A stretch of DNA of 64,000 nucleotides from Candidatus Nanohalococcus occultus (lineage in GTDB: Archaea > Nanohalarchaeota > Nanosalinia > Nanosalinales > Nanosalinaceae), in contig NZ_CP104395.1 of NCBI RefSeq assembly GCF_029207735.1, forward strand, positions 124,001 through 188,000, written 5' to 3'. The translations under genes and the position numbers were made by a program. The notes under the pieces were generated by a model. The model did not search any database, was not told where the DNA came from, and worked only from the letters and a program-made list of their open reading frames with translations. Shown here one piece after another: positions 1 through 64,000 of this stretch. The first letter of the stretch is position 1. Each line of letters starts with the position of its first letter.

Positions 1-487
1 CGTTGTAGATAACTTCTGGTTGTCTGCTGTATTTTTCATTTACTTCCTCGGCCAGGCTTTCACTGACTGATATCAGGACATCAGATTCTTCGGCTGCGGC
101 CTTTTCCATTCGCTCAAGCCGTTTCGAGGGTGTTCGGGATCGTCCGGAGCTAAGTGAGTGGAATGTCGAGACCCATTTTACATCGCTGTATTTTTTGGAT
201 TTGAATCCGGCTTCGGCTCCAAACCAGTCGTGAGTGTGGATTATATCGTAGTCTTCGGCGATCTCTGCGACTTTCTGGCTCATTATCCGGGACCGGTCTA
301 TCATGTCTCCGTTCCCGGTCTCGATTGGTATCACGTTCTCAAGAGAGGGCGCACGAGCCTCCGGTAAGGCTAGATCGATCCGAACTTCTTCATTTTCCCT
401 CAGGTGTTTGAATACTTCTGCCACGTGGATGTCCAGCCCGCCATCGATGTCCGGGGGGAAACCCCAGCCGAGCATCAAGACATTCAT
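1..487 (-). CDS. GT4-type glycosyltransferase, N-terminal part (cut by window edge)
   Basis: Reading leftward from an ATG at 487, an open frame runs to the window edge without a stop (about 162 residues visible). It starts MNVLMLGWGFPPDIDGG, the glycine-rich opening of GT-B fold family 4 glycosyltransferases, and has DIIHTHDWFGAEAG, the His-Asp-Trp segment shared with archaeal glycogen/starch synthases and other GT4 enzymes. The acceptor and product cannot be told from this half. Its ATG overlaps the GAPDH stop as ATGA, so the two are probably cotranscribed. With aldolase and FBPase nearby, a role in storage polysaccharide synthesis is a reasonable inference only. Confidence 0.8.
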   Translation of the reverse strand, partial: MNVLMLGWGFPPDIDGGLDIHVAEVFKHLRENEEVRIDLALPEARAPSLENVIPIETGNGDMIDRSRIMSQKVAEIAEDYDIIHTHDWFGAEAGFKSKKYSDVKWVSTFHSLSSGRSRTPSKRLERMEKAAAEESDVLISVSESLAEEVNEKYSRQPEVIYN

Positions 488-1515
488 TCGATCTCTAATG
501 CTTCGTTCGTCTTCTGGATGCTGGTCTGTTTGTCCTCCATCTCGAACATCGCACGGATAGCATCAATGTTTTCCGGTACAACAATTGCTTCCTGGTGAAC
601 CATGTGAATCCAGTAAGCTGTTCCGTCCTCAACGGTGACGGTTTCCTTCCAGACTCCTGCTTCCGGCATATCGCTTCGAGGTCTTTCAAGATCTCTCATC
701 ATCTCATGTACTTTCCCCGTTGAATCGTATCCGTCTTCTGCCTCGATCAGACGTACGCGTGGCTGGCCGTCGAATGCGTCCAAGACTTCCTGTTCGCTGA
801 CATCTTCTTCCAGATTCGCGGTAACCATGTGGACGTGTCCGTAGGTCACAGGTACTTTGACTGCAAGCGTTTTGATGTCCAGATCGGGCATCACTGCCTG
901 CACGTCCGGTCCGTGGTGGCTTGGAACCTCTGTAACAGGGATTGTTGAGTTGATAGGTCCGCGCCCGTCCTGCGGGATGTCTCCTCCACGTCTAACCAGG
1001 TTTGCTACAGCATCTTCGACTCCGAAGGCTTCATCGACTGCGCTCATTGTTCTTGAAAGAGAGGTGGTGTTACAGGATACGACTTTCACAAAATCTTTTC
1101 CTTCTGCTTTTTCGTAGTTGGCATCGGCGTTGAACGCGACAGGTGCGATCTCTGGGTCGGCTCCTCCCTGGAAGATTGCTTTGACGCCGTTTGGCTCGTA
1201 AAGATTTTCCTTGTTTGCCTTATCGATTCCGGGCGGTGTGGCATCGATGACTACATCGACTTCTCCTGCCTCGATTAGCTCTTCCAGTACGCCTTCGACG
1301 TGGAAACCCTGGCTTTCCAGATTCTCCTTTCCGTCCTCGTTTGAAGCGTAAAGATCAGTTCCATGAAGCGCGCCTTTCTCCTTCAGTACGGTTCTCAAAC
1401 CTCCGTTCTGGGATACATCGGAGATCGCTCTCAAAGTCATATCGTCCTGTTTTTTGACAGCTTCCGCTGTTCTCTTCCCGATCGTTCCGATTCCGTTTAC
1501 AACTACGTTTACCAT
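484..1515 (-). CDS. gap: Type II glyceraldehyde-3-phosphate dehydrogenase (archaeal, phosphorylating)
   Basis: Interconverts glyceraldehyde 3-phosphate and 1,3-bisphosphoglycerate with NAD(P), in the cytoplasm. The 343-residue length is normal for the archaeal class. The Rossmann start MVNVVVNGIGTIGKR is typical, and VVSCNTTSLSR carries the catalytic cysteine at about residue 148. The C-terminal half contains the usual HVHMVTAN and HMVHQE segments. The protein is rich in Asp and Glu, as expected in a salt-in halophile. The stop codon overlaps the start of the downstream glycosyltransferase (ATGA). Confidence 0.97.
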   Translation of the reverse strand: MVNVVVNGIGTIGKRTAEAVKKQDDMTLRAISDVSQNGGLRTVLKEKGALHGTDLYASNEDGKENLESQGFHVEGVLEELIEAGEVDVVIDATPPGIDKANKENLYEPNGVKAIFQGGADPEIAPVAFNADANYEKAEGKDFVKVVSCNTTSLSRTMSAVDEAFGVEDAVANLVRRGGDIPQDGRGPINSTIPVTEVPSHHGPDVQAVMPDLDIKTLAVKVPVTYGHVHMVTANLEEDVSEQEVLDAFDGQPRVRLIEAEDGYDSTGKVHEMMRDLERPRSDMPEAGVWKETVTVEDGTAYWIHMVHQEAIVVPENIDAIRAMFEMEDKQTSIQKTNEALEIE

Positions 1516-1563
1516 TGTTACAACTAGGTTTTGGCTCTCGCAGAATAAAAGTTGATGTAGGGG

Positions 1564-2025
1564 TTACTCGAATTCCGATAGGTTCTCGATCTTCCCTGCT
1601 CCGTCACCGGTGCCGCGGTTATGGAAAACCCTTTCCGCTGCTCTGTCAATTACCGCGGTGTATTCTTCAGTGTTTCTTATCTCGATGTCGCCTCGGCAGT
1701 CAACCCGCATCTCGTTGAGGTAATGGCCTTGCCAGCCTTCCTCACGCAGTAGGCCGAAAACTTTCGTGATCCATGAAGGGCTTGGCTTCGGTCGTTCCAC
1801 GAAAAAGTAGCCGCCGGTCATGTGGCCGAACTCGATAGCAGTAACAAGTCTCTTCGCTCCTTCGCCGTCATCTTTTTCCTCAAGATCTGTGACTTCCATC
1901 GGTATTGAATCGTTTTCCACTCGTATATCCGGCTCGCTCCAGACACTGTAAATCTTGAAGCTGTTAAAATCCTCTGTCTGAAGCTCTTCGTTCTCGAAAC
2001 CGTAAACGTGGGTTTTAACTCTCAT
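1564..2025 (-). CDS. Hypothetical protein, 153 aa
   Basis: Complete ATG-to-stop frame with acidic composition like its neighbours, so it is probably real. No family is recognised. It has no membrane segment or signal peptide; the middle part contains GHMTGGYFFVERPKPS and the C-terminal part a Cys in VDCRGDIEI. It lies 48 bp upstream of gap on the same strand and is divergent from nnrD with about 36 bp between, so the two probably share a short promoter region. Confidence 0.65.
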   Translation of the reverse strand: MRVKTHVYGFENEELQTEDFNSFKIYSVWSEPDIRVENDSIPMEVTDLEEKDDGEGAKRLVTAIEFGHMTGGYFFVERPKPSPSWITKVFGLLREEGWQGHYLNEMRVDCRGDIEIRNTEEYTAVIDRAAERVFHNRGTGDGAGKIENLSEFE

Positions 2026-2061
2026 AGTAACTGTTTTGATTACTGAAACTAAAAATAAGTT

Positions 2062-2832
2062 ATGAATCTTCCATCAAGAAACTCTAGGTCTCACAAGGGA
2101 GAAAACGGCAAGGTCGCAGTTATCGCAGGATCAAGGGACTACACTGGCGCCCCGGCTTTGGCCTCGAAGGCGGCTCTGAGGACAGGGTCTGATCTGGTCA
2201 AGACACTGACTTCGAAGGATATACAGGACACAGTGGCTTCTTACTCTCCGAACTTTATCGTAAGATCTTATCCGGGATGTTATCTGAGTCCGAACGGAGT
2301 AAAGCCAGCACTTGAGTTAGTCAGATGGGCGGATGTAACTTTAATGGGTCCAGGACTCTCCAAACCAGATACTGAGGCTCTAAAACAGATATTCCAGAAC
2401 TCTCAGACAAAATGGGTCATCGATGCCGATGGTATAAAGCCGGCAATAGAAGTCGAAGTTTCAAATGCCATCTTCACGCCGCATAACGGCGAAGTCAAGT
2501 ATATAACAGATGCTTACGGTTCGATAGAGAGTTTTGTCGAACAAACTGGCAACGTCGTCGTTGAAAAAGGCAGTACGGACAAGATTTATTCGAAAAACGG
2601 CGTTAAGGAAAATAATACGGGAACTTCGGCGATGACGGTCGGCGGCACAGGTGATGTACTCGCCGGCATAATTGCGTCTTTAATATCACAGGGGCTGGAA
2701 CTTCAGAATGCGGGATATACTGGAGCCGTTATCAACGGGAAAGCTGGAGAGCGGGCGACTGAAACTTATGGGAGCGGGATGCTTGCGACAGATCTGATTG
2801 AGAACATACCGGGAGCTATGAAAAATATCTAG
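2062..2832 (+). CDS. nnrD: ADP-dependent NAD(P)H-hydrate dehydratase
   Basis: Repairs damaged (hydrated) NADH and NADPH at the expense of ADP. The 256-residue protein has the ribokinase-like fold signatures of this family: GKVAVIAGSRDYTGAPALAS near the N terminus and MTVGGTGDVLAGI (GTGD at about 195-198), which holds the catalytic Asp and phosphate-binding loop. Only the dehydratase domain is present; the epimerase (NnrE) half found fused in many organisms is missing. Its 3' end overlaps the convergent nadM gene by four bases, placing two NAD-metabolism genes tail to tail. Confidence 0.9.
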   Translation: MNLPSRNSRSHKGENGKVAVIAGSRDYTGAPALASKAALRTGSDLVKTLTSKDIQDTVASYSPNFIVRSYPGCYLSPNGVKPALELVRWADVTLMGPGLSKPDTEALKQIFQNSQTKWVIDADGIKPAIEVEVSNAIFTPHNGEVKYITDAYGSIESFVEQTGNVVVEKGSTDKIYSKNGVKENNTGTSAMTVGGTGDVLAGIIASLISQGLELQNAGYTGAVINGKAGERATETYGSGMLATDLIENIPGAMKNI

Positions 2833-3362
2833 TCATCTAGGGTATCGTAGTAAGAGTTTTCCCGTTTCCAGCCTGGTTTGAACTCGTAGTTTATACCTGA
2901 GCCTTTGAAAACTTCAGTTAGATCCGCTACTTTTTCCTCGCAGCATTTTGGCACTAGATAACGCCATTCTTCTCCTGAACGCAGTCGTCTGCGAACCTCC
3001 GTCCCGCTATAGATGCCTTTCTGGTGTAGTTCGTGTTCTATGATCTCCAGCGCAGGATTTTCCTCTACAGCCTTGATTGTCTCAGGGTTTCTGCTCGCGA
3101 TTCCGTCTAAGTCTATCCGTTCTTCCAGCTCTCTGGCCCATTCTTCGTCGCTCTCACGGTCTTCGATGCCAACTATCTCCTTGCTCGGAAAACATTCCTC
3201 GATAATCTGTTTTCGTTGCTTGAAGCTTAAGGGATTGTCTCTCGAAGGTTCTTCCGCAACTCCAACCACTATAACTACTTCGTGATCCTTTTCCAGTGAT
3301 TTGACGGCCTTGAAGTGTCCTTTGTGGAACGGCTGAAACCGTCCAATGAATCCAACTCTCAT
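2829..3362 (-). CDS. nadM: Nicotinamide-nucleotide adenylyltransferase (archaeal NadM type)
   Basis: Joins NMN (or nicotinate mononucleotide) with ATP to give NAD or its precursor. The nucleotidyltransferase motif GRFQPFHKGH is at residues 7-16 and the second nucleotide-binding motif YSGTEVRRR at about 118-126. Length (177 aa) is typical of the archaeal type. It is the last gene of a four-gene operon running from 5099; its start overlaps the stop of the upstream gene as ATGA. Confidence 0.96.
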   Translation of the reverse strand: MRVGFIGRFQPFHKGHFKAVKSLEKDHEVVIVVGVAEEPSRDNPLSFKQRKQIIEECFPSKEIVGIEDRESDEEWARELEERIDLDGIASRNPETIKAVEENPALEIIEHELHQKGIYSGTEVRRRLRSGEEWRYLVPKCCEEKVADLTEVFKGSGINYEFKPGWKRENSYYDTLDD

Positions 3363-3904
3363 TCGAAGATTTCGTCACCTAAACTCAGGACATCGGATTT
3401 CGTGAACTCTAAGATTTCTTCAGAGTCTGTCAGCTTCGCTATTTCTGCGGCTACTGTGCCTGCGTTGTTGTAAAGCTCTTCGCTTATCTCATCTTCCGTG
3501 TCTATGGCTCTGCGGATAAGCTTCCAGTCTGCTGTTAGCTTGTGTTCTGGCAGCTCCTCTCCTGTAAGCTCTAACTGTCTTTTCCGGACGTAGCTCATCT
3601 TCGCGATCTCCTGCCAGTCAAAATCTATTTCGCTGTAAGGCGCTTTGTCTCTAAACTCTTTTTCCAGGACTCCGAGCAAAACACTTTCCCGTAGCTCGTC
3701 TTCGAACGCCTTGTCTGGATCTAGAGCGATCATTATCTCTTCATGGGCGGAAATCAGGCTGCTAGCTCTATCAGAACTCTGCCATGTAAGAAATATCTCC
3801 GGATCTTCCAGCTCTATTCCGTACTCGAAACTTTTCCAGGTGTTTTCAACTATTCTTCTTGCTTCCTGTAGTTCACGTTCCGTGGGTCTTATTGATACGC
3901 TCAT
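3359..3904 (-). CDS. Inactive-looking paralogue of the neighbouring zinc peptidase
   Basis: A 181-residue protein colinear with the product of the gene just upstream: the N terminus (RPTERELQEARRIVEN) matches KPGKEELETARKITEK, and the C terminus (FTKSDVLSLGDEIFE) matches LTKKDVLQAGDELFG. The stretch aligned with HEYGH reads LEKEF, so both zinc-binding histidines and the catalytic glutamate pair are absent. It probably arose by tandem duplication followed by loss of catalysis. A role as partner, inhibitor or binding protein for the active copy is only inferred. Linked by ATGA overlaps to both neighbours. Confidence 0.75.
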   Translation of the reverse strand: MSVSIRPTERELQEARRIVENTWKSFEYGIELEDPEIFLTWQSSDRASSLISAHEEIMIALDPDKAFEDELRESVLLGVLEKEFRDKAPYSEIDFDWQEIAKMSYVRKRQLELTGEELPEHKLTADWKLIRRAIDTEDEISEELYNNAGTVAAEIAKLTDSEEILEFTKSDVLSLGDEIFE

Positions 3905-4548
3905 CTGTCTTCACCGAAAAGTTCGTCTCCGGCCTGTAAAACGTCTTTCTTCGTGAGTTCAGGGAACTCTTCAAGGCTTCGGGTTTCCAGGAGTTTCTTG
4001 CCGATGTAGTAGGAGAGGCTGTAGCCCAGCCAGTTAGGGTGGTCTCCGTCCTCGTCTTGGTTTATGTAGAGAGGGTCGGGGTGAGTGACTTCTCGGCTTA
4101 TGTTCTCTCTGATGTCCTCCCAGTGTTCTGAGATCTCGGATTCAGAGTGTTCGGTCCGCCAAGGCGAACGGTATTCTGCGAGCTTCGAGGCAAGGTTCTG
4201 TGTCAAGGCTTCATCAAGTATGTACTGCCATAGAACTTTGGTATACTCGTCTTCTATGTTCTCATAGAACCAGGTATGACCGTATTCGTGTACCGCGGTC
4301 GCCAGAAGCGCCTTCTTCCACTTTTCCGGGGTTGTATTGAAACTGATATGGAAATGTCCGGAACCATATGACTTTCCGGCAACGCCGTCCATGTTTTCCT
4401 CAACAAACGGGTCTCCTGTCCACCCAAGCCCTATACTTACACACTCGTCCTTTGGAAGCAGTTTCGATGCTTTATCCAGACCTTTCTCGGTAATTTTCCG
4501 GGCTGTTTCCAGTTCTTCTTTCCCCGGTTTTACACTGTACTCTGTCAT
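3901..4548 (-). CDS. Predicted zinc-dependent peptidase (HExxH, DUF2268-like)
   Basis: Carries the gluzincin motif HEYGH at residues 87-91 (zinc ligands His87 and His91, catalytic Glu88) and a downstream LDEALTQ whose Glu113 is a good third ligand. No signal peptide or membrane segment, so it should be cytoplasmic. Resembles the DUF2268 class of predicted Zn proteases; substrate unknown. The ATG at 4548 is preferred to a GTG nine bases upstream because it forms an ATGA overlap with the redoxin stop, like the other junctions of this operon. The shorter gene downstream is its degenerate paralogue. Confidence 0.75.
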   Translation of the reverse strand: MTEYSVKPGKEELETARKITEKGLDKASKLLPKDECVSIGLGWTGDPFVEENMDGVAGKSYGSGHFHISFNTTPEKWKKALLATAVHEYGHTWFYENIEDEYTKVLWQYILDEALTQNLASKLAEYRSPWRTEHSESEISEHWEDIRENISREVTHPDPLYINQDEDGDHPNWLGYSLSYYIGKKLLETRSLEEFPELTKKDVLQAGDELFGEDR

Positions 4549-5099
4549 TCTTTCCACTTGATGTTACAGCCCTGGGAAGGAGGTTGTTCCTGAGGCGGAT
4601 CCTGGCGTTTAAGCATTGATTCGATTGCTTCCTTCATATCACGGCTTTGAACTTCCTCGCTAGGACCTGACTTATCGTTCAGTCGGCCTTTGTAGTATAG
4701 CTTGTGTCTCCAGTCCAGTAGGAACGGATCCGGTGTACACTCGGCGCCGTATGCCTTTGCGACTTCTTGATCGCCGTCAATAAGGTAGTAAAAGTGTTCT
4801 GAGTCCAAATCGTTTTCCTCGATGAAATCTCCCATCTTGTCAACGCTGTCCATCGGATGGGTTTCCGCATTCGCGTTGATGCCGACTATCGCGATCGAAG
4901 AGAACTCATTGTTTAACTTACGTAGCTCTTCGGTCTGAGCCTTGACAAACGGACAGTGGTTACACATGAAAACGACTAGAACGCCATCGTAGTTGTCCAG
5001 ATCGGTTAAGCCAACGTTTTGACCTTCATAGTTTTCGAGTTCGAAGTCGGGGGCTGTATCGCCTACCTCAAGTTTGGAATCTGACTGTGTCAGGCTCAT
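4545..5099 (-). CDS. Thioredoxin-like redoxin (AhpC/TSA-related)
   Basis: First gene of the operon ending with nadM. A 184-residue thioredoxin-fold protein: VGDTAPDFELENYEG opens the fold and VVFMCNHCPFVKA places a CxxC pair at Cys46 and Cys49. The C terminus has the GCNIKWK tail typical of this redoxin family, with a third cysteine. It is probably a thiol-disulfide oxidoreductase or peroxide reductase of the cytoplasm. Divergent from fba across 117 bp; the leftward promoter may be the A/T-rich stretch near 5120-5130. Confidence 0.88.
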   Translation of the reverse strand: MSLTQSDSKLEVGDTAPDFELENYEGQNVGLTDLDNYDGVLVVFMCNHCPFVKAQTEELRKLNNEFSSIAIVGINANAETHPMDSVDKMGDFIEENDLDSEHFYYLIDGDQEVAKAYGAECTPDPFLLDWRHKLYYKGRLNDKSGPSEEVQSRDMKEAIESMLKRQDPPQEQPPSQGCNIKWKE

Positions 5100-5216
5100 A
5101 TCTTGGAAATGTGTTAGATATGTTAAAAGAATGATCAGCTAAGAGATCGGAGGCGGCGGAGTGTTTTCTCTCAGGCCGTATCCAATAAAAGCAACGAATC
5201 CGTAATACATTGTATT

Positions 5217-6017
5217 ATGAAGAATATCGATGACTCCGCGATCACTCGTGATGGAAAATCATTAATCGTAGCCCACGATCACGGCCTAGAACACGGCCCG
5301 GAGGACTTTGAGCCGAACCCGGAAAGCGCGGACCCGGAACATGTATTCGAAGTCGCACAACACGAAGCGGTAACAGCCCTAGCACTTCAGAAAGGTCTCG
5401 CAGAACATTACAGAGAGTTCGGCGGCGACACGCCGCTACTAGTCAAGCTAAACGGTAACTCAAATCTCTGGAGTCCGGAGGATCACATGTCATATCTCAA
5501 CTGCTCGGTAAAGTACGCTGTCGAAGAGCTAAATGCTGATGCGGTCGGATTTACCTTCTATGCGGGCAGCGACAACGAAGAGCGGATGGCACAGGATTTC
5601 AGACGTATACAGGAAGAAGCCAGAAAGTACGATGTATCTGTCGTAATGTGGGCTTACCCTCGAGGACATGGAATCGAAAGCAGTGAAAAGTACGAAGGCG
5701 ATACTGATCCTGAAGTCATTGCCTATGCGGCAAGACTCGGGCTTGAAATGGGAGCGGACATGGTAAAATGCAAGTACCCTGGTCTCGAAGGCTGGAAAGA
5801 CGTTGAAGAAGTCACATCACGTATGAAAACCGTAATGTCCGGGGGTTCGAAGGCAAGCGATGAAAAATTCCTCTCAGATGTCGCCGGCATGATAGAGGCC
5901 GGAGGAAACGGGCTTGCGGTAGGTCGAAATGTTTTCCAGCGAGAAGATCCTGAATCAATTCTCGACAGCCTGGAAAAAGTAATCTACGAGGAAAAAACTG
6001 TAGAAGAATCTCTATGA
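5217..6017 (+). CDS. fba: Class I fructose-bisphosphate aldolase, archaeal DhnA type
   Basis: Cleaves or forms fructose 1,6-bisphosphate through a lysine Schiff base. The 266-residue protein starts its barrel with SLIVAHDHGLEHGP, a hallmark of this archaeal class, and has GADMVKCKYPG with the candidate Schiff-base lysine at Lys184 or Lys186. The end segment VAGMIEAGGNGLAVGRNVFQ forms the phosphate-binding loop. An AT-rich CCAATAAAAG at about 5183-5192 lies at a suitable distance for a TATA element and near-leaderless transcription. The stop overlaps fbp (ATGA), so aldolase and phosphatase are coupled. Confidence 0.95.
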   Translation: MKNIDDSAITRDGKSLIVAHDHGLEHGPEDFEPNPESADPEHVFEVAQHEAVTALALQKGLAEHYREFGGDTPLLVKLNGNSNLWSPEDHMSYLNCSVKYAVEELNADAVGFTFYAGSDNEERMAQDFRRIQEEARKYDVSVVMWAYPRGHGIESSEKYEGDTDPEVIAYAARLGLEMGADMVKCKYPGLEGWKDVEEVTSRMKTVMSGGSKASDEKFLSDVAGMIEAGGNGLAVGRNVFQREDPESILDSLEKVIYEEKTVEESL

Positions 6018-6865
6018 GTCACGAAACTGCTGGGAAAATCTTCCAGGCGGTTGTAGAGACCGCCCCACATATTTCATCGGGAATGTTACATCGCAGAGAG
6101 TATGTGGGAGAGGAAAATCCCAGCGATGAAAAACAGTTCGAGGCCGATATATGGGCAAACGAGATGATCAAAGAGAAGATAACCGAGATCGAAGAAGTCG
6201 GAGAGTTCGCATCAGAAGAGGAAAAACACATAACTGACTGCGGAGAAGGCGTCTCTGTCGCCGTAGATCCGCTCGATGGCTCTTCAAATATCCCTACGAA
6301 TAATATAGTAGGGACGATAGTCGGAGTTTACGACAGCAAGCTTCCGGCAAGTGGAAAAAATTTGATAGAGGCATTCTATGTTGTTTACGGTCCTATAACT
6401 TCTATAATCAGATCTGACGGAAAAAGAGTTGATGAATACGTAATTGAAACCGATAAAGATGATGCTGAAGCTGTTTTAGTCGCAGAAGGCCTTTCAATGC
6501 CTGAACCTACTGTTTACGGGTTCGGCGGGAACAAAGGCTGGAAAGACCCTTTCGACAGCCTCGAAGACAGTCTTAACGACGATCTAAAGCTGCGTTACGG
6601 TGGCGCACTGGTAGGCGATGTCAACCAGGTCTTACATCATGGAGGCGTGTTCGGATATCCGGCCAAAGAATCTGCTCCTGATGGAAAACTGCGTTTACAG
6701 TTCGAAGCCATACCTATAGGATTCATATTCGAGACTATGTCTTCAGGCGCCTCTACAGATGGAGAGAAAAGCTTAACGTCTATAGAACCTGTTGAGATTC
6801 ATCAGAGAACGCCGGTTTTCATAGGTAACGCTGGGATGCTCGATAGAATCGAGGAACAACTCTGA
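6014..6865 (+). CDS. fbp: Class I fructose-1,6-bisphosphatase
   Basis: Gluconeogenic hydrolysis of fructose 1,6-bisphosphate to fructose 6-phosphate. The metal-binding signature DPLDGSSN is at residues 85-92, preceded by an acidic EEEK loop, and the C-terminal part has GALVGDVNQVL and RLQFEAIPIGFIFE. 283 residues is slightly short but complete. This bacterial/eukaryal-type enzyme is the form used by haloarchaea rather than the bifunctional aldolase/phosphatase of many other archaea. It is translationally coupled to fba, indicating a sugar-building operon. Confidence 0.95.
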   Translation: MSHETAGKIFQAVVETAPHISSGMLHRREYVGEENPSDEKQFEADIWANEMIKEKITEIEEVGEFASEEEKHITDCGEGVSVAVDPLDGSSNIPTNNIVGTIVGVYDSKLPASGKNLIEAFYVVYGPITSIIRSDGKRVDEYVIETDKDDAEAVLVAEGLSMPEPTVYGFGGNKGWKDPFDSLEDSLNDDLKLRYGGALVGDVNQVLHHGGVFGYPAKESAPDGKLRLQFEAIPIGFIFETMSSGASTDGEKSLTSIEPVEIHQRTPVFIGNAGMLDRIEEQL

Positions 6866-6915
6866 ATATGTAGTAATGTCCCAAAGAATTTAAAAAACCG
6901 GCGCAAATAGAGTAT

Positions 6916-7275
6916 GTGGCAGAGAAACTAGATCGAAAACCTGTAGAACATACGGCTTTGAAAAATGAAGAACATGAGTTGAAAGCTGTTCTGGAAGCTA
7001 AGGCTATATCCACGGTTGAAGATGTGTATAATGCGCTTGGAGAGGAAAAAATCGATTTTGTGGGTTATAATGATGTGGAAAGAACACGGAGCGGGGCAGA
7101 TATTTCTGGAGCGGATTTTGAGGACAGAGAATATCTTATAGTTCCAGAGTATGCTTCTCAAGAGTTCAGCGCCGATACTAGCTACGCTGCGGTCAGAGGA
7201 GAGGTTGTAAAAGGCATGGAAGGATATCTCAGGGCTTACCGCGCTGGCGAATCATACCTGGTTCTTCAAAAGTAA
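6916..7275 (+). CDS. Hypothetical protein, 119 aa
   Basis: Soluble acidic protein with no recognised family. The start is a GTG at 6916 (Val-coded, followed by AEKLDRK); an overlapping ATG two bases earlier leads to an immediate stop in another frame. An A/T-rich ATTTAAAAA about 25-30 bases upstream is a good TATA box, suggesting near-leaderless transcription. Its end overlaps the convergent helicase gene by 10 bp. Confidence 0.65.
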   Translation: MAEKLDRKPVEHTALKNEEHELKAVLEAKAISTVEDVYNALGEEKIDFVGYNDVERTRSGADISGADFEDREYLIVPEYASQEFSADTSYAAVRGEVVKGMEGYLRAYRAGESYLVLQK

Positions 7276-10200
7276 TCCATAATGTTTTCACGGTCGAAGA
7301 TGTTTTCCTCGCCAACCTGTTTTTTCAGCTTCTTGGCGGTTCTCTTCCCTATAAGCTTCTTTAACTTCTCGAAGGAGACTTCACGGATGTCCTCACGGTC
7401 TCTGATCCCGTGATCGTAAAGCTTCCGTGCGCGAACCCTTCCAATCTGATCGTACTTAACTAAACTCAGTAAATCCTCTCCTATGCCGTGTTTCAACCGC
7501 ACACGCAGCTTCTTCAGATCGTTCTGTACATCGATCTCTTTCATCCGCGCCAGTTCCTGTGCGCTGTAAAGCAGCCAGTCCGCATTACGGGTCTTGGCCC
7601 GAACGCCGCCTGGAGCGGTATCGTATTTGTCCATTATGCTTTCCTCATCTTTCTCATTGATCCATGCCTTCAACATTAAAGAGGTTTTCAGCGACTCCAG
7701 GAACGAATCATACTCGGGATCCCACTCGTTCGGCGCGGACTCCAGAAGATACTTTTTCGCATCCAAAAGAGTCTGTGCGATGTCTTGGTACTCCTTGTTT
7801 TTGACCCGCAGATTCCGTATCTCGGTTGTTCGGCACGCCATAAACAGGTAAGAAAGGGCCTCGGTGTTTTCTCTTTTCTCAGCTCTCTTCATACACTGAA
7901 TCATGTTGTAAGCGCTTTCCGGATCGATGTAGAGTTCGGATACTCTCCGCCCGGTCTTGGTTGCCTCCATACCAGTCTCTTCTAGAAAGTCGAAGTCTCG
8001 GAGTTGGTCGACAACTCTTTTGACCTGCTGTTCGACCTCGCTTAACTCTCCGTACTGGAAAGCATACAAGGTCTCCGAGTAAAACTCCAGTAAGCCTTCC
8101 ATGGATGTACAGAAACCGGAAGCGACGAGTGAAAGCGTATGCATTCTCAAAACCGGTTCGGCCGCCAGCTTCGACTGGATATGCTCTGACTGGCCGAAAA
8201 TATAGCGCTCTCGTATCTCATCAGGCATTCCAGGCTGCTTGGCTATAGATATAGCTTCTCCCTGGTCATCGTACTTCGGTCGGCCGGCTCTTCCGCAATT
8301 GTGAAGCACCGTTCTTGATCCGGTAATGTAATTGTGGTTATCTTCTACTTCGATATTGTACACTTTATTTGCTGATTTCTCGGTTATCGATATTATTCTG
8401 CTATGTTGTGACTGCTCTTTACGGTGTTCATTCGAGTCATGGTAATTGCTATAGCTTTCGCTTTCTATTTCTGCCTTAACAGGGTTTATTAGAGATGAAA
8501 GTCTGTTAACACTGTGCTTGGATCGTATTTTGAGCGAATAGCTATTCTTATTTACTTCGTATTCTTTTCCTTTAATCTCTATATTTTCGATAAACTGAGA
8601 ATCTATTCGGGATTTTATATCAAAAGAACTGAGCAACTCCTGTAGATCTCCAGAGAATTTTTTACTGGAAGTGGAAAAATGTATTCTAAGCTTATTTTTC
8701 TCATCGTTCTTGTAGTAAGATCCGTCTCCATCGAATACGCCCTCTATGAATGCTGCTTGTAGTTTTTCAGGTAGCTGATAGATCAAGTCACTTATCTCGG
8801 TTTTCTGAGATTTGTTTCCGTAAGGTATCTTAAATGACTCGTTCAGAACCTGTGCTAGGAGCGTGTTACCTACTTCTATCCTGTGGGTTCCGTCTCTTTC
8901 TTCCTCGTAGCACTCAAGTCCGAGAGAACTGAAAACGGATTTCGCCTTATCTATGATATTTTCGTCGGTGTTGAAGACTCTGATAGATGTGTAAGTGCTA
9001 CCTGCTCTCTGGTCTGTCGTCTTGTTCAGGTTTCCATCTGTTATGATTAGACCTATAAGCCACATGAAGTCCTCGGAAATCCTTTCCGGAACTGCGATTT
9101 TATTACCGTAGCTGCTCTTCATGTAGTCGATCTTACTGGAGATCTCTTGGGGCTCCGTACCGAGCTTCTCACATGCCTTAAGAACGCCTTGTAAAGGTAT
9201 TGCTTTTCTGTCATTCTTGTAGTGATATATTGTAGAACTGCTTATTCCAAGCTCTTCTGCAATTTCTTCGTCAGTTAGACCTGAATTGCTTTTGTAACGT
9301 TTCAGTAGATCTCCGCATCCTACGACGTAGCAGTCTTCTGGGAAGAGCTGGTGGAAAAAAGGATTTCGGTTACAGATTCGGCTATCGGCAGTTTTCAGTA
9401 GGTCTCCTTCTTCAAGATTTTTGGCGTTTTTCCATTCGTTATTGTATGTAAGCACAGGGTGATTTTCTGTTAGCTGAAAGCTCCCGGTCTCAGTCACAAT
9501 TTCAAGAACCGTATCCTCTTCACGCTGATAATGCTCTGTCACCTCACAGCTTTCTAACCGGTCATCCTCTGTATTGTAGGAAAGAACCTCCAACTTTTCC
9601 TTATTTTCCACTATCTTACCTATCTTCTTCATCCGTCCATCAGGCAGACATATTTCCTGTCCATATGGAAGACACATCTGCTCGTACTCTAGGGTCGGGA
9701 TAAAATCCATGCCGTCGCCGGTGTACCGTTTCAAGTCCCTCATGATGACTCTGTAAGCCGGCAAGTTGACTCCTGCGGCCAGTGTCGGGGTCGCAGAAAC
9801 CGTACGGACCAGTCCTTCTCGGAACGCATCTTCCACCAGCTCTCTTTGCTTGTTGACAAGCCCGGCGTGATGGAAGGCAGCTCCTTTCCGAACGTTTTCT
9901 GCCAGCCGCTTACACTGAGATGTCGGAGAACCTAGGACGTTTTCGATCCGGTCCGCATAATCTTTGAGTTTTTTGCGCTCATCTCGGCTTAAATCCTCCG
10001 TCGTTATCTTTCCGGCCCGATCACTGGATTTTTCAGAGCCTTTTCGCGAAGAACAGAAGACAATTGCTTGTTTGTCGATGTTTAAAGTATTCTGTATTAG
10101 GTTTATCGAGCCTCTACCGTGTTTGTCCTCGATAAAGACTTTTTCCGACTCAATCTCTTCTTTCTCTTGTTCTTTTACTTCGTTGCCGGTTGAGAAACCT

Positions 10201-10931
10201 CCGACCTTCGTGCCTTCGAGTTTTCCGCCCGGTTCGGGATTCTTGTTCGGTATCGAGTTTTCCTCTATGGTTTCCTCGCTGTAAAACTCTATTTCGTTGT
10301 CCCAGTAGACTCCGTGTTTTAACTCGACGGGCCTGTACTTCGATTCGACCAGCTCGGCATCCAGCCAGTCAGCCAGCTCATCGCTGTTCGAGATCGTAGC
10401 TGACAGTCCCAGCAGCTGGAAATCAAGTATGTCCCGGAGCCTTGCGATAGTGACTTCCAGGGTTGGACCGCGGTCCGGGGAGGTGATTAGATGTATCTCA
10501 TCGATTACAACCAGTCCGATCTCATGGATCCAAGACGGGTTGTGCCGAAGCAGGGAATCAAGCTTCTCGGAGGTGGCCACAACTATATCTGCCGTTGAAA
10601 GCGATTCTCCGGAGTCATCGTGATCTCCGACCGCTATCCGGACATCTTGATCTTCGAAACGCTCGCTGAAATCCTGGTATTTTTCACTCGCCAGCGCCTT
10701 CAAAGGCACGATGTAGATAGCAGTCTTGTTGTTCTCCACTACCTGTTTGGAGATCCCGATCTCCGCGATCAAAGTCTTTCCGGAAGCCGTCGGAGAGGCA
10801 ATTATCATGTCCTCGGCGTCCAGAAGACCAGATTTGACGGCATCCTGCTGAGGTGGATTCAGGTCCGTGATTCCAGAGTCGAGAAAGCCTTCACGAATCC
10901 CTTCGGGAATATCTAGATTTTCTACTTTCAT
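7266..10931 (-). CDS. hel308: Hel308-type Ski2-family DNA helicase, interrupted by an intein
   Basis: Superfamily 2, 3'-5' helicase acting at stalled replication forks. Walker A ASPTASGKT is at residues 45-53, DEIH at 144-147, and VSATPTLAAGVNLPA lies in the second RecA domain. Motif VI is split by an in-frame 459-residue intein: the host reads YEQM, then the intein, then CGRAGRPKYD. Removing it leaves a 762-residue protein of normal Hel308 length, with the winged-helix and ratchet domains and a C-terminal helix-hairpin-helix region. The ATG at 10931 is preferred to an upstream TTG. Activity should depend on splicing, because motif VI is needed for ATP hydrolysis. Confidence 0.95.
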   Translation of the reverse strand: MKVENLDIPEGIREGFLDSGITDLNPPQQDAVKSGLLDAEDMIIASPTASGKTLIAEIGISKQVVENNKTAIYIVPLKALASEKYQDFSERFEDQDVRIAVGDHDDSGESLSTADIVVATSEKLDSLLRHNPSWIHEIGLVVIDEIHLITSPDRGPTLEVTIARLRDILDFQLLGLSATISNSDELADWLDAELVESKYRPVELKHGVYWDNEIEFYSEETIEENSIPNKNPEPGGKLEGTKVGGFSTGNEVKEQEKEEIESEKVFIEDKHGRGSINLIQNTLNIDKQAIVFCSSRKGSEKSSDRAGKITTEDLSRDERKKLKDYADRIENVLGSPTSQCKRLAENVRKGAAFHHAGLVNKQRELVEDAFREGLVRTVSATPTLAAGVNLPAYRVIMRDLKRYTGDGMDFIPTLEYEQMCLPYGQEICLPDGRMKKIGKIVENKEKLEVLSYNTEDDRLESCEVTEHYQREEDTVLEIVTETGSFQLTENHPVLTYNNEWKNAKNLEEGDLLKTADSRICNRNPFFHQLFPEDCYVVGCGDLLKRYKSNSGLTDEEIAEELGISSSTIYHYKNDRKAIPLQGVLKACEKLGTEPQEISSKIDYMKSSYGNKIAVPERISEDFMWLIGLIITDGNLNKTTDQRAGSTYTSIRVFNTDENIIDKAKSVFSSLGLECYEEERDGTHRIEVGNTLLAQVLNESFKIPYGNKSQKTEISDLIYQLPEKLQAAFIEGVFDGDGSYYKNDEKNKLRIHFSTSSKKFSGDLQELLSSFDIKSRIDSQFIENIEIKGKEYEVNKNSYSLKIRSKHSVNRLSSLINPVKAEIESESYSNYHDSNEHRKEQSQHSRIISITEKSANKVYNIEVEDNHNYITGSRTVLHNCGRAGRPKYDDQGEAISIAKQPGMPDEIRERYIFGQSEHIQSKLAAEPVLRMHTLSLVASGFCTSMEGLLEFYSETLYAFQYGELSEVEQQVKRVVDQLRDFDFLEETGMEATKTGRRVSELYIDPESAYNMIQCMKRAEKRENTEALSYLFMACRTTEIRNLRVKNKEYQDIAQTLLDAKKYLLESAPNEWDPEYDSFLESLKTSLMLKAWINEKDEESIMDKYDTAPGGVRAKTRNADWLLYSAQELARMKEIDVQNDLKKLRVRLKHGIGEDLLSLVKYDQIGRVRARKLYDHGIRDREDIREVSFEKLKKLIGKRTAKKLKKQVGEENIFDRENIMDYF
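8298..9674 (-). mobile_element. Intein with LAGLIDADG homing endonuclease and XRE-like HTH, in hel308 motif VI
   Basis: In-frame insert of 459 codons. It begins with Cys (CLPYGQEICLPDG) and ends with YITGSRTVLHN followed by a Cys at position +1, which are the residues needed for protein splicing. Block B is seen as TENHPVLTYNN. The centre carries a LAGLIDADG endonuclease with two motifs, WLIGLIITDGN and AAFIEGVFDGDG. Between the N-terminal splicing block and the endonuclease lies a helix-turn-helix reading GLTDEEIAEELGISSSTIYH, like XRE repressors. The insert is richer in A/T, Lys and Asn than the flanking helicase. Both splicing and homing look potentially active. Confidence 0.95.
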
Positions 10932-10955
10932 ATCTAACAACCTCTATTCGAAATC

Positions 10956-11438
10956 TTAACAGTGCTTGCGGTACTTGACGAAATCAAAACCTTCGCGTTC
11001 ATCTCTCCGAACTTCCCTCCAGTTCCCGTCTTCGAACTCCGGGAAAAACGTATCTCCCTCATAGCGCTCATGGATCTCGGTCAATATCATGCGGTCCGCA
11101 TCTTTCAAGGCCTGTCTGTAGACTGAAGCACCACCTATCACGAAGGCTTTTTCAGCCAGCTCGTCTGCGATCTGGTAGGCCTCATCCAGACTGTTCGCTG
11201 ATCTTACACTCTCTTTGGTGTGATCGAAGCCTGACCGGCTCAAAACAATGTTGGTCCGGCCGGGTAGAGGCCGGTGGCTTTCCGGAAGCGACTCGAAGGT
11301 TTTACGCCCCATTATAACCGGATGGCCGGTGGTCTTTTCCTTAAAATGCTTTAGATCCTCCGGGATTTGCCAAGGTATCTCTCCGTCTTTACCTATAGCT
11401 CTGTTTTCCGAAACTGCTGCGATTATAACCTTCTTCAT
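10956..11438 (-). CDS. folA: Dihydrofolate reductase
   Basis: Reduces dihydrofolate with NADPH, regenerating the cofactor consumed by thymidylate synthase. Family landmarks: IGKDGEIPWQIPEDLKHF (active-site loop with its acidic residue), VIMGRKTFESLP (nucleotide binding) and FVIGGASVYRQAL. The 160-residue length is standard. Its ATG overlaps the stop of the small FolC-like frame (TAATG), which in turn overlaps the thyA stop (TGATG), so all three should be translated in series. Confidence 0.96.
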   Translation of the reverse strand: MKKVIIAAVSENRAIGKDGEIPWQIPEDLKHFKEKTTGHPVIMGRKTFESLPESHRPLPGRTNIVLSRSGFDHTKESVRSANSLDEAYQIADELAEKAFVIGGASVYRQALKDADRMILTEIHERYEGDTFFPEFEDGNWREVRRDEREGFDFVKYRKHC

Positions 11439-11551
11439 TACTGATTCATCCTCTGTTTTAACTCTCCAAGCAGATAGAGCGAGCCGGTTACAATCACGGG
11501 GTCTCCTTGATTCTGGGAACGTGCTTTCTCAGCAGTCTGTTTGTACTCCAT
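11438..11551 (-). CDS. 37-aa remnant of the FolC C terminus between thyA and folA
   Basis: A complete short frame (ATG 11551, TAA 11438) encoding 37 residues. Its second half, DPVIVTGSLYLLGELK, matches the last beta-strand and helix of folylpolyglutamate/dihydrofolate synthase (FolC), whose C terminus typically reads VLVTGSLYLVGE. No other part of FolC is present. The frame is joined on both sides by one-base overlaps (TGATG with thyA, TAATG with folA). The likely explanation is an internal deletion of a former thyA-folC-folA operon. Whether the peptide is functional, or kept only to carry ribosomes to folA, is unknown. Confidence 0.6.
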   Translation of the reverse strand: MEYKQTAEKARSQNQGDPVIVTGSLYLLGELKQRMNQ

Positions 11552-12579
11552 CACTCTGCTACCGAGAAACTCAGGCCTTCATGTGGATTGTAGCCTTTCA
11601 GTTTGAAGTCTTCATACTTTAACTCATCGAGATCCTTGTCGGCAATTTCCATCGCCGGACGCTGCCTTGGCTCCCGAGAAAGCTGCTCTAAAAGACCTGG
11701 AACGTGATCGTGACCTTCCTCGTCTTCGTCTTCGCTTGGAGCATTTTCCTCAATCCATTCCTTGACCTCAAGGAACTCTTCTGGTTTCTCACAGTCTCTG
11801 ACCTTCTGTTTTAACTCCTCTATGTTCTCGCTGTACCACTCGCCGCGCTCGCCTTTACCACAGTATATATGGGCATCGACAATCGTATGGGCGAACTCTC
11901 CTAGCTTGAAACCGGTTTGTTCCGCGATTATCTGAGTTATCAAAGCATAGCAGGCGATGTTAAACGGTATTCCCAATGCTATGTCTCCAGACCGCTGGGT
12001 TAGATGTGCGTTAAGCTTCCCGTCCTGAACGTTTAACACAAGCATCGCATGGCACGGAGGAAGACCAGAGACTTCGGCATTGGCAGGATGCCAAGGTGTT
12101 ATAACAAGTCGACGCGAATTAGGGCTTCTATCCGGGTTATCATCGTTTAAAGTATCTATTACGTACTGGATCTGATCGATGGTTAACTCGCCGTCTTCTT
12201 CGTTGACCCAGTTGGTCTCTTCATCCGCCCATGCTTCTCCGTCAAGATGCTTTGACTCATCTGGTACCGGGTAACGACGCCAGAAACGCCCGTAAGCAGT
12301 CTCTAAGTTGTCGTCTTCGTCGGCCCATGCGTTCCAGATCTTTGTATGTTCTTTGAGGTTCTGGATGTGGTGTTCGCCGGAAAAGTACCAGAGCAGCTCA
12401 TGTATCAAAGAGTTCCACCGGTAGCCGCTCATGTCTTTGGTTGTGAGCAGCGGAAAACCCTTCGATAAGTCGATCTTGTGGAACTGGGAGAAGGTCGATA
12501 AGGTATCTGAGTCAGTTCTGTTCGGTCTGTAGTTTGCGTTTTCAAGTACTGTTTCAACGAGCTGCTGGTACTGTTCCAT
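11551..12579 (-). CDS. thyA: Thymidylate synthase (ThyA type)
   Basis: Makes dTMP from dUMP using methylene-tetrahydrofolate. FPLLTTKDMSGYRWNSLIHELLW, read as two adjoining motifs near residues 42-64, is the folate/dUMP-binding start; GLPPCHAML carries the nucleophile at about Cys176; QRSGDIALGIPFNIA and TIVDAHIY follow. At 342 residues it is longer than the 264-residue E. coli enzyme, mainly through acidic insertions (about 105-130 and a SEDEDEEGHD stretch near 290), as in haloarchaeal homologues. First gene of the thyA-folC remnant-folA operon, divergent from the kinase gene at 12662. Confidence 0.96.
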   Translation of the reverse strand: MEQYQQLVETVLENANYRPNRTDSDTLSTFSQFHKIDLSKGFPLLTTKDMSGYRWNSLIHELLWYFSGEHHIQNLKEHTKIWNAWADEDDNLETAYGRFWRRYPVPDESKHLDGEAWADEETNWVNEEDGELTIDQIQYVIDTLNDDNPDRSPNSRRLVITPWHPANAEVSGLPPCHAMLVLNVQDGKLNAHLTQRSGDIALGIPFNIACYALITQIIAEQTGFKLGEFAHTIVDAHIYCGKGERGEWYSENIEELKQKVRDCEKPEEFLEVKEWIEENAPSEDEDEEGHDHVPGLLEQLSREPRQRPAMEIADKDLDELKYEDFKLKGYNPHEGLSFSVAE

Positions 12580-12633
12580 GATCCGGGTTTCGGAGAGTAA
12601 CTATTCAAATCATGTGGTTAGAGAACTCAATCG

Positions 12634-12644
12634 GTTTAAAAATA
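12634..12644 (+). promoter_or_regulatory. TATA box for the kinase-like gene
   Basis: GTTTAAAAATA ends about 18 bases before the ATG at 12662, with its centre about 23-25 bases upstream, the spacing expected for leaderless transcription in halophilic archaea. The gap to thyA is short, so the divergent thyA promoter overlaps the same 80 bp. Confidence 0.45.
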
Positions 12645-12661
12645 ATTCTATTTTGTTACTC

Positions 12662-13414
12662 ATGGCTAACCAAAAACAGAGCTTCCTGGAGAAGATGCTG
12701 CGCCATGAGCTGAGAAATCAGTATGCGTCACTAGAGGCATCTCTTAGGCTTCAGGAAAACGGCGGAGATCCAAGTCTTGATATTGAAGGCCATGAAAAAG
12801 AGCTTCAGACTGCTCTCAATGTCATAGATTGCTATGTGTCAAATGTAGATATTCTTGGCCTCACAGAAGAGGAGTTCCCGGCTGTAGAGTTTAACTTCGA
12901 TGGAGATCTTGGAGAAAAACTCGAGTACTGTAGAGAAAGGATAAAGGAGGTTGAATCTCTCAACAAGAGTACACATAGCGGCTTAAGTTCTTCTTACCTG
13001 GAGTTAGAGGAGTTCCTTGAGCCGTTGACTGAGTTTGGCGGCGATGAACTCGTCTTGAATTCTGAGGCGGCTATGGATAAATTGGTTGCTCTCGATGCCG
13101 GAGCCAGGCCTGCTGTAAACACTATAGGCAAAAATTATGTGGAGCATGGAAGACCTTCGGCCGCTGAGTTAGGACGCAAACCCGAACTTGAAATCGAGGT
13201 AAAAGAGAATCTCACGCATTACGAGATCGGTATAAATGATAACGGAGTCTATGAGGAAGGCAGCGGAGCAAAAGGAGAGGGTTTGAGAATAATAGATGCT
13301 GTCGCAGAACTCTACGGTATTAAAGCTGACTATGGTCTAGAGGACTCGGCGGATTTCGGATACGCTCTAGAAGTTCCTAAGCCCTCGGCCGCAGCTTTTC
13401 TCGAAAACTATTGA
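12662..13414 (+). CDS. Soluble histidine-kinase-like protein
   Basis: Predicted 250-residue cytoplasmic protein. An H-box-like RHELRNQYASLEASL puts the candidate phospho-His at residue 15. The ATPase domain follows with an N-box (NTIGKNYVEH, 153-162), a DNG motif (183-185) and a glycine loop GEGLRI (195-200). No sensor, membrane or receiver domain is present, and no response regulator is nearby. The ATG at 12662 is chosen over upstream starts because a TATA-like TTTAAAAATA sits about 25 bases before it and the homology begins right after it. It could equally be a GHKL ATPase of another function. Confidence 0.7.
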   Translation: MANQKQSFLEKMLRHELRNQYASLEASLRLQENGGDPSLDIEGHEKELQTALNVIDCYVSNVDILGLTEEEFPAVEFNFDGDLGEKLEYCRERIKEVESLNKSTHSGLSSSYLELEEFLEPLTEFGGDELVLNSEAAMDKLVALDAGARPAVNTIGKNYVEHGRPSAAELGRKPELEIEVKENLTHYEIGINDNGVYEEGSGAKGEGLRIIDAVAELYGIKADYGLEDSADFGYALEVPKPSAAAFLENY

Positions 13415-13572
13415 AACCAGATTTTTCAGCCGGAAAAAACTTCTAGCAGTGTTTTAGATTTCCAAACAGCACAAAACCTGTTTACAACACTATGTATGTA
13501 CTGTTGTCTATACTTAGACATAGAATTATATACATTAAGCTCGCTGGATTTTCTCACAGCAGTTCCGGGCGG

Positions 13573-13671
13573 ATGGAGACTCTGACTGGTGAAATCGTGG
13601 TTTGTGTTGAGAACTCCGATCAGGGTTTCGCACAGTACCCGGATGCACCGAAACCTGCTGGTACTTGCTAA
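13573..13671 (+). CDS. Possible 32-aa acidic small protein
   Basis: In the otherwise empty 298-bp gap between the kinase-like gene and glyA, an ATG at 13573 opens 32 codons: it begins METLTGEIVVCVENSD, ends PKPAGTC and stops with TAA. Five acidic and one basic residue match the acidic proteome of the window, and the codons look like those of well-expressed genes. A TATA-like TTATATA at about 13525-13532 lies 40-45 bases upstream. No clear Shine-Dalgarno is seen. It could be a small protein with two cysteines, or chance. Confidence 0.4.
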   Translation: METLTGEIVVCVENSDQGFAQYPDAPKPAGTC

Positions 13672-13687
13672 TGTAAGGAAAAGCATC

Positions 13688-13710
13688 GGAAAAAGCCTGT
13701 TTAAGGCTCC
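13688..13710 (-). terminator. Putative glyA terminator
   Basis: On the minus strand, directly after the glyA stop, AGCC-TTAAACA-GGCT forms a short stem followed by TTTTTCC. The stem is only 4 bp, so much of the signal is the T run, which suffices for many archaeal terminators. Confidence 0.45.
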
Positions 13711-13712
13711 AG

Positions 13713-14975
13713 CTAGTACTTGACCTTTGAGTTCTCGTAAAGCGGGAACTCTTCAAGTATCTCCGATACTTTCTCCTTCATTTTTTCTTCCATTTTTCCG
13801 TCTTCAGGATTCTTGACTCTCCGTGCTATCATCTCGCCGATCTGCTCTAACTCTTTTTCTTTCATTCCTCTGGTCGTCAGCGCAGGCGTTCCAAGTCTTA
13901 TCCCTGAGGTTACGAAAGGACTCTCCGGGTCGTAAGGCACCATGTTCTTGTTACAGACAACGCCGATCTCTTCAAGCAGGGATTCGGCTTGCTTGCCAGT
14001 GACTTCCTCGTTGCGAAGATCCACTAAAACCAGGTGGTTGTCGGTTCCGCCTGAAACCAGCTTCAAACCTTCATTTCTTAATCCTTCAGCTAGGGCCTCT
14101 GTGTTCTTAATTATCTGTTCGGCGTATTCCTCGAAGCTATCGCGCTGTGCTTCCTTGAAGCTGACTGCTTTCGCTGCGATCTGATGCATCAAAGGTCCGC
14201 CCTGAGTGTACGGAAAGACTGCCTTATCGACGTCTTCGGCGTACTTTTCCTTACACAGAATCATTCCGCCACGTGCGCCCCGGATCGATTTGTGGGTCGT
14301 GGTTGTAACGATATCACAGTGTGGGAAAGGCTCGGGATGTTTGCCGCCCGCGACTAATCCGGAAATATGAGCAATATCTGCCATCAGCAAGGCATCGACC
14401 TCATCAGCTACTTCGCGGAACATCTCGAATTCGAACTCGCGTGGGTAAGCCGAGTACCCCATGACTATGAGATCCGGATCGTGTTCTCTAGCGGCCTCTA
14501 AGATGTCTTCTTTTTCGAACCGCTCGGTCTCTTTGTTGATAGCATAGGTTCCGAAATCATATAGCTCGCCTGAGAAGTTAACGCCGTGTCCATGAGTTAA
14601 ATGGCCGCCGTGGGCTAGTACAGGCCCCAGTATCTTATCGCCTGGATCTAAAACTGCCGCATACGCTGCGAAGTTCGCCTGGCTTCCGGAGTGTGGCTGA
14701 ACGTTCGCGTGGTCGCCGCCAAAAAGATCCAGGGCGCGTTCTTTCGCTAAGTTCTCAACTTTATCGTGGTGTTTACAGCCCGCATAGTACCGGTTTCCGG
14801 GATATCCTTCCGCGTACTTGTTTGTCATAACCGATCCCTGTGCCTGAAGTACCTGTCTCGGCACAAAGTTCTCCGAGGCAATCATCTCCAGGGATTCGGA
14901 TTCTTGTCTCTCTATCTCATCGTTCAGTGCTTGGTAAACTTCCGGGTCGGCATCTTCCAGATCGCGGTGTTCCAT
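13713..14975 (-). CDS. glyA: Serine hydroxymethyltransferase
   Basis: PLP enzyme converting serine and tetrahydrofolate to glycine and methylene-tetrahydrofolate, the one-carbon donor for thyA. The 420-residue protein has [10 protein letters not shown] near the start, [11 protein letters not shown], and [15 protein letters not shown] with the PLP lysine at about Lys229. Its bacterial-like length and closeness to thyA and folA give the window a small folate/thymidylate set. It is transcribed alone, with a short terminator-like hairpin after the stop. Confidence 0.97.
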
Positions 14976-15032
14976 ACCTCAAGGTTCTAAGGAACTACTA
15001 TTTTTGTTTCGGTTCCGGGAATCGAACTCTTG

Positions 15033-15680
15033 TTACTCGTCGAGCAGCATATAGACTATCATCTGGAGTATTTCAACGAATACGCCCATGTATGCCGTGT
15101 AAAGTCCGATTCCGTTCATGAACGGCTGGCCAGGTTTGACCTTGACTCTGTAGATCTGATCGACAAGGTACACTATGAAGCCGATTAAAGCAAGGAAGAA
15201 TGCGAAAATAATCATTCCTGCGCTGAACGTTCCTACAAGCGACAGTCCGAAAACCCCTAGGAAGATGTAGTTAGCGTACTTGCCCCACGAGGAAAAATCG
15301 TGGTCGGTGCCAAACACTGCTAGGCCGCAGATCACTGCTATAGCAGTTGTTGCAACGGCTGTGGTTCCAAGCGCCAGTGCCTGTATAGACGGACTAAGCA
15401 TCGAGATTACGCCTGCTCCGAACATTCCGTAAGCGAACTGGACCAGCGATGTTCCGCCGACCGCCATTCCTGTGTTGCCGTCACGGACTCCTCTTTTAGC
15501 TATGAAAAGACCTGCGGAAAGCAAGACTCCGTAAACCGCGACTCCTATTATGAAGTGGTTGAAAAGCACATTATTAGCTGCCGCAAGCGGTGTAAAGGCA
15601 AATGCCCAGATAACTCCGATATTTAACAGTATTAAACCGGTTGCGACCGCCAGGCTTTCCAACTCTCCTTTTTGGAACAT
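15033..15680 (-). CDS. Bax inhibitor-1 (BI-1/YccA) family membrane protein
   Basis: 215-residue integral membrane protein with about seven hydrophobic segments. The end, NGIGLYTAYMGVFVEILQMI, corresponds to the GLYLDxxNLFLxLLRI region that ends BI-1/YccA/TMBIM proteins, here followed by an acidic LLDE. Family members are pH-sensitive calcium leak channels or stress modulators; the role in archaea is unknown. It is separated by short gaps from glyA and from the divergent tmk. Confidence 0.8.
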   Translation of the reverse strand: MFQKGELESLAVATGLILLNIGVIWAFAFTPLAAANNVLFNHFIIGVAVYGVLLSAGLFIAKRGVRDGNTGMAVGGTSLVQFAYGMFGAGVISMLSPSIQALALGTTAVATTAIAVICGLAVFGTDHDFSSWGKYANYIFLGVFGLSLVGTFSAGMIIFAFFLALIGFIVYLVDQIYRVKVKPGQPFMNGIGLYTAYMGVFVEILQMIVYMLLDE

Positions 15681-15750
15681 ACCAACTTATGGGTTTCAAA
15701 CCGTTAAAAGAGGAGATGTAGTTAAAATCGTTCGGCTCTAAAACCCGGAT

Positions 15751-16344
15751 GTGAAATCAGAGTCTTACCCGGGAACTTTTATCGTAATTGAAGGCGCAGA
15801 CGGCGCAGGCACCACCACGCAGGCAAAAAAGCTGGCTGACCACTTAGATGCGCACTATACCTACGAACCCTCCAAGAGCAAGATAGGTGTCAAGGTCGAT
15901 GAGCTTATATCCACTGATGATAGCTCCGCTGATACAGTCGCTCTAGCTTTCGCAGCCGACCGTATGGTGCATTTAGAAGAGGAAGTTATCCCAAAGCTGG
16001 AGAAAGGTGAGACTGTTGTCTGTGATCGTTACTATCACTCCTCGCTTGTATATCAGCCGTTGATGGGCGAAGACTTCGAGTGGGTGAAGTCTCTGAACCG
16101 TTCAGCTATCAAACCGGATCTAACGGTGGTGTTAGATGTTTCGGCAGAGGAGGGAATGGAGAGAGTTGAGCAAAGAGGTAAGGATGGAAACGTTTTCGAG
16201 CAGTTAGACTTCCAACAGAAAGTAGTTGTAAAATACAGAGAGCTTAAGCAGTTGGAAGAGCCAATAGAGTTTGTAGACGCTTCAAACTCCAAGGAAAAAG
16301 TATTCAACTCTGTAAAGGTAGCTCTAGAGGATCATTTACTTTAA
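15751..16344 (+). CDS. tmk: Thymidylate kinase
   Basis: Phosphorylates dTMP to dTDP. P-loop GADGAGTTT at residues 15-23, DRYYHSSLVYQ for dTMP binding, and a DVSAEEGMERVEQRG LID-like segment. 197 residues, normal for the family. The start is a GTG at 15751; the ATG overlapping it by one base (15749) runs straight into TGA. The gene fits with thyA, folA and glyA nearby. A 6-bp hairpin contains its stop codon (see 16333). Confidence 0.93.
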   Translation: MKSESYPGTFIVIEGADGAGTTTQAKKLADHLDAHYTYEPSKSKIGVKVDELISTDDSSADTVALAFAADRMVHLEEEVIPKLEKGETVVCDRYYHSSLVYQPLMGEDFEWVKSLNRSAIKPDLTVVLDVSAEEGMERVEQRGKDGNVFEQLDFQQKVVVKYRELKQLEEPIEFVDASNSKEKVFNSVKVALEDHLL

Positions 16345-16347
16345 ATG
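16333..16347 (+). terminator. Hairpin over the tmk stop codon
   Basis: CATTTA-CTT-TAAATG is a perfect 6-bp stem with a 3-nt loop. The TAA stop of tmk forms the first three bases of the 3' arm. It resembles the stop-codon hairpins at S15, S7, EF-1alpha and EF-2. The A/T-rich stem makes it weak, and termination there is inferred. Confidence 0.35.
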
Positions 16348-16374
16348 CGGAATTATGCTTATTCGTGTTAAGGA

Positions 16375-16926
16375 ATGGCCGATAACGTCGAGGAAACGAA
16401 CTCAGGAGTAAAGAAAAAAGGAGAGTGGAAGGAGATCGCTGAGTTCAGCGAGGAAGTAGAGGAGGCGGTAAAAGACGCCGCTGACGAACAGTCGGTCAAG
16501 GAGTTCGAAGAATGGCGGCCGAAGGAGGAAGAAGCCGAAAACAATATGAAGCGGAAAACGGTGGAAAAGGCCCTCGTAAAAAAGAAGATATCTACTAAAG
16601 GAAAAGAAGACTTCAAAGATGCCTCTGAGAAAGCTCTCGAAGCCACTAAGAAGGTAACTACTGGCCAGAATCCCTCCAAAGAGATAAACCAGGCCTCGGA
16701 AACTGCTATAAGACCTTTCGCAGCCACAGTTCTAGGCGTCTTCCGCAGATTTGAATCCTTAGTTTACTCGAAAATAATTCTCAGAGGTAAAAGATACTAC
16801 TTGGATACCGAAGAACTGTCTGCGGATATGAAATCAAGCAGATCCGGAGAATACGAGTTAGACGTGAATGTTAACTCGGATAAGTCCCGTCAGAAGTTAA
16901 AGGAGAAATTCAAGAATGCTAAGTGA
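16375..16926 (+). CDS. Charged hypothetical protein linked to PiT transporter (DUF5828-like)
   Basis: 183-residue soluble protein with many Lys and Glu residues in its first half, probably helical, and a more globular second part (RPFAATVLGVFRRFESLVYSK is split between a hydrophobic patch and a basic end). It resembles haloarchaeal proteins labelled DUF5828, but that assignment is from memory. Its last 11 bases overlap the transporter gene, so the two are translated together and may act together. Confidence 0.65.
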   Translation: MADNVEETNSGVKKKGEWKEIAEFSEEVEEAVKDAADEQSVKEFEEWRPKEEEAENNMKRKTVEKALVKKKISTKGKEDFKDASEKALEATKKVTTGQNPSKEINQASETAIRPFAATVLGVFRRFESLVYSKIILRGKRYYLDTEELSADMKSSRSGEYELDVNVNSDKSRQKLKEKFKNAK

Positions 16927-17848
16927 GTTCGCACTCGGTTTAGCGTTCGCTGCCTCTATTTTCATGGGTGTTTCCATCGGTGCTTCGACAGTCGCATCGG
17001 CATTCGGACCTGTAAACAGTTCTGGAGGCGCAAACGTGCTAAGAAGCGCGATGCTCGCAGGTATATTCGCGCTTGCAGGGGCAATAGTTCAAGGAGGAAA
17101 TACTACTAGGACAATTGGTTCAAATCTTTTAGCAGGTGAGATACAGGTAATTCAGGCGGCTATAATTCTCTCAGTTGCGGCCTCGTTGGTTATAATCAGT
17201 GTTCTGGGTGATTATCCGATGCCTACTGCGTTTACGGTCATAGGTGCTGTTATAGGAAGCGGACTGGGGTTGGGCAACACAGTTAACTGGGGTGTTTTGA
17301 CGGGTGTTATTGGTTACTGGCTTTTGATTCCTCCGCTTGCCGCAGGAATGGCCTATGGGTTGGCTAAGGTTCTTAGAAGCAAGGTTTCTCGTCAAAATTA
17401 CAAGAGTGAGATTCGCATAGGTCTTCTAGTTGCCGGTTGTTATCTTTCGTACTCGGCAGGGGCTTCAGCAGTAGGTTTGGCGGTGGGTCCGCTTACAGGA
17501 AACTTTTCTCTTTCTTTGCTGCTTGCTACCGGCGGTCTTGCCATGCTTTTAGGCACCTGGGTTTATTCTCCTCGTATAATCCGGGCAATCAGCTTTGATT
17601 ATTCGAATGTCGGTCCTCGGAGGAGTTTTGCCGCGCTCGTAACTGCTTCAATTCTAGCACAGATAGGGATCTTCTACGGTATACCTATATCCTTCAATGA
17701 AGCGATTATCGCGTCCATGATAGGCAGCGGGCTGGTTAAAGGAACGGAAAACACTGATCACTCGAAGATTCTCCGTACTGCGGGGGCTTGGATGGCAGCG
17801 TTCTTGCTCTCAGCGGCTTTGACTTACGGGATAACTTTGCTGGTGTAG
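16916..17848 (+). CDS. PiT-family inorganic phosphate transporter-like permease
   Basis: 310-residue membrane protein with about nine or ten hydrophobic segments. The N-terminal MGVSIGASTVASAFGPV and the glycine-rich TVIGAVIGSGLGLG repeat follow the two inverted GAND-type repeats of PiT phosphate permeases, although the canonical Asn-Asp pair is changed (GAST). Phosphate is the likely substrate, but altered specificity is possible. Its ATG lies inside the end of the upstream gene. Confidence 0.75.
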   Translation: MLSEFALGLAFAASIFMGVSIGASTVASAFGPVNSSGGANVLRSAMLAGIFALAGAIVQGGNTTRTIGSNLLAGEIQVIQAAIILSVAASLVIISVLGDYPMPTAFTVIGAVIGSGLGLGNTVNWGVLTGVIGYWLLIPPLAAGMAYGLAKVLRSKVSRQNYKSEIRIGLLVAGCYLSYSAGASAVGLAVGPLTGNFSLSLLLATGGLAMLLGTWVYSPRIIRAISFDYSNVGPRRSFAALVTASILAQIGIFYGIPISFNEAIIASMIGSGLVKGTENTDHSKILRTAGAWMAAFLLSAALTYGITLLV

Positions 17849-17888
17849 AAGGCATCTGCTTTTCAATTGTGACCACGAGTATCTTTTC

Positions 17889-18362
17889 ATGAAACAGTTT
17901 ATCTCCAGAATCAAAAAGGCATTTTCATCAAGTCCTCGCGTCGAAGAAATCGAGAAACTACCTGGTTTCGAGCTTGAAAATCAGGACGGAGAGATTGTAA
18001 ACTCTAAAGACATTGAAAACGCCTTGCTCTACTTTTATCCGAAATCCGGTACTTCTGGCTGTACAAAACAGGCATGCGATCTTAGAGACAGTATAGAAGA
18101 GTTCAGCGATCTGGGCGTCGATGTTTACGGTATCAGCACTGATTCCGTTGAAAAACAGAAAGAGTTCCACGAAGAAAACAACTTGGATTTCGATGTACTT
18201 GCTGATCCGGAAGGACTGGCTGCTGAAAGATTCGGAGTTCTAACAAAAGCAGGTTTCGCCGAGCGAACAAGCTTTCTTGTCAAAAACGGCGAAATAGTGG
18301 AAGTATTCCGGAAAGTTGATCCGGAAAACCACGTAAAACAGGTTCTTGAATACTTGGATTAG
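17889..18362 (+). CDS. Peroxiredoxin, BCP/PrxQ type
   Basis: Thiol peroxidase reducing peroxides. SGTSGCTKQACDLRD gives the peroxidatic Cys58 and the resolving Cys63 five residues later, as in PrxQ enzymes. The rest, DVYGISTDSVEKQKEFHEENNL and ADPEGLAAERFGV (read as separate motifs), is also diagnostic. 157 residues. Ends four bases into the convergent small gene. With the redoxin at 4545 it is one of two thiol-based antioxidant proteins here. Confidence 0.93.
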   Translation: MKQFISRIKKAFSSSPRVEEIEKLPGFELENQDGEIVNSKDIENALLYFYPKSGTSGCTKQACDLRDSIEEFSDLGVDVYGISTDSVEKQKEFHEENNLDFDVLADPEGLAAERFGVLTKAGFAERTSFLVKNGEIVEVFRKVDPENHVKQVLEYLD

Positions 18363-18694
18363 TTTTCAGCTTCTTCCAGGCGCTTTGAGATCTTCAGGAA
18401 CGCCTTTTTCTTTTTTCTCAATCCGTCTTCGAGTTTCCGGTCAACGAACTCCAGTAACTCTCCTATATCCTCTTCTGTCTGTCGGTATCCGCTTATATTG
18501 CGTTCTGCGTAGGCAATTCGGGTGTTAGTCCATTTATTCAGCTCTCTGCGGTGTCGCTCTACTTCTAGAGGGTTGTCTGCTTTCTGTGCGTAACGTTTGC
18601 TCAGGTCACGGAGGTCCTTGTAATCAAATGAGTTTTCGCTGTAAACTTCTAGCTCCTGAACTGACTCGGCGTCGTAAGACTGGGATACAGACAT
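18359..18694 (-). CDS. Hypothetical helical protein, 111 aa
   Basis: No family recognised. Acidic N-terminal half; the C-terminal half is highly charged and probably coiled coil, ending DGLRKKKKAFLKISKRLEEAEN in two basic-acidic clusters. No membrane segment. It follows S3Ae on the same strand after 35 bp and is convergent with the peroxiredoxin gene with a four-base overlap. Confidence 0.6.
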   Translation of the reverse strand: MSVSQSYDAESVQELEVYSENSFDYKDLRDLSKRYAQKADNPLEVERHRRELNKWTNTRIAYAERNISGYRQTEEDIGELLEFVDRKLEDGLRKKKKAFLKISKRLEEAEN

Positions 18695-18729
18695 TAGAAG
18701 ATATGAAAAGAAAAATGTGATATGGAGTT

Positions 18730-19284
18730 TTAATCCCGTAGCTCGGTCTTCCGGATCTCGAGCTGTCTGAATGGGTAGATGTCTTCTGCGATGTCTCTCA
18801 GTTCGTCCTGAAGTCTGTCCTCGAAGATCATCTCCATTACTTCGTGGTATGTTGCGCTGTTTGCTTCCTCGTCGATGAGGTCCTTCATCGCGTTTCTGAC
18901 GTCTTTAAGCGTCTTGGAGGATGTGTTTCTGACTGTTGCGCCAACAACCTTGATTCTGACGGTTTTTCCGTCATCTGTTTTAGTATCGTGTACGAGATCG
19001 AATCTGTCGCTTCGCTTGCGGATCATCCGGGAGACGTACTCCTTGGATACTTCCATTCCTGCGATCTCTGTAAATGCTTTGTTTCCTTCTACGTCTGTAA
19101 CCTTCAGGGTGACATCAGCGTAGTATTTGTCTGTGCCTTCCATTAGGTCTTCAAGTCCTTCACGCACCTTTCTGCCGACTACCTGAGAATCCTTTTCAGC
19201 AGGAGTCTCTGTAACTTCATCAGCATCGAATATTTCCGGTGCTTGGATTTCGTACCAGTTCTTCTGGATAACTGCCTTAGCCAT
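18730..19284 (-). CDS. rps3ae: 30S ribosomal protein S3Ae (eS1)
   Basis: Archaeal/eukaryal small-subunit protein at the mRNA exit side. MAKAVIQKNWYEIQAPEIF and the segment GRKVREGLEDLMEG are characteristic, with RFDLVHDTKTDDGKTVRIKV in the centre. 184 residues, slightly shorter than the usual 195-210. The ATG lies about 26 bases after the centre of a strong TATA box, so transcription is probably leaderless from its own promoter despite its position behind recJ and rps15. Confidence 0.96.
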   Translation of the reverse strand: MAKAVIQKNWYEIQAPEIFDADEVTETPAEKDSQVVGRKVREGLEDLMEGTDKYYADVTLKVTDVEGNKAFTEIAGMEVSKEYVSRMIRKRSDRFDLVHDTKTDDGKTVRIKVVGATVRNTSSKTLKDVRNAMKDLIDEEANSATYHEVMEMIFEDRLQDELRDIAEDIYPFRQLEIRKTELRD

Positions 19285-19305
19285 GTGGGAAACCTCGAAT
19301 CAAAT

Positions 19306-19315
19306 CTTTATAAAC
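19306..19315 (-). promoter_or_regulatory. TATA box of rps3ae
   Basis: GTTTATAAAG on the minus strand is a near-perfect archaeal TATA element. Its centre is 26 bases upstream of the S3Ae ATG, which predicts a transcript beginning at or next to the start codon. Confidence 0.7.
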
Positions 19316-19335
19316 GGACTGTTGAACCTGTAGGC

Positions 19336-20694
19336 TCAAACTCTTTCCGCGATAGCAGCATCCAGCTGATCGATAAACTCCTGTTTTTGATCCTGCGGGA
19401 TCTTCGCTCCTGCTGCTACGTTGTGGCCTCCGCCCTCTCCATCGACGTCTTCACATATCTCGCCGATGATCTCTCCAAGGTTCAAGCCGTCTTCAACCAT
19501 CTTCTTGTCCGCACGGGATGAGATCTTTAGTTTCTCGTCTTCGGTCTCGGCAACTCCCATGATCGCAGGAATCTCATCGAAAAACCCGTTGCTCATTGAG
19601 ATCGTTGCTACGGTTCCTATAAACTCCTCGCTGATGTCGTCTTTGCCGTCAATGATTCCAATCGTCTTCTCGTAGATACGATCCTCATCGTCCTTGTTGT
19701 TTTCTACGTAACGCAGTGATTCCGATATTTTCCGGCCGTACTTGCGTGACATCTTGTTGATCAAGGTTTCATCGTTGGTGAGAAGGATTTCAACACCTTT
19801 CTTGGGTTCTCCAAGCCTTCCGCATGCGTTGATTACTGTGGAAAACTCATCGATCTCATAGCCGTTTTCCAGCATGTAGATATCGTTTAATAGAGACTGT
19901 ACGTCGTAGCCGGATTCGATCATCCGGTGGATCAGCTTTCTCTCCTCGTCTTCGTCCAGATCGGCTAGTGAACGGAAGTCTCCGTCCTCTCTAAGGTCTA
20001 TACCGGCGGATTTAACCAGCTGGATGGCTCCGCCCTCGTTGTTAGAAACTCCTTCCAGATAAGGATCGGTGGTATACATCAACGACTTCTGAAGCGGTTT
20101 GGTGGTTCGGCCGTAAAGATCAAGGCCTTGCCGTCTGCTTACAAACCCGTTTTCTACGGCTTCCTCTGCGATCTCCGAGTTTAACCCGATGAACTCTCCG
20201 TCCTGTTTCTGGACGTCTCCTGTCGCACCTACGAGCGCGAAACGGATCAAATCCTTGTTTCCTTCGGCATTAACTGCTTTGGCTAACAGGTAGGTCATTC
20301 CTGCGGCAGAAATTGCCTCTCCTCCATCGTAACCCAGGAAGTGAGGGTTCATGTGGATAAAACTTCCTTCTATCTGTGGTTCGTGGTGGTCGCTTACAAT
20401 TACCTGTTTGTCTCCGGCGATATGTTCTTCTATTAGCTCGGACTGTCCTGAGCCGATGTCGACGAACAGTATAAGTTCTTCTTCGCATTCTGCGAGTCTT
20501 TCAACGCCCTCTTCGTATAGTTGTTTTACAATTTCGTACTCGAAGTCTTTTCCAAGTCTTTCAAGCATCTCGTGTGCGATCGTGGTGGCTGATATTCCGT
20601 CAGCATCGTACTGTCCTACCAGTCGGATCTTTCCGTCGAACTCCTTGAGTTTTTCTGCTGCGGGCTTAGCTGCGTCTAGAACATCTTGAACCAT
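19336..20694 (-). CDS. RecJ-like DHH phosphoesterase (GAN-like)
   Basis: Exonuclease of the DHH family, related to the archaeal GINS-associated nuclease and Cdc45. Motif I VGQYDADGISATT places the metal-binding DAD at residues 30-32, a second Asp is in FVDIGSG, DHH is at 102-104, and GGGHNVAAGA is the DHHA1 motif near residue 425. All catalytic residues are intact, so it is probably an active nuclease. Lies between rps15 and rps3ae, the common archaeal arrangement. Confidence 0.9.
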   Translation of the reverse strand: MVQDVLDAAKPAAEKLKEFDGKIRLVGQYDADGISATTIAHEMLERLGKDFEYEIVKQLYEEGVERLAECEEELILFVDIGSGQSELIEEHIAGDKQVIVSDHHEPQIEGSFIHMNPHFLGYDGGEAISAAGMTYLLAKAVNAEGNKDLIRFALVGATGDVQKQDGEFIGLNSEIAEEAVENGFVSRRQGLDLYGRTTKPLQKSLMYTTDPYLEGVSNNEGGAIQLVKSAGIDLREDGDFRSLADLDEDEERKLIHRMIESGYDVQSLLNDIYMLENGYEIDEFSTVINACGRLGEPKKGVEILLTNDETLINKMSRKYGRKISESLRYVENNKDDEDRIYEKTIGIIDGKDDISEEFIGTVATISMSNGFFDEIPAIMGVAETEDEKLKISSRADKKMVEDGLNLGEIIGEICEDVDGEGGGHNVAAGAKIPQDQKQEFIDQLDAAIAERV

Positions 20695-20760
20695 GTAACC
20701 ACTAGAATATGTAAGAGGGCCGGAGCTTAAAACGGTTCTTACTCCTGGCCCCTTAGATGG

Positions 20761-20775
20761 GAGAATTTACTTCTC
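20761..20775 (-). terminator. Hairpin over the rps15 stop codon
   Basis: On the minus strand GAGAA-GTAAA-TTCTC forms a 5-bp stem with the S15 TAA stop codon in the loop. Same design as at S7, EF-2 and EF-1alpha. Could end transcription or protect the 3' end. Confidence 0.4.
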
Positions 20776-21207
20776 GTCTCTTACGTACTTCCAGTTCTCT
20801 GGAATGTTGCCGTTCTCTCTGTGGTACTTGGCGATACGTCGAATCTTGGCTTCAACCAGTCTTAGCTGTCTTTCAGCCTTCTGATCGTTCTGGTTGTCAT
20901 GGTAGTGGTCCTTGATGCTTTCAGCCTTCTCAAGTAAGTTCTGAAGGTCTTCAGGCATCTCAAGAGCCATGTCCTCTTCTTCAAGTATCTCTGTAAGCTT
21001 GCTTCCTGTAACTGTCTTTACATCAGGGATTCCGTACTGGTCTCTGAGCTTGGATCCGATCTGAGCTGGCTTCAGGCCGTCTTCACGAAGCCTTACAATT
21101 AGATCGACTACTTCGTCTTCGTTGTAGTCTGTCCAGCGCGGAACCTTCTTGTTTACAGGGTTCTTGCTGCCGGACTTTCCGCCTCCACTGGAGTGCATAC
21201 GTGCCAT
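20767..21207 (-). CDS. rps15: 30S ribosomal protein S15
   Basis: Archaeal uS15: MARMHSSGGGKSGSKNP start, KPAQIGSKLRDQYGIPDVK in the N-terminal archaeal extension, and the rRNA-binding helices ending in YHRENGNIPENWKYV. 146 residues. Its ATG overlaps the stop of a 24-codon frame (TAATG), and a good Shine-Dalgarno GAGGAG lies nine to ten bases upstream inside that frame. Confidence 0.97.
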   Translation of the reverse strand: MARMHSSGGGKSGSKNPVNKKVPRWTDYNEDEVVDLIVRLREDGLKPAQIGSKLRDQYGIPDVKTVTGSKLTEILEEEDMALEMPEDLQNLLEKAESIKDHYHDNQNDQKAERQLRLVEAKIRRIAKYHRENGNIPENWKYVRDEK

Positions 21208-21281
21208 TAGTTATCTCCTCTGGAAACGAGTCCTGCGATTTTATCTTTAACTTCCGAAAGCTTGTCTGTGTAGTTGTTCAT
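21207..21281 (-). CDS. Possible 24-aa leader peptide coupled to rps15
   Basis: ATG at 21281, TAA at 21207 overlapping the S15 start as TAATG. The peptide starts MNNYTDKLSEVKDKIAG. A TATA-like TTAAATTTTA lies about 45-55 bases upstream of its ATG, so it would be the first frame on the transcript. No homology recognised. It may be a true small protein, a translation-coupling leader, or chance. Confidence 0.4.
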   Translation of the reverse strand: MNNYTDKLSEVKDKIAGLVSRGDN

Positions 21282-21354
21282 TGATTATCACATGCCGATC
21301 CGGTCGAGCAGCACTCTCCCGGTCTAAAATTTAACTCGATGGAAGACTTTTAAA

Positions 21355-21921
21355 TCAGGTCTTGTAACGGCCACGCATCTCAACGTCTTCAAGCCTTTCG
21401 AACACTTCCTCGCTCTCCTCGTAGCCCGAGTATCCGTCTATGAATGCCTCCCAGCAGCTTTCAGCTTTTTCAGGGTGCGAGGACTCTAAAATCTGTTTGA
21501 ACATGTGAAGATCCATTGCCCGGTCCTCGATCCGCTCCGAACGGAAGGAAAGCCCGAAATCGATTAAATAAACTTCATCCGATACTATGACGTTGCTGGT
21601 GGTGAGGTCTCCGTGAATAATATCTGCTTCGTGGATTTTCGCGAGGTTTTTACCGACTTTTTCGACGTTCGAAGCTGATAGCTGTTCTTTCAATGCGTTG
21701 CCATCGATTTTCTCCATACGGAGGCAGTATTCTTTCTCTTCAAGCACCTGCGGTACGTTTGCTCCGGCTCGGGCGGCTTGGCGTAGTGACTGTGCTTCTC
21801 TACTGTTTCGTTGTTCTCTTATCCTGTCGTCTAAATCGGGGTGTCTGTACTTTTTCGAGACTCTTTCCTTGGATACTTCCTCTCCTATATTTACCACTGC
21901 TTCTGCGCCCTGTAACTTCAC
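21355..21921 (-). CDS. bud32: KEOPS kinase/ATPase Bud32
   Basis: Small RIO-like kinase that works with Kae1 in threonylcarbamoylation of tRNA A37 (t6A). HGDLTTSN at 103-110 and DFG at 121-123 are the catalytic and metal-binding motifs; the end MRGRYKT is the typical basic tail. GTG start. In many archaea it is fused to Kae1; here it is separate, with two antiporter genes between it and sua5-kae1 on the same strand. Confidence 0.93.
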   Translation of the reverse strand: MKLQGAEAVVNIGEEVSKERVSKKYRHPDLDDRIREQRNSREAQSLRQAARAGANVPQVLEEKEYCLRMEKIDGNALKEQLSASNVEKVGKNLAKIHEADIIHGDLTTSNVIVSDEVYLIDFGLSFRSERIEDRAMDLHMFKQILESSHPEKAESCWEAFIDGYSGYEESEEVFERLEDVEMRGRYKT

Positions 21922-21951
21922 GGCTCAAGGTTAGAAGGTAAAAATTATATT

Positions 21952-23604
21952 TCAACTATCCGAGTTTTGAAGCTGCTGTCTGATTTCCAGAATGTTTTTC
22001 CGCCTGAGTTCTTCTCTGTAGTTTTGATCGTGTAAAACGCCGTTGATATGTTCGTTTAACTCTTCGGAAGAAAGCACTTCTGCGAGGCTGACATACATTG
22101 CGCCTGCTTCAAGCAGCTCTTTAGCTTCATCTATTTCCGAAGAATTCACGATTATATCCGCATCGGTTTCAAGCTGGCTTATATGCTTTGAGATTTTTGT
22201 CGAAGGCACTGTAGAAATTATGAGACTTGCTTCATCTATTTTCGCAGTTTTCCATGTCTCATCATCCATTACATCTCCGAAAGTGTAGTTTTTATCCTCT
22301 TTCGATATCTGACTGATTTTCTCCGGGTCATTTTCTATTATAACGTAGTCTTGTCCTTCGATCTCGAGTTTCTCAGCGATTTCCTTGCCCTGTATGTCGT
22401 AACCTACGAGTATCACGTGTTCTTTCATATCTGACGGCACATCGGATTTTTCCTTAATCTTCCGGCTATTTACTTCTATCCAGTCGTTTTTTGAGACTGC
22501 TTCGTAAATCTCTTCTTCGTAGCGGCTTGTATAGGATGATATGATCATTGTGACTGTTGCGGCAAGTGTTATAGCATGGAATATTTCGAGTGCGATTGTT
22601 CCTGCGATGTAGGCCTGAATAGCTATTATCAGGGAGAATTCGCTTACTTGATCGAGGCTGAATCCTGCTAGATAAGAGGTTCTCTTATCGTAGCCGTTTG
22701 TCATCAGCAAAAGGCTGGTTATAACGGGTTTGATGATCAGGGTTCCGATTAAAAGTATCAAGGTTAGCGCAATAGCTGTTGGTTCTGGGTATGCGATCAG
22801 CGCGCCGAGTGATACGAAGAATATGGCTGAGAAAAAGTCTTTCAGCGAGCCAACTGAGTCAAGTATTTCGAGGTTGTGAGGGAACTTTGCTACTGCGAGT
22901 CCGGCAGCGAAGGCTCCTGTAACGATCGAAAGCTCAAGTAGCTGGCTTACTGAGATGAATACGGTTAGAAGCGTCAGCGAGCTTAGCATTAGAAGTTCCT
23001 CGGAGCCTTCTGCGAGAGCTGCGACATTATCGAAAACTATTTGTCGGAAAATAACTGCTAAAGCAATCATTCCTGTCAGCTCTAGGAAGTTCATGGCTAG
23101 AGCGTTCAGAGTCAGTGAGGATCCGATCACGGCTATCAGCGCCACGGCAAGTAGATCCTGCATCAGCTGGATTGATTCTGCGAGCCGTCCGTGAAGCAGG
23201 TCTGCTCGTATTTCTCCGTCTATCAGCTCTAATCCTACCATTGAGGAGCTGAATCCTGCTGCTGCCGCAAGATACAGCGAGTTCAAGGCGTTGAATCCGA
23301 ATCCCTGTGCTATTACAAACATGGATGCGCCGGCTAAAGCTACTTGAACTAGCGTGGTTGTCGTAGTTTCGAATGCTGTGACTTTTATCCGGCTGAGATC
23401 TGCTTTAAGCCCGAAGATAAAGACTAGAAATGCTATTCCGAGCTGTGAAAGGTTAAGGAACTGTTCTTCGGGCAGGTAGCCGCCTATAAGTATTCCTCCG
23501 AGTATGTAGGCCGGTAGGATAGGGTGGTTCAGCCGGTCCATTATTAGTATCAGGAACGCGGAGGATGCGAAAACCAGTGTAAGAAGGTTGATCAGCTCGG
23601 ACAT
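21952..23604 (-). CDS. CPA2 cation/proton antiporter with TrkA-N domain (copy 1)
   Basis: 550-residue membrane protein with 12-13 hydrophobic segments (about 1-375) followed by a cytosolic Rossmann TrkA-N/RCK-type domain: MKEHVILVGYDIQGKEIA begins the nucleotide-binding fold at about residue 390. Kef-like K+/H+ or Na+/H+ exchange is likely, important for a salt-in lifestyle. Its ATG overlaps the stop of the second antiporter (TGATG), and the two are diverged paralogues. Confidence 0.9.
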   Translation of the reverse strand: MSELINLLTLVFASSAFLILIMDRLNHPILPAYILGGILIGGYLPEEQFLNLSQLGIAFLVFIFGLKADLSRIKVTAFETTTTTLVQVALAGASMFVIAQGFGFNALNSLYLAAAAGFSSSMVGLELIDGEIRADLLHGRLAESIQLMQDLLAVALIAVIGSSLTLNALAMNFLELTGMIALAVIFRQIVFDNVAALAEGSEELLMLSSLTLLTVFISVSQLLELSIVTGAFAAGLAVAKFPHNLEILDSVGSLKDFFSAIFFVSLGALIAYPEPTAIALTLILLIGTLIIKPVITSLLLMTNGYDKRTSYLAGFSLDQVSEFSLIIAIQAYIAGTIALEIFHAITLAATVTMIISSYTSRYEEEIYEAVSKNDWIEVNSRKIKEKSDVPSDMKEHVILVGYDIQGKEIAEKLEIEGQDYVIIENDPEKISQISKEDKNYTFGDVMDDETWKTAKIDEASLIISTVPSTKISKHISQLETDADIIVNSSEIDEAKELLEAGAMYVSLAEVLSSEELNEHINGVLHDQNYREELRRKNILEIRQQLQNSDS

Positions 23605-25286
23605 CAGTTCCTACCTCCGTAACGTATCCGATCCAGCTCTGAAGATACCTCCTGTTTGAACAGCTCTCGGTCTTCTATGTAAAGCTGTACGTACTCGCTT
23701 AGCTTCTCGCCTGTAAGCATGTGTTTAATCATTACGTAATGCGCTCCCATTTCATAGAGTTCTCCGGCCTCCTCTAAGCTGTTGGCTTTTACAAATATGG
23801 TTGGCTTCCGTCCCGCGTACTCGATGATTTCCTTGCTGGCCTGGAAGTCAGAGGACATGTTCACAATAAGTTTAGCTTTCTTTATGCCGGCTGCGTTACG
23901 TATCTCCGAGTGCTTTACATCTGCGTGGATGAACTCGACCTCTGAACGAGCCAGCTCATCGATATTTTTCGTACCGTTGTCTATAACAACTATGTCCTCG
24001 AAACGGTCTTCGAGAATGTCTATAAGGTTTTTAGTGACGGTATCGTAACCTATTATCACCGCATGATTTTCGAGCTTCTTTATCTCTATATCTTGTTTGT
24101 CCTCCGAGTCGAAACGGGATAGTAAATGCTCGATCTTGCTGTAAATATCTCTGTTATAGTTTATGAGGTATGCTGACAGACTCATCGTGATCAAGGCCAT
24201 CATGCTTAGGTATCCGATTATCTCGTCTCCTATGAATCCTTTTGCTGCGGCTGCTGCGCCAACTACGAGTGAGAACTCGCTGACCTGGGTCATGTTTATG
24301 CTTCCCAAAAAGGAGGTCTCTGGTGTGAAGTTCTCTCTGTCGATCAGGTAAAACATTATCAAGAAGTTTCCTGCCATTAATACTCCTGCGCCTATAAATG
24401 CTTCCTTCCAGTAAGCTGTCAGGCTAGCAGCATCTATCGATAGTCCTATGCTTGAGAAAAATATCATTATGAAGAAGTTGGTTATCGGTCTGACTCTTTC
24501 CTGTAGCTCCTGGCTGTAAGGTAACTGTCCTAGGCTTAATCCTGCCAGAAATGCTCCGACCTCTATGGATATTCCGAGGTAGCTGGCCAACGAGATGAAG
24601 GTAAAGGCCCAGGTGATGCCGTAGATCAGCAAAGCCTGTTTGTTGTCCGCTATACGTTCGAATATATCCGGCAGAATCCATCTGGATGAAACGAAGGAAA
24701 GTCCGGCGATCGCTCCTGACATTCCCAGTATCTTCAGTATGCTGGTCGCGACCTGGCTTACGTTTCCAAACGAGTCTACGCTCAGAACTGTCAGGGTGAC
24801 AATCAGTATAATATCCTGTATAATCAGTACTCCTACATCTATCTTGCTTGGCAGGGTAGAGAGTTCGTCTTTGTCCGAAAGTATCTTGATAACGACCGGT
24901 GTGGCTCCGAAAACCGTTGCTACAGCCAGTACGGATGTCTCGATAAGTGTAAAACCGAGCATGTATGAAACTGCGAAAGCCAGGGCTGTCTGTAAAACTG
25001 TCTGTCCGAGCGCTATCTTCGTCACTGATCCTAAGATGTCTCTGATCTCCTCGAAGTCTAACTCTATACCTACGAGGAAAAGCAAGAATCCAAGCCCTAG
25101 CTCGGATATTAGACGGGTTAAGGCGCTCTCCGAGACCGCGTTCAAAAATACGGGTCCGAGCAAAAGCCCTGTGAAAATGTAGGCAACGATCGTTGGCTGC
25201 CCGGTCTTTTTCGTAAGAAATCCTAGCAAGGTTGCTGTTATGATTATCAGTGCGAAATCGAAGGGCAACACTAGCTCGGAGATCAT
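23604..25286 (-). CDS. CPA2 cation/proton antiporter with TrkA-N domain (copy 2)
   Basis: 560 residues with the same layout as its neighbour: about 12 membrane helices, then a TrkA-N domain starting ENHAVIIGYDTVTKNL at about 405. FLLFLVGIELDFEEI and VFGATPVVIKIL are typical CPA2 segments. Its start overlaps sua5 (ATGA) and its stop overlaps copy 1 (TGATG), so the antiporters are translated within the t6A gene string and may form a heteromer. Confidence 0.9.
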   Translation of the reverse strand: MISELVLPFDFALIIITATLLGFLTKKTGQPTIVAYIFTGLLLGPVFLNAVSESALTRLISELGLGFLLFLVGIELDFEEIRDILGSVTKIALGQTVLQTALAFAVSYMLGFTLIETSVLAVATVFGATPVVIKILSDKDELSTLPSKIDVGVLIIQDIILIVTLTVLSVDSFGNVSQVATSILKILGMSGAIAGLSFVSSRWILPDIFERIADNKQALLIYGITWAFTFISLASYLGISIEVGAFLAGLSLGQLPYSQELQERVRPITNFFIMIFFSSIGLSIDAASLTAYWKEAFIGAGVLMAGNFLIMFYLIDRENFTPETSFLGSINMTQVSEFSLVVGAAAAAKGFIGDEIIGYLSMMALITMSLSAYLINYNRDIYSKIEHLLSRFDSEDKQDIEIKKLENHAVIIGYDTVTKNLIDILEDRFEDIVVIDNGTKNIDELARSEVEFIHADVKHSEIRNAAGIKKAKLIVNMSSDFQASKEIIEYAGRKPTIFVKANSLEEAGELYEMGAHYVMIKHMLTGEKLSEYVQLYIEDRELFKQEVSSELDRIRYGGRN

Positions 25287-25855
25287 CTAATTACTTTTTC
25301 GATTTCATCGCTCTTAATAGGTCCTTGTCTATACGTTTTTACCTCGCCGTCAACAATCTCTATGATACTCGAGGTAGGTCCGTCTTCAAGCTCTCCCACA
25401 TCGATTACGCCATCAACCTTTTCCAGAAGCTCTTCAGAAATATCTTCGACTGCGTAACTCGTGTCTTCCCCGGAAATATTCGCAGAAGTAGCTGTGATCG
25501 GAAACTCTTCTGCCAGCTCTCGTGCTGTCTCTCCTGAGGAAATCCGGAAAACAAAATCCTCGTTGATATTCTCGGCCAGACCTTTCTTTTTCCGCGTTAC
25601 AAGCGTCAGAGGTCCGGGCATGAACTCCGCTATAACCGCCCGTTCGTCTTCTGTCAGTTTTCCGTATTTTTCAGCCTGCTCAAGAGAGGATACAATCGTG
25701 GTTAACCCTTTGGATCGCGGACGTTCTTTAGCCTTGTAAACCTTTTCGACAGCTTCTGGGTTCCGGGCATCGGCTGCTATGCCGTAAGCGGTCTCTGTTG
25801 GGAAAATGATTATTCCTCCGTCTTCAATTGTTTTCCTTGCCTGTTCTAAATCCAT
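25283..25855 (-). CDS. sua5: L-threonylcarbamoyladenylate synthase (Sua5/YrdC family)
   Basis: Makes threonylcarbamoyl-AMP from threonine, bicarbonate and ATP, the donor for t6A. FPTETAYGIAADARNPEAV, KERPRSKGLT, FMPGPLTLV and ATSANISGEDT are family signatures. The 190 residues contain only the YrdC domain; the extra C-terminal Sua5 domain is absent, so TsaC-like is equally apt. Overlaps kae1 by 10 bases. Confidence 0.95.
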   Translation of the reverse strand: MDLEQARKTIEDGGIIIFPTETAYGIAADARNPEAVEKVYKAKERPRSKGLTTIVSSLEQAEKYGKLTEDERAVIAEFMPGPLTLVTRKKKGLAENINEDFVFRISSGETARELAEEFPITATSANISGEDTSYAVEDISEELLEKVDGVIDVGELEDGPTSSIIEIVDGEVKTYRQGPIKSDEIEKVIR

Positions 25856-26820
25856 GATACTTTTACCTCATCCGGTCTCCAGTTCGGATCAACCTGGCTG
25901 TCTTCAATTTCTGTCCTATCCCCGGCCTTCGCCTGGATGAGTCCTTGGTGGGCGATCATCGTTCCGTTGTCCATACAGTACTCTGGCGGCGGGAAGTAGG
26001 CTTTCGCTCCACGTTCTTCACACATCTTCGTCACCATCTCACGCAACCGTGTGTTCATTGCCACTCCTCCCGTTAAAAGCGCTTCGCTGCTTTGAGATTG
26101 AGCCATCGCTCGCTCCAGTGCTTCAACCGCTGCCGAATAGGCATACTCCTGGAAGGTGTTTGCGACTACCTCGTCTTTTTCATCTCCCACTTTCCGTTCC
26201 ATATCTGTTACGAGACCGGAGTAGGATAGATCCATGCCTTTGATCGGATAGGTTGTCTCAATTATCTCGTCTGTTTTCTCGGCTAGTTTCTCGATTTCCG
26301 GTCCGCCGGGATGCGGGTAACTTAGTTTTCGGGCGAGTTTGTCCAAGGCGTTTCCAAGCGCGGTATCAAGTGTTTCTCCGATCACCCTGTAACGCCCGCT
26401 GCGGAACTCTACTATCTGTGTATTGCCTCCGGAAACGTAGAGTGTCGTCGGATTTTCCGCCTCAGTGGTACGGGTCCCGATAGATATGTGGGCAAGACAG
26501 TGGTTAACTCCGATCAACTCTGCGCTGTACTTGAGGGCGAGCGTACGGGCAATGACCACACCGATCTCAAGGCATTGTTGGATGCCAGGTCCCTGTGAGA
26601 AGGCAACGGCATCGATCTCAGAGAGTTCGAACTCTGTCTTTTGATCTACCTCGTTAATTATCTGAAGTGCTTTCTGGTAATGGTGTTCGGAAGCTTCCCT
26701 TGGATGAATACCTCCTTCATCTGGCTCGAACATCGACTTTACATTACAGTGTATCTCGTCTTCGTCAACAACCCCGATTCCCAGCGTGTGAGCGGTACTT
26801 TCTATTCCAAGGACCTTCAT
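25846..26820 (-). CDS. kae1: tRNA threonylcarbamoyladenosine synthase subunit Kae1
   Basis: Catalytic ASKHA-fold subunit of KEOPS that transfers threonylcarbamoyl to A37. MKVLGIESTAHTLGIGV start, HCLAHISIG with metal ligands His107 and His111, YVSGGNTQIV, and the end PPPEYCMDNGTMIAHQG are diagnostic. 324 residues, not fused to Bud32. Together with sua5 and bud32 it gives the core t6A machinery; Pcc1 and Cgi121 were not found in this window. Confidence 0.97.
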   Translation of the reverse strand: MKVLGIESTAHTLGIGVVDEDEIHCNVKSMFEPDEGGIHPREASEHHYQKALQIINEVDQKTEFELSEIDAVAFSQGPGIQQCLEIGVVIARTLALKYSAELIGVNHCLAHISIGTRTTEAENPTTLYVSGGNTQIVEFRSGRYRVIGETLDTALGNALDKLARKLSYPHPGGPEIEKLAEKTDEIIETTYPIKGMDLSYSGLVTDMERKVGDEKDEVVANTFQEYAYSAAVEALERAMAQSQSSEALLTGGVAMNTRLREMVTKMCEERGAKAYFPPPEYCMDNGTMIAHQGLIQAKAGDRTEIEDSQVDPNWRPDEVKVSWI

Positions 26821-26843
26821 GCTTGAATAACTCGGTTGAAACG

Positions 26844-27392
26844 TTAAATTAAGTGTTCGTCGATGTAGTTTTTCAGCTCCATCAAAGCCTTCTGCCTATG
26901 AGAAGTTTCATCCTTCAGACTAGGATCTTCTCCCCATGTCTTACCCTGTCCCTCTGGTTGGAAGATCGGATCGTACCCGAAGCCTCCGTCACCGCGTGGT
27001 TCAACTACTTGGCCTGAAATTTTGCCGGAAAACACTTTGTTGTCTCCGTCTGGAATGAAAAGACCGATAGCGGCTCTGAACTCTGCTCTAGCTCCTGGCT
27101 CAACTAGATCAAGAATCCTGTTTTTCCCTACTTTCCGATCGAAGAATGCGGTCTGCGGGCCGGGAAAACCGTTTAACTCATCTATAAACAGTCCGGAGTC
27201 ATCGGCGATTAGGAAAGCATCTTCGATATCTGTTTTCTTCGCGGCCTGTTCTAGCTTTGAGAGCGCTATATCCTCTATCGAGTCAATACTTGGCTCGACT
27301 GTTTCAATATCTAGCTGTTCGACTTCACAGTCAAGAACGTTGTCCGCGTGGTTGACTTTTCCGCTGTTGCCGGTGGCGAAGTAGATCTTCAT
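26844..27392 (-). CDS. XTP/dITP diphosphatase (HAM1/RdgB family)
   Basis: House-cleaning enzyme hydrolysing non-canonical purine nucleoside triphosphates. YFATGNSGKVNHA start, IADDSGLFIDELNGFPGPQT (split binding motif) and GFGYDPIFQPEGQGKTWGE follow the family plan, and HRQKALMEL is near the end. 182 residues. ATG overlaps the stop of the upstream membrane protein gene (ATGA). It precedes kae1, a frequent archaeal arrangement. Confidence 0.95.
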   Translation of the reverse strand: MKIYFATGNSGKVNHADNVLDCEVEQLDIETVEPSIDSIEDIALSKLEQAAKKTDIEDAFLIADDSGLFIDELNGFPGPQTAFFDRKVGKNRILDLVEPGARAEFRAAIGLFIPDGDNKVFSGKISGQVVEPRGDGGFGYDPIFQPEGQGKTWGEDPSLKDETSHRQKALMELKNYIDEHLI

Positions 27393-27907
27393 TGAGCTCT
27401 AAGTTTTTCCAAGATTTTTTCATTCATATGTAGGTAGGAGCCTGTTAGTATTATGGGCAGGGCTATCAGCAAGAATTTCCCCGTTTCTAGATCTAGAGAT
27501 TCCTGGATAGAGTAGCCGAATGAAGTAATTGAAAATAGAAGAAGCATCTGTGCTATCATTAGATTTACTTTATTTCTTTCTAAAGCCTTTCTCAGCTCTG
27601 AAATAGGATTGTCCTTGGATTCTTCTATAGAATCTGGCGCAGGATTTGAATCTATTAACGTGTTTGAGCTCCATCTGTCTATTGATATTACAATAGAAAG
27701 AAATATAGATGAGAAAAGTAGTCCAAAGCCAAAGTAGAAGCTCCATTCAGACGTAAATGTCGTAATTCCATTTCCATTAGTTTGAATTACGTATCCTAGA
27801 CTCGAAAAAAGTAAACCAAGCAAGATTATACATATCCTAAAATTCTTGATCGCGCTTTCGTTAGTCGCCCGTAATTCTTCCACTAAGAGGTTTTTCCTAG
27901 AATTCAT
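27389..27907 (-). CDS. Membrane protein of unknown function, four TM segments
   Basis: About 172 residues from the ATG at 27907. Four hydrophobic stretches in two pairs, separated by a polar loop containing DSNPAPDSIEESKDNP. The A/T-rich sequence and Ser/Ile/Asn-rich product differ from neighbours and suggest recent acquisition or relaxed codon use. An upstream in-frame start at 28006 would run through the rps27ae gene and is rejected. Its stop overlaps the HAM1 start. Confidence 0.65.
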   Translation of the reverse strand: MNSRKNLLVEELRATNESAIKNFRICIILLGLLFSSLGYVIQTNGNGITTFTSEWSFYFGFGLLFSSIFLSIVISIDRWSSNTLIDSNPAPDSIEESKDNPISELRKALERNKVNLMIAQMLLLFSITSFGYSIQESLDLETGKFLLIALPIILTGSYLHMNEKILEKLRAQ

Positions 27908-27981
27908 ATTTTTACTTTTCACACAACCAAAATTAAATTTGTAAATGAAAATGAAAAAGAGAATATGTAGAAAGGGAGTTT

Positions 27982-28128
27982 TTACGAGTGCTTCGTGTAG
28001 CCGCACTTACCGCAGCTTTTGCGGTCTTCGTGTTCGGCGAGGAAGCTTCCACAACGAGGGCATTTTTCTCCTGCTGATTCGCCTCCGTCGTATTTCTCCC
28101 AGATCTGGACTTTCTGGTGTTTAGCCAT
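27982..28128 (-). CDS. rps27ae: 30S ribosomal protein S27ae (eS31)
   Basis: 48-residue zinc-ribbon protein: [16 protein letters not shown], then CPRCG and CGKCG, the four zinc-binding cysteines. The length is that of archaeal S27ae without the eukaryotic ubiquitin. It follows rps3 after 14 bases containing a good Shine-Dalgarno (GAGGTG). S27ae is normally next to rps24e elsewhere in archaeal genomes, so its place after S3 is unusual. Confidence 0.95.
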
Positions 28129-28142
28129 TGTTCAAAACACCT

Positions 28143-29192
28143 CTAAACCTTCGACTCTAGCCAGTCGATGAATGTCGTACGGTTTTTATCGTCCTTCTCT
28201 GCCTGAAGAGCTTTCTCCCAGTCAACGTTTTCTAGGTCGTTGAGAGCGTCTTTCGCATCGCCGATTGTTCCTGATACAATCTCTGCGTAATCAACGTCTG
28301 ATTCATCCGATTCGTCTTCTGATTCGGTCTCCTCGACTTCATCTTCTGCTTCCTCGGATTCTGTCTCTTCTTCCGTCTCCTGGTCGGCTTCGTCTTCTTC
28401 GGATTCTACTTCGGAGGCCTCATCGGCATCCATTTCCTCGAAGACGTCTCTTACTTCATCGACTGTTACTTTCTCCATGTCGATTTCCTGAACTTCTGCT
28501 GCTTCTTCGATCGCTGCTGCTGTCATGTTCTCAGCTTCTGCGATGATCTTTGCGATCTGTTCTGTCTTGGTCTCGCCGTCAACGGTCTCGTGTAGGATCT
28601 CTTCCGTTACATCGACGTTGCGGTGTTTGAAGTCTGGTAGCTCCTTCATGATCCGGACTTTCAGTCCGATTGCGCCCGGCTTTGTACGCGCTAGCGTGTA
28701 AGCCGAGTCAACGCTTTCCTTCGATGTGTTACCACATCTTTTGACGTATCCGTAGGAGAACTTCTCTGTCCGTCCTCGGTTACCGGAAAGCTTTCCGGAG
28801 ATCTCGATTTCGACACCGATTACCCCGGATTCCTTGACGCGTCTGAGGTAGGTGTATCCTACTCTCTTTGCGCTTCCTCCTTTTTCTAGCCAGGAGGCCA
28901 TGGACTTTGCGACGATCTCTGCGTCGCTGTCTGCGTCTTCGATTTCGTTTACCTCGATCTGAGGGTTATCGAACTCGAATTCTTCTTCCATGTCTGCTGT
29001 TAGCTCGCGGATTCTTGATCCGCCACGTCCAATAACTAGTCCTGGACGCTGTGCGTAGATAACGATCTTTGTTGATGTCGGTGTACGTACTAGATCTGAG
29101 TGAGAGTATCCTGCTCCTTCTAGCTCTCTTTCTAGGAACTCATCTAGTCGTACTTTCCTTGCTCCTTTGTCAATGAACTGTTTTTCTTTCAT
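28143..29192 (-). CDS. rps3: 30S ribosomal protein S3 with long acidic C-terminal extension
   Basis: uS3 with its KH domain (PGLVIGRGGSRIRELT) and ISGKLSGNRGRTEKFSYG in the C-terminal domain (to about residue 210). At 349 residues it is some 100 longer than usual. The extra tail has an almost purely Glu/Asp/Ser stretch (about 260-300) and then a small conserved-looking end (ALQAEKDDKNRTTFIDWLES). Such acidic tails are known in halophilic r-proteins; this one is large. A strong SD-hiding hairpin precedes its start. Confidence 0.96.
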   Translation of the reverse strand: MKEKQFIDKGARKVRLDEFLERELEGAGYSHSDLVRTPTSTKIVIYAQRPGLVIGRGGSRIRELTADMEEEFEFDNPQIEVNEIEDADSDAEIVAKSMASWLEKGGSAKRVGYTYLRRVKESGVIGVEIEISGKLSGNRGRTEKFSYGYVKRCGNTSKESVDSAYTLARTKPGAIGLKVRIMKELPDFKHRNVDVTEEILHETVDGETKTEQIAKIIAEAENMTAAAIEEAAEVQEIDMEKVTVDEVRDVFEEMDADEASEVESEEDEADQETEEETESEEAEDEVEETESEDESDESDVDYAEIVSGTIGDAKDALNDLENVDWEKALQAEKDDKNRTTFIDWLESKV

Positions 29193-29249
29193 TCAAAGAT
29201 CACCTCGGTGATCTTTTGCTTGTCCGGAATCTCTGTGAAATTCGGTCAT
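29193..29249 (-). CDS. 18-aa linking ORF between rpl22 and rps3
   Basis: ATG overlaps the L22 stop (TAATG) and TGA ends two bases... directly before the S3 ATG, so ribosomes finishing L22 can start again here. Peptide MTEFHRDSGQAKDHRGDL, very polar, no homology. The last half of the frame is the hairpin at 29195-29216; translating it would melt the hairpin and expose the rps3 Shine-Dalgarno. Probably regulatory rather than a functional peptide. Confidence 0.45.
   Translation of the reverse strand: MTEFHRDSGQAKDHRGDL
29195..29216 (-). promoter_or_regulatory. SD-sequestering hairpin in front of rps3
   Basis: AAAGATCACC-GA-GGTGATCTTT is a 22-base inverted repeat. The 3' arm contains GGTGATC, a seven-base match to the 16S rRNA 3' end (GATCACC), five bases before the rps3 ATG. 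The 5' arm is itself a copy of that rRNA end, so the mRNA holds its own anti-SD. At least 9 bp with a CGAG loop can form. It should block rps3 initiation unless the 18-codon frame is translated. Confidence 0.65.
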
Positions 29250-29665
29250 TATCTTTCACCCACGACGATTTTTACGTGAGCTGATTTTATCGACTGTCCT
29301 CTGTGACGCTTAGGTGTCCGAATCTTCGGACCTTTGTTTGTGACAACTTTCTGTACCTCTAGAGCGGCTGTGTTCAGTCCTTCGTTCTCTGCGTTGGCTT
29401 CCGCCAGGTTGAGAAGCTTCAAGACTTCTTCAGCTGCGTTCTGAGGATAACGTCCTTTACCCTGTCCGGATACGTGTCCGGCATCGGAGTCGAACTTTGT
29501 GGCTGGAACAGCCAGGTTTTTCTCCTGGACCTGTTCTAGCTTGTTGACTGCTTTCTCGAGGGAGTCGCCTTTTATCCAGCGACCGATCTCGGTACAGTGC
29601 TTCCAGGAAACTCGCAGGTTCTTTCCAACTGCTTTGGACTGATGTGGTTCTGTGTTAATAGGCAC
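29249..29665 (-). CDS. rpl22: 50S ribosomal protein L22
   Basis: uL22 of the archaeal type, 138 residues: SKAVGKNLRVSWKHCTEIG start, GKGRYPQNAAEEVLKLLNLAEANAE (read as two pieces) in the middle, and the end RTPKRHRGQSIKSAHVKI. S10-type operon position between S19 and S3 is canonical. Confidence 0.96.
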   Translation of the reverse strand: MPINTEPHQSKAVGKNLRVSWKHCTEIGRWIKGDSLEKAVNKLEQVQEKNLAVPATKFDSDAGHVSGQGKGRYPQNAAEEVLKLLNLAEANAENEGLNTAALEVQKVVTNKGPKIRTPKRHRGQSIKSAHVKIVVGER

Positions 29666-29674
29666 TTGGAATCA

Positions 29675-30052
29675 CTACTTGAGTGGTACGTGCTGTGAGG
29701 ATCTTGTTGCTCCAAGTCCTGGCGCACTGTGTGATACTTCCTTACGGGTTTTTGCTAGCTCTCCTAGGTAGTGGCCGAGCATCTCTTCGTCGATCTCTAC
29801 TGGAACGAAGTCCTCTCCGTTGTAGACACCGATCTCCTTGCCCACCATCTCCGGTAGAACGATCATGGAGCGTTCGTGTGTCTTGACCGAGTCACTGTCT
29901 TCTAGGTCGTCGAGAAGCTTTTTCTCGTCTTCCGTAAGTCCTCTGTTGATTTTTCTTCTTCCTCTTGCGTTGAGGAGTTCTGCGAACTCTTCGTGACTCA
30001 TTTCTCGGAGTTCTTCAAGCGTGTGTCCTCTGTACGTGAATTCGTCGCTCAT
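29675..30052 (-). CDS. rps19: 30S ribosomal protein S19
   Basis: uS19, 125 residues. [19 protein letters not shown] start, then [17 protein letters not shown] and the end [18 protein letters not shown] are family landmarks. It sits two bases after rpl2 and nine before rpl22 in the ribosomal operon. Confidence 0.97.
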
Positions 30053-30054
30053 TT

Positions 30055-30756
30055 TTACTCAGTCTTGTTGCCGGTCTTACGCGCCGATACAGATCCGACC
30101 TTGGATCCTGGGCTTGCGTGTCTTGAGACCGTCTTTGGCATACCTGGTTTTGCTGATCCACCGAATGGGTGGTCTACTGCGTTCATAGCAACAGCGGATA
30201 CATGCGGATACTTCTTTCCGCGTGCTTTCATCGCGTGGTGCTTGTTTCCTGCCTTTACGAAAGGCTTGTCCTTACGTCCACCTGCTGCGACTTTACCGAT
30301 TGTTGCTCTACACTGTGTGTTAAGTTTCTTGAAACTCTTTGATGGAAGCCGGATTCTTGTACCTCCTTTCTCGTGTGTTACAACGAAAGCGTAGGTTCCG
30401 GATGCTCTAACGAGCTTTCCTCCGTCTCCTGGCTGTGTTTCGATCGAGTGGATCGGAACACCTTCCGGGATCTCTCCGATTGGAAGGGTGTTGCCAGGTT
30501 CGATTGGTGCGGAAGGTCCGATGTGTACTTCGTCTCCTTCCTGAACTGTTTCAGGTGCGAGAATCGCTCTTTCCTCACCGTCTTCGTACTCCACTATTGC
30601 GACAGGAGCTGTGCGCGCAGGATCGTGCTGAATATCTACAACTGTTCCTGCTGTCTCTGCGTTCTTAATTTCTACATCGCCTTTGCCGTTTCTGGAGTTA
30701 GCACGCCATGTGCTGGACCCCTTACCTCGGCGTTGTTGTCTGATTGGCTCTCCCAT
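30055..30756 (-). CDS. rpl2: 50S ribosomal protein L2
   Basis: uL2, 233 residues, needed for peptidyl transferase assembly. [17 protein letters not shown] start and the C-terminal [20 protein letters not shown], containing the conserved His of the HPFGG segment, are clear. The acidic insertions typical of halophiles occur in the middle ([20 protein letters not shown]). Confidence 0.97.
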
Positions 30757-30757
30757 C

Positions 30758-31027
30758 TTACATCATACCCATTTTTGTGGCCACGTTCATAGCATCGTCA
30801 GTCTCTGAAAGTCTGACAAACGCTTTCTTCTTGGCCTGTGGTGTGATCGTGGTGTTGACTTTTTTAACCGTGACATCGAATAGATGCTCGACCGCGTCCT
30901 CGATCTGCGGCTTGTTCGCATCGATGTCAACCATCAAAACGAGTGTGTTGTCCTCATCGACCTTATCCATTGCTTTCTCAGTCAAGTGAGGGTTCTCGAT
31001 AACTTTCCAAGCTTTTTCTGTGTTCAT
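30758..31027 (-). CDS. rpl23: 50S ribosomal protein L23
   Basis: uL23 at the tunnel exit, 89 residues. KVIENPHLTEKAMDKVDEDN and KVNTTITPQAKKKAFVRL are characteristic. Two bases separate it from rpl2 and six from rpl4. Confidence 0.96.
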   Translation of the reverse strand: MNTEKAWKVIENPHLTEKAMDKVDEDNTLVLMVDIDANKPQIEDAVEHLFDVTVKKVNTTITPQAKKKAFVRLSETDDAMNVATKMGMM

Positions 31028-31033
31028 AGTATC

Positions 31034-31792
31034 TTACTCGAAGAGCTGGTCTTCTTCCAGCTTTTCGATTGCTGATTCACTCCATACACAAAGCCGTCCT
31101 GGCTCTGCTCCTGGTGCGAGTTTCTCAGCGTTTAGGTTTTCGACCCGGGTTACGTCTACTCCCGGAAGGTTGGATGCTGCCTTGAAGACTCCGTTGTCCT
31201 CTGCTACTACGACTAGAGGTCCGACACGTCGCTTGTACTTACGTCCACGGTTCGATCCTCGTCCGGCGCGAACCTTTTTCTTCTTGACGCGTTCAAGCTC
31301 TTCGGTCATTCCGTGATCCTCGAGGAGCTGTTTTAGTTCCTGTGTCTTCTCGATTGACTCGAGGCCTTCCTCGATGATCGGAACTTCTCCGTCGTAACGG
31401 TGCTGGGCTGATACAAGGTCTTTGTCTGTTGAAGCTGCGATTCCGCTTCGGATCGCCTTTCTTCTTTCCTTGTCGTTGACTTCTTCTTCCCAGTCTTTCT
31501 CGGCCTTCGGTGCGTGTGCGCGTCGTCCGCCACGGGTGTGCGGAGCCTTTGCTCCAACCCAGTAGAACTGGCTTCCTCTTGCGAGCATGGCCTTCTTCGG
31601 TGTTCTTGACATTCCGCGTCCTTTCTGGGTACGGAATGCGTTGCTTCTCTGTTTAATTCTTGTAACCTGCTTCAAACCTGCGTCTCTGTCCGATCCGTAG
31701 GACTGACGGTTCTTCGACTGAATTGATAGAACCGCTCTCTTTACGATGTCAGGTCTGACACGTTCGTTGAACTGCTTAGGTAGATCTGTCAT
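31034..31792 (-). CDS. rpl4: 50S ribosomal protein L4
   Basis: Archaeal uL4 (L4e/L1e), 252 residues. RTQKGRGMSRTPKKAMLARG and RGGRRAHAPKAEKDWE form the tunnel-lining loop; the fold continues to RAGRGSNRGRKYKRRVGPLV. L4 is a translational regulator of its own operon in many organisms, which makes it a candidate ligand for the rpl3 leader hairpin. Confidence 0.96.
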   Translation of the reverse strand: MTDLPKQFNERVRPDIVKRAVLSIQSKNRQSYGSDRDAGLKQVTRIKQRSNAFRTQKGRGMSRTPKKAMLARGSQFYWVGAKAPHTRGGRRAHAPKAEKDWEEEVNDKERRKAIRSGIAASTDKDLVSAQHRYDGEVPIIEEGLESIEKTQELKQLLEDHGMTEELERVKKKKVRAGRGSNRGRKYKRRVGPLVVVAEDNGVFKAASNLPGVDVTRVENLNAEKLAPGAEPGRLCVWSESAIEKLEEDQLFE

Positions 31793-31795
31793 TTT

Positions 31796-32767
31796 TTATC
31801 GCTCGATGTGTGTTATTTCTGGCTGTCCTGGGTTTTCGTCTTTCCGTAGAGCTGTTCTCAAACGAATAAGTCGTTTTGTAGCTCCTGGAACGCTTCCCTT
31901 GATTAGGATGTACTCGGACTTTAGCTCACCGTAGTTGGTGAATCCTCCTTCTTTCTGTACTTCCTGTCCGTCTTCTCCATGGGATAGGATGCGCTTGTTC
32001 TGCTCGGTTCGGTTGTTGAATCCCTGCTGTCCTGGTAGAGGGATCTTCCATGATAGCTTGTCCGGATGCCATGGGCCAACGTTACCGGCCTTTCTCCGTT
32101 TTTTCTGGGTCTTGTGACCTAGCTTCTTGATTCCGTAACGCTGAACAGGTCCTTCTGTTCCCCGTCCTTTCGTTACGCTGACAGCATCGGAGAACTCTCC
32201 TTCTTCGAATACGTCTGAGAAGTTGATCTCCTTTCCGATCATCTCTTCTGCGTAATCAAGTTTTTCTTCTACTGTGCCGCCGATCCCTAACTCAAAGTTC
32301 TCAGGCTTGGATTTGGAAATCCCTGCGTTACCTGGCTGTGTGTGTACTAGGAGTCGTACGTCTGTTATTCTTTCACTGTTTTCACGGGCTTTCTCGAAGT
32401 TGTCCATGTTGCCTTCCTTTGGAACGTCTACAGCTTTCTGTAGTGCCTTGGAAGGAGACTCTGTCCATGCCTCCGTGAAAACCTGCTTTCCGCTGTTAGG
32501 GTCCTCTGTGTAGAATCTTGCTCCGTAAACTCGTAGCGGAGGAACTTCCAGAACCGTTACAGCTTCTGCTACTTCTTGTCCTTTTGTTGCGCCTTCAGTA
32601 TCGTCAATCATGAGTACTCTGGTCATACCTGCCTTGTAGCCCGCAAAGCCGAGTGGCTTCTGTTCATCTGAGTCTTCCCATGTGGAAATCTCAGGATACA
32701 TTCGTTCTGCGCGGACTTTCGGCTTGAAACCGAGAGACCCACTTGTTGGTACATTTTTGTCTGCCAT
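31796..32767 (-). CDS. rpl3: 50S ribosomal protein L3
   Basis: uL3, first gene of the ribosomal operon, 323 residues from the ATG at 32767. SGSLGFKPKVRAERMYPEI near the start, AGYKAGMTRV, and RKAGNVGPWHPDKLSWKIP in the peptidyl-transferase loop are diagnostic. A longer in-frame extension to a TTG at 32845 exists but begins at the TATA box and is rejected. The leader carries a bulged hairpin that pairs with the SD. Confidence 0.96.
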   Translation of the reverse strand: MADKNVPTSGSLGFKPKVRAERMYPEISTWEDSDEQKPLGFAGYKAGMTRVLMIDDTEGATKGQEVAEAVTVLEVPPLRVYGARFYTEDPNSGKQVFTEAWTESPSKALQKAVDVPKEGNMDNFEKARENSERITDVRLLVHTQPGNAGISKSKPENFELGIGGTVEEKLDYAEEMIGKEINFSDVFEEGEFSDAVSVTKGRGTEGPVQRYGIKKLGHKTQKKRRKAGNVGPWHPDKLSWKIPLPGQQGFNNRTEQNKRILSHGEDGQEVQKEGGFTNYGELKSEYILIKGSVPGATKRLIRLRTALRKDENPGQPEITHIER

Positions 32768-32772
32768 TGATT

Positions 32773-32806
32773 GTTCACCTTCAGAGGCCTCATCCGAGGC
32801 GTGAAC
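32773..32806 (-). promoter_or_regulatory. Structured leader of the rpl3 operon
   Basis: In the mRNA, GUUCAC-GCCUC-GGAU-GAGGC pairs internally and the outer GUUCAC pairs with a GUGAAC that follows an 8-nt one-sided bulge: 11 bp in total with a tetraloop. The GUGAAC arm overlaps the rpl3 Shine-Dalgarno (GGUGA, six to ten bases before the ATG at 32767). The element lies wholly within the predicted 55-nt leader. Likely a translational operator; the protein ligand (L3, L4 or another) is unknown. Confidence 0.55.
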
Positions 32807-32845
32807 TCCATAGAAACTATAGAGTAAGTAGAGAAGTGAAGCCAA

Positions 32846-32856
32846 CCTTTTTAAAC
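32846..32856 (-). promoter_or_regulatory. TATA box of the rpl3 operon
   Basis: GGTTTAAAAAG on the minus strand. Transcription is expected about 25 bases downstream, near 32822, giving a leader of about 55 nt before the L3 ATG. No other gene lies between here and the upstream tail-to-head neighbour, so this is the main ribosomal operon promoter. Confidence 0.6.
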
Positions 32857-32986
32857 CACGTGAACCTGTGCTGCCCGCTCATCACTGAGAAAATACGTTC
32901 ATTAACTTAGGCTTCAGCAGGTTCAAGAGGCAAACTTGCTTATTGGCTGGTCGGGGCTTTTCCACAAACGTTGTAACTCAGTAACT

Positions 32987-32999
32987 ATCAACCCTTGAT
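32987..32999 (-). terminator. Small hairpin over the rtcB stop codon
   Basis: ATCAA-GGG-TTGAT on the minus strand, 5-bp stem, 3-nt loop, with the TGA stop in the 3' arm. Weak by itself; listed because the same stop-in-hairpin layout recurs at other genes here. Confidence 0.3.
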
Positions 33000-34412
33000 G
33001 TTGACGATCGGCTTCATCTTCGCCACTTTCCGGCCTATATCCAGCTCGTCGGATACCTTGATCACTTCATCGACGTCTTTGTAGGCTCCAGGTGCTTCTT
33101 CTGCGACCGTTGAGCCTGAAACTGCTTTGACGTAAACTCCTTCGTGTTTCAGGTCTCTCTGTACGTCTTCTCCCCAGTAATCCTGTTTGGCTTGGGTCCG
33201 TGACTTCAATCGGCCGGCACCGTGAGCTGTCGAGCCGAATGAAACGTTCAACGAGTTCTGGCCGCCGACAAGTATGTAACTCGAGGTTCCCATAGTTCCG
33301 GGAATAAGAACCGGCTGACCTACGTCTTCGTATACCTCCGGCACTTCTTTACGGCCTTTCGGCATCGCACGGGTCGCACCTTTCCGGTGAACCAGTACGT
33401 CTACGTCTTTGCCGTCGACTTCATGAGTTTCTTCCTTCGCGATGTTGTGACATACATCGTATACCAAGTCAATCTCTGTCTCGCCGAATATCCTATCGAA
33501 ACAGTCTCTGATTGCCTCGGTCATCGCCTGACGGTTACACCAAGCGAAGTTCGCAACAGCATACATCGCATCAATATAGTCCTGGGCTGGCTGGTCTTCA
33601 ATCGGCGCATAGATTAGTTCTTTGTCCGGAAGGCTTTCTACTTCCTCCGGGTACTGTTTTTCGAACTTTCTGAGGTACTCCGTACAGGTCTGGTGACCTA
33701 ATCCACGTGAACCCGAGTGGATCATAACCAGTATCTGGTCTTTTTCCAGACCGAACTTTTCTGCTACCTCTTCGTTGAAAATCTCATCGACCCGCTGAAC
33801 TTCCAGAAAGTGGTTTCCGCTTCCAAGAGATCCGAGCTGTTTGATACCTCGTTTCTTAGCTTTTTCAGGCACCTTTGACGGATCGCCAGGCAATCGGCCG
33901 TTTTCCTCACAGCGTTCCAGATCTGATTCTTTGGCGTGACCGTTTTCCAGCATCCAGTCCATACCTTTCTCAAGTACTTCCTCTAGCTCGTCTTCATCTA
34001 TATCGATGTAGCCTCCGCCGCCAAGCCCGGCAGGTATCTTCGAGTACATGATGTTTGCGAGCTGCTGTTCATGTCCTTCAATTTCTTCAGCTGTTAAATC
34101 AGTTTTCAGGACACGTACGCCGCAGTTTATATCGTAGCCGATTCCTCCGGGGCTGACAACTCCGTTTTCCATGGATACGGCTGCGACTCCTCCGATTGGA
34201 AAACCGTAGCCCTGGTGGCCATCAGGCATCACTATAGAGTGTTTCTGGATTCCTGGCAGGGTCGCGACGTTTTTAACCTGCTCGAGGGTTTTATCGTCCT
34301 TGATTTTCTCTAAAAGTTTTTCGGAGGCATAAATCCGCGCTGGAACGTTCATTTCTCCCTCTTTAGGGATCTCGTAAATATTTTCCTCTACTTTTTCGAC
34401 TTCAATGCTCAT
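32988..34412 (-). CDS. rtcB: RNA-splicing ligase RtcB
   Basis: GTP- and Mn-dependent ligase joining 2',3'-cyclic phosphate and 5'-OH ends of tRNA exons. MPDGHQGYGFPIGGVAA, GGIGYDINCGVRVL (metal-binding Asp/Cys), GSLGSGNHFLEVQ and MIHSGSRGLGHQ are all intact, and a guanylylated His is expected in the C-terminal HGAGR segment. 474 residues, no intein. Archease follows upstream at 34471, its known activator, and EndA and an intron-bearing tRNA are in the same window. Confidence 0.98.
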   Translation of the reverse strand: MSIEVEKVEENIYEIPKEGEMNVPARIYASEKLLEKIKDDKTLEQVKNVATLPGIQKHSIVMPDGHQGYGFPIGGVAAVSMENGVVSPGGIGYDINCGVRVLKTDLTAEEIEGHEQQLANIMYSKIPAGLGGGGYIDIDEDELEEVLEKGMDWMLENGHAKESDLERCEENGRLPGDPSKVPEKAKKRGIKQLGSLGSGNHFLEVQRVDEIFNEEVAEKFGLEKDQILVMIHSGSRGLGHQTCTEYLRKFEKQYPEEVESLPDKELIYAPIEDQPAQDYIDAMYAVANFAWCNRQAMTEAIRDCFDRIFGETEIDLVYDVCHNIAKEETHEVDGKDVDVLVHRKGATRAMPKGRKEVPEVYEDVGQPVLIPGTMGTSSYILVGGQNSLNVSFGSTAHGAGRLKSRTQAKQDYWGEDVQRDLKHEGVYVKAVSGSTVAEEAPGAYKDVDEVIKVSDELDIGRKVAKMKPIVNIKG

Positions 34413-34470
34413 GGATTGAAACTATCTCTCAATTCTTAAACAACAAGTTGTGGATCCGTGACTTTGTCGG

Positions 34471-34884
34471 CTAGATGTCTAGGACTGCTACTATCTCCCA
34501 GCCCTCGCCTTTGATGTAATCGACTTTCATTTCGCTGTAGGTCGGAGCCTTGATGTCCAGCAGTCCTTGCTGAGAGGTTATAGGGTCGGTCCAAACCGTT
34601 GCCTCTATACCGTAGCCGTTTTCCAGTTCCTCGATTTCCACTTCTTTCGGGCCTCCGACGGCGACGTTCTCAGTTTCCTGTAGGAAGATCAGCTCATCTA
34701 GGAAATCGAAGAGTAAGGCATCTAGGTTCTCTGATTCGACCTTTATCTTGTGTCTGGTGGATCCGCCTCCACCCCCAACTATATCGGCGAATGCTTTGAC
34801 AGACTCGCTGAAAACCTCGTTTAAAGAATCTCCCTTCGCTTTGAACTTTACGTCTGCGGTGTGATCAAGTATCTCGTAACTCAT
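34471..34884 (-). CDS. Archease (RtcB cofactor)
   Basis: Small acidic protein that speeds RtcB guanylylation and allows multiple turnover. YEILDHTADVKFKAKGDSL start and GVWTDP-like core (ATVWTDPITSQQGLLDIKAPT) with the C-terminal YSEMKVDYIKGEGWEIVAVLDI pattern, read in pieces. 137 residues. Overlaps cmk (ATGA) and lies 58 bp upstream of rtcB on the same strand. Confidence 0.95.
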   Translation of the reverse strand: MSYEILDHTADVKFKAKGDSLNEVFSESVKAFADIVGGGGGSTRHKIKVESENLDALLFDFLDELIFLQETENVAVGGPKEVEIEELENGYGIEATVWTDPITSQQGLLDIKAPTYSEMKVDYIKGEGWEIVAVLDI

Positions 34885-35492
34885 TCAAGTTGCTCCGGGA
34901 ACTTTCTTTCCAGAATTTTTCTTACCTGCTCTTGCTGTTCGTCGATTGTCATTTCGGTGTTATCGATCAGCACATCGTAGATATCCTTGGTGTTTTCGAT
35001 CCCATAGTAGTCTTTGTAACGCCTCCAGTTTTCCTCATCTCTTTTCCTGATCCGTTCTTTGACTTCTTCAAGACTCTCGGATTTTTCCTCATTTTCTCTT
35101 TTACCTTCTTCCTGATCCTTCGAGACTCTTTTCGCTCGCTCCTCTAGGTCAGCGGTCAGATAAATTCTTAGATCCGAATACGTCCCGAGAACTCTTGAAG
35201 GAATCCTAGCCTCTATAACACAGTTTTCACTCAAACCTTTCTCTAAGGTGCGTCTATCGACTTTCAGATCCGTCTGCTTGTCAGCGACTTTTCCCAGCTC
35301 CTCTACCGTCATATCTCTGTCGGCAGCGATCCCTCTGAAGAAATCACCGGCAGAATAACAGTTAATTCCCAGTTCTTCCGCGATAAAGCTCGCTAAAGTG
35401 CCTGTTCCTGCTCCGCTCGGCCCGTCAACCGTTACAACTAGTTCGGAGGTTTTCTCATGATCTCCCTGAAATTCCTCGATGAAGCTCTCCAT
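34881..35492 (-). CDS. cmk: Cytidylate kinase, archaeal type
   Basis: Phosphorylates CMP/dCMP. P-loop VDGPSGAGTGTLASFIAEEL, YSAGDFFRGIA and EARIPSR match the archaeal CMP kinase family. 203 residues with an acidic helical insertion (about 130-160) that enlarges the LID region. First gene of a cmk-archease-rtcB string. Confidence 0.92.
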   Translation of the reverse strand: MESFIEEFQGDHEKTSELVVTVDGPSGAGTGTLASFIAEELGINCYSAGDFFRGIAADRDMTVEELGKVADKQTDLKVDRRTLEKGLSENCVIEARIPSRVLGTYSDLRIYLTADLEERAKRVSKDQEEGKRENEEKSESLEEVKERIRKRDEENWRRYKDYYGIENTKDIYDVLIDNTEMTIDEQQEQVRKILERKFPEQLE

Positions 35493-35589
35493 GTAGAAAA
35501 TTTCCGGGCAGGAATTTTATGGTTTAACTAAGCCCAGGGTTGTTCGAAACCTTCGAACTCTCATAACTTGTAGAAATCTTGGGATATAC

Positions 35590-35676
35590 GCCGGGACTGG
35601 GATTTGAACCCAGGAGGGCAGTTAAGCCCACTACCTTTCCAGGGTAGCACGATAGGCCAGACTCTGTCATCCCGGC
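35590..35676 (-). tRNA. tRNA-Ser (GGA)
   Basis: 87-nt class II tRNA. Acceptor arms GCCGGGA/TCCCGGC pair perfectly. Anticodon stem CTACC/GGTAG encloses CTGGAAA, giving anticodon GGA (serine). The variable arm GGGC-TTAACT-GCCC is long, as in tRNA-Ser, and the T arm reads CTGGGTTCAAATCCCAG. No CCA is encoded and no intron is present. Confidence 0.95.
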
Positions 35677-35721
35677 TATGTAAGAAAACTATCTGTCGGA
35701 AGTATTAAGTTACACTCGGCT

Positions 35722-36345
35722 TCAACCGGTTTTCTTGAGGAACAAGCTGACTGTGTTCATCTCGGGAGCTTTCTCCGAATGAATCTTCTTCAGAGGAAAG
35801 TTGTTCAGAACTTCTTTGATTGCGCTTTCCGGCAGGTGAAACTGCCTTAAACTAGGCTCGTAGTCTTCTCTCATGGTTTCTCCTTTACCAAGTTTGAAGT
35901 TGATGTAAAGTACTCCGCCGGTCTTCAGAATCCGCGTAAGCTCTTTCAGTGCTTGCTGCATGTCTCCGGCAGCAGGGTTCAGGAAGTGTAGAACGGAGTT
36001 ACACCAGATGCCGTCAAAGGTCTCGTCGTCAAAAGACAGGTCTCGGACATCCATCTTTGCGACCTCCAAGCCTTTCCGGCTGGCATCCTCCAAGAGATCT
36101 TCCGCGATGTCGATACCAACCGCGTTCAGCCCTATATCGTTGAAGTGTCTGATGTCTCTACCATGTCCGCAGCCCGCATCCAGTACTTTCCCGTTTTCTC
36201 CTATCAGCTTCCCGAACCGATCCATCATCCCTATGTACTCCGGGAACTTCTGTTTCATAACCTCGAGACTGTAATCTTGCTCGAACTTGGTTCTAGCATT
36301 GTTGAACGCCGATTCCATACGCGCATTTGAGTTACGGTCGGACAT
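35722..36345 (-). CDS. Class I SAM-dependent methyltransferase
   Basis: 207-residue Rossmann methyltransferase. VLDAGCGHGRDIRHF is motif I, GIDIAEDLLEDA motif II, and DGIWCNSVLHFLNP motif IV, as in the UbiE/COQ5-like Methyltransf_11 group. Substrate unknown; nothing near it points to one. Monocistronic, upstream of tRNA-Ser. Confidence 0.85.
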   Translation of the reverse strand: MSDRNSNARMESAFNNARTKFEQDYSLEVMKQKFPEYIGMMDRFGKLIGENGKVLDAGCGHGRDIRHFNDIGLNAVGIDIAEDLLEDASRKGLEVAKMDVRDLSFDDETFDGIWCNSVLHFLNPAAGDMQQALKELTRILKTGGVLYINFKLGKGETMREDYEPSLRQFHLPESAIKEVLNNFPLKKIHSEKAPEMNTVSLFLKKTG

Positions 36346-36391
36346 GTTAGAAAATTAAGTTCGCTGCTGAAAAAATGTTTTTCCCTTGTTT

Positions 36392-36526
36392 TTAGGTAGA
36401 ATAATCGGAGGAATAGGAAAGTTCTTCGCTGTAGCCCTCGGCAACTGTTACAGTTCCGGAGGTAACCAGCAGCGACTCGTCGAGTCCTTCTATGCCTTCC
36501 AGGAATTTCTCGACTAGTTCGACCAT
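36392..36526 (-). CDS. 44-aa acidic small protein coupled to rps10
   Basis: ATG overlaps the S10 stop (TAATG); ends with TAA at 36392. Starts MVELVEKFLEGIEGLDESLL and continues LVTSGTVTVAEGYSEEL, then a Ser/Tyr-rich tail. About ten acidic and one basic residue fit the proteome, supporting a real gene. An amphipathic N-terminal helix followed by a beta-like stretch is likely. Function unknown; coupling to S10 suggests a translation-related role or stoichiometric expression. Confidence 0.6.
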   Translation of the reverse strand: MVELVEKFLEGIEGLDESLLVTSGTVTVAEGYSEELSYSSDYST

Positions 36527-36834
36527 TACTCGGTCAGTTCGACTTCGATGTCGACGCCTTCAGGTACGTGAACACGCATGACCTGTCGCAATGCTCTCTC
36601 CGACTCCATGATGTCGATCAGTCGGTTGTGTACATGCATTTCGTAACGTTCGATTGTTTCGGATCCCTCTCCGTCCGGAGCTTTTCTTGTCGGGATCTCA
36701 AGTTTATCTGTTGGAAGCGGTACAGGTCCTGATACCTTGGCGTTGTATTCCTCGCCAATTTCAACTATTTCTTGTGCCAACTCCTGAATCTTCGACTTGT
36801 CAGTCGATCGGAGTCTTACTCTTGCCTTCTGCAT
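36526..36834 (-). CDS. rps10: 30S ribosomal protein S10
   Basis: uS10, 102 residues: QKARVRLRSTDKSKIQELA start, VSGPVPLPTDKLEIPTRKAP loop and HVHNRLIDI. Normally directly after tuf in archaea; here a 61-codon gene lies between. Its stop overlaps the start of a 44-codon acidic frame. Confidence 0.97.
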   Translation of the reverse strand: MQKARVRLRSTDKSKIQELAQEIVEIGEEYNAKVSGPVPLPTDKLEIPTRKAPDGEGSETIERYEMHVHNRLIDIMESERALRQVMRVHVPEGVDIEVELTE

Positions 36835-36886
36835 ACTAAACTGATTTGAGCCAACTCTTATAAGTGATTTTAGATCCTGGAAGTCA

Positions 36887-37072
36887 TCATAGGAACTTGT
36901 TTCGTATCTTATCCCAGGTCGTCTTGTTCCTGCTCATATCCGGTCTCTTAGCGGTCTTCCCTTCTGGATCTAGGTACCACTCATTCCCGTTCTCGTCGAG
37001 GTAAGGAACCAGCTCCGAGTCCTCGATTTCATTCTCTTCAGGTAGCTGGTACTTCGTATCTAAATATGACAT
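36887..37072 (-). CDS. Hypothetical small acidic protein, 61 aa
   Basis: Between tuf and rps10. Sequence features: acidic first half (EENEIEDSELVPYLDENG), a tryptophan-containing WYLDPEGK, and a basic C terminus (NKTTWDKIRNKFL). Soluble, no homology recognised. ATG start; the upstream 118 bp holds a possible TATA (GGTTAAAAG at about 37132-37140) and a 14-bp palindrome. Confidence 0.6.
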   Translation of the reverse strand: MSYLDTKYQLPEENEIEDSELVPYLDENGNEWYLDPEGKTAKRPDMSRNKTTWDKIRNKFL

Positions 37073-37099
37073 CTTCCTATAGACTCTAGTGAACAGAAA

Positions 37100-37113
37100 A
37101 GTATTTGAATACT
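37100..37113. promoter_or_regulatory. 14-bp palindrome, possible operator
   Basis: AGTATT-TG-AATACT is an inverted repeat with a 2-base centre. It lies about 25-30 bases downstream of a TATA-like element and some 30 bases before the 61-codon gene, close to the expected transcription start. It could bind a dimeric repressor or be chance in an A/T-rich gap. Confidence 0.3.
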
Positions 37114-37172
37114 ATTACAGTGTCAGTTCTTTACTTTTAACCGACTGTAGGAGGAAATGAAGGAAAATGTGT

Positions 37173-37197
37173 GGAGAAAGCCTTGCGGCTTTACTCC
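37173..37197 (-). terminator. Terminator-like hairpin over the EF-1alpha stop codon
   Basis: On the minus strand GGAG-T-AAAGCC-GCAA-GGCTTT-CTCC: ten base pairs with one bulged T and a GCAA (GNRA) tetraloop. The TAA stop codon lies within the 5' arm. A T-containing tail (ACACATTTTCC) follows. The strongest of the stop-codon hairpins in the window. Confidence 0.6.
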
Positions 37198-38459
37198 TTA
37201 GGTGTGACCGATAGAGCCATTCCGGCTCCGATGGTCTTACCCATGTCTCTGATGGCGAATCTTGCCATCTGAGGGATGTCATCGTTCTCCTCGATGACTA
37301 GAGGCTGCTGTGGTGTGATCTCGACGATCGCGGACTGTCCCTGCTCGATGTAGTCAGGTTCTTCCTCGATTGTTTCACCCGTTCTTGGGTTCATCGTCTT
37401 CTTGAGATCTGTGAAGGTACATGAGACCTGTGCTGTGTTAACGTGGAATACAGGTGTGTATCCTTCGCTGATGACGTTAGGGTGGTTCAGGATGATGACC
37501 TGTGCTTCGAACTTCTCTGCGACTGTTGGAGGGTTGTCAGCTGGTCCTGCTACGTCTCCCTTCTTGATGTCGTCCTTTCCAACTCCACGAGTGTTCCATC
37601 CGATGTTGTCTCCAGGTTCTGCGGAGTCAACTTCTTCGTGGTGCATTTCGATGGTCTTGACTTCTCCTCCTACGCCTGCTGGCTTGAAGGTTACGTCGTC
37701 TCCCTGGTTGATGCCTCCTGTTTCAACACGTCCAACGGATACTGCTCCGATTCCGGAGATGTTGTAAACGTCCTGAACTGGGATTCTCATCGGTAGGTCT
37801 ACAGCCTTTTCAGGTTCCTGTAGATCGTCTAGAGCTTCAAGCAGTGTAGGACCTTCGTACCAGTCCATTTCGTCTGCGCGCTCTGCGACGTTCTTTCCTT
37901 CGAATGAGGAAATAGGGATGAACGGAATCTCAGATACGTCGTATCCGACCTTCTGAAGCATTTCGCCGACCTTGCCTTTGACTTCTTCGAAGCCTTCTTC
38001 TTCGTAGTCAGCAAGATCCATTTTGTTGACAGCTACTCTTAGCTGGTCGATTCCCAGTGTCTTTGCTAGGTATGCGTGCTCCTTTGTCTGAGGCTGAATT
38101 CCGTCGTCTGCTGCGACAACGAGAACTGCAGCGTCAGCCTGAGAAGCTCCTGTAATCATGTTCTTAATGAAGTCACGGTGGCCTGGTGCGTCAATGATTG
38201 TGAAATAATAGTTGTCAGAATCGAATTCCTGGTGTGCCAGGTTGATTGTAACTCCTCTTTCACGCTCTTCGTCCAGAGAGTCCATTGCGAATGCGAATCC
38301 GAATGTCTCCTTTCCTTTCTCTTCCGCAGCTTCCTCTAGCTTACGCATTTCTTCGTCCGGTAGGTTTTCAGTTTCCCAGAGCAGTCGACCGATGGTTGTA
38401 GACTTTCCGTGGTCAACGTGCCCGATAAATACGAGGTTAATGTGTGGTTTCTTTGCCAT
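37191..38459 (-). CDS. tuf: Translation elongation factor EF-1alpha (aEF1A)
   Basis: GTPase delivering aminoacyl-tRNA to the ribosome. GHVDHGKST (G1), DAPGHRDF (G3) and NKMDL (G4) are intact, and the three domains fill 422 residues. A TATA box at 38500 predicts a short leader. The stop codon is buried in a terminator-like hairpin. Codons are strongly biased, consistent with high expression. Confidence 0.98.
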
Positions 38460-38499
38460 TGTTTGGATACCCTGTATATTAGATTATCAACCCGTCAAA

Positions 38500-38508
38500 C
38501 TTTATAAA
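38500..38508 (-). promoter_or_regulatory. TATA box of tuf
   Basis: TTTATAAAG on the minus strand. Transcription is expected about 25 bases downstream, leaving a leader of roughly 15-20 nt before the EF-1alpha ATG at 38459. Confidence 0.65.
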
Positions 38509-38535
38509 CGAACCGTGAGTTCATCTTATTCTATT

Positions 38536-39465
38536 CTAGACTCTGTATGCTTGAGTTATTTCTTCAAATGAGTCATGTTCTCTCAGCTTTTCGACAGTCT
38601 TGCTTAAGTCCTCTAAGAGTTGAACTGCGGAATTAATCTCGACTTTGGCTCTTTTCCTCTCTAACTGTCCGTGTTCTCTGTGAGCCATGTCGTTTCTGTA
38701 GCTGATCAATTTCTGTACTTCTGAATATTGCTTTTGATCAATCAATTTTCCTGAAATTGGATCTGCCTCTGCTTCTTTGAGGGCTTCGCTCATTCGTTTG
38801 AAACCTGATTTTTCCCACTTTATCGTTCGAGCTTCTCTTTCTGAGCTGTATCTTTCCTCAATCTTCTCGATCCGCCTTTCTTCTCCTATGATATAAAGAC
38901 ATTTTTCGGCAGCTCTTCCTATAACAAAAAGTGCGGTTGAGTAGTATTCTGCGCATGCTAAATCTCGAGCTTCAAACATTTCATCTTCAAGTTCTCGAAT
39001 CACATCTGCGGAGGATACATGAAGAAACATTTCGCCTAATCTTTGGTGAATCTTCTGTGTTACCGAATTTCTTTGTTTCCGATGTCTAAGAATGTTTGAA
39101 AGTCGGTGTTGTAGCCCATTCGCGTTTTGTTCCTCATTAAATCGATTTTCCTCTAGTCTCCAGAACAGGCTGGCTACATCCTGCTGGAACTCGTAGAACC
39201 AGTCTTCTTCTTGTAAGGCTTCTATGAAATAATCTAGCTTTTCTGAACTCTCCATTATTTGAAATACTGAGCTATCGCACTCTCTATAGAACGGTTCATA
39301 TGAGATTTCTCCGTTTTTGTATGCTTTCTGTTTTTCTTCAAGGTTCTCGAGTTCTTCTCGAATTCTCCGGATTTCTCTTCCGTGAGAGGTGTAGCGGTCA
39401 ATTATATTGAGATTGGATAAAACTGCGGGTGGTTCAAAGCAGTAATAATCGAAGTTTTCTCCCAT
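38536..39465 (-). CDS. HEPN/DUF4145-like protein of unknown function
   Basis: 309 residues from the ATG at 39465 (an upstream TTG is rejected). The N-terminal two thirds are charged and helical. The C-terminal part, FVIGRAAEKCLYIIGEE then ISYRNDMAHREHG, looks like a HEPN or DUF4145 domain; the R-x4-H pair at Arg257/His262 is the HEPN ribonuclease motif. A/T-rich codons and many Arg/Lys residues set it apart from the very biased tuf and fusA on either side, suggesting insertion. It could be a lone toxin-like RNase or a non-catalytic HEPN. Family assignment is tentative. Confidence 0.6.
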   Translation of the reverse strand: MGENFDYYCFEPPAVLSNLNIIDRYTSHGREIRRIREELENLEEKQKAYKNGEISYEPFYRECDSSVFQIMESSEKLDYFIEALQEEDWFYEFQQDVASLFWRLEENRFNEEQNANGLQHRLSNILRHRKQRNSVTQKIHQRLGEMFLHVSSADVIRELEDEMFEARDLACAEYYSTALFVIGRAAEKCLYIIGEERRIEKIEERYSSEREARTIKWEKSGFKRMSEALKEAEADPISGKLIDQKQYSEVQKLISYRNDMAHREHGQLERKRAKVEINSAVQLLEDLSKTVEKLREHDSFEEITQAYRV

Positions 39466-39524
39466 AATCAACTTGAGAGTCCAAGCTTTATGCGATTTAG
39501 AAAAATTAGATGAGAAAAAGAAGA

Positions 39525-39544
39525 GAGGAGGGAATTTACTCCTC
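39525..39544 (-). terminator. Terminator-like hairpin over the EF-2 stop codon
   Basis: GAGGAG-TAAATTCC-CTCCTC on the minus strand: 6-bp stem with the TAA stop in the loop, followed by the pyrimidine-rich TCTTCTTTTTCTC. The T run makes it a plausible transcription terminator. Confidence 0.55.
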
Positions 39545-41722
39545 TACTTGTGGCATTTCTTGTTTCATGCCTTTGCGTTCTCGGATCTCCATCATCTTCT
39601 CTTCCTGTAGAGCGCGCTGCATTGGCTCGTAGATCAGGTCGACAAGACTGTAGAATCCTTTACCGTTCGTAGCTGACTTCAGTGCTGCTTCGAATCCGAA
39701 CAGTTCCTCGACAGGTAGCTTACACTGGATGATAGCTGAGTCTCCTTCCTCGTCCATGTCGATGATGTCTCCACGGCGGTTGTTGACCTCTGTCATCGCA
39801 TCTCCCATTGTATCGGATGGTGTATCGATTCTGAGGATCTGCTTTGGCTCGATCAGCTGAGGTCCTGCGTTCAGGAACCCGTTTTTGATCGCTCCTTTTG
39901 TTGCCGGGATCATCTGTGCTGGTCCTCTGTGGATAGCATCCTCGTGTAGCTTTGCGTCGTGAAGCTTGACTTTCAGACCGATTACTGGCTCGTTTGCCAT
40001 AGGTCCTTCATCACAGAACTCGTGGAAAGCTGTTACCAGGTATTCCTGGATTTCACGGAGGTTCTTGATACCTCTGGATGAGTTGACGAAGACGTTTTCC
40101 TCGTAAACTTCCATGATGTTGTCTGCTTCGTCCTGGTCCATTCCGTGTTCTACTAGTGCGTCACGGACTTCTGTCTGGTCGTCGGATTCTCTTTGAAGAT
40201 CTGCGTACTCTTCTTTGAGGAAGTTACGTAGCTCGTCGTCGATAGGTTCGACTGAGATCTCGAGTTTGTTGTGCCGGTTAGGGGACTTTCCGACTCTGAC
40301 ATCGCTTGCTTCACTGATTCCTTCACGGAATACAACGATAGGCTCGGAAACGTTGATGTCGATTCCTTTCTCTTCGAGGTGTCTCTCAACTTTTGCCTCG
40401 ATGTGTAGCTCTCCGAGTCCGGAAACCTTTGTCTCTCCGGTCTCTTCGTCGATGTCTACCTTGATTGTGTTGTCTTCCTTGGAGCGTTTACGGAGTGTTT
40501 CGATCAGCTTTGGAAGATCTGATGTTCTCTTCGGCTCGATCGATTTTGTGACAACAGGTTCGAATACGTGTTCGATCTGCTCGAATGCTGTGATTTCTTC
40601 GTCGCCTTCCATGATGAAGGTCTCTCCTGTTGAGAAGTCAGGTCCTGTGATTGCCGCGATGTTTCCTGCTGGAACCGAGTCGATGTTCAGCTTACGTGGT
40701 CCTGAATAAATTCCGACCTGCTGTGCGCGTTCTGTCTTCTGAGATCCTAGTCCGTAAAGCTGGTCTCCCTCGCTTACTGTTCCGGAGAAAAGTCGTGCTG
40801 TTGCGATGGTTCCTGCGTGTTCATCGTCTTCAACGTTTGTTACAACTCCGACAAGCGGTCCATCTGCGTTCTGCTCTGCCATTGACCGGCCGACATCTGT
40901 ATCAGGGTCTCCTGGCCATACAGCTGGGATTCTGTAACGTGCGGATTTTCTCGGGTCTTCGAGGTGTTCTACAACCATGTCAAGTACGACTTCCTCGATC
41001 GGTGCTTCCTCACGAAGTCCTTCGTGGTCTCCTTCGTTTACTTTCTCGATGATGTCTCCGAACGTGATGCCGGTGTCCTCCATGTAAGGAACGCTGATAG
41101 CCCAGTTTTTCAGTGCGGAACCGAATGCGACTGTTCCGTCGTTTACAGCCATTGACCATTCTTCAGCTGTTTCTTCGTCTGCGTACTTACGTAGAGCTGT
41201 GTTTACTTCACGGATGATCTTGGTGAATCTTTTCTGCATTTCTTCGGGTGTCAACTGCATCTCTTCGATCAGTCGATCTACCTTGTTGATGAATAGTACT
41301 GGCTTAACTCCCTCGTTAAGTGCCTGCTTCATGACGGTTTCCGTCTGAGGCATAACTCCGTCAACTGCGTCGACAAGTACTACTACGCCGTCTACTGCAC
41401 GCATTGCTCGGGTAACGTCTCCTCCGAAGTCAACGTGGCCTGGAGTGTCGATCAGGTTGATCAGGTGGTCTTCTCCGTCGTGTTCGTGGACCATTGAGAT
41501 GTTTGCGGAGTAGATTGTGATTCCTCTTTCCGCTTCCTGGTCGTCGAAGTCCATGAAACGCTGGTCTCCTGCCAACTTATCCGATATCATACCTGCTCGG
41601 GCAAGAAGGTTGTCTGTTAGTGTTGTTTTACCGTGGTCGATGTGCGCCGCGATCGCGATGTTCCGGATGTGTTCCGGGTCGTTGATCACGCCTTTGATTG
41701 CTTCAAGAGCTTTATCTGACAT
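39536..41722 (-). CDS. fusA: Translation elongation factor EF-2 (aEF2)
   Basis: Translocation GTPase, 728 residues. AHIDHGKTTLTDNLL (G1), DTPGHVDF (G3) and NKVDR (G4) are intact. The domain IV tip reads DAIHRGPAQMIPA, with His598 in the position that is modified to diphthamide. The probable last enzyme of that pathway is encoded at 55742. Expressed from its own promoter in the 312-bp gap after rps7. Confidence 0.98.
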   Translation of the reverse strand: MSDKALEAIKGVINDPEHIRNIAIAAHIDHGKTTLTDNLLARAGMISDKLAGDQRFMDFDDQEAERGITIYSANISMVHEHDGEDHLINLIDTPGHVDFGGDVTRAMRAVDGVVVLVDAVDGVMPQTETVMKQALNEGVKPVLFINKVDRLIEEMQLTPEEMQKRFTKIIREVNTALRKYADEETAEEWSMAVNDGTVAFGSALKNWAISVPYMEDTGITFGDIIEKVNEGDHEGLREEAPIEEVVLDMVVEHLEDPRKSARYRIPAVWPGDPDTDVGRSMAEQNADGPLVGVVTNVEDDEHAGTIATARLFSGTVSEGDQLYGLGSQKTERAQQVGIYSGPRKLNIDSVPAGNIAAITGPDFSTGETFIMEGDEEITAFEQIEHVFEPVVTKSIEPKRTSDLPKLIETLRKRSKEDNTIKVDIDEETGETKVSGLGELHIEAKVERHLEEKGIDINVSEPIVVFREGISEASDVRVGKSPNRHNKLEISVEPIDDELRNFLKEEYADLQRESDDQTEVRDALVEHGMDQDEADNIMEVYEENVFVNSSRGIKNLREIQEYLVTAFHEFCDEGPMANEPVIGLKVKLHDAKLHEDAIHRGPAQMIPATKGAIKNGFLNAGPQLIEPKQILRIDTPSDTMGDAMTEVNNRRGDIIDMDEEGDSAIIQCKLPVEELFGFEAALKSATNGKGFYSLVDLIYEPMQRALQEEKMMEIRERKGMKQEMPQVEE

Positions 41723-42034
41723 TTTATTTTTACACCTATACTATAAGTACAGAACCTGATCCAAGTTTTAAAAACAGTTTCCGATTTGCGGCTCTTCTTA
41801 CAGGAAAAACCTGCGGAAAACTTTCTTGCTATATGGTTTGAATAGATCAACAAATCTTAGAGGGATATAACAGCGGTCGAAAACCTAATGAGTTGCTCCC
41901 TAAAGGACTCAGCCTGCTGAGTTTATCTATAATCTTCCGAAACTTACCTGAATATGATTTAACTGTTGGCGGTTAGCCGGAAGAGTTCGTTGAACAAGTA
42001 GGAAATATAGATAAGTAGGAAAAAGGTGTGGAGC
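41723..42034. other. Gap between rps7 and fusA: promoter and a small hairpin
   Basis: 312 bp with no convincing gene. On the minus strand CTGTTTTTAAAACTT (about 41763-41777) is a TATA candidate for fusA, leaving a leader of about 20 nt. ACTCAG-CCTG-CTGAGT (41907-41922) is a perfect 6-bp hairpin readable on either strand. Several A/T-rich stretches follow. The rest shows nothing recognisable; a small RNA cannot be excluded. Confidence 0.4.
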
Positions 42035-42046
42035 TTAACGCGCTCC
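42030..42046 (-). terminator. Hairpin over the rps7 stop codon
   Basis: GGAGC-GCGTTAA-GCTCC on the minus strand, 5-bp stem with the TAA stop in the loop, followed by ACACCTTTTTCC. It ends the rps12-rps7 unit and separates it from fusA, which has its own promoter. Confidence 0.5.
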
Positions 42047-42661
42047 TTCTGCTTCCTTTTCCTTACGCTCTTTCTCTCTTACAGCTCGGATGTTGTCGTC
42101 TCCGTTTGCTGCTGAGATAAGCTCGTCGGCAAGGACTGAAGCCGCGTCGTTACTCTCTGTAAGACGGTCTTCGTAAGCTCCCTGGACTAGAAGCCTTAGA
42201 GCTAGGTCGACACGTCTCTGAGGTGCGACAAGAACGGCTTTACGTGCGCGCACTCCTCCGCGCTGGTATGTAACTACTTCTTCGGTTGGAGCAGAGTTTT
42301 CGATCGCATCGGCCAGAACCTGGAAAGGGTTCTCTCCGGTTTCTTCGTTGATCTGATCGAATGCGTTTTCAATTATCTTCCAGATCTTCTCGCTTGAACC
42401 TGTGTTGTGTCCCGAGGAAATGTAGTGTTTGTTTCCTCTGTGTCCTGCGACATACATTCGGTTCAACAGTCTTTCGACGATTGGAACATCTGCCTTGTAG
42501 AACTGTCTTTCAGAGTGTCTTCCTCTGCTTCTTGGAGCCAGAATGTTCTCGAGGCCGATGTAACGGACAAGTCCGTCATCTCCTACCTCGATGTCTGTGG
42601 CGTCGTATTTTCCGAAAGTCAACATTTCGTCTTCTACTTCGATCTTTGCTACATCGCTCAT
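42035..42661 (-). CDS. rps7: 30S ribosomal protein S7
   Basis: uS7, 208 residues: VPIVERLLNRMYVAGHRGNKH and VTYQRGGVRARKAVLVAPQRRVDLALR (overlapping landmarks, each family-typical). An acidic N-terminal extension is present as in other archaea. Four bases after rps12. Confidence 0.97.
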   Translation of the reverse strand: MSDVAKIEVEDEMLTFGKYDATDIEVGDDGLVRYIGLENILAPRSRGRHSERQFYKADVPIVERLLNRMYVAGHRGNKHYISSGHNTGSSEKIWKIIENAFDQINEETGENPFQVLADAIENSAPTEEVVTYQRGGVRARKAVLVAPQRRVDLALRLLVQGAYEDRLTESNDAASVLADELISAANGDDNIRAVREKERKEKEAEGAR

Positions 42662-42665
42662 GGTA

Positions 42666-43088
42666 TTACCTCGTTGGCTTCTCCGCGTCTCCTTCTACGA
42701 GACCCTTTAGTGAAACTCCGTTGACCTTAACGACCTGGTAACGTACCGTTGGAATATCTCCCTTAGGACCGGCTTTTGCTCCACCGATTCCTTCAATTAG
42801 TACTTCATCGTGTTCGTCGATGTAGTCGATCGCTCCGTCTCCTGGTGCGAAAGCTGTCAACTGTTTTCCGTTTTTAATTAGCTGAACGCGCACACATTTA
42901 CGTAGCGCGGAGTTAGGCTGCTTAGCCTCAATAACTCGCTTTTCTAGTACAATTCCTCTTCCCTGAGGACTTCCCTCTAGGGGATCTGATTTCTCCTTTA
43001 AGTTGAGCATTCTTCGCTTGTAATCAATATCGCTCCAGCGTTGCTCCTGGCGCTTTTTTCGCATCTTACGTGCGCTGTATAAACCCAT
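42666..43088 (-). CDS. rps12: 30S ribosomal protein S12
   Basis: uS12, 140 residues; decoding-centre protein. [20 protein letters not shown] start, [21 protein letters not shown] and [21 protein letters not shown] are diagnostic. A TATA box 25 bases upstream predicts leaderless or nearly leaderless transcription; an out-of-frame ATG lies just before the start. Confidence 0.97.
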
Positions 43089-43110
43089 ATCGCCATACTC
43101 GTACTTAACC

Positions 43111-43119
43111 TTTTTATAC
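43111..43119 (-). promoter_or_regulatory. TATA box of rps12-rps7
   Basis: GTATAAAAA on the minus strand, centred about 27 bases upstream of the S12 ATG. It makes the S12-S7 unit independent of the RNA polymerase operon upstream. Confidence 0.6.
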
Positions 43120-43133
43120 GGTCGGAGGTGAGT

Positions 43134-44231
43134 TTAGAGACCGGTGCCTGTCAGCGAAGGCATACTTGTTAACGCCAGGACTGCGATTATTAGAACTGTT
43201 ACAATCGCTATCAGTGCTAAGGCTCCTTTCCCGAGTCCAAAAACTGTGCTTTTACTTGGCATGCTTGGCTTAGGTGTTTTGTTGTATATAGAGCTAAGTG
43301 TGGATGCTGCGGACTTGCTGCTGTCCAGCATTTTCTCGACGGTGCGGCTATCGGTCTCAACGATTTCTTTGGCTTCGTTTAGAGCTGTTTCGACTTGTCT
43401 TCTGGCCTGTCGAGGAAGTGTGTCGTCTTTTTCAAGAATTACTTCTAGGAGCTGTGCGCCGTGTTGAACTTCTTTCAAGGCTTGTTCATGTGTTTCCTGT
43501 AGTTCTTCGAACTCTTCGAGTTCCTGTTGTTCTAGTTCCTCGAGCTGTTCGGTCTCTGATTCTATGGTGTTTTCTTCCGCCTCCAGTTTCTGTTCCTGTT
43601 GTTCTTCTATTTTGCCTTCTTTGAGTGCGTCTGCTTCATGTTCTTTCTGGGCGAGTTTTTCTTCGTTCCCGATAAGCTTTCTTAGTCCTTGGTTGATCTT
43701 TTCGGATGCGCTTATTTCTTCGGAGAGGTGTCCTGTGATCTTTAACATCTCTTCCTGTTCCTGGCTGAGATTCGAATAATGTTTTACATCGCTGTGTAGC
43801 TCTTCGATACTGTCTTGGAACATTTTGACTCCTTCAAGTAGACTGTTGGTCTCCGGTTGACCTCCGGAACGTGTTAAGTTATCGTAGAATGTGTTAAACA
43901 GCTGTACTGACTGGTTAGCACGGTTCCCGGCCTCTGAAATATCTTGGTTTAGGTCGTGGAGATCCTGTCTGAGTTCTTTTACAGCCTGTCCGGTCTCCTC
44001 TACTGCTTGTTGTTCTTCCTTTTCTACCTCAGCTTCTTCTTGTTCGGTCTGTTCTATCTCATCTGCTACCTGTTTGGCATCGGCTCCTTGACTCTCTTGA
44101 TTGGCTTCTTTTTTCTCCTCGTTTTCTATTCTGCCTATTTTCTGGTCCACATCGGACATGATGTTTTCAACGTCTTGGAACATGTCCCAGACATCTTCCT
44201 CGAGTTTTTCCTCTTCGTTTTCGTTACTCAT
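43134..44231 (-). CDS. Tail-anchored coiled-coil protein, Glu/Gln-rich
   Basis: 365 residues. Almost the whole chain (about 5-320) is predicted coiled coil with repeated EQEEAEVEKEEQQ-type sequence, ending in a single C-terminal membrane helix (ALALIAIVTVLIIAVLAL, about 337-355) with few residues after it, so the bulk would face the cytoplasm. No enzyme motif. It lies between a UbiB-like kinase gene (38 bp upstream) and rps12. Could be a scaffold; function not known. Confidence 0.7.
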   Translation of the reverse strand: MSNENEEEKLEEDVWDMFQDVENIMSDVDQKIGRIENEEKKEANQESQGADAKQVADEIEQTEQEEAEVEKEEQQAVEETGQAVKELRQDLHDLNQDISEAGNRANQSVQLFNTFYDNLTRSGGQPETNSLLEGVKMFQDSIEELHSDVKHYSNLSQEQEEMLKITGHLSEEISASEKINQGLRKLIGNEEKLAQKEHEADALKEGKIEEQQEQKLEAEENTIESETEQLEELEQQELEEFEELQETHEQALKEVQHGAQLLEVILEKDDTLPRQARRQVETALNEAKEIVETDSRTVEKMLDSSKSAASTLSSIYNKTPKPSMPSKSTVFGLGKGALALIAIVTVLIIAVLALTSMPSLTGTGL

Positions 44232-44269
44232 ACGGTCTTCTTAGAGAGCCTTGGATAAAAACTGTGCTG

Positions 44270-45829
44270 TTACCGGAGCAGGTAGGCTGCGGCAAGTAGT
44301 TCAACTCCTCCGATAATCGCCATCTGTTCGGCCGGTAGAACCTGGTAGAAGAGAACTGTTGCTCCGATCAGCAAGGCCGCGGGCATGATGTGGTCATTTG
44401 AGTTATCTTCTTGGATGACTTTCACGGGTTGTTTTTGCTCTGTTTTCAACACCCTGTTGATCTTTGAAGGTAGCTTGGCTATCAGATCTTTGTTCTTGAT
44501 CAGGTCGATCGAAAAGTCTTTTGCGATATCTTCCGGCGAGTTCTGCTGTTTCAGTAGGTCTTCGGCAGTCTCCTCGTATTCCTCGGTGATCCGGAAATCG
44601 GGGCAGATCGTCAGGCCGATACCTTCGGTTGTCACAAGCGATTTACCCATCAAGGTAAGGCTTGAAGGCATCTGAAGTCCGTTCTCCGAGGCTTTTACGA
44701 ACAGGTCGAACATCTCCTTGGTTACACTTACCTGTTTTAGACTTGAGTTGCTCAAGACCCGGGTCTTCTGTTCTACAACCTGTTCTACACCCGCCCGGTT
44801 GTACTCGCTTGATACAGTACCAAGATCCTCCATTACATCTACGATGTCCGAGGAGTTTTCCCGTATCAGGTAGAGTAACATCAGACCGAGTTTCCGGCTT
44901 TGATCCTGACTGATCGAACCCATCATCCCGAAATCCAGGTAGACAAGCTCTCCTTCCTCCGTTATCAGGAAGTTCGATGGATGTGGATCGGCGTGGTAGA
45001 ATCCGTCTCTTATCGACTGTTTCATACCGGCCCGTACCGCGGTAGCAGCTATTTCCTCCGTGTCTATATCCAGCTCCTCCAGTTTTTCAAGATCCGTACA
45101 TTTTACCCCTTCCACGTATTCCAGGGTCAAAACCTTTTTCGTGCTGACCTCGCCGTAGACTTCCGGTACCTTGATTTTCTCGTCGTCAGCGGTGTTTTCC
45201 TTGAAAAGCTTCGCGTTTTCCGCCTCCCGCTCGAAGTCAAGTTCCTGTCTGGTCCAGCCCGAAAACTCCTTTACGAACTTCAGAACCGACATCGATTTCA
45301 TCTTGCCTATGTGCTTTCCACCGTAGTCAGCACATTTTTCAAGTATATCCAGGTCTCTCTCAACGACTTCCTTGATGCCGGGTTTCCGAACCTTCAAGAC
45401 GACGTCTTCGCCATTGTACTTTGCCCGGTGTACCTGAGCTATAGAGGCAGAAGCCAACGGCTCTTCATCTATGCTATCGAACTTCTCCAGCCCGATTTCT
45501 TCCTCAATTATCTCCTCGATACGCGAGTAATCTATTTTCTCGACGTCGTATTCAAGTTTTTCCAGCTCCCTCCGGTAGTTTTCCGGTACAAGATCAGGTC
45601 GTTCCGCAAGAATTTGCCCGAGCTTGATGAAAACCGTTCCCAGCTCTTCCAGTAGCTCCCGGAACTCTTCAGGTCCGTTTACGTCACTGGACATCACGCG
45701 GTAATGGAAGTGTAGATGGCTTTCAAGATCAAGTTTCTTGATTAAAATGTTGAAGCCGTGGTGTGCGACCTCCTCTACTATCTCTTCCAGTCTTTCAATG
45801 TCCTCTATGTCTTTTGAGATCCGGTTCAC
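44270..45829 (-). CDS. ABC1/UbiB (ADCK) family atypical kinase
   Basis: 519 residues. FIKLGQILAERPDLVPENY is the KxGQ signature, PLASASIAQVHRAKYNG the A-rich loop, then FYHADPHPSNFLI and YLDFGMMG as the catalytic and metal-binding motifs. Two hydrophobic helices near the C terminus (about 475-519) anchor it in the membrane. Family members support quinone biosynthesis or act as lipid-associated ATPases. GTG start, since no ATG lies near the homologous start. Its location among translation genes is unusual. Confidence 0.92.
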   Translation of the reverse strand: MNRISKDIEDIERLEEIVEEVAHHGFNILIKKLDLESHLHFHYRVMSSDVNGPEEFRELLEELGTVFIKLGQILAERPDLVPENYRRELEKLEYDVEKIDYSRIEEIIEEEIGLEKFDSIDEEPLASASIAQVHRAKYNGEDVVLKVRKPGIKEVVERDLDILEKCADYGGKHIGKMKSMSVLKFVKEFSGWTRQELDFEREAENAKLFKENTADDEKIKVPEVYGEVSTKKVLTLEYVEGVKCTDLEKLEELDIDTEEIAATAVRAGMKQSIRDGFYHADPHPSNFLITEEGELVYLDFGMMGSISQDQSRKLGLMLLYLIRENSSDIVDVMEDLGTVSSEYNRAGVEQVVEQKTRVLSNSSLKQVSVTKEMFDLFVKASENGLQMPSSLTLMGKSLVTTEGIGLTICPDFRITEEYEETAEDLLKQQNSPEDIAKDFSIDLIKNKDLIAKLPSKINRVLKTEQKQPVKVIQEDNSNDHIMPAALLIGATVLFYQVLPAEQMAIIGGVELLAAAYLLR

Positions 45830-46046
45830 AAAGAAACTGTGTTCTTACTGAATAAGTAACCTGTAGGTAAGGTAGGCCTGTATCACTTGTTCGGGCCGCC
45901 GTCGGTTGTAGCTATCTCTGCGTGGATCGAGGTACTGGCTCAACGCTTGTGGTCTCGAAAACTCTCTTAGGGTTCTGAAAGCAGAAGATCTCCGGTCTTC
46001 GAGTTGGACAGAACCTGATCCTTGCGATGTAAACGCTGTAGGGAAA
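45830..46046. other. 217-bp gap between nusA and the UbiB-like gene
   Basis: No frame with coding character on either strand and no tRNA-like fold was seen. It separates the polymerase operon from the ubiB-like pair and probably contains the end of the first and the promoter of the second. No clear TATA box could be picked. Confidence 0.3.
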
Positions 46047-46472
46047 CTAATTTACAGTTACTTCGTCTACGTTGTGTGTTCTCTTCAGGATATGTCTGAT
46101 GGATTCAATCTTCTTTCCGTCGCGTCCTACTACACGTCCCTTGTTCTCACTAGGTACGTTGATCTCGACTGTAATCGGTCCGTCTCCGTCCTCTCCTTCG
46201 ATGTTCACTCCTCTGATATTCGTTGGAACAAGGTTGTTGAGGAACTTTCCGATGTTGTCGCTGTACTCGTAGATCTTGACGTTTTTGTCCATGTTTCTCT
46301 GAAGTTTTTTGACTGTCTCCCCGCCTTTTCCGATCGCCATGCCTGCCTTGCCTTCTGGAACGATGAAGTAGGCTTCTTCGTCCTCTACGATGGCGTGAAT
46401 GGCTTCGACTCCTGTAACGGATTCGAACATGTTGATCGTGCGGATCATGTCGGTGTCGTAAGTTACTGCCAT
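46047..46472 (-). CDS. nusA: NusA-like KH-domain transcription factor
   Basis: 141 residues with two KH domains: YFIVPEGKAGMAIGKGGETVKKL and VPSENKGRVVGRDGKKIESI (GKGG and GRDG loops). Archaeal NusA consists only of these KH domains and binds RNA near RNA polymerase. It follows rpoA2, as usual in archaea, but the L30e gene normally between them is missing. Confidence 0.95.
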   Translation of the reverse strand: MAVTYDTDMIRTINMFESVTGVEAIHAIVEDEEAYFIVPEGKAGMAIGKGGETVKKLQRNMDKNVKIYEYSDNIGKFLNNLVPTNIRGVNIEGEDGDGPITVEINVPSENKGRVVGRDGKKIESIRHILKRTHNVDEVTVN

Positions 46473-46534
46473 ATTAACATCCTAAAAATTGTGATCTGAT
46501 ACTTTGTCTCCTGTAAAGATCAAATCGGTCATAG

Positions 46535-46545
46535 TTTTTATAAAG
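46535..46545 (-). promoter_or_regulatory. Possible internal promoter of nusA
   Basis: TTTATAAAAAC on the minus strand, in the 80-bp gap after rpoA2. Transcription would begin near 46515, about 43 nt before the nusA ATG. Confidence 0.5.
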
Positions 46546-46552
46546 GAAAGTG

Positions 46553-47650
46553 TTACTGGTCGCCGAAACCGGCTTCCAGGTCGATTAGGCCTGTACCTAC
46601 AGGTACGGCCTGTCCGACAATAATGTTCTCGACAATTCCCTCGAGGTCATCCTTTTCCTCACGAAGAGTTCCCTGAATCAGGTGCTTCTTCGTTTCCTCG
46701 AATGCGGAACGGGCGAGCATTGACTTCTTGTTTCCAACGATACCGTAACGTGTCGTACCGTTTAGCTCTCCTTCCTTTGTCATCATGTCTGCTAGGAGCA
46801 TGATGTGTCTGTCGTCGATTCCAATTCCCTGCTTTTCCAGAGTCTGGTTTGTCTCTCGGATGATCTGTCTTCTGAGAGCTTCAACGCCTAGAACGCTTTT
46901 GATTTCATACAGGTCGTTGGAAATCGTTCTGTCGGAATCAACTTCCTTCATCTTAAGGGTTTTACGTAGCGAGGTTCCTGCTGTCTGTAGCTTCCATTCT
47001 CCGTCGTCTTCCTGGATAACTACCTGCTCGATGCCTTTGATTCCCTTGATCCGGGCCTCTTCAACATCGTTTTTCAGATCCTTGAGGTCTCTGAGATCGT
47101 AGTCATCTTCAGTACTTGTCAAGGTGAATGTGTTCCCATCGTTTTCGACCTTCGCCTTCTTGGTCGATTCCTGGACACGGGTGATTACATCGGTCGCATC
47201 AACATCGTAATCGTCCATCAAGTCTTCATTTAGCTCGTAGACGATCTCTAGCTGCATGATGTCGATTGTATCCTTCCGCACCAGGTCTTCGAACTTGACC
47301 TCACGAAGTCTTCGTGCGATCTCGGTTGCGCCTTCCTCGTTGTTGTATTCGTCGTTGAGGTAGACGTTCATCGCCGGCGTCTTCGGGTTGCGGCGTGCGT
47401 CGACGATCTCGATCAGACGTGGAAGTCCTGCGGTAAGTGAAACCTGTGCGGCTCCTGCTGCGTGGTATGTTTCCATGGTCAGCTGGGTTGCCGGCTCCGA
47501 GATGGACTGTGCTGCTACAAGTCCGATTGACTCTCCGGGTTCGTACTGCATCTGCTGGTAACGATCCTTTAGATCGCCGTCCAGCTTGCCTTGGTACTTT
47601 TCAGGGATTTCATCTTCTGCGCGTTCTTTCCATTTTATTTGTTCTGTCAT
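46553..47650 (-). CDS. rpoA2: DNA-directed RNA polymerase subunit A''
   Basis: C-terminal part of the split largest subunit, 365 residues. GESIGLVAAQSISEPATQLTM is the trigger-loop/bridge region, and DARRNPKTPAMNVYL and ARSAFEETKKHL follow the family. Its ATG overlaps the stop of a 20-codon frame, and its SD lies in a hairpin. Confidence 0.98.
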   Translation of the reverse strand: MTEQIKWKERAEDEIPEKYQGKLDGDLKDRYQQMQYEPGESIGLVAAQSISEPATQLTMETYHAAGAAQVSLTAGLPRLIEIVDARRNPKTPAMNVYLNDEYNNEEGATEIARRLREVKFEDLVRKDTIDIMQLEIVYELNEDLMDDYDVDATDVITRVQESTKKAKVENDGNTFTLTSTEDDYDLRDLKDLKNDVEEARIKGIKGIEQVVIQEDDGEWKLQTAGTSLRKTLKMKEVDSDRTISNDLYEIKSVLGVEALRRQIIRETNQTLEKQGIGIDDRHIMLLADMMTKEGELNGTTRYGIVGNKKSMLARSAFEETKKHLIQGTLREEKDDLEGIVENIIVGQAVPVGTGLIDLEAGFGDQ

Positions 47651-47712
47651 TATTCGAAAACACCTTGTGTTTTCTCGAATGCCAGAAATTCTGTGTTGTT
47701 GAATTTCGTCAT
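47650..47712 (-). CDS. 20-aa linking ORF between rpoA1 and rpoA2
   Basis: ATG 11 bases after the rpoA1 stop, with GAGG just upstream as SD; TAA overlaps the rpoA2 ATG (TAATG). Peptide MTKFNNTEFLAFEKTQGVFE. The 3' half of the frame forms the hairpin at 47656-47674, so translating it would open the rpoA2 start region. Likely a coupling device. Confidence 0.45.
   Translation of the reverse strand: MTKFNNTEFLAFEKTQGVFE
47656..47674 (-). promoter_or_regulatory. SD-sequestering hairpin before rpoA2
   Basis: GAAAACAC-AAG-GTGTTTTC is a perfect 8-bp stem with a 3-base loop; a further ATTC/GAAT pairs beyond a 2-nt bulge. The AAGGTG that would serve as Shine-Dalgarno for rpoA2 is in the loop and 3' arm, about ten bases before the ATG. 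Confidence 0.55.
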
Positions 47713-47723
47713 TTTGATCGCCT

Positions 47724-50195
47724 CTAAAGATTGACGTTTGTCGAGATCTTTCCTCTGTCGGATTTTTGCGGATCGATTCCGTCTTCTCCAGCTCTGAACT
47801 GGATGATCTCTCCTTCTGCGTTACGAACCGTCTGATCGTACTCGACCTTCAGGTCCTGTAGCGAGTTCGAGACACGTCTATACATGTATCCCGAAGTCTT
47901 GGTACGCAGCGACTTGTCCATCAGCGCCTTACGCTGGGACATCTGGTGGAAGAACAGTTCCTGTGCGTCCAGTCCTTCAAGGATTGATGAGGATACGAAT
48001 CCGTGCGCTTTAGGACTTAACTCTCCTCTCTTGAAGTGGCTGGTAGTTCTTCCTTTGTAACCTCTCTCGATCCGTTGGTCACGCACGGAGTTCTGTCCGA
48101 GTAGGCCTGCCATGGTTGTAACGTTTTGCATTGAACCTCTTGCTCCTGAGTCGGCCATGATGTAGGCCGAAGAGTCTTCATCTACGTTGTCGCTGATGAT
48201 CTCTCCGATCTCTCCGAAGACCTCGTTCAGTGCTTTCGTGATCTTGATCTCTCTGGTTTCCTCCATGGTTTTACCGGTGATCTGTTCCATCTCTCCGTTG
48301 TTGAAGTCCTCGATCTCGGCTTCAGCGTTAGCAACTGCGTCTTCGATCAAGTCGTTGATCTCCTCGGTTGCCTCATCAGGTACCTCGAGGTCTTCGAGTC
48401 CGATTGAGAATCCTCTTCGGGACAGGTAAACTGCTCCTATCCGGGATACTCTGTTGAGGAACTCTGTGACTGTCTCACTTCCGTACTCGATTTTCAGCTG
48501 CTGGATGATCTCTCCACCGTAGTCGGATAGAGCATCATCGTCAAGCCGTCCTTTAACCAGCTGTCCGTCCTCAATTACTACTTCGTTGGACTCTCCCTCG
48601 TTGATTGTAAGGGAAACGTCTTCCGGGATGAACATTGAGACAAGCTGTTCGCCTGTAATTGTCTCTCCTTCAGGAAGGCTCTTGTCGTGTTCTCCTGCTT
48701 CCGCTAGAAGGTTGAAAGCTTCCTCTCGTGAAAGCTCTACGTCTCCTCTTGTCAGTAGGTACAGTCCTGATACGAAGTCCTGAAGCATACCGACGATCGG
48801 TCCTCCGGTCTTCGGCATCTTGACGTGTTCCTGTACCTTCAGGAGTTCTTCTGCTTCGGCACGTGCCTCTTCTGTCTGAGGAACGTGCAGGTTCATCTCG
48901 TCACCGTCGAAGTCAGCGTTGTACGGCGCACAGACGTTAGGGTTGATTCTGAACGTTCTGTACGGTAAGACACGGACTCTGTGTGCCATGATCGACATAC
49001 GGTGTAGGGATGGCTGACGGTTGAACAGTACGACATCTCCGTCCTTGATGTGTCTTTCAACCTTCCATCCGTTACCTGGCTCGATTGCCTCAAGCAGGTC
49101 CTCGGTGTTGTCCTCTGTAATCTTTCTTCTCTTTCCATCCGGCTGGTAAACGTAGTTAGCACCAGGATGGTCGTCGGAACTGCTTTCGATCGCTTCGATT
49201 GCTTGCTCGTAGTTTCTTTCCGTGATCTTCTCCGGGATCGTCAGCTTCTCAGCTACCTGGTAAGGTACTCCTACCTCGTTGATTCCGATGTTCGGATCAG
49301 GGCTGATTACTGTACGAGCCGAGAAGTTCACACGTTTCCCGATCAGGTTCTGTCGGAAACGTCCTTCCTTGCCCTGTACTCTTTCGATAAGAGACTTCAG
49401 GGAACGTCCACTTCGGTGTCGTGCCGGTGGTACTCCGGAAAGGTCGTTGTAGAACAGTGTGGAAACGTGGTACTGCAGTAGCTCCCATAGATCATCGATA
49501 ATGAAGTCAGGGGCCTCGATCTCAATGTTGTTCTGCAGTCGCTTGTTGATTCTGATAATGTCTACGAGCTTGTGAGTGATATCGTCCTCGGATCTTTCTC
49601 CTGTCTCAAGTGTGATCGATGGACGCATTGTTACCGGCGGTACCGGTACGTGTGTTAGTATTAGGTCTTCCGGGTTTGCTTCGACGCCGATCTTTTCAGC
49701 GATCTCTTCAGGGATTCTCTCTAGTCTTTCACGGATCTCGTCCGGTTTGATCTCGTTTCCGTCCTGTCTGAAGCTGTAAGGCTTATCGATCTTGACGTCT
49801 GGGACTTCCTCTCCTGTCTCAGGGTCTTCGGTCATCCTGTTGGACTTTCTCAACGATTTTTCCTCGTCCTTGATCAGACAGGTTACCTGTCCGTTCTCGT
49901 TGATGTTGGTGAACCTTAGCAGGTTACGTACCTTTTTGGTGTAAAGTACGTGGACTACAGGACGGGATAGCTCGATGATTCCAAAGTGTCCCTGGCATTC
50001 ACGGATACGTCCTCCGCATGTCTGGCAGGTCATACCTGGATCGATAACTCCCAGCGCAGGATCCATTACCCCGTCTTCTACCGGGTAACCGTCGGCGTCG
50101 TATACTTCTGCGACGTCGATCTCCTTTACTGCGATTTCCTGAAGTTTCCTGTTGCTCAAAATTCCGAAGTCTAGACTTTCAATTTGTCTGCTCAT
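47724..50195 (-). CDS. rpoA1: DNA-directed RNA polymerase subunit A'
   Basis: N-terminal part of the largest subunit, 823 residues, carrying the active-site NADFDGDEMN that binds Mg. Zinc-binding CQTCGGRIRECQGHFG is near the start, and RQPSLHRMSIMAHRV precedes the catalytic loop. Starts directly after the rpoB1 stop (TAA followed by ATG). Confidence 0.99.
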   Translation of the reverse strand: MSRQIESLDFGILSNRKLQEIAVKEIDVAEVYDADGYPVEDGVMDPALGVIDPGMTCQTCGGRIRECQGHFGIIELSRPVVHVLYTKKVRNLLRFTNINENGQVTCLIKDEEKSLRKSNRMTEDPETGEEVPDVKIDKPYSFRQDGNEIKPDEIRERLERIPEEIAEKIGVEANPEDLILTHVPVPPVTMRPSITLETGERSEDDITHKLVDIIRINKRLQNNIEIEAPDFIIDDLWELLQYHVSTLFYNDLSGVPPARHRSGRSLKSLIERVQGKEGRFRQNLIGKRVNFSARTVISPDPNIGINEVGVPYQVAEKLTIPEKITERNYEQAIEAIESSSDDHPGANYVYQPDGKRRKITEDNTEDLLEAIEPGNGWKVERHIKDGDVVLFNRQPSLHRMSIMAHRVRVLPYRTFRINPNVCAPYNADFDGDEMNLHVPQTEEARAEAEELLKVQEHVKMPKTGGPIVGMLQDFVSGLYLLTRGDVELSREEAFNLLAEAGEHDKSLPEGETITGEQLVSMFIPEDVSLTINEGESNEVVIEDGQLVKGRLDDDALSDYGGEIIQQLKIEYGSETVTEFLNRVSRIGAVYLSRRGFSIGLEDLEVPDEATEEINDLIEDAVANAEAEIEDFNNGEMEQITGKTMEETREIKITKALNEVFGEIGEIISDNVDEDSSAYIMADSGARGSMQNVTTMAGLLGQNSVRDQRIERGYKGRTTSHFKRGELSPKAHGFVSSSILEGLDAQELFFHQMSQRKALMDKSLRTKTSGYMYRRVSNSLQDLKVEYDQTVRNAEGEIIQFRAGEDGIDPQKSDRGKISTNVNL

Positions 50196-51998
50196 TTAGT
50201 TTTCTTCCTCCAAGTTGAGGTCTGTATCCATCATCATGGACTTTAACTCGTTCATCAGCAGCAAGAATGCGTGAGGCACTTCTGCTTCCTCGAACTCACC
50301 GTCTTCACCGCTAGGCTTGACGACCTTGTTCTGCTGGTGATCGTAGTAACCGATGTCTCCAGAGTCCTCGTCAATGTGGATCTGTGTGGCGTCAGCACCG
50401 AACCTCTCCTTCAAGAGAAGTGATGCTCCGTGGCCTACGAAAACGTCCTTTTCCATCTCTCCGAGCCTTAGTCCACCTTCCTGTGAACGCCCCTCGGTTG
50501 GCTGCTTTGTAAGCAGTGTGACCGGTCCACGTCCTCTTGCGTGGATCTTGTCCCCGACCTGGTGGTCGAGCTTGAGGTAGTATCCTGGTCCGATCATGAT
50601 CTCTGCTTCCATCTCCTCTCCGGTGATGCCGTTATACATTGTCTCCTTTCCGGAGTACTCGAATCCAAGCTCTTCTAGCTCCTCTCGGATCTCGTCTTTG
50701 TCCTCGGAGTGGAACGCTGTACCATCGACCTTCTCTCCTCTCATAGCGCCCGTCTTACCAGCGATTATCTCAATCAGCTGTGAGACTGTCATACGGCTTG
50801 GGATAGCGTGGGTCGATAGAATCATATCAGGTGTGACTCCCTGCTTTGTGAAAGGCATGTTCTCTTCCGGAACAATCATTCCGATAACACCTTTCTGTCC
50901 GTGTCGAGTTGCGAACTTGTCTCCGAGTTCTGGAATACGGTTTTCACGTAGCTTGATCTTGATCAGCTTGTCACCGTCTCCTGTCTCGGAAACCATTAGT
51001 TTATCGATTTTACCCTGCTCTCCGTGGCGTACTGTCAAAGATGTTTCTCTACGATCTGCGAGTCCCATCTTGACTTCCTCTCCGCCGCCGGATCCAAGGA
51101 ACTTTGGAGGGCTTGTCTTCCCGACAAGTACGTCATCCGAGTTGACCTCTGTCTCCGGGTTGACAAGTCCATCGTGATCGAGGTGCTTGTAAGCTTCCTC
51201 GTTTCTGTATCCTCTGACGTCTTTGTCAGGCTGCTCGATCTTATCCTTCTGTCCTCCCCAGAAACGCTGGGCTTCCGTCTTGTAGGTACGAAGGTAGGTA
51301 GACCTTTCCAGTCCACGATCGATTGAACCCTGGTTCATGATAACCGAGTCCTCGATGTTGTATCCTTCGAAAGTTCCGAGGGCTACAACCATGTTCTGTC
51401 CGATCGGATGCTCTCCAAGCATCGTATCGTAGGTCTGGGTTTCTGTGATCGGCTGCTGTGCGTAATGCATTACGTTTGCGTTAGTATCGAATCTCTGGTG
51501 GAACTCACGGGTGTACATTCCGATACCCTGGCCGGACATCTTGGCTCCGAAGTTAACACGGTCTCCTCGGTTGTTCTGAGGGAATACAACCAGTGAGGCT
51601 GAAAGTCCGTGGGTGATCGCCGGATCGATCTCCATGTGGGTGTGTTCCTCTGTTACTTCGTCTTCATCCATTGCGACGTAAGCGTTTTCCTCTTCTTCAG
51701 CGTCGATGAACTCTAGGACTCCTTCTTCAACTAGGTCCTCGATTGTGACCTCTCCTTCGGCAAGCTTCTGTTCTTGCTCTTCGGTCATCTGAGGCTCTCC
51801 GTCTCTGACGATGATTACAGGTCTCTGAACTCGTCCTGCGTCCGAAGAGATTCTCAGCTCGTCTTTGTCCTCTGCGTAGTAGACCCCAATCTCGCTTCGA
51901 AGACCTCCGCTCCGTCTTTTCTCAATTAAAGCTTCCTTGACTTCACTTGGATCCTCGATCTCGTCGACCAGTTCGCCGTCTAAAAATACTTTCGTCAC
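50196..51998 (-). CDS. rpoB1: DNA-directed RNA polymerase subunit B'
   Basis: C-terminal part of the split second-largest subunit, about 600 residues. GHPIGQNMVVALGTFEGYNIED, KFATRHGQKGVIG and the end HQVGDKIHARGRGPVTLLTKQP are universal beta-subunit segments (given as separate motifs). The GTG at 51998 is chosen because AGGTGAG lies five to six bases upstream; a GTG at 52007 would overlap that SD and the stop of the preceding small frame. Confidence 0.97.
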   Translation of the reverse strand: MTKVFLDGELVDEIEDPSEVKEALIEKRRSGGLRSEIGVYYAEDKDELRISSDAGRVQRPVIIVRDGEPQMTEEQEQKLAEGEVTIEDLVEEGVLEFIDAEEEENAYVAMDEDEVTEEHTHMEIDPAITHGLSASLVVFPQNNRGDRVNFGAKMSGQGIGMYTREFHQRFDTNANVMHYAQQPITETQTYDTMLGEHPIGQNMVVALGTFEGYNIEDSVIMNQGSIDRGLERSTYLRTYKTEAQRFWGGQKDKIEQPDKDVRGYRNEEAYKHLDHDGLVNPETEVNSDDVLVGKTSPPKFLGSGGGEEVKMGLADRRETSLTVRHGEQGKIDKLMVSETGDGDKLIKIKLRENRIPELGDKFATRHGQKGVIGMIVPEENMPFTKQGVTPDMILSTHAIPSRMTVSQLIEIIAGKTGAMRGEKVDGTAFHSEDKDEIREELEELGFEYSGKETMYNGITGEEMEAEIMIGPGYYLKLDHQVGDKIHARGRGPVTLLTKQPTEGRSQEGGLRLGEMEKDVFVGHGASLLLKERFGADATQIHIDEDSGDIGYYDHQQNKVVKPSGEDGEFEEAEVPHAFLLLMNELKSMMMDTDLNLEEEN

Positions 51999-52019
51999 GG
52001 AACTCACCTAGAGAGTTCC
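51999..52019 (-). promoter_or_regulatory. SD-sequestering hairpin before rpoB1
   Basis: GGAACTC-TCTAGGT-GAGTTCC on the minus strand, a perfect 7-bp stem. The Shine-Dalgarno AGGTGAG spans loop and 3' arm, and the stem ends directly at the GTG start codon at 51998. Confidence 0.55.
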
Positions 52020-52099
52020 ATCGTCTTAAGCCGCGCCTTGGCGGCTTTCTCAAGGTTTTGGTTCTCAAAACTGCTTTGATTCATAGTATTGTGTTCCAT
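52004..52099 (-). CDS. 31-aa linking ORF between rpoB2 and rpoB1
   Basis: ATG nine bases after the rpoB2 stop; TGA lies inside the rpoB1 hairpin, overlapping GTGA. The peptide begins MEHNTMNQSSFENQN and is basic towards its end, unlike the acidic proteome, so coding selection is doubtful. A ribosome on this frame would disrupt the hairpin and could reinitiate at rpoB1. Confidence 0.4.
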   Translation of the reverse strand: MEHNTMNQSSFENQNLEKAAKARLKTMELSR

Positions 52100-52107
52100 T
52101 CTTTGAT

Positions 52108-53565
52108 TCACCTTGCGTCGATCCCTGTCTCCTCAAGCTTGGCTCTCAACGAGTTCTTCTCCATCTCGGAAAGACCTGTTGAAACATCAGCTGACATCGC
52201 TAGATGTGTTCTAAGACCGATGTTCATACCCTCCGGTGTCTTGATAGGGCAGACACGTCCCCACTGTGTTGGGTGAAGGTCTCTTGCCTCGAAGTGCTGT
52301 CTCTCGCTTGAAAGCGGGGAGACAATGTTTCTGAGGTGTGCCAGTGTCTTGATCCTGTTTCCTCTTTCAAGTCTCTGACAGATTCCCGAACGTCCTCCTA
52401 CCCAGTTACCTGTTGCCATAGCTCCCATGATCTGTTTTGTGAGAGTGTCTGCGACAACTGTTGACTGGAGTGAAGGAAGTCGTCCTCTTTTAGCTGATTT
52501 CTTGAAGTTGTACTTCATTCGTGCTAGAAGACCCCATTTCCCGAGGAAAACACTTCTGAACTGCATTTCCAGTAGCTCGCCTGCCAGGTTCATACGCTTG
52601 TTCGCGTAGTGGTCCATGTCGTCTTCTTCAATATCGCCCTTGCCTAGAGCGATCGTGTTCCTGATCAAAGTTGCCAGGAACTCTGCCTTCTCATCTCTTA
52701 CATCCGGTTCCTGACCGAGATGCGGTAGAAGGTACTCATCGAGAATCTTCTCGACTCTTTCTTCAATATCGTTTGTAACTCCTGCCTTACCTGCGATGTA
52801 CTCGTAAGCCTCTTCCTGGTTCGAAGCTCCTGTCTCGTACATGTTCAGATAAACATCTGAAGCGTAATCGTCTCCGATTGCTTCAACAATCTCCTTGTCG
52901 GTCTCAAGTCCGAGACCTCTCAAAAGAGCGACCGCCGGAGTTTTCTTTACGTTAGCAAAGCTGATGTTTACGATTTCATCGTCTCTCCTTAGAATGTGTC
53001 TCTGAACGTATCCCTGGTTCTCGGAGTTGATTCTACATACCTGTTCGCCGTCATCGTCCTGGTAGACAGGTTTGTTGTTCGCGAACTCCTCCATCGCAAT
53101 AATTGTCTTCTCGGATCCGTTGATGATGAAGTATCCTCCGGTATCCTTAGGATCTTCTCCAGCATGTCTTAGCTCTTCTTCATCCATTTCGCTTGTCCAG
53201 CAAAGCTCTGATCCAACCATAACAGGGATTCGGCCGATTGTGACCTCCTCGCTTTCCTGTCGGACTCCCTCGAAGATCGGTGTCATCTCTACCTTGATCT
53301 CCGATGAGTATGTCAGGTCTCTCATCCGTGCTTCCTTCGGTGTGATCTGTCGGATGCTGCCGTCAGCCTCGTTCAGTTTAGGACGTTCGATTTCAACGTC
53401 GACAATCTTGATAACCAGCTCTTCTCCGTCCGGAAGCTCTGGTTCGATCTCTCCTACCTCGTTTAGTATTGCCTGTACTCTGTCTTCGACAAAGCGGTTG
53501 TAGGATTCGATCTGGTGTTTTACCATGTTTTCCTCGATCAGCTGAGATAGAAATTCTTCTTGCAT
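52108..53565 (-). CDS. rpoB2: DNA-directed RNA polymerase subunit B''
   Basis: N-terminal part of the second-largest subunit, 485 residues. GGYFIINGSEKTIIAMEEF and HPTQWGRVCPIKTPEGMNIG are universal beta-subunit segments. The split into B'' and B' matches euryarchaeal groups. The ATG at 53565 is used; an in-frame TTG precedes it by one codon. The SD AGGTG is in a small hairpin that also contains the rpoH stop. Confidence 0.98.
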   Translation of the reverse strand: MQEEFLSQLIEENMVKHQIESYNRFVEDRVQAILNEVGEIEPELPDGEELVIKIVDVEIERPKLNEADGSIRQITPKEARMRDLTYSSEIKVEMTPIFEGVRQESEEVTIGRIPVMVGSELCWTSEMDEEELRHAGEDPKDTGGYFIINGSEKTIIAMEEFANNKPVYQDDDGEQVCRINSENQGYVQRHILRRDDEIVNISFANVKKTPAVALLRGLGLETDKEIVEAIGDDYASDVYLNMYETGASNQEEAYEYIAGKAGVTNDIEERVEKILDEYLLPHLGQEPDVRDEKAEFLATLIRNTIALGKGDIEEDDMDHYANKRMNLAGELLEMQFRSVFLGKWGLLARMKYNFKKSAKRGRLPSLQSTVVADTLTKQIMGAMATGNWVGGRSGICQRLERGNRIKTLAHLRNIVSPLSSERQHFEARDLHPTQWGRVCPIKTPEGMNIGLRTHLAMSADVSTGLSEMEKNSLRAKLEETGIDAR

Positions 53566-53569
53566 CAAA

Positions 53570-53583
53570 TAAACACCTGTTTA
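53570..53583 (-). promoter_or_regulatory. Small hairpin with SD between rpoH and rpoB2
   Basis: TAAACAGGTGTTTA, with 5 bp (TAAAC/GTTTA) around an AGGT loop. It begins with the rpoH TAA stop codon and presents the rpoB2 SD in the loop. Short and A/T-rich, so weaker than the others. Confidence 0.35.
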
Positions 53584-53817
53584 AGGCTCAATTACGCGTC
53601 TGTAGTATGTTGCTTTTCCAGCGGTAGGCGAATCACGGACTATTTCGATCACGTCACCGGCTTCGACATCCATCTGCTTCAAAGCCGCATCAGTTCTCTC
53701 AATCTTCGGCAGATCGCTTTTACCTGCGTCAAATCTTGCTAGAACTTCCTCAAGCTCGTCTTCTTCGAGTTTTCGATGTTCGGGAACTGCTTCGTGGTCG
53801 GTTACATCCATCGCCAT
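53581..53817 (-). CDS. rpoH: DNA-directed RNA polymerase subunit H
   Basis: 78 residues, homologous to the C terminus of eukaryal RPB5: DHEAVPEHRKLEEDELEEVL and LPKIERTDAALKQMDVEAGD, then IVRDSPTAGKATYYR. First gene of the polymerase operon rpoH-B''-B'-A'-A''. Confidence 0.97.
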   Translation of the reverse strand: MAMDVTDHEAVPEHRKLEEDELEEVLARFDAGKSDLPKIERTDAALKQMDVEAGDVIEIVRDSPTAGKATYYRRVIEP

Positions 53818-53826
53818 GAGTTTGAT

Positions 53827-53844
53827 CTTCCTCCAAAGGAGAAG
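53827..53844 (-). promoter_or_regulatory. Leader hairpin with SD before rpoH
   Basis: CTTC-TCC-TTT-GGA-G-GAAG on the minus strand: 7 bp with one bulged G. The 3' arm is the strong Shine-Dalgarno GGAGG. Just upstream at 53845-53850 is an AUG-UAG start-stop pair. The TATA box at 53871 would start transcription near 53850, at that AUG. Confidence 0.45.
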
Positions 53845-53870
53845 CTACATTTTAGAAGAACTCCAGTAAA

Positions 53871-53880
53871 CCTTTTATAG
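53871..53880 (-). promoter_or_regulatory. TATA box of the RNA polymerase operon
   Basis: CTATAAAAGG on the minus strand, a near-consensus archaeal TATA box. Expected transcription start is about 25 bases downstream, giving an rpoH leader of about 30-35 nt. Confidence 0.65.
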
Positions 53881-53894
53881 GTAGCGAACCCGTA

Positions 53895-54587
53895 CTAAGG
53901 GTTTAGCATATCTGAATCACGTCTGAAACTGTAAACTTTACGGCCCACTACAAGGTGATCCAGTAGCTCGACTCCCAGAACTTCTCCAGATACCTTCAAA
54001 TTCTCGGTGAAGTCTCTGTCCGCTTCGGTCGGCTCCGATTTCCCGGAAGGATGGTTGTGGGCGATTACGATCGCAGCAGCGTTTTTAGAGACCGCTGACC
54101 TCAACAAGTCTTCTGAGCTTATCTCAACCGAGCTAACGCCTCCATCGAAGGTCTCTCTGCCTAAAACCTCGTTACCGGAGTTCAGGAAAAACACTCTGAG
54201 TTTCTCGCTGTCAAGCAGCTTCAAGTCTTCCAGCTCTGATTCAACGTCTGAAAGGCTTTCCAGCGTTTCTCTTTTCTCCCGGCGCATCCTGTTTGCGATC
54301 TCTGCCATCGCCTTGATCTGTCCGGATTTTACCGTTGAGACTCCATCGAAATCCTCAAGCTCCGAGCGGGAAACGTTGAGAAGCCCTTGAAACGAGTATT
54401 CGGAGAGAATCTGTCCGGAAAGCTGTTTTACGTTCTTGCCCTGGGTTCCTGTCCTAATTATAATAGAGAGCAACTCGGTGTCAGTTAAAGACTCGGCGCC
54501 GTGATCGTTAAGCTTCTCCCGGGGCTGTTCTGACCTTGGAACGTCTTTGATTGTGTAGTCCACGTCGAATCTAGACCTGTTTTTCAT
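53895..54587 (-). CDS. RadC-like JAMM-domain protein
   Basis: 231 residues from the ATG at 54587, where family homology begins (TIKDVPRSEQPREKLNDHG). The N-terminal helix-hairpin-helix-like part (ESLTDTELLSIIIRTG) is followed by a JAB/MPN domain with the metal motif IAHNHPSGKSEPTEADRD (His-x-His...Asp). Despite its name, the role of RadC in repair is unproven. A longer in-frame extension upstream overlaps the divergent nucS and is rejected. Separated from nucS by 78 bp. Confidence 0.9.
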   Translation of the reverse strand: MKNRSRFDVDYTIKDVPRSEQPREKLNDHGAESLTDTELLSIIIRTGTQGKNVKQLSGQILSEYSFQGLLNVSRSELEDFDGVSTVKSGQIKAMAEIANRMRREKRETLESLSDVESELEDLKLLDSEKLRVFFLNSGNEVLGRETFDGGVSSVEISSEDLLRSAVSKNAAAIVIAHNHPSGKSEPTEADRDFTENLKVSGEVLGVELLDHLVVGRKVYSFRRDSDMLNP

Positions 54588-54665
54588 TAAAACTAGTTCT
54601 GTGGTTTTGACAACAGGTCGGCTCCAGGGAGTAGCTAGAAATAAGTCACGGCTGATCACAACTCC

Positions 54666-55451
54666 ATGGAAAGAATTGTTCAAAACCCGGAGTTCGAGGA
54701 AACCAAACAAATAATCGAAGAGTACGCCTCGAGAAAGTACACCTTACAGATAAACGGCCTATGCTCGGTTAACTACCGAGGAAGAGCTAAATCAAAGCTT
54801 GATCGCGGTGAAAGAATTGTCATCAAAAAGCAGGATTCGGCGCTACTGGTTCACGGACCGGAAAACTATCAGCCGAAAAACTGGCAGCCGGAAGTCGATC
54901 GCTGGAATGTCCAAATCGATGAGGAAAACGAAGAACTGGTAATGGAGAGTAAAAGAACTTCTCCGGAGGAGCTAGTGGAGATAAGGTTCGAACGCATCGA
55001 CTTAGTGACTGTCGACCAGTTAGTCGATAAATCCGAGCTGAAGATCCGTGGACACGAAGTAGATATACATGAGGCTGTCGAGGAAGAACCTGAGATTGTC
55101 GAAGACGGCTTGAAAGTGGTTGAGAGGGAAAAGGAAACGCCGGCAGGTTTCATAGATGTCTTTGCCAGAGACACTGAGGACAAATATGTTGTGATAGAGG
55201 TCAAGAGAAACCCTGATTACAACACGGTCTTGCAGCTCCAGCGGTACGTTGATGAGATCGAAGAGGAGTTCAGCGGGAAGATACGTGGAATTCTCCTGGC
55301 TCCGAAGATGACGGACAAGATACTTGACTATCTAGAGGATCGTGGACTTGAGTTCGTCGAGGTCGAGATGGAGGATGTTATTGCGTCTTATGAGTCGCTC
55401 AATCAGAGTCAGAAAGGTCTGAGCGATTTCGATCCAAGTTACGAGACCTAA
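54666..55451 (+). CDS. nucS: Mismatch-specific endonuclease NucS/EndoMS
   Basis: Cleaves both strands at mismatches; it replaces MutS-MutL in many archaea and actinobacteria. The C-terminal RecB-like nuclease has GFIDVFARDT and KYVVIEVKR, giving Asp164, Glu178 and Lys180 as catalytic residues, then LQLQRYVDEI. The N-terminal DNA-binding domain has CSVNYRGRAKSKLDRGER. 261 residues. Complete, and likely the main mismatch repair enzyme here. Confidence 0.96.
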   Translation: MERIVQNPEFEETKQIIEEYASRKYTLQINGLCSVNYRGRAKSKLDRGERIVIKKQDSALLVHGPENYQPKNWQPEVDRWNVQIDEENEELVMESKRTSPEELVEIRFERIDLVTVDQLVDKSELKIRGHEVDIHEAVEEEPEIVEDGLKVVEREKETPAGFIDVFARDTEDKYVVIEVKRNPDYNTVLQLQRYVDEIEEEFSGKIRGILLAPKMTDKILDYLEDRGLEFVEVEMEDVIASYESLNQSQKGLSDFDPSYET

Positions 55452-55479
55452 AAAATTAAAGAAAAAAGGAAAAACGGTT

Positions 55480-55686
55480 TTAGAAGTCCTTGTGGATGTA
55501 GTAACGTTCTACTTTCTCAGCTACAAGCCAGTGAATCTTATCATCGGCGTCAACTTCGATTACGCCTTTATCTTCGTGGAAATCGGAGTTGTGCTTGTGT
55601 AGCTCTCGTTCCTCTCCGGAATCTGTTCTAACCATTACTTCGCCGTAGCTTTCAACCGCGTTCTTCAACTGCTCTAACATATCCAT
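55480..55686 (-). CDS. Small hypothetical protein, 68 aa
   Basis: ATG at 55686 (an adjoining GTG is also possible). Probable beta-barrel: VMVRTDSGEERELHKHNSDF, VIEVDADDKIHWLVAEKVERY (two pieces). His-rich and acidic, no cysteines. Similar short proteins occur in haloarchaea but I cannot name a family. Convergent with nucS, divergent from the fusion gene at 55742. Confidence 0.6.
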   Translation of the reverse strand: MDMLEQLKNAVESYGEVMVRTDSGEERELHKHNSDFHEDKGVIEVDADDKIHWLVAEKVERYYIHKDF

Positions 55687-55741
55687 CACATAGACTTACT
55701 ACGGTTCAACCCTGATAAGCTTTCAACCGGACTCCGATTAC

Positions 55742-57751
55742 ATGTGTGGCATAGCAGGAGCGAAAAACAAACAGGCTGTAGAAAACACTGTTGAACACTT
55801 AAAGCACAGAGGTAGCTCCTGTAAGGTAAAAGAGTACGGAGAGTTCTCACTCGCACACGTACTTCACTCTATAGTCGGAGAAGTCGAACAACCGCTGAGA
55901 GAAGACGGCATAATATCAGCTAACTGCGAAATATACAACTGGAAGGATTTAAACGAAAAATACGGCTGGGAAACAGAAAATGATGCTCAAACATTGTTGA
56001 AACTACTAGAGAAAAAAGGAGTATCTGCTTTAGAAGAACTTGATGGCATATACGCATTCGCATACTTCAAAGACGGCGAACTGATTCTGGCCAGAGACAA
56101 GCTCGGTATGAACCCTATCTGGTACGCTGAAACTGGCGAAGACTTTGTTTTCGCCTCGGAAAAGCAAGCCTTGGAAAAGGAGGATTTCAAGCCCAGAGAG
56201 CTTCATCCGCGCAGAATACTGAAATATAACTTGGAAACCGGGGAAGTCTGTTTTGAGAACCGAGAGTTCTTCGAGATCGATGTAGACGAATCCAAGGAAC
56301 TCGAGGAGGCCGCAGAGGAGGTCAAAGAACTTTTCGTTGAAGCAGTGGAAAAGCGGGTTCCGGATACAGATCTGGCGCTGCTTTTCTCAGGCGGAGTGGA
56401 TTCGACTATGGTCGCGGCCGCTCTACAGGAACTGGACGTTGAATTTACCTGCTACACTTCAGGAATACAGCACGGTAACGTAAACGCCCCTAGAGACATG
56501 GAATGGGCTAAGAAAGTCGCCGAAGAGATGGATCTTGAGTTAGAAAGCTATGAGGCTTCACTGGAGGAGGTAGAAACTGAGCTGCCGAAGATAACAGACT
56601 GGATTTCAAGCACTTCGGTGGTGAAAAGCGGCGTCGCACTTCCTTTCCACCTGGCCTTACGACGAAACTCTTACGGAGTTTCTGGAGCCGCAGAAGATCC
56701 AGGATCTTCAACGTGCGGAGATGAAAAAGTGGTTATGACTGGTCTTGGCTCCGAACAGCTCTATGCTGGCTACCACCGACACCAGGGATATCTCAACAAA
56801 GAGTGTCTCTCCGGACTTCGTTCCTTGTTCGAAAACGATCTTTACAGGGACAACGTCGTGTCTTTCAGGAACGGATACGAGCTTCGCGCACCTTTCCTTG
56901 ACCACGAGCTTATAGAACACGCATTAACGCTTCCAGAGGGGTTTAAGGTAAAAGACGAGTACAGGAAATACGTTGTTAGGCTGGCAGCTGAAAAACTCGG
57001 TGTGCCGGAAGAGGTCGCATGGCGAGGCAAGACTGCGGCCCAGTACGGCAGCAATTTTGACAAGGCAATCTCCCGGCTCGCTAAAAACAAAGGATTCGAT
57101 CACAAACAGGGATATCTCAACAGCTTTCGTTCGAAGGAAAACAATCGGCTTGCCGCGCTGACCTCCGGTGGAAAGGATTCGAACGCAGCGCTTTACAGGG
57201 CAGCCAGACGAAATAATGAGATTAGCTGTCTTGTAAATCTTTCAAGCGGTAACAAGGAAAGCTACATGTTTGACGCCCGTAAAACCTCCGAAGAAATGGA
57301 AAGACAGTCGGAGATAACTGGTTCGCCGCTCCTTGTTCAGCAAACCGATGGGGAAAAGGAAAAAGAACTACAGGATCTCGAAAAAGCTCTTGGAAAAGCT
57401 ATAGAACAGTACGACGTGGAAGGCGTGATCGCAGGTGCGATAGCTTCAACTTACCAGCGTGATCGGGTTGAGAAAGTCGCTGAACGTCTCGGATTAAAGG
57501 TATTTGCTCCGCTCTGGCAGGAAAATCAGGAAAACTACATGCGTTGGCTTGTAAGAGAGGGCTTCGGAGTACAGATAACCCATGTCGCGGCCCGCGGACT
57601 TGAGGAAAACTGGATTGGAACTGTAATCGATGAAGAAAACGTAGAGGAGCTGATAGATCTATCACGGGAATATGGGTTTAACGCGGCCGGTGAAGGAGGA
57701 GAGTATGAAACAAGGGTCAAAAACTTCCCGAAGTCTATAACTGGTCTCTAA
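55742..57751 (+). CDS. Fusion of asparagine-synthetase-like protein and diphthine-ammonia ligase (Dph6)
   Basis: 669 residues in three parts. Residues 1 to about 175: class II glutamine amidotransferase with nucleophile Cys2 (MCGIAG) and NCEIYNW. About 195-450: asparagine-synthetase ATP pyrophosphatase with FSGGVDST (215-222), but the usual GADELFGGY reads GSEQLYAGYHRH, closer to the ASNSD1-like group. About 468-669: Dph6, with SGGKDS (475-480) and AAGEGGEYET (648-657). Dph6 converts diphthine on EF-2 to diphthamide with ATP and ammonia. The fused amidotransferase could supply that ammonia from glutamine; this is inference. EF-2 with the target His is in the same window. Confidence 0.9.
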   Translation: MCGIAGAKNKQAVENTVEHLKHRGSSCKVKEYGEFSLAHVLHSIVGEVEQPLREDGIISANCEIYNWKDLNEKYGWETENDAQTLLKLLEKKGVSALEELDGIYAFAYFKDGELILARDKLGMNPIWYAETGEDFVFASEKQALEKEDFKPRELHPRRILKYNLETGEVCFENREFFEIDVDESKELEEAAEEVKELFVEAVEKRVPDTDLALLFSGGVDSTMVAAALQELDVEFTCYTSGIQHGNVNAPRDMEWAKKVAEEMDLELESYEASLEEVETELPKITDWISSTSVVKSGVALPFHLALRRNSYGVSGAAEDPGSSTCGDEKVVMTGLGSEQLYAGYHRHQGYLNKECLSGLRSLFENDLYRDNVVSFRNGYELRAPFLDHELIEHALTLPEGFKVKDEYRKYVVRLAAEKLGVPEEVAWRGKTAAQYGSNFDKAISRLAKNKGFDHKQGYLNSFRSKENNRLAALTSGGKDSNAALYRAARRNNEISCLVNLSSGNKESYMFDARKTSEEMERQSEITGSPLLVQQTDGEKEKELQDLEKALGKAIEQYDVEGVIAGAIASTYQRDRVEKVAERLGLKVFAPLWQENQENYMRWLVREGFGVQITHVAARGLEENWIGTVIDEENVEELIDLSREYGFNAAGEGGEYETRVKNFPKSITGL

Positions 57752-58106
57752 TACTTCTTTTCAGCTCTTTCATGTCGGAAGAAGGAAATCTTTTCGAACT
57801 CATATGATTGAAACTTGCTCTAAAGCTTTCGTTCTCAAATTTAATGCTGTCATACATTTCATCGATGTCGAGACTGGCTGAAAGCCGGTTTCCTGCTATT
57901 TCAGGGGACAGGCCGTAATGTAACTTTGTTTTCTCCAGGTTCCATCTTATGGTGTCGCCGTAGACCTCATTTTCCAGCTGGTAAGAGTTTTCCTCGGCGA
58001 ACTCGGTTAGTCCGTCATGGAACTTGTTTAAAAACTCCTCATCGGCAGTGTAAACGCCATCGAGTTCGAGTTCATACGGGTTTAGAATAGATCCGATTAT
58101 GCTCAT
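57735..58106 (-). CDS. Hypothetical protein, 123 aa
   Basis: Soluble acidic protein, no family recognised. NPYELELDGVYTADEEFLNKF at the N terminus, a middle TIRWNLEKTKLHYG, and a basic end (SSKRFPSSDMKELKRSIRDQL). Convergent with the Dph6 fusion, overlapping by 17 bp. Composition supports a real gene. Confidence 0.6.
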   Translation of the reverse strand: MSIIGSILNPYELELDGVYTADEEFLNKFHDGLTEFAEENSYQLENEVYGDTIRWNLEKTKLHYGLSPEIAGNRLSASLDIDEMYDSIKFENESFRASFNHMSSKRFPSSDMKELKRSIRDQL

Positions 58107-58211
58107 ATACTCGTCTTTGTTTCCTAGATATACTAGTTTTGTTAGTAAACTCTATCGTATTACCGAAAAATTGGATAAAAAATACATTGAAAGCTGTCCG
58201 TTTTTCTCCAT

Positions 58212-58688
58212 CTAAATCAGTATTGTAAGTAAAAAAGCAACCAGAATCGAAGCTGTAAGCATTGCTTGGATTAAAGCCGATCCTAGAACTCCTAAAGTCG
58301 AGTAAGCACTGGCCTTCAAACTTCTATTGGAATCGCCGTGGATAAGATACTCTCTGAGAAAAACTGTGGCTGCTACCGCTATAGCTAGGCCTATAGGGCC
58401 TCCAAGGAAGATAAAGCCGAAAACGCCTGCGATCCCTGCCATTAAACTGGTTGTGTTCGAAGCACCTCCTGCTTTCGCAGCGATCGAACCGGCAAACCAG
58501 TCGGTTAAAAGAGCAAACAAGCCTGTTAAAAGACCGAAAACACTGAAAAGCAAACTTACTTCCTTTGATTCATACATGTAGAGTAAAACTCCGATTATCG
58601 AGAACAGGGCGCCTGGAGCCATCGGCACTATGCTTCCAACTACTCCTGCTATAAGAAGCACGATAACCGCGATGGTGACAGGTTCCAT
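58212..58688 (-). CDS. DUF456 family membrane protein
   Basis: 158 residues with four or five membrane helices. The start GVVGSIVPMAPGALFSIIGVLLY and GGPIGLAIAVAATVFLREYL (two pieces) match DUF456, a small membrane family of unknown role with an inverted glycine-rich repeat. Immediately downstream of the tRNA-Lys gene on the same strand (5 bp apart). Confidence 0.8.
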   Translation of the reverse strand: MEPVTIAVIVLLIAGVVGSIVPMAPGALFSIIGVLLYMYESKEVSLLFSVFGLLTGLFALLTDWFAGSIAAKAGGASNTTSLMAGIAGVFGFIFLGGPIGLAIAVAATVFLREYLIHGDSNRSLKASAYSTLGVLGSALIQAMLTASILVAFLLTILI

Positions 58689-58693
58689 TGAAT

Positions 58694-58839
58694 GGGCCAG
58701 ACGGGATTTGAACCCGCGACCACTTGGTAACTCTACTGTGCTTGGTTAACTGAAAGCCATTCGAAGAATGGGTTATTGCGTGTTAACCGAGCATAACCAG
58801 TTAAGAGCCAAGCGCTCTGCCAGACTGAGCTACCGGCCC
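58694..58839 (-). tRNA. tRNA-Lys (CTT) with a 73-nt intron
   Basis: Acceptor GGGCCGG pairs with CTGGCCC (one G-T). D arm GCTC/GAGC, T arm GCGGGTTCAAATCCCGT. The anticodon stem CTTGG/CCAAG encloses CTCTTAA once the intron is removed, giving anticodon CTT (lysine). The intron sits after position 37, the canonical archaeal site. Mature length 73 nt. No CCA encoded. Needs EndA and RtcB, both encoded in this window. Confidence 0.93.
58729..58801 (-). other. Structured intron of tRNA-Lys(CTT)
   Basis: 73 nt at position 37/38. Internally TGCTCGGTTAAC pairs with GTTAACCAAGCA (11 of 12 positions) to form a long stem. Inside it lies a further hairpin, CCATTCTTCGAATGG. The ends (CTCTTA/ACTGG and GAGTT/ACCAAG) can form the bulge-helix-bulge cut by EndA. 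Exact ends may shift by one base because A occurs on both sides. Confidence 0.8.
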
Positions 58840-58887
58840 GCTGTATTACAGTTAATGATACGAAAGGATTTTAAGTACGAACATTGG

Positions 58888-59247
58888 CTAGAAACGGATG
58901 CTGTTTCTTTGACCGACTATCTCCGGATCAGGCTTCACCATCTGGTAGGAATCGTCTTTGACCTCTGCGAAACGACCGCATTCAGGACAGTTCATGTATC
59001 CGGGGTGATCTTCCTTGACAACCTGCTGGTTTCCGCAGCTACAGTTTAACTGGGATTCCATCGATTCGACATCCAGGTGTACGTGTTCTAGAATTGTTCC
59101 GCGTGAAAAGTACTCGAAAAGCGTCTGGAAGGTTTGAGGTTCACAGAGATTAGAGTTAAGTCTAATCCTAGCATAATCGTTCGTAGAGATCCTGGAGAGA
59201 TCCTGCATTACATTGATTAATACGTTGCCGACTTTTTCTTTTTGCAC
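58888..59247 (-). CDS. HypA-like zinc-ribbon protein
   Basis: 119 residues. The C-terminal half fits HypA nickel chaperones: CSCGNQQVV then MNCPECGRFAEV form a four-cysteine zinc ribbon (Cys69, 71, 87, 90). The N terminus lacks the MHE that binds nickel in true HypA, and no hydrogenase or urease gene is near. So it may be a zinc protein with another role, or an aIF2beta-like ribbon. Start is GTG. A TATA-like CTTAAATAAAG is about 60-70 bases upstream. Confidence 0.65.
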   Translation of the reverse strand: MQKEKVGNVLINVMQDLSRISTNDYARIRLNSNLCEPQTFQTLFEYFSRGTILEHVHLDVESMESQLNCSCGNQQVVKEDHPGYMNCPECGRFAEVKDDSYQMVKPDPEIVGQRNSIRF

Positions 59248-59346
59248 TGTCTATACCTCATTATCTCTCCCTCTCCCACTACATTAATCGGTGGAAACTC
59301 CGCCTTTATTTAAGTTACTGAACTTTTCCGAACCGGTCAGGACTGT

Positions 59347-59859
59347 TCACGAGAACTTTTTAATCCAATCTAAAACCTCTGTGTAGCTTTCAAAGACAAT
59401 CAGTATCAAAGAAACTGAAAGAACACTTAAATTACCTAAGAAGGATGTTTCAGAGAAAACGCCGACTGAATAAAACCCTGTTGCTGGATAAAGTACAGCT
59501 ATGCCTCTGAAACACAGTAAGTCCAGACTAAGATGAGATAAATGACCTGTCAAAGCACTTTTGGCCGTTGAACTCCGCTCCGAAATAACATAGGCGATAA
59601 CTCCAAGCCCAAGTCCAACCAGAACCGAGTGAGTGAAGCCGTTCCGGACTATCGGGTAGGCAAAAGTGAAAATGCGATCTATATCCGGCAAAACTGAGAA
59701 GATCATCACGGTTCCGATCCGGAGATCCAGGATTTTTCCGACAGCCAAGCCGAAAATCAGATGAGACAGCGCTATCACAAGACATGTTAACTTCTTCGGC
59801 TTCAAACAGAAATCTGTGCTGTGTTCCTTACTTCTCAAAAAGGAGAGTTCATACGACAA
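59347..59859 (-). CDS. YdjM-like membrane-bound metal-dependent hydrolase (DUF457)
   Basis: About 170 residues, four membrane helices. SHLIFGLAVG, LPDIDRIF, NGFTHSVLVG and GHLSHLSLDLL carry the scattered His/Asp residues typical of the LexA-binding-type, YdjM/DUF457 membrane hydrolase family. Substrate unknown. The frame begins with TTG; an internal GTG just before IALSHLIFG is an alternative start. Confidence 0.8.
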   Translation of the reverse strand: MSYELSFLRSKEHSTDFCLKPKKLTCLVIALSHLIFGLAVGKILDLRIGTVMIFSVLPDIDRIFTFAYPIVRNGFTHSVLVGLGLGVIAYVISERSSTAKSALTGHLSHLSLDLLCFRGIAVLYPATGFYSVGVFSETSFLGNLSVLSVSLILIVFESYTEVLDWIKKFS

Positions 59860-59931
59860 GAGAGCCTATTGGAAAAACGTGTTTTCTCAATCAAATAAGA
59901 TTTTAAGTTAAAAAATTGGGTTAATTAAGGT

Positions 59932-60483
59932 ATGGACTCAAGTTTAGCTAGAATACATGCTAGAATTTGCGGAGATGGTAATATCTCAAAATATGAGTCG
60001 TCTGAGCCGGACAGGAACAGAAGAGCAGAGGTTGTATACACAAATTATGATGATCGCAATATTAGAGAGTTTAGAGAGGATTTAAACTCGAAATTTGGTG
60101 TAAAGGGTTCGGTATATCAAGATAGAATTATGGTGAGGTCTCTCAGGGTTGTTAAGGAACTTGAGGATCGATTCGGTACTTTTGGCTCTAAATCTTTTGA
60201 GTTGCCTGAGGAGCTGTTTAAAGCTTCGAAAGAGGTGAAGTTTCAGTGGATTAGGGCTTTCATAAGAGATGAAGGCTATCACGATGAGTCTAACGACAGA
60301 CTGCGAATTAAATTGATGAATCGATCTGCGCTTGGGGAAATAAAAGCTCTCTTGGCTGATCTTGGTATTTGCGCCCATATTACCGGACCTAACTGCGATG
60401 ATTCCTTTTATCTTACAGTTTCCGAACTCTCTTCATTTAGCAGGCTCCTTGATGTGGTCGAGAACAAGCGGAAGGTTAAGTGA
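59932..60483 (+). CDS. Free-standing LAGLIDADG homing-endonuclease-like protein
   Basis: 183 residues with two LAGLIDADG-type motifs: LARIHARICGDG (5-16) and QWIRAFIRDEG (105-115), each with the acidic residue that binds metal and coordinates cleavage (Asp15, Asp113 or Glu114). No splicing blocks, so not an intein, and no flanking intron was seen. Lys/Arg-rich and A/T-rich, unlike its neighbours, suggesting transfer. A promoter-like GATTTTAAG lies about 30-35 bases upstream. Its stop is two bases from tRNA-iMet on the opposite strand. Confidence 0.8.
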   Translation: MDSSLARIHARICGDGNISKYESSEPDRNRRAEVVYTNYDDRNIREFREDLNSKFGVKGSVYQDRIMVRSLRVVKELEDRFGTFGSKSFELPEELFKASKEVKFQWIRAFIRDEGYHDESNDRLRIKLMNRSALGEIKALLADLGICAHITGPNCDDSFYLTVSELSSFSRLLDVVENKRKVK

Positions 60484-60485
60484 AT

Positions 60486-60559
60486 AGCGGGGCATGGATT
60501 TGAACCACGGACCTCCGGGTTATGAGCCCGACGAGCACTCCTGGCTGCTCCACCCCGCT
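60486..60559 (-). tRNA. Initiator tRNA-Met (CAT)
   Basis: 74 nt. Acceptor AGCGGGG pairs with CCCCGCT, with the A1-T72 pair typical of archaeal initiators. The anticodon stem ends in GGG/CCC around CTCATAA (anticodon CAT), the three-GC initiator signature. T arm TGGTTCAAATCCA. No intron and no encoded CCA. Confidence 0.95.
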
Positions 60560-60624
60560 TCCGTCTATGAACAGTACCAGTAGTGGAATCTTTTAAACAC
60601 TGGACTCGGATTTTTTGCTTACTG

Positions 60625-61287
60625 ATGCCGACTATTCTAGGAATTGATGAAGCAGGACGAGGACCGGTAATCGGCTCGATGTTCATAGGAGGGTTTAAAA
60701 TCGACCAGTCGAAGCTAGAAGAGTTGGAAAATCTCGGAGTAAAGGACTCGAAGAAGCTTAGCGATAAAAAACGTGAGAGACTGGCGGATGAGCTACGTGA
60801 GTTCGGCGAGCCGTTCCTGAAGGAGATCACAGCCGATCAGATCGATGAGCTTCGAGAAGTCATGACTCTCAACGAAATCGAGATCAAGGGATTTATAGAG
60901 GTTATCAAACAGTCTGATGCTGATAAAGTGGTTTTGGATCTGCCGGAGCCGAACGCTGAGCGTTTTGTCAACAAGCTGAAAGCAGAGCTGCCGGAAAAGT
61001 ATGGAAGCCGGGAGTTCGTGGCTGAACACGGTGCGGACGATGAGTACCCGATTGTTTCCGCGGCATCGATTATCGCTAAGTCTGCTAGGGAAACTCACAT
61101 CGAGGAGCTACACAAAAAGTATGGATACGACTTTAAATCCGGTTATCCGCATGATAAGCCTACCAGAGAGTTTTTGAAAGACTTTTTGGAGGAGAACGGA
61201 GAGCTGCCGCCTGAAACCCGTCGGTCCTGGAGTACGGCCGATAAGATAATCAAAGAGGTAGATCAGAGCGGTCTCGGAGATTTCTGA
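60625..61287 (+). CDS. rnhB: Ribonuclease HII
   Basis: Removes RNA from RNA-DNA hybrids. ILGIDEAGRGPVIG provides the first catalytic Asp-Glu (Asp8, Glu9), VKDSKKLSDKKRERL and ASIIAKSARETHIEEL complete the family signature, with FKSGYPHDKPTREFL near the end. 220 residues from the ATG at 60625; a longer frame to 60583 overlaps the tRNA promoter and is rejected. A TATA-like TTTTAAACA at about 60590-60598 suggests leaderless transcription. Confidence 0.96.
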   Translation: MPTILGIDEAGRGPVIGSMFIGGFKIDQSKLEELENLGVKDSKKLSDKKRERLADELREFGEPFLKEITADQIDELREVMTLNEIEIKGFIEVIKQSDADKVVLDLPEPNAERFVNKLKAELPEKYGSREFVAEHGADDEYPIVSAASIIAKSARETHIEELHKKYGYDFKSGYPHDKPTREFLKDFLEENGELPPETRRSWSTADKIIKEVDQSGLGDF

Positions 61288-61359
61288 GGCTTTCTGTTTT
61301 GGACCGGTGCGGTTGCCGGATCCGCAGCTAAATAAGGTTCTGGTGTTGAACTGAAGAAT

Positions 61360-61899
61360 ATGTTCGAAGGAAAACTCTACAGCTCAGGAGTCAAGGTATT
61401 CGACGAGGATCAGGCCGAACAAATCCATGAAGACTATTACTACGGTAAGTTTCTGGAGAACGGGGATCTACATCTTTCTCCAAGTGAGGCAATGCACTTG
61501 GTTGACCGCGAGGAAATTGTAATAGAGAAAAACGGCGATGAACTGTCTAGAGATGAGCTTTACGATGAGTTCGAGGCGATTGACGAAGAGTTCGGTTACA
61601 AGTATCCGGTCTACAGTGATCTACGGGAGCGGGGACTGATCGTGAAAAGCGGTTTCAAGTTCGGCTCGCATTTCCGGGTCTACGAACGCGGAGTCAATCC
61701 CTACACTGGCGGGAAAAAACAGCAGAGCCAGCACACCAAGTACGTGGTACATGCCGTACCTGAGAACCATACGATGAGCTTCCAGGAAATGTCCCGAGCA
61801 GTCCGTCTCGCCCAGAACATCCGCGCATCAATGCTTTGGGGAGTAGTCGACTCCGAGGAAGGCGTTACTTACTACGAGGTCGAACACACTAGTCTCTAA
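61360..61899 (+). CDS. endA: tRNA-splicing endonuclease subunit, catalytic Lys replaced
   Basis: 179 residues, the size of the homotetrameric archaeal enzyme. YSDLRERGLIVKSGFKFGS and HFRVYERG carry the catalytic Tyr (Tyr108), and SQHTKYVVHAV the His (His125). The third residue, Lys in the family segment SVRKKLL, aligns with NIRASML, so Ala156 replaces it. Numbering agrees with the M. jannaschii enzyme as I recall it. Either a second subunit supplies Lys or cleavage works without it. Cuts introns such as the one in tRNA-Lys at 58694. Confidence 0.9.
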   Translation: MFEGKLYSSGVKVFDEDQAEQIHEDYYYGKFLENGDLHLSPSEAMHLVDREEIVIEKNGDELSRDELYDEFEAIDEEFGYKYPVYSDLRERGLIVKSGFKFGSHFRVYERGVNPYTGGKKQQSQHTKYVVHAVPENHTMSFQEMSRAVRLAQNIRASMLWGVVDSEEGVTYYEVEHTSL

Positions 61900-62291
61900 C
61901 GTAAGTCTATGTCGAAATCATCGTTTTCCTCAATGTTTTTCATACCGCTAAAATCGGTGTCATGGAAGTTATCTGGTAAAACTCTGACGTGAACGGTATC
62001 TCCCTCGTAACTGCGGTGTGAATCCAGATCGCTTTCCATTATGGCTCTGAACTTTCCGATTCCAGCACTTGAGATCTTTTCATGAGTCTCGACGTTGATA
62101 TTGAAACCAGGATCCCGATCCTCCATAACGGTCCCTACACCATACATGTCTGCGTCATATTGGCAAGTAGCTTCATTTAATCTCAACGTAGGCGCGGTGT
62201 AATCTTCCTGTGGCTGTGAGTTATCTACGTATGCAGAGATTACATTCTGCCCTCCTGCGAAGTTAAACATTGTAGGGTCGTCAATCGACAT
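61896..62291 (-). CDS. Hypothetical acidic protein, 131 aa
   Basis: Very acidic soluble protein, no family recognised. NFAGGQNVISAYVDNSQPQED at the start, a middle CQYDADMYGVGTV, HVRVLPDNFHD near the end. Probably beta-rich. Convergent with endA, overlapping four bases. Confidence 0.6.
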   Translation of the reverse strand: MSIDDPTMFNFAGGQNVISAYVDNSQPQEDYTAPTLRLNEATCQYDADMYGVGTVMEDRDPGFNINVETHEKISSAGIGKFRAIMESDLDSHRSYEGDTVHVRVLPDNFHDTDFSGMKNIEENDDFDIDLR

Positions 62292-62322
62292 AGGTGTTCT
62301 TATCAGCCGGTTTTAAAAAGCT

Positions 62323-62790
62323 TTACGGCTTTAGAGGGTTTTTCTTCGCATCTACTTGTTTTTCGATCAGTTCTCCGATGTAATCTACCTTCACGGTCTC
62401 GTCTACCAGTGATTTCCGATTCTCACAGTAGTTTTTACTACATACAATTGCGTTGACGGTTCCGGGCCGGGTTAAGCGGTACTTGAACTCTAGAACGGTC
62501 TCTATGCTTCCGCAGCTTGAATGTAGGATTGCAGGTATCTTGTTTCTGAGTCTGGCAACGCATCCTTCCTCAACTTTCTGGCTAAGACCTCTGGGATCCA
62601 CCCATATCCTGTTTTCCTGGCGGGAGGCGTACTCATCTACTGTTAGTCTGAAAGAGTTTTCCTGGGAAACCGGTTCTATGAATGATTTGGCTCTCTCAGT
62701 CGCCCTGTAGTTGGACTGTGATCTCTCAGGACGCCAGATGTAGACTTCTTGTCCATTTGAAATTACGACAGTCTCTCCCTCGAACCCCAT
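62323..62790 (-). CDS. Hypothetical protein, 155 aa
   Basis: No family recognised. VVISNGQEVYIWRPERS opening, cysteines at CVARLRNK, SSCGS and CSKNYCEN that could bind metal or form disulfides, and a basic C terminus. No membrane segment. Transcribed towards the 131-residue gene, 32 bp apart; the two may be cotranscribed. Confidence 0.6.
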   Translation of the reverse strand: MGFEGETVVISNGQEVYIWRPERSQSNYRATERAKSFIEPVSQENSFRLTVDEYASRQENRIWVDPRGLSQKVEEGCVARLRNKIPAILHSSCGSIETVLEFKYRLTRPGTVNAIVCSKNYCENRKSLVDETVKVDYIGELIEKQVDAKKNPLKP

Positions 62791-62825
62791 AAACTGTTAT
62801 AGGTGTTTCAGCGTTGATATATCTA

Positions 62826-63773
62826 TCAGCCAAACAGTTCTAAAACGCCGGGTTTCGACCTATACTTGTCTCGGAGCTTTCTGCCGAAGTATACTCCACA
62901 GAGTAGCCCTGTCAGGTGCGCCGAGGAAGCAAAATTCCCGATTACAGGCAGCGGCATACCCATCAGATTGGTTGTAAGATTCAATGCCTCGAATCCGGTA
63001 AAGATATACAGCGCGTTCTTGATCTTCATCGGTATGAAAAAGTACAGTAAAACTTCGGCATCAGGATAGAGAACCGCGACCGCTGCGAAAACCGCTACAA
63101 CTGCGCCTGAAGCTCCAACGGCCGGACTCAGAGTTGGAAAACTATTCATGAGAGGGCCGTGAGCGTAAAACATTAGGTTTCTGAAAACAATGTATCCTAT
63201 GCTCGCTATGAATCCGGAAACGATGTAAAACTTTGTTAGGTCCGTACTTCCGATCTTTCTCTCTAGGACGGTGCCGAAAAAGTAAAATGTTACCATGTTC
63301 GCGAAAATATGGAACATCCCGTTGTGTGTTATCATGACGGTGAACATGCTCCAAGGTTTTCCAAGAACTGTGCTGTCCAGAACCGGGCTGTAACCTGCCT
63401 GTATCGCCGCCTGGTTTGTCGCTTCCACAGCGGACTGGGTTAAAGCCGGTGAAAGATTCAAAAACTGTGTGTAGCCAGGTATCAGCTGTAGGAAAAATGA
63501 TACTACTGTAAATGCGATTATAGCCATCGTGGCGTTGTTTGTGATAGTTCTCTTGAGGTCTTTAGCTATTGAAGGCTTTCTAGGTCTCGATGAACGCGTG
63601 GTTGTGTCTTTTTCCACGAACCATTTGTCCTCCGACCCGCTCTTAGTCTTAGCTTCGTTAAGACCCTCGCAGTCATGGTTCTCCGGTAGCCTGTGTTCTG
63701 TACAGAACTTCTGTTCGCAGTAGCGGCACTTAAACGTCATCTCCTGTTTGCCGCATTTCGAACAGTTGGCCAT
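62826..63773 (-). CDS. Rhomboid intramembrane protease with N-terminal AN1 zinc finger
   Basis: 315 residues from the ATG at 63773. Residues 1-38 form an AN1-type zinc finger (CSKCGKQ, CRYCEQKFCTEH, HDC). A polar linker follows, then about six membrane helices with rhomboid landmarks: HIFANM, VGASGAV with catalytic Ser222, and SSAHLTG with catalytic His286. So the protease cleaves membrane proteins, with a cytoplasmic zinc finger that may bind ubiquitin-like or other partners. A longer upstream frame overlaps the promoter and is rejected. Confidence 0.92.
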   Translation of the reverse strand: MANCSKCGKQEMTFKCRYCEQKFCTEHRLPENHDCEGLNEAKTKSGSEDKWFVEKDTTTRSSRPRKPSIAKDLKRTITNNATMAIIAFTVVSFFLQLIPGYTQFLNLSPALTQSAVEATNQAAIQAGYSPVLDSTVLGKPWSMFTVMITHNGMFHIFANMVTFYFFGTVLERKIGSTDLTKFYIVSGFIASIGYIVFRNLMFYAHGPLMNSFPTLSPAVGASGAVVAVFAAVAVLYPDAEVLLYFFIPMKIKNALYIFTGFEALNLTTNLMGMPLPVIGNFASSAHLTGLLCGVYFGRKLRDKYRSKPGVLELFG

Positions 63774-63897
63774 AAACAGCCACTGGCTCACGTTCTTTAT
63801 CAAACTGAGTGTTCTCGACTGTACTCTTCTCAAAGAAACGGTTTTCTAGCTCGCGGTAGATTCAAAACAGCCGAATAAGAAGTATATACTAGATAAC

Positions 63898-64000
63898 ATG
63901 GCTTACGAACAACTACTGCTCATGGCAGGAAGAGCCTTGATGGGAGGATATTTCGCATTCACAGGCATCAACCACTTCATGAGTTCACAGCAGATGGCAG
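63898..64000 (+). CDS. DoxX-like membrane protein, N-terminal fragment (cut by window edge)
   Basis: ATG at 63898, open to the right edge (34 codons). Starts MAYEQLLLMAGRALMG and continues GYFAFTGINHFM, the first helix and motif of the DoxX family of small four-helix membrane proteins. Divergent from the rhomboid gene. A palindromic AGTATATACT just upstream (63881-63890) may be part of its promoter. Confidence 0.7.
   Translation, partial: MAYEQLLLMAGRALMGGYFAFTGINHFMSSQQMA

Follow-up and report, generated by a model that had tools for sequence, protein, structure and literature searches.

Domain architecture of the fusion gene

The analysed window is a stretch of 64,000 nucleotides from Candidatus Nanohalococcus occultus. 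It contains, on its forward strand, a single uninterrupted frame that begins with ATG and encodes a protein of 669 amino acids followed by a stop codon (Table 1). The Pfam domains are arranged in the order GATase_7 (residues 49–145), Asn_synthase (residues 193–351 and a second stretch) and Diphthami_syn_2 (residues 469–660, 189 bits). They correspond to a class II glutamine amidotransferase (GAT) domain, an asparagine synthetase-like (AS-like) PP-loop domain, and the diphthine–ammonia ligase Dph6. Among the NCBIfam models, the C-terminal part scores 227 bits with Dph6_archaeal (TIGR03679), above the cut-off of 197.3, and the N-terminal part scores 221.3 bits with asn_synth (TIGR01536), below the cut-off of 267.1. 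The joining of a class II GAT, an asparagine synthetase-type domain and a complete Dph6 in one frame, as described in a sequence-only reading of this DNA, is thus borne out. That reading listed Cys2, the GSEQLYAGYHRH loop, SGGKDS and EGGEYET, all of which are present, but it overlooked the altered pocket of the GAT domain and the perfect PP-loop of the middle domain.

By sequence, the solved structures closest to the first 460 residues are those of ASNS/AsnB; for the Dph6 part they are Pyrococcus furiosus PF0828 and P. horikoshii PH1257. The AlphaFold2 model of the fusion, built with 59 sequences, is compact, with a mean pLDDT of 90.7 and a pTM of 0.90. In Foldseek comparisons its two N-terminal domains match ASNS, AsnB and beta-lactam synthetase as one unit, and the C-terminal domain matches Dph6 structures. 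The GAT and PP-loop domains resemble those of AsnB/ASNS (1ct9, 6gq3, 8sue) in both fold and relative placement; the TM-score of 1ct9 with the fusion model is about 0.77 on target.

Table 1. Features of the fusion gene and of the EF-2 gene in the window. Residue counts refer to 80 proteins, including that of the window itself.
Feature	Position	Strand	Evidence or conservation
Complete fusion gene (GAT, AS-like PP-loop domain, Dph6)	55742..57751	+	Pfam, NCBIfam, relatives, AlphaFold2
Class II glutamine amidotransferase (Ntn) domain, residues 1–175	55742..56266	+	GATase_7, 3.7e-20; fold of the AsnB N-terminal half
Cys2, predicted nucleophile	55745..55747	+	79/80 in the initial set
Leu41-His42, replacing AsnB Arg49-Leu50	55862..55867	+	L 80/80, H 80/80; alignment with AsnB
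Asn61-Cys62-Glu63, equivalent to AsnB Asn74-Gly75-Glu76	55922..55930	+	each 80/80
Asn80-Asp81 (Asp81 equivalent to AsnB Asp98)	55979..55984	+	80/80
AS-like PP-loop (HUP) domain, residues 186–460	56297..57121	+	Asn_synthase, 8.3e-36; Foldseek: ASNS/AsnB/beta-lactam synthetase
PP-loop SGGVDS, residues 216–221	56387..56404	+	SGGxDS 80/80 in the initial set
GLGSEQ loop, residues 334–339	56741..56758	+	AsnB Glu348 = Leu335, Asp351 = Glu338
RGKTAAQYGS region, residues 428–437 (coordinates for 430–437)	57029..57052	+	Lys430 = AsnB Lys449; K430 79/80
Dph6 (diphthine–ammonia ligase) domain, residues 468–664	57143..57733	+	PF01902, 9.8e-56; TIGR03679; aligned to P. furiosus PF0828
Dph6 PP-loop SGGKDS, residues 475–480	57164..57181	+	
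Dph6 EGGEYE motif, residues 651–656	57692..57709	+	E651, G652, G653, E654, E656 80/80
EF-2, substrate protein of Dph6	39539..41740	-	Diphthamide His codon 39929-39931 within DAIHRGPAQ

Active-site residues and the diphthamide pathway

The GAT domain has the hallmarks of its class, namely a cysteine directly after Met1 (79/80) and the equivalents of AsnB Asn74 and Asp98 (N61 and D81, each 80/80). In AsnB, Arg49 holds the glutamine by its carboxylate. This arginine is absent from all 80 proteins, those with intact GATs included: Leu41 takes its place throughout, and the position of AsnB Gly75 is occupied by a cysteine (Cys62), again in all 80.

The middle domain shares the PP-loop and the Lys449 equivalent with AsnB, as the GAT domain shares Cys2. 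Residue 338, the equivalent of Asp351, is always Asp or Glu. The proteins differ from AsnB by the two replacements in the GAT pocket, by the frequent lack of a GAT domain among relatives of the fusion, and by residue 335: the equivalent of AsnB Glu348 is Leu, Ser or another residue, and never Glu, either in the 80 proteins or in the wider set.

In the Dph6 family, ATP activates the carboxylate of diphthine on EF-2 and ammonia amidates it. The C-terminal domain has the SGGKDS and EGG(D/E)xE motifs and the EF-2 contact residues proposed for PF0828. With the stand-alone archaeal Dph6 proteins (PF0828, PH1257; TIGR03679) it has SGGKDS and EGGE(Y/F)E in common and aligns over the full length, although the TIGR03679 model extends roughly 27 positions beyond its end; unlike the present protein, the stand-alone enzymes have neither a GAT nor an AS-like domain. 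On its single contig of 948,351 bases the genome encodes one copy each of Dph6, Dph2 and Dph5, together with an EF-2 that has the diphthamide histidine. The identification of Dph6 is supported both by the TIGR03679 score and by the presence of the rest of the pathway, and the histidine within DAIHRGPAQ that had been noticed in the EF-2 of the window is confirmed.

The yeast enzyme offers a parallel. Amidation of diphthine by yeast Dph6 in vitro is reported in work cited in PMC3585130. Yeast Dph6 carries fused RidA-type (YjgF) domains, essential in yeast, that human and archaeal Dph6 lack; as in the present fusion, the added domains were proposed to supply ammonia, but they have an unrelated fold and are C-terminal (PMC3585130).

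Distribution in archaea

A genome scan yielded 80 loci in Nanohaloarchaea, Woesearchaeota/Nanoarchaeota, Diapherotrites-type archaea, Altiarchaeota and Methanosarcinaceae. The fusion occupies a single frame at 79 of them, in DPANN archaea and in Methanosarcinaceae, the exception being L011 with two frames. A frameshift or an assembly join as the origin of the fusion is thereby ruled out, since the frame is open here and at the 79 loci, complete chromosomes among them. Nothing speaks for such an artefact, to which we assign practically no probability; the odd cases (L011, L040, L227) all lie at other loci. In one of these, L040:16-3150 (+), a frame of 1045 residues places an MMR_HSR1/DRG-type GTPase ahead of GAT, AS-like domain and Dph6, and may be a real fusion or a merger of frames.

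Among 28 genomes of the organism's own phylum, families f1 and f5 have the fusion; in f2 and f3 Dph6 stands alone, with no AS-like partner. Dph6, Dph2 and the AS-like gene are all missing from the five genomes of family f4 (G003–G007).

Further surveys used the N-terminal profile in the Methanolobus phylum (295 genomes) and the Dph6 family in the Woesearchaeota (236 genomes) and Diapherotrites-type (87 genomes) phyla; the phylum labels derive from the titles of the seed loci, and many loci come from draft assemblies. Among the 150 Dph6 matches listed for the Woesearchaeota phylum, 84 are shorter than 320 amino acids (stand-alone), 13 have 320–560 and 53 have at least 560; the corresponding numbers for the 84 matches in the Diapherotrites-type phylum are 52, 11 and 21. 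An AS-like gene adjoins the short Dph6 in only two of 20 Woesearchaeota-phylum loci picked for short Dph6 frames, and it lies far from Dph6 in some genomes (G188, G144, G117). The AS-like domain and Dph6 are fused in at least four archaeal groups. The AS-like partner of Dph6 is therefore common but not universal, and it is not universally required, because many archaea, including f2 and f3, have Dph6 without an AS-like protein.

In a tree of AS-like domains, which includes a provisional E. coli AsnB sequence, the Dph6-linked domains are separate from archaeal AsnB and from a large family, not linked to Dph6, that has a GQGADE loop. This uncharacterised family (L132–L163, Methanolobus phylum) has a KKAxQY(G/S)T tail, and some of its members, of about 294 residues, have no GAT. 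A Woesearchaeota genome with the fusion also encodes, at L155:5114-6634 (+), a stand-alone GAT and AS-like paralogue of 507 residues.

The joint absence of Dph6 and Dph2 from f4 suggests that diphthamide has been lost in a nanohaloarchaeal lineage.

Decay of the GAT domain and retention of the PP-loop domain

In total, 168 AS-like proteins are linked to Dph6 by fusion or adjacency. Of the 163 that could be classified, 101 have an intact GAT domain, 49 a degenerate one and 12 none, and in one the GAT is split off; five are unclassified, L040 and L227 were set aside, and the automatic assignments were corrected by eye (L042, L082 and L231 are not degenerate). Separate neighbouring genes for the AS-like protein and Dph6, mostly overlapping, occur at L110/L124, L111/L125, L127–L131 and L154. 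In some of the fusions and pairs with a ruined GAT, Thr (L172), Gly (L127, L131) or Tyr (L166) stands in place of Cys2; in others pocket residues are lost or the domain is unrecognisable (L180–L183). Fusions of the AS-like domain and Dph6 without any GAT, 477–589 residues long, are found in two DPANN phyla (L214–L216, L218–L220, L222–L224; L257–L263, L266). By Pfam, L216 consists of Asn_synthase and Diphthami_syn_2 with no GAT. No GAT-like frame was found upstream of these fusions in the DNA fetched around their loci. In L217 the GAT is an upstream frame of its own, 159 residues long, and L246 and L247 have AS-only genes beside Dph6. The eight fusions L257–L263 and L266, from another DPANN phylum, are additional to the 163 and bring the GAT-less set to 20 proteins.

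On a midpoint-rooted FastTree phylogeny the losses of the GAT fall into clades of 43 (support 0.96), seven (1.0), five and two proteins and three single proteins (L219, L228, L229). The GAT was likely lost several times independently, the exact number being limited by the rooting and by weak nodes.

The PP-loop domain behaves differently. Throughout the 49 GAT-degenerate and 20 GAT-less proteins, S216, G218, D220, S221, D252, D/E338, R413, K430 (49/49 and 20/20), Q434, Y435 and G436 are unchanged, and K402 and K409 (K409/R) almost so. The SGGxDS motif is kept in 44 of the 49 (SAGxDS in five) and in 19 of the 20, G217 being replaced by Ala in five proteins and by Ser in one. The AS-like site is not wholly conserved: K295, E380 and D387 drift upon loss of the GAT, as would fit positions on the acceptor or the ammonia side, with shared ancestry as an alternative. 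Pairwise dN/dS between close pairs is about 0.045–0.12 for the AS-like domain, close to that of Dph6 (0.015–0.11) and mostly below that of the GAT domain (0.06–0.25). The AS-like domain is under strong purifying selection. The model of a GAT-less fusion has good domains and an uncertain packing (pTM 0.65).

Several variants stand apart. At L156:5274-7577 (+) a GAT-less fusion of the AS-like domain and Dph6 has an additional C-terminal MoCF_biosynth (molybdopterin-binding) domain. At L171, L174, L194 and L195 (genomes G290, G092, G056 and G099) the AS-like domain precedes a degenerate Dph6 whose PP-loop is broken or whose score is weak; these genomes also hold a separate intact Dph6, which suggests that the degenerate copy is a paralogue without catalytic activity, tied to the AS-like domain. 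A Gly-to-Ser change in the Dph6 PP-loop was considered as a mark of AS-linked proteins and dropped, as the GAT-less L257 and L259–L261 have SGGKDS.

Possible roles of the AS-like domain

The AsnB–DUF71 (Dph6) fusion was described in 2012 by de Crecy-Lagard et al. (PMC3541065), whose examples include Methanohalophilus mahii, Methanosalsum zhilinae and the nanohaloarchaeon 'Ca. Nanosalinarum sp. J07AB56'; the three-domain order, GAT-II, Asn_synthase and DUF71, is identical to that observed here. The same paper proposed that the GAT supplies ammonia from glutamine and suggested that this ammonia goes to both the AsnB and the Dph6 sites. A reviewer, Aravind, asked there which reaction the AS-like PP-loop domain catalyses, and both the origin of the ammonia for diphthamide and the role of the extra PP-loop domain were left open in its discussion of the fusion. 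The N-terminal part was taken as AsnB in that discussion; the discussion does not mention versions with an absent or dead GAT, the lost AsnB residues or the survival of the PP-loop domain after the GAT. The fusion and the ammonia proposal are thus not new. The GAT as an ammonia supplier is a plausible reading, published earlier, and some lineages, perhaps that of the present protein among them, may obtain their ammonia from it.

The comparisons above show that the AS-like part, and not the glutaminase, is the partner kept beside Dph6 by evolution. On balance we favour, with some reserve, a diphthamide synthetase joined to a two-domain enzyme derived from AsnB, in which the PP-loop domain is the conserved partner of Dph6 and the GAT an optional source of ammonia. 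The Dph6 score and motifs, the presence of Dph2, Dph5 and the EF-2 histidine, the repeated fusion or adjacency of the two genes, the GAT-less fusions, the residues preserved in every GAT state, the low dN/dS of the AS-like domain, the compact model and the joint lack of Dph6, Dph2 and the AS-like gene in f4 count in its favour. Against it stand the many archaea with Dph6 and no AS-like protein, the in vitro activity of yeast Dph6, the AS-like genes distant from Dph6, the drift of K295, E380 and D387, and the uncertain packing of the GAT-less model. In the scheme that we infer for catalysis, for ATP binding by the middle domain and for ammonia transfer, Dph6 would bind diphthine-bearing EF-2 and ATP, activate the diphthine carboxylate and amidate it with ammonia. 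Where the GAT is intact, as here, the Cys2 domain would hydrolyse glutamine or a similar amide and, to judge from the architecture and fold, the ammonia would move on to the AS-like domain, as it does in AsnB. The preserved PP-loop, metal-binding acid and lysine suggest that this domain binds ATP. Beside Dph6 it would have a necessary role of its own, be it the delivery or gating of ammonia, the holding of EF-2 or a separate adenylation, and relatives with a lost or ruined GAT would use free ammonia and still retain it. A tentative extension, which we consider possible but somewhat doubtful, is that two PP-loop ATP enzymes serve diphthamide, the AS-like domain being an active second subunit or performing a further ATP-dependent step on EF-2, with the glutamine supply of the GAT optional.

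The sequence-only reading, essentially the model of the 2012 paper, had ammonia from glutamine channelled from the GAT to Dph6 and regarded the middle domain as a relay or remnant. The intact Cys2, Asn61 and Asp81 of the present protein, the intact GAT in most of the linked proteins (101/163), the AsnB-like fold and domain order, and the pTM of the fusion model are all consistent with it. The view of the middle domain is not supported, given purifying selection (dN/dS near 0.05–0.1) and its retention, with a preserved PP-loop, beside Dph6 where the GAT is degenerate or absent. In such lineages a relay would have nothing to pass on. With its ATP-side residues kept and a low dN/dS, the domain is thus not a remnant, and GAT-less proteins offer no GAT for which it could serve as a conduit. 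The replacement of AsnB Arg49 by Leu in every one of the 80 proteins also argues against this model, which we hold to be unlikely.

Two other explanations place the substrate of the AS-like domain outside diphthamide. According to one, it amidates or adenylates such a substrate and is linked to Dph6 through shared ammonia or co-regulation only. Variation of the acceptor-side residues K295, E380 and D387 against fixed ATP residues, the large unlinked sister families and the genomes in which the AS-like gene lies away from Dph6 would all agree with this, but fusion or adjacency recurs specifically with Dph6 in several groups and f4 lost the AS-like gene together with Dph6 and Dph2; we judge this explanation rather improbable. 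According to the other, asparagine is still produced by the first 460 residues, and the ammonia is shared with Dph6. The AsnB fold, the PP-loop and the Lys449 equivalent are indeed retained, and no further Asn_synthase gene was found in the organism's own genome. That genome does, however, contain two GatB_N genes of the GatB/GatE type, so that tRNA-dependent amidation can account for both Asn and Gln on tRNA. Together with the sub-threshold TIGR01536 score and the loss of Glu348, these genes speak against asparagine synthesis as the main function, which we reject, and since the AS-like domains also stand apart from archaeal AsnB in the tree, a bifunctional enzyme appears very unlikely. The earlier opinion that the middle domain is not an asparagine maker is probably right, given the GatB/GatE homologues and a Glu348 that is never kept.

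Relatives with an absent or dead GAT amount to natural deletion experiments that separate the two proposed roles, ammonia source and PP-loop, and the role of the PP-loop thereby becomes testable with one mutant series.

Comparison with ASNSD1 and a neighbouring gene

As a lead, a provisional sequence of human ASNSD1 (Q9NWL6; 643 residues) resembles the fusion in its GAT and AS-like domains, in the GYxRH and K-x-A-x-Q-(Y/F)-G-S motifs and in AHVLH within the GAT; unlike the archaeal proteins, it is not fused to Dph6. In a tree with this provisional sequence it branches, with weak support, outside both archaeal AS-like clades, including the Dph6-linked one. Orthology with ASNSD1 thus receives no specific support, and the hint at a role for ASNSD1-like proteins drawn from this locus is weak. 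No paper treating ASNSD1 together with diphthamide was found in the open-access literature.

Elsewhere in the window, a RadC-like JAB protein (UPF0758) is encoded at 53895-54710 (-) in this archaeon, adjoining a gene for the NucS endonuclease.
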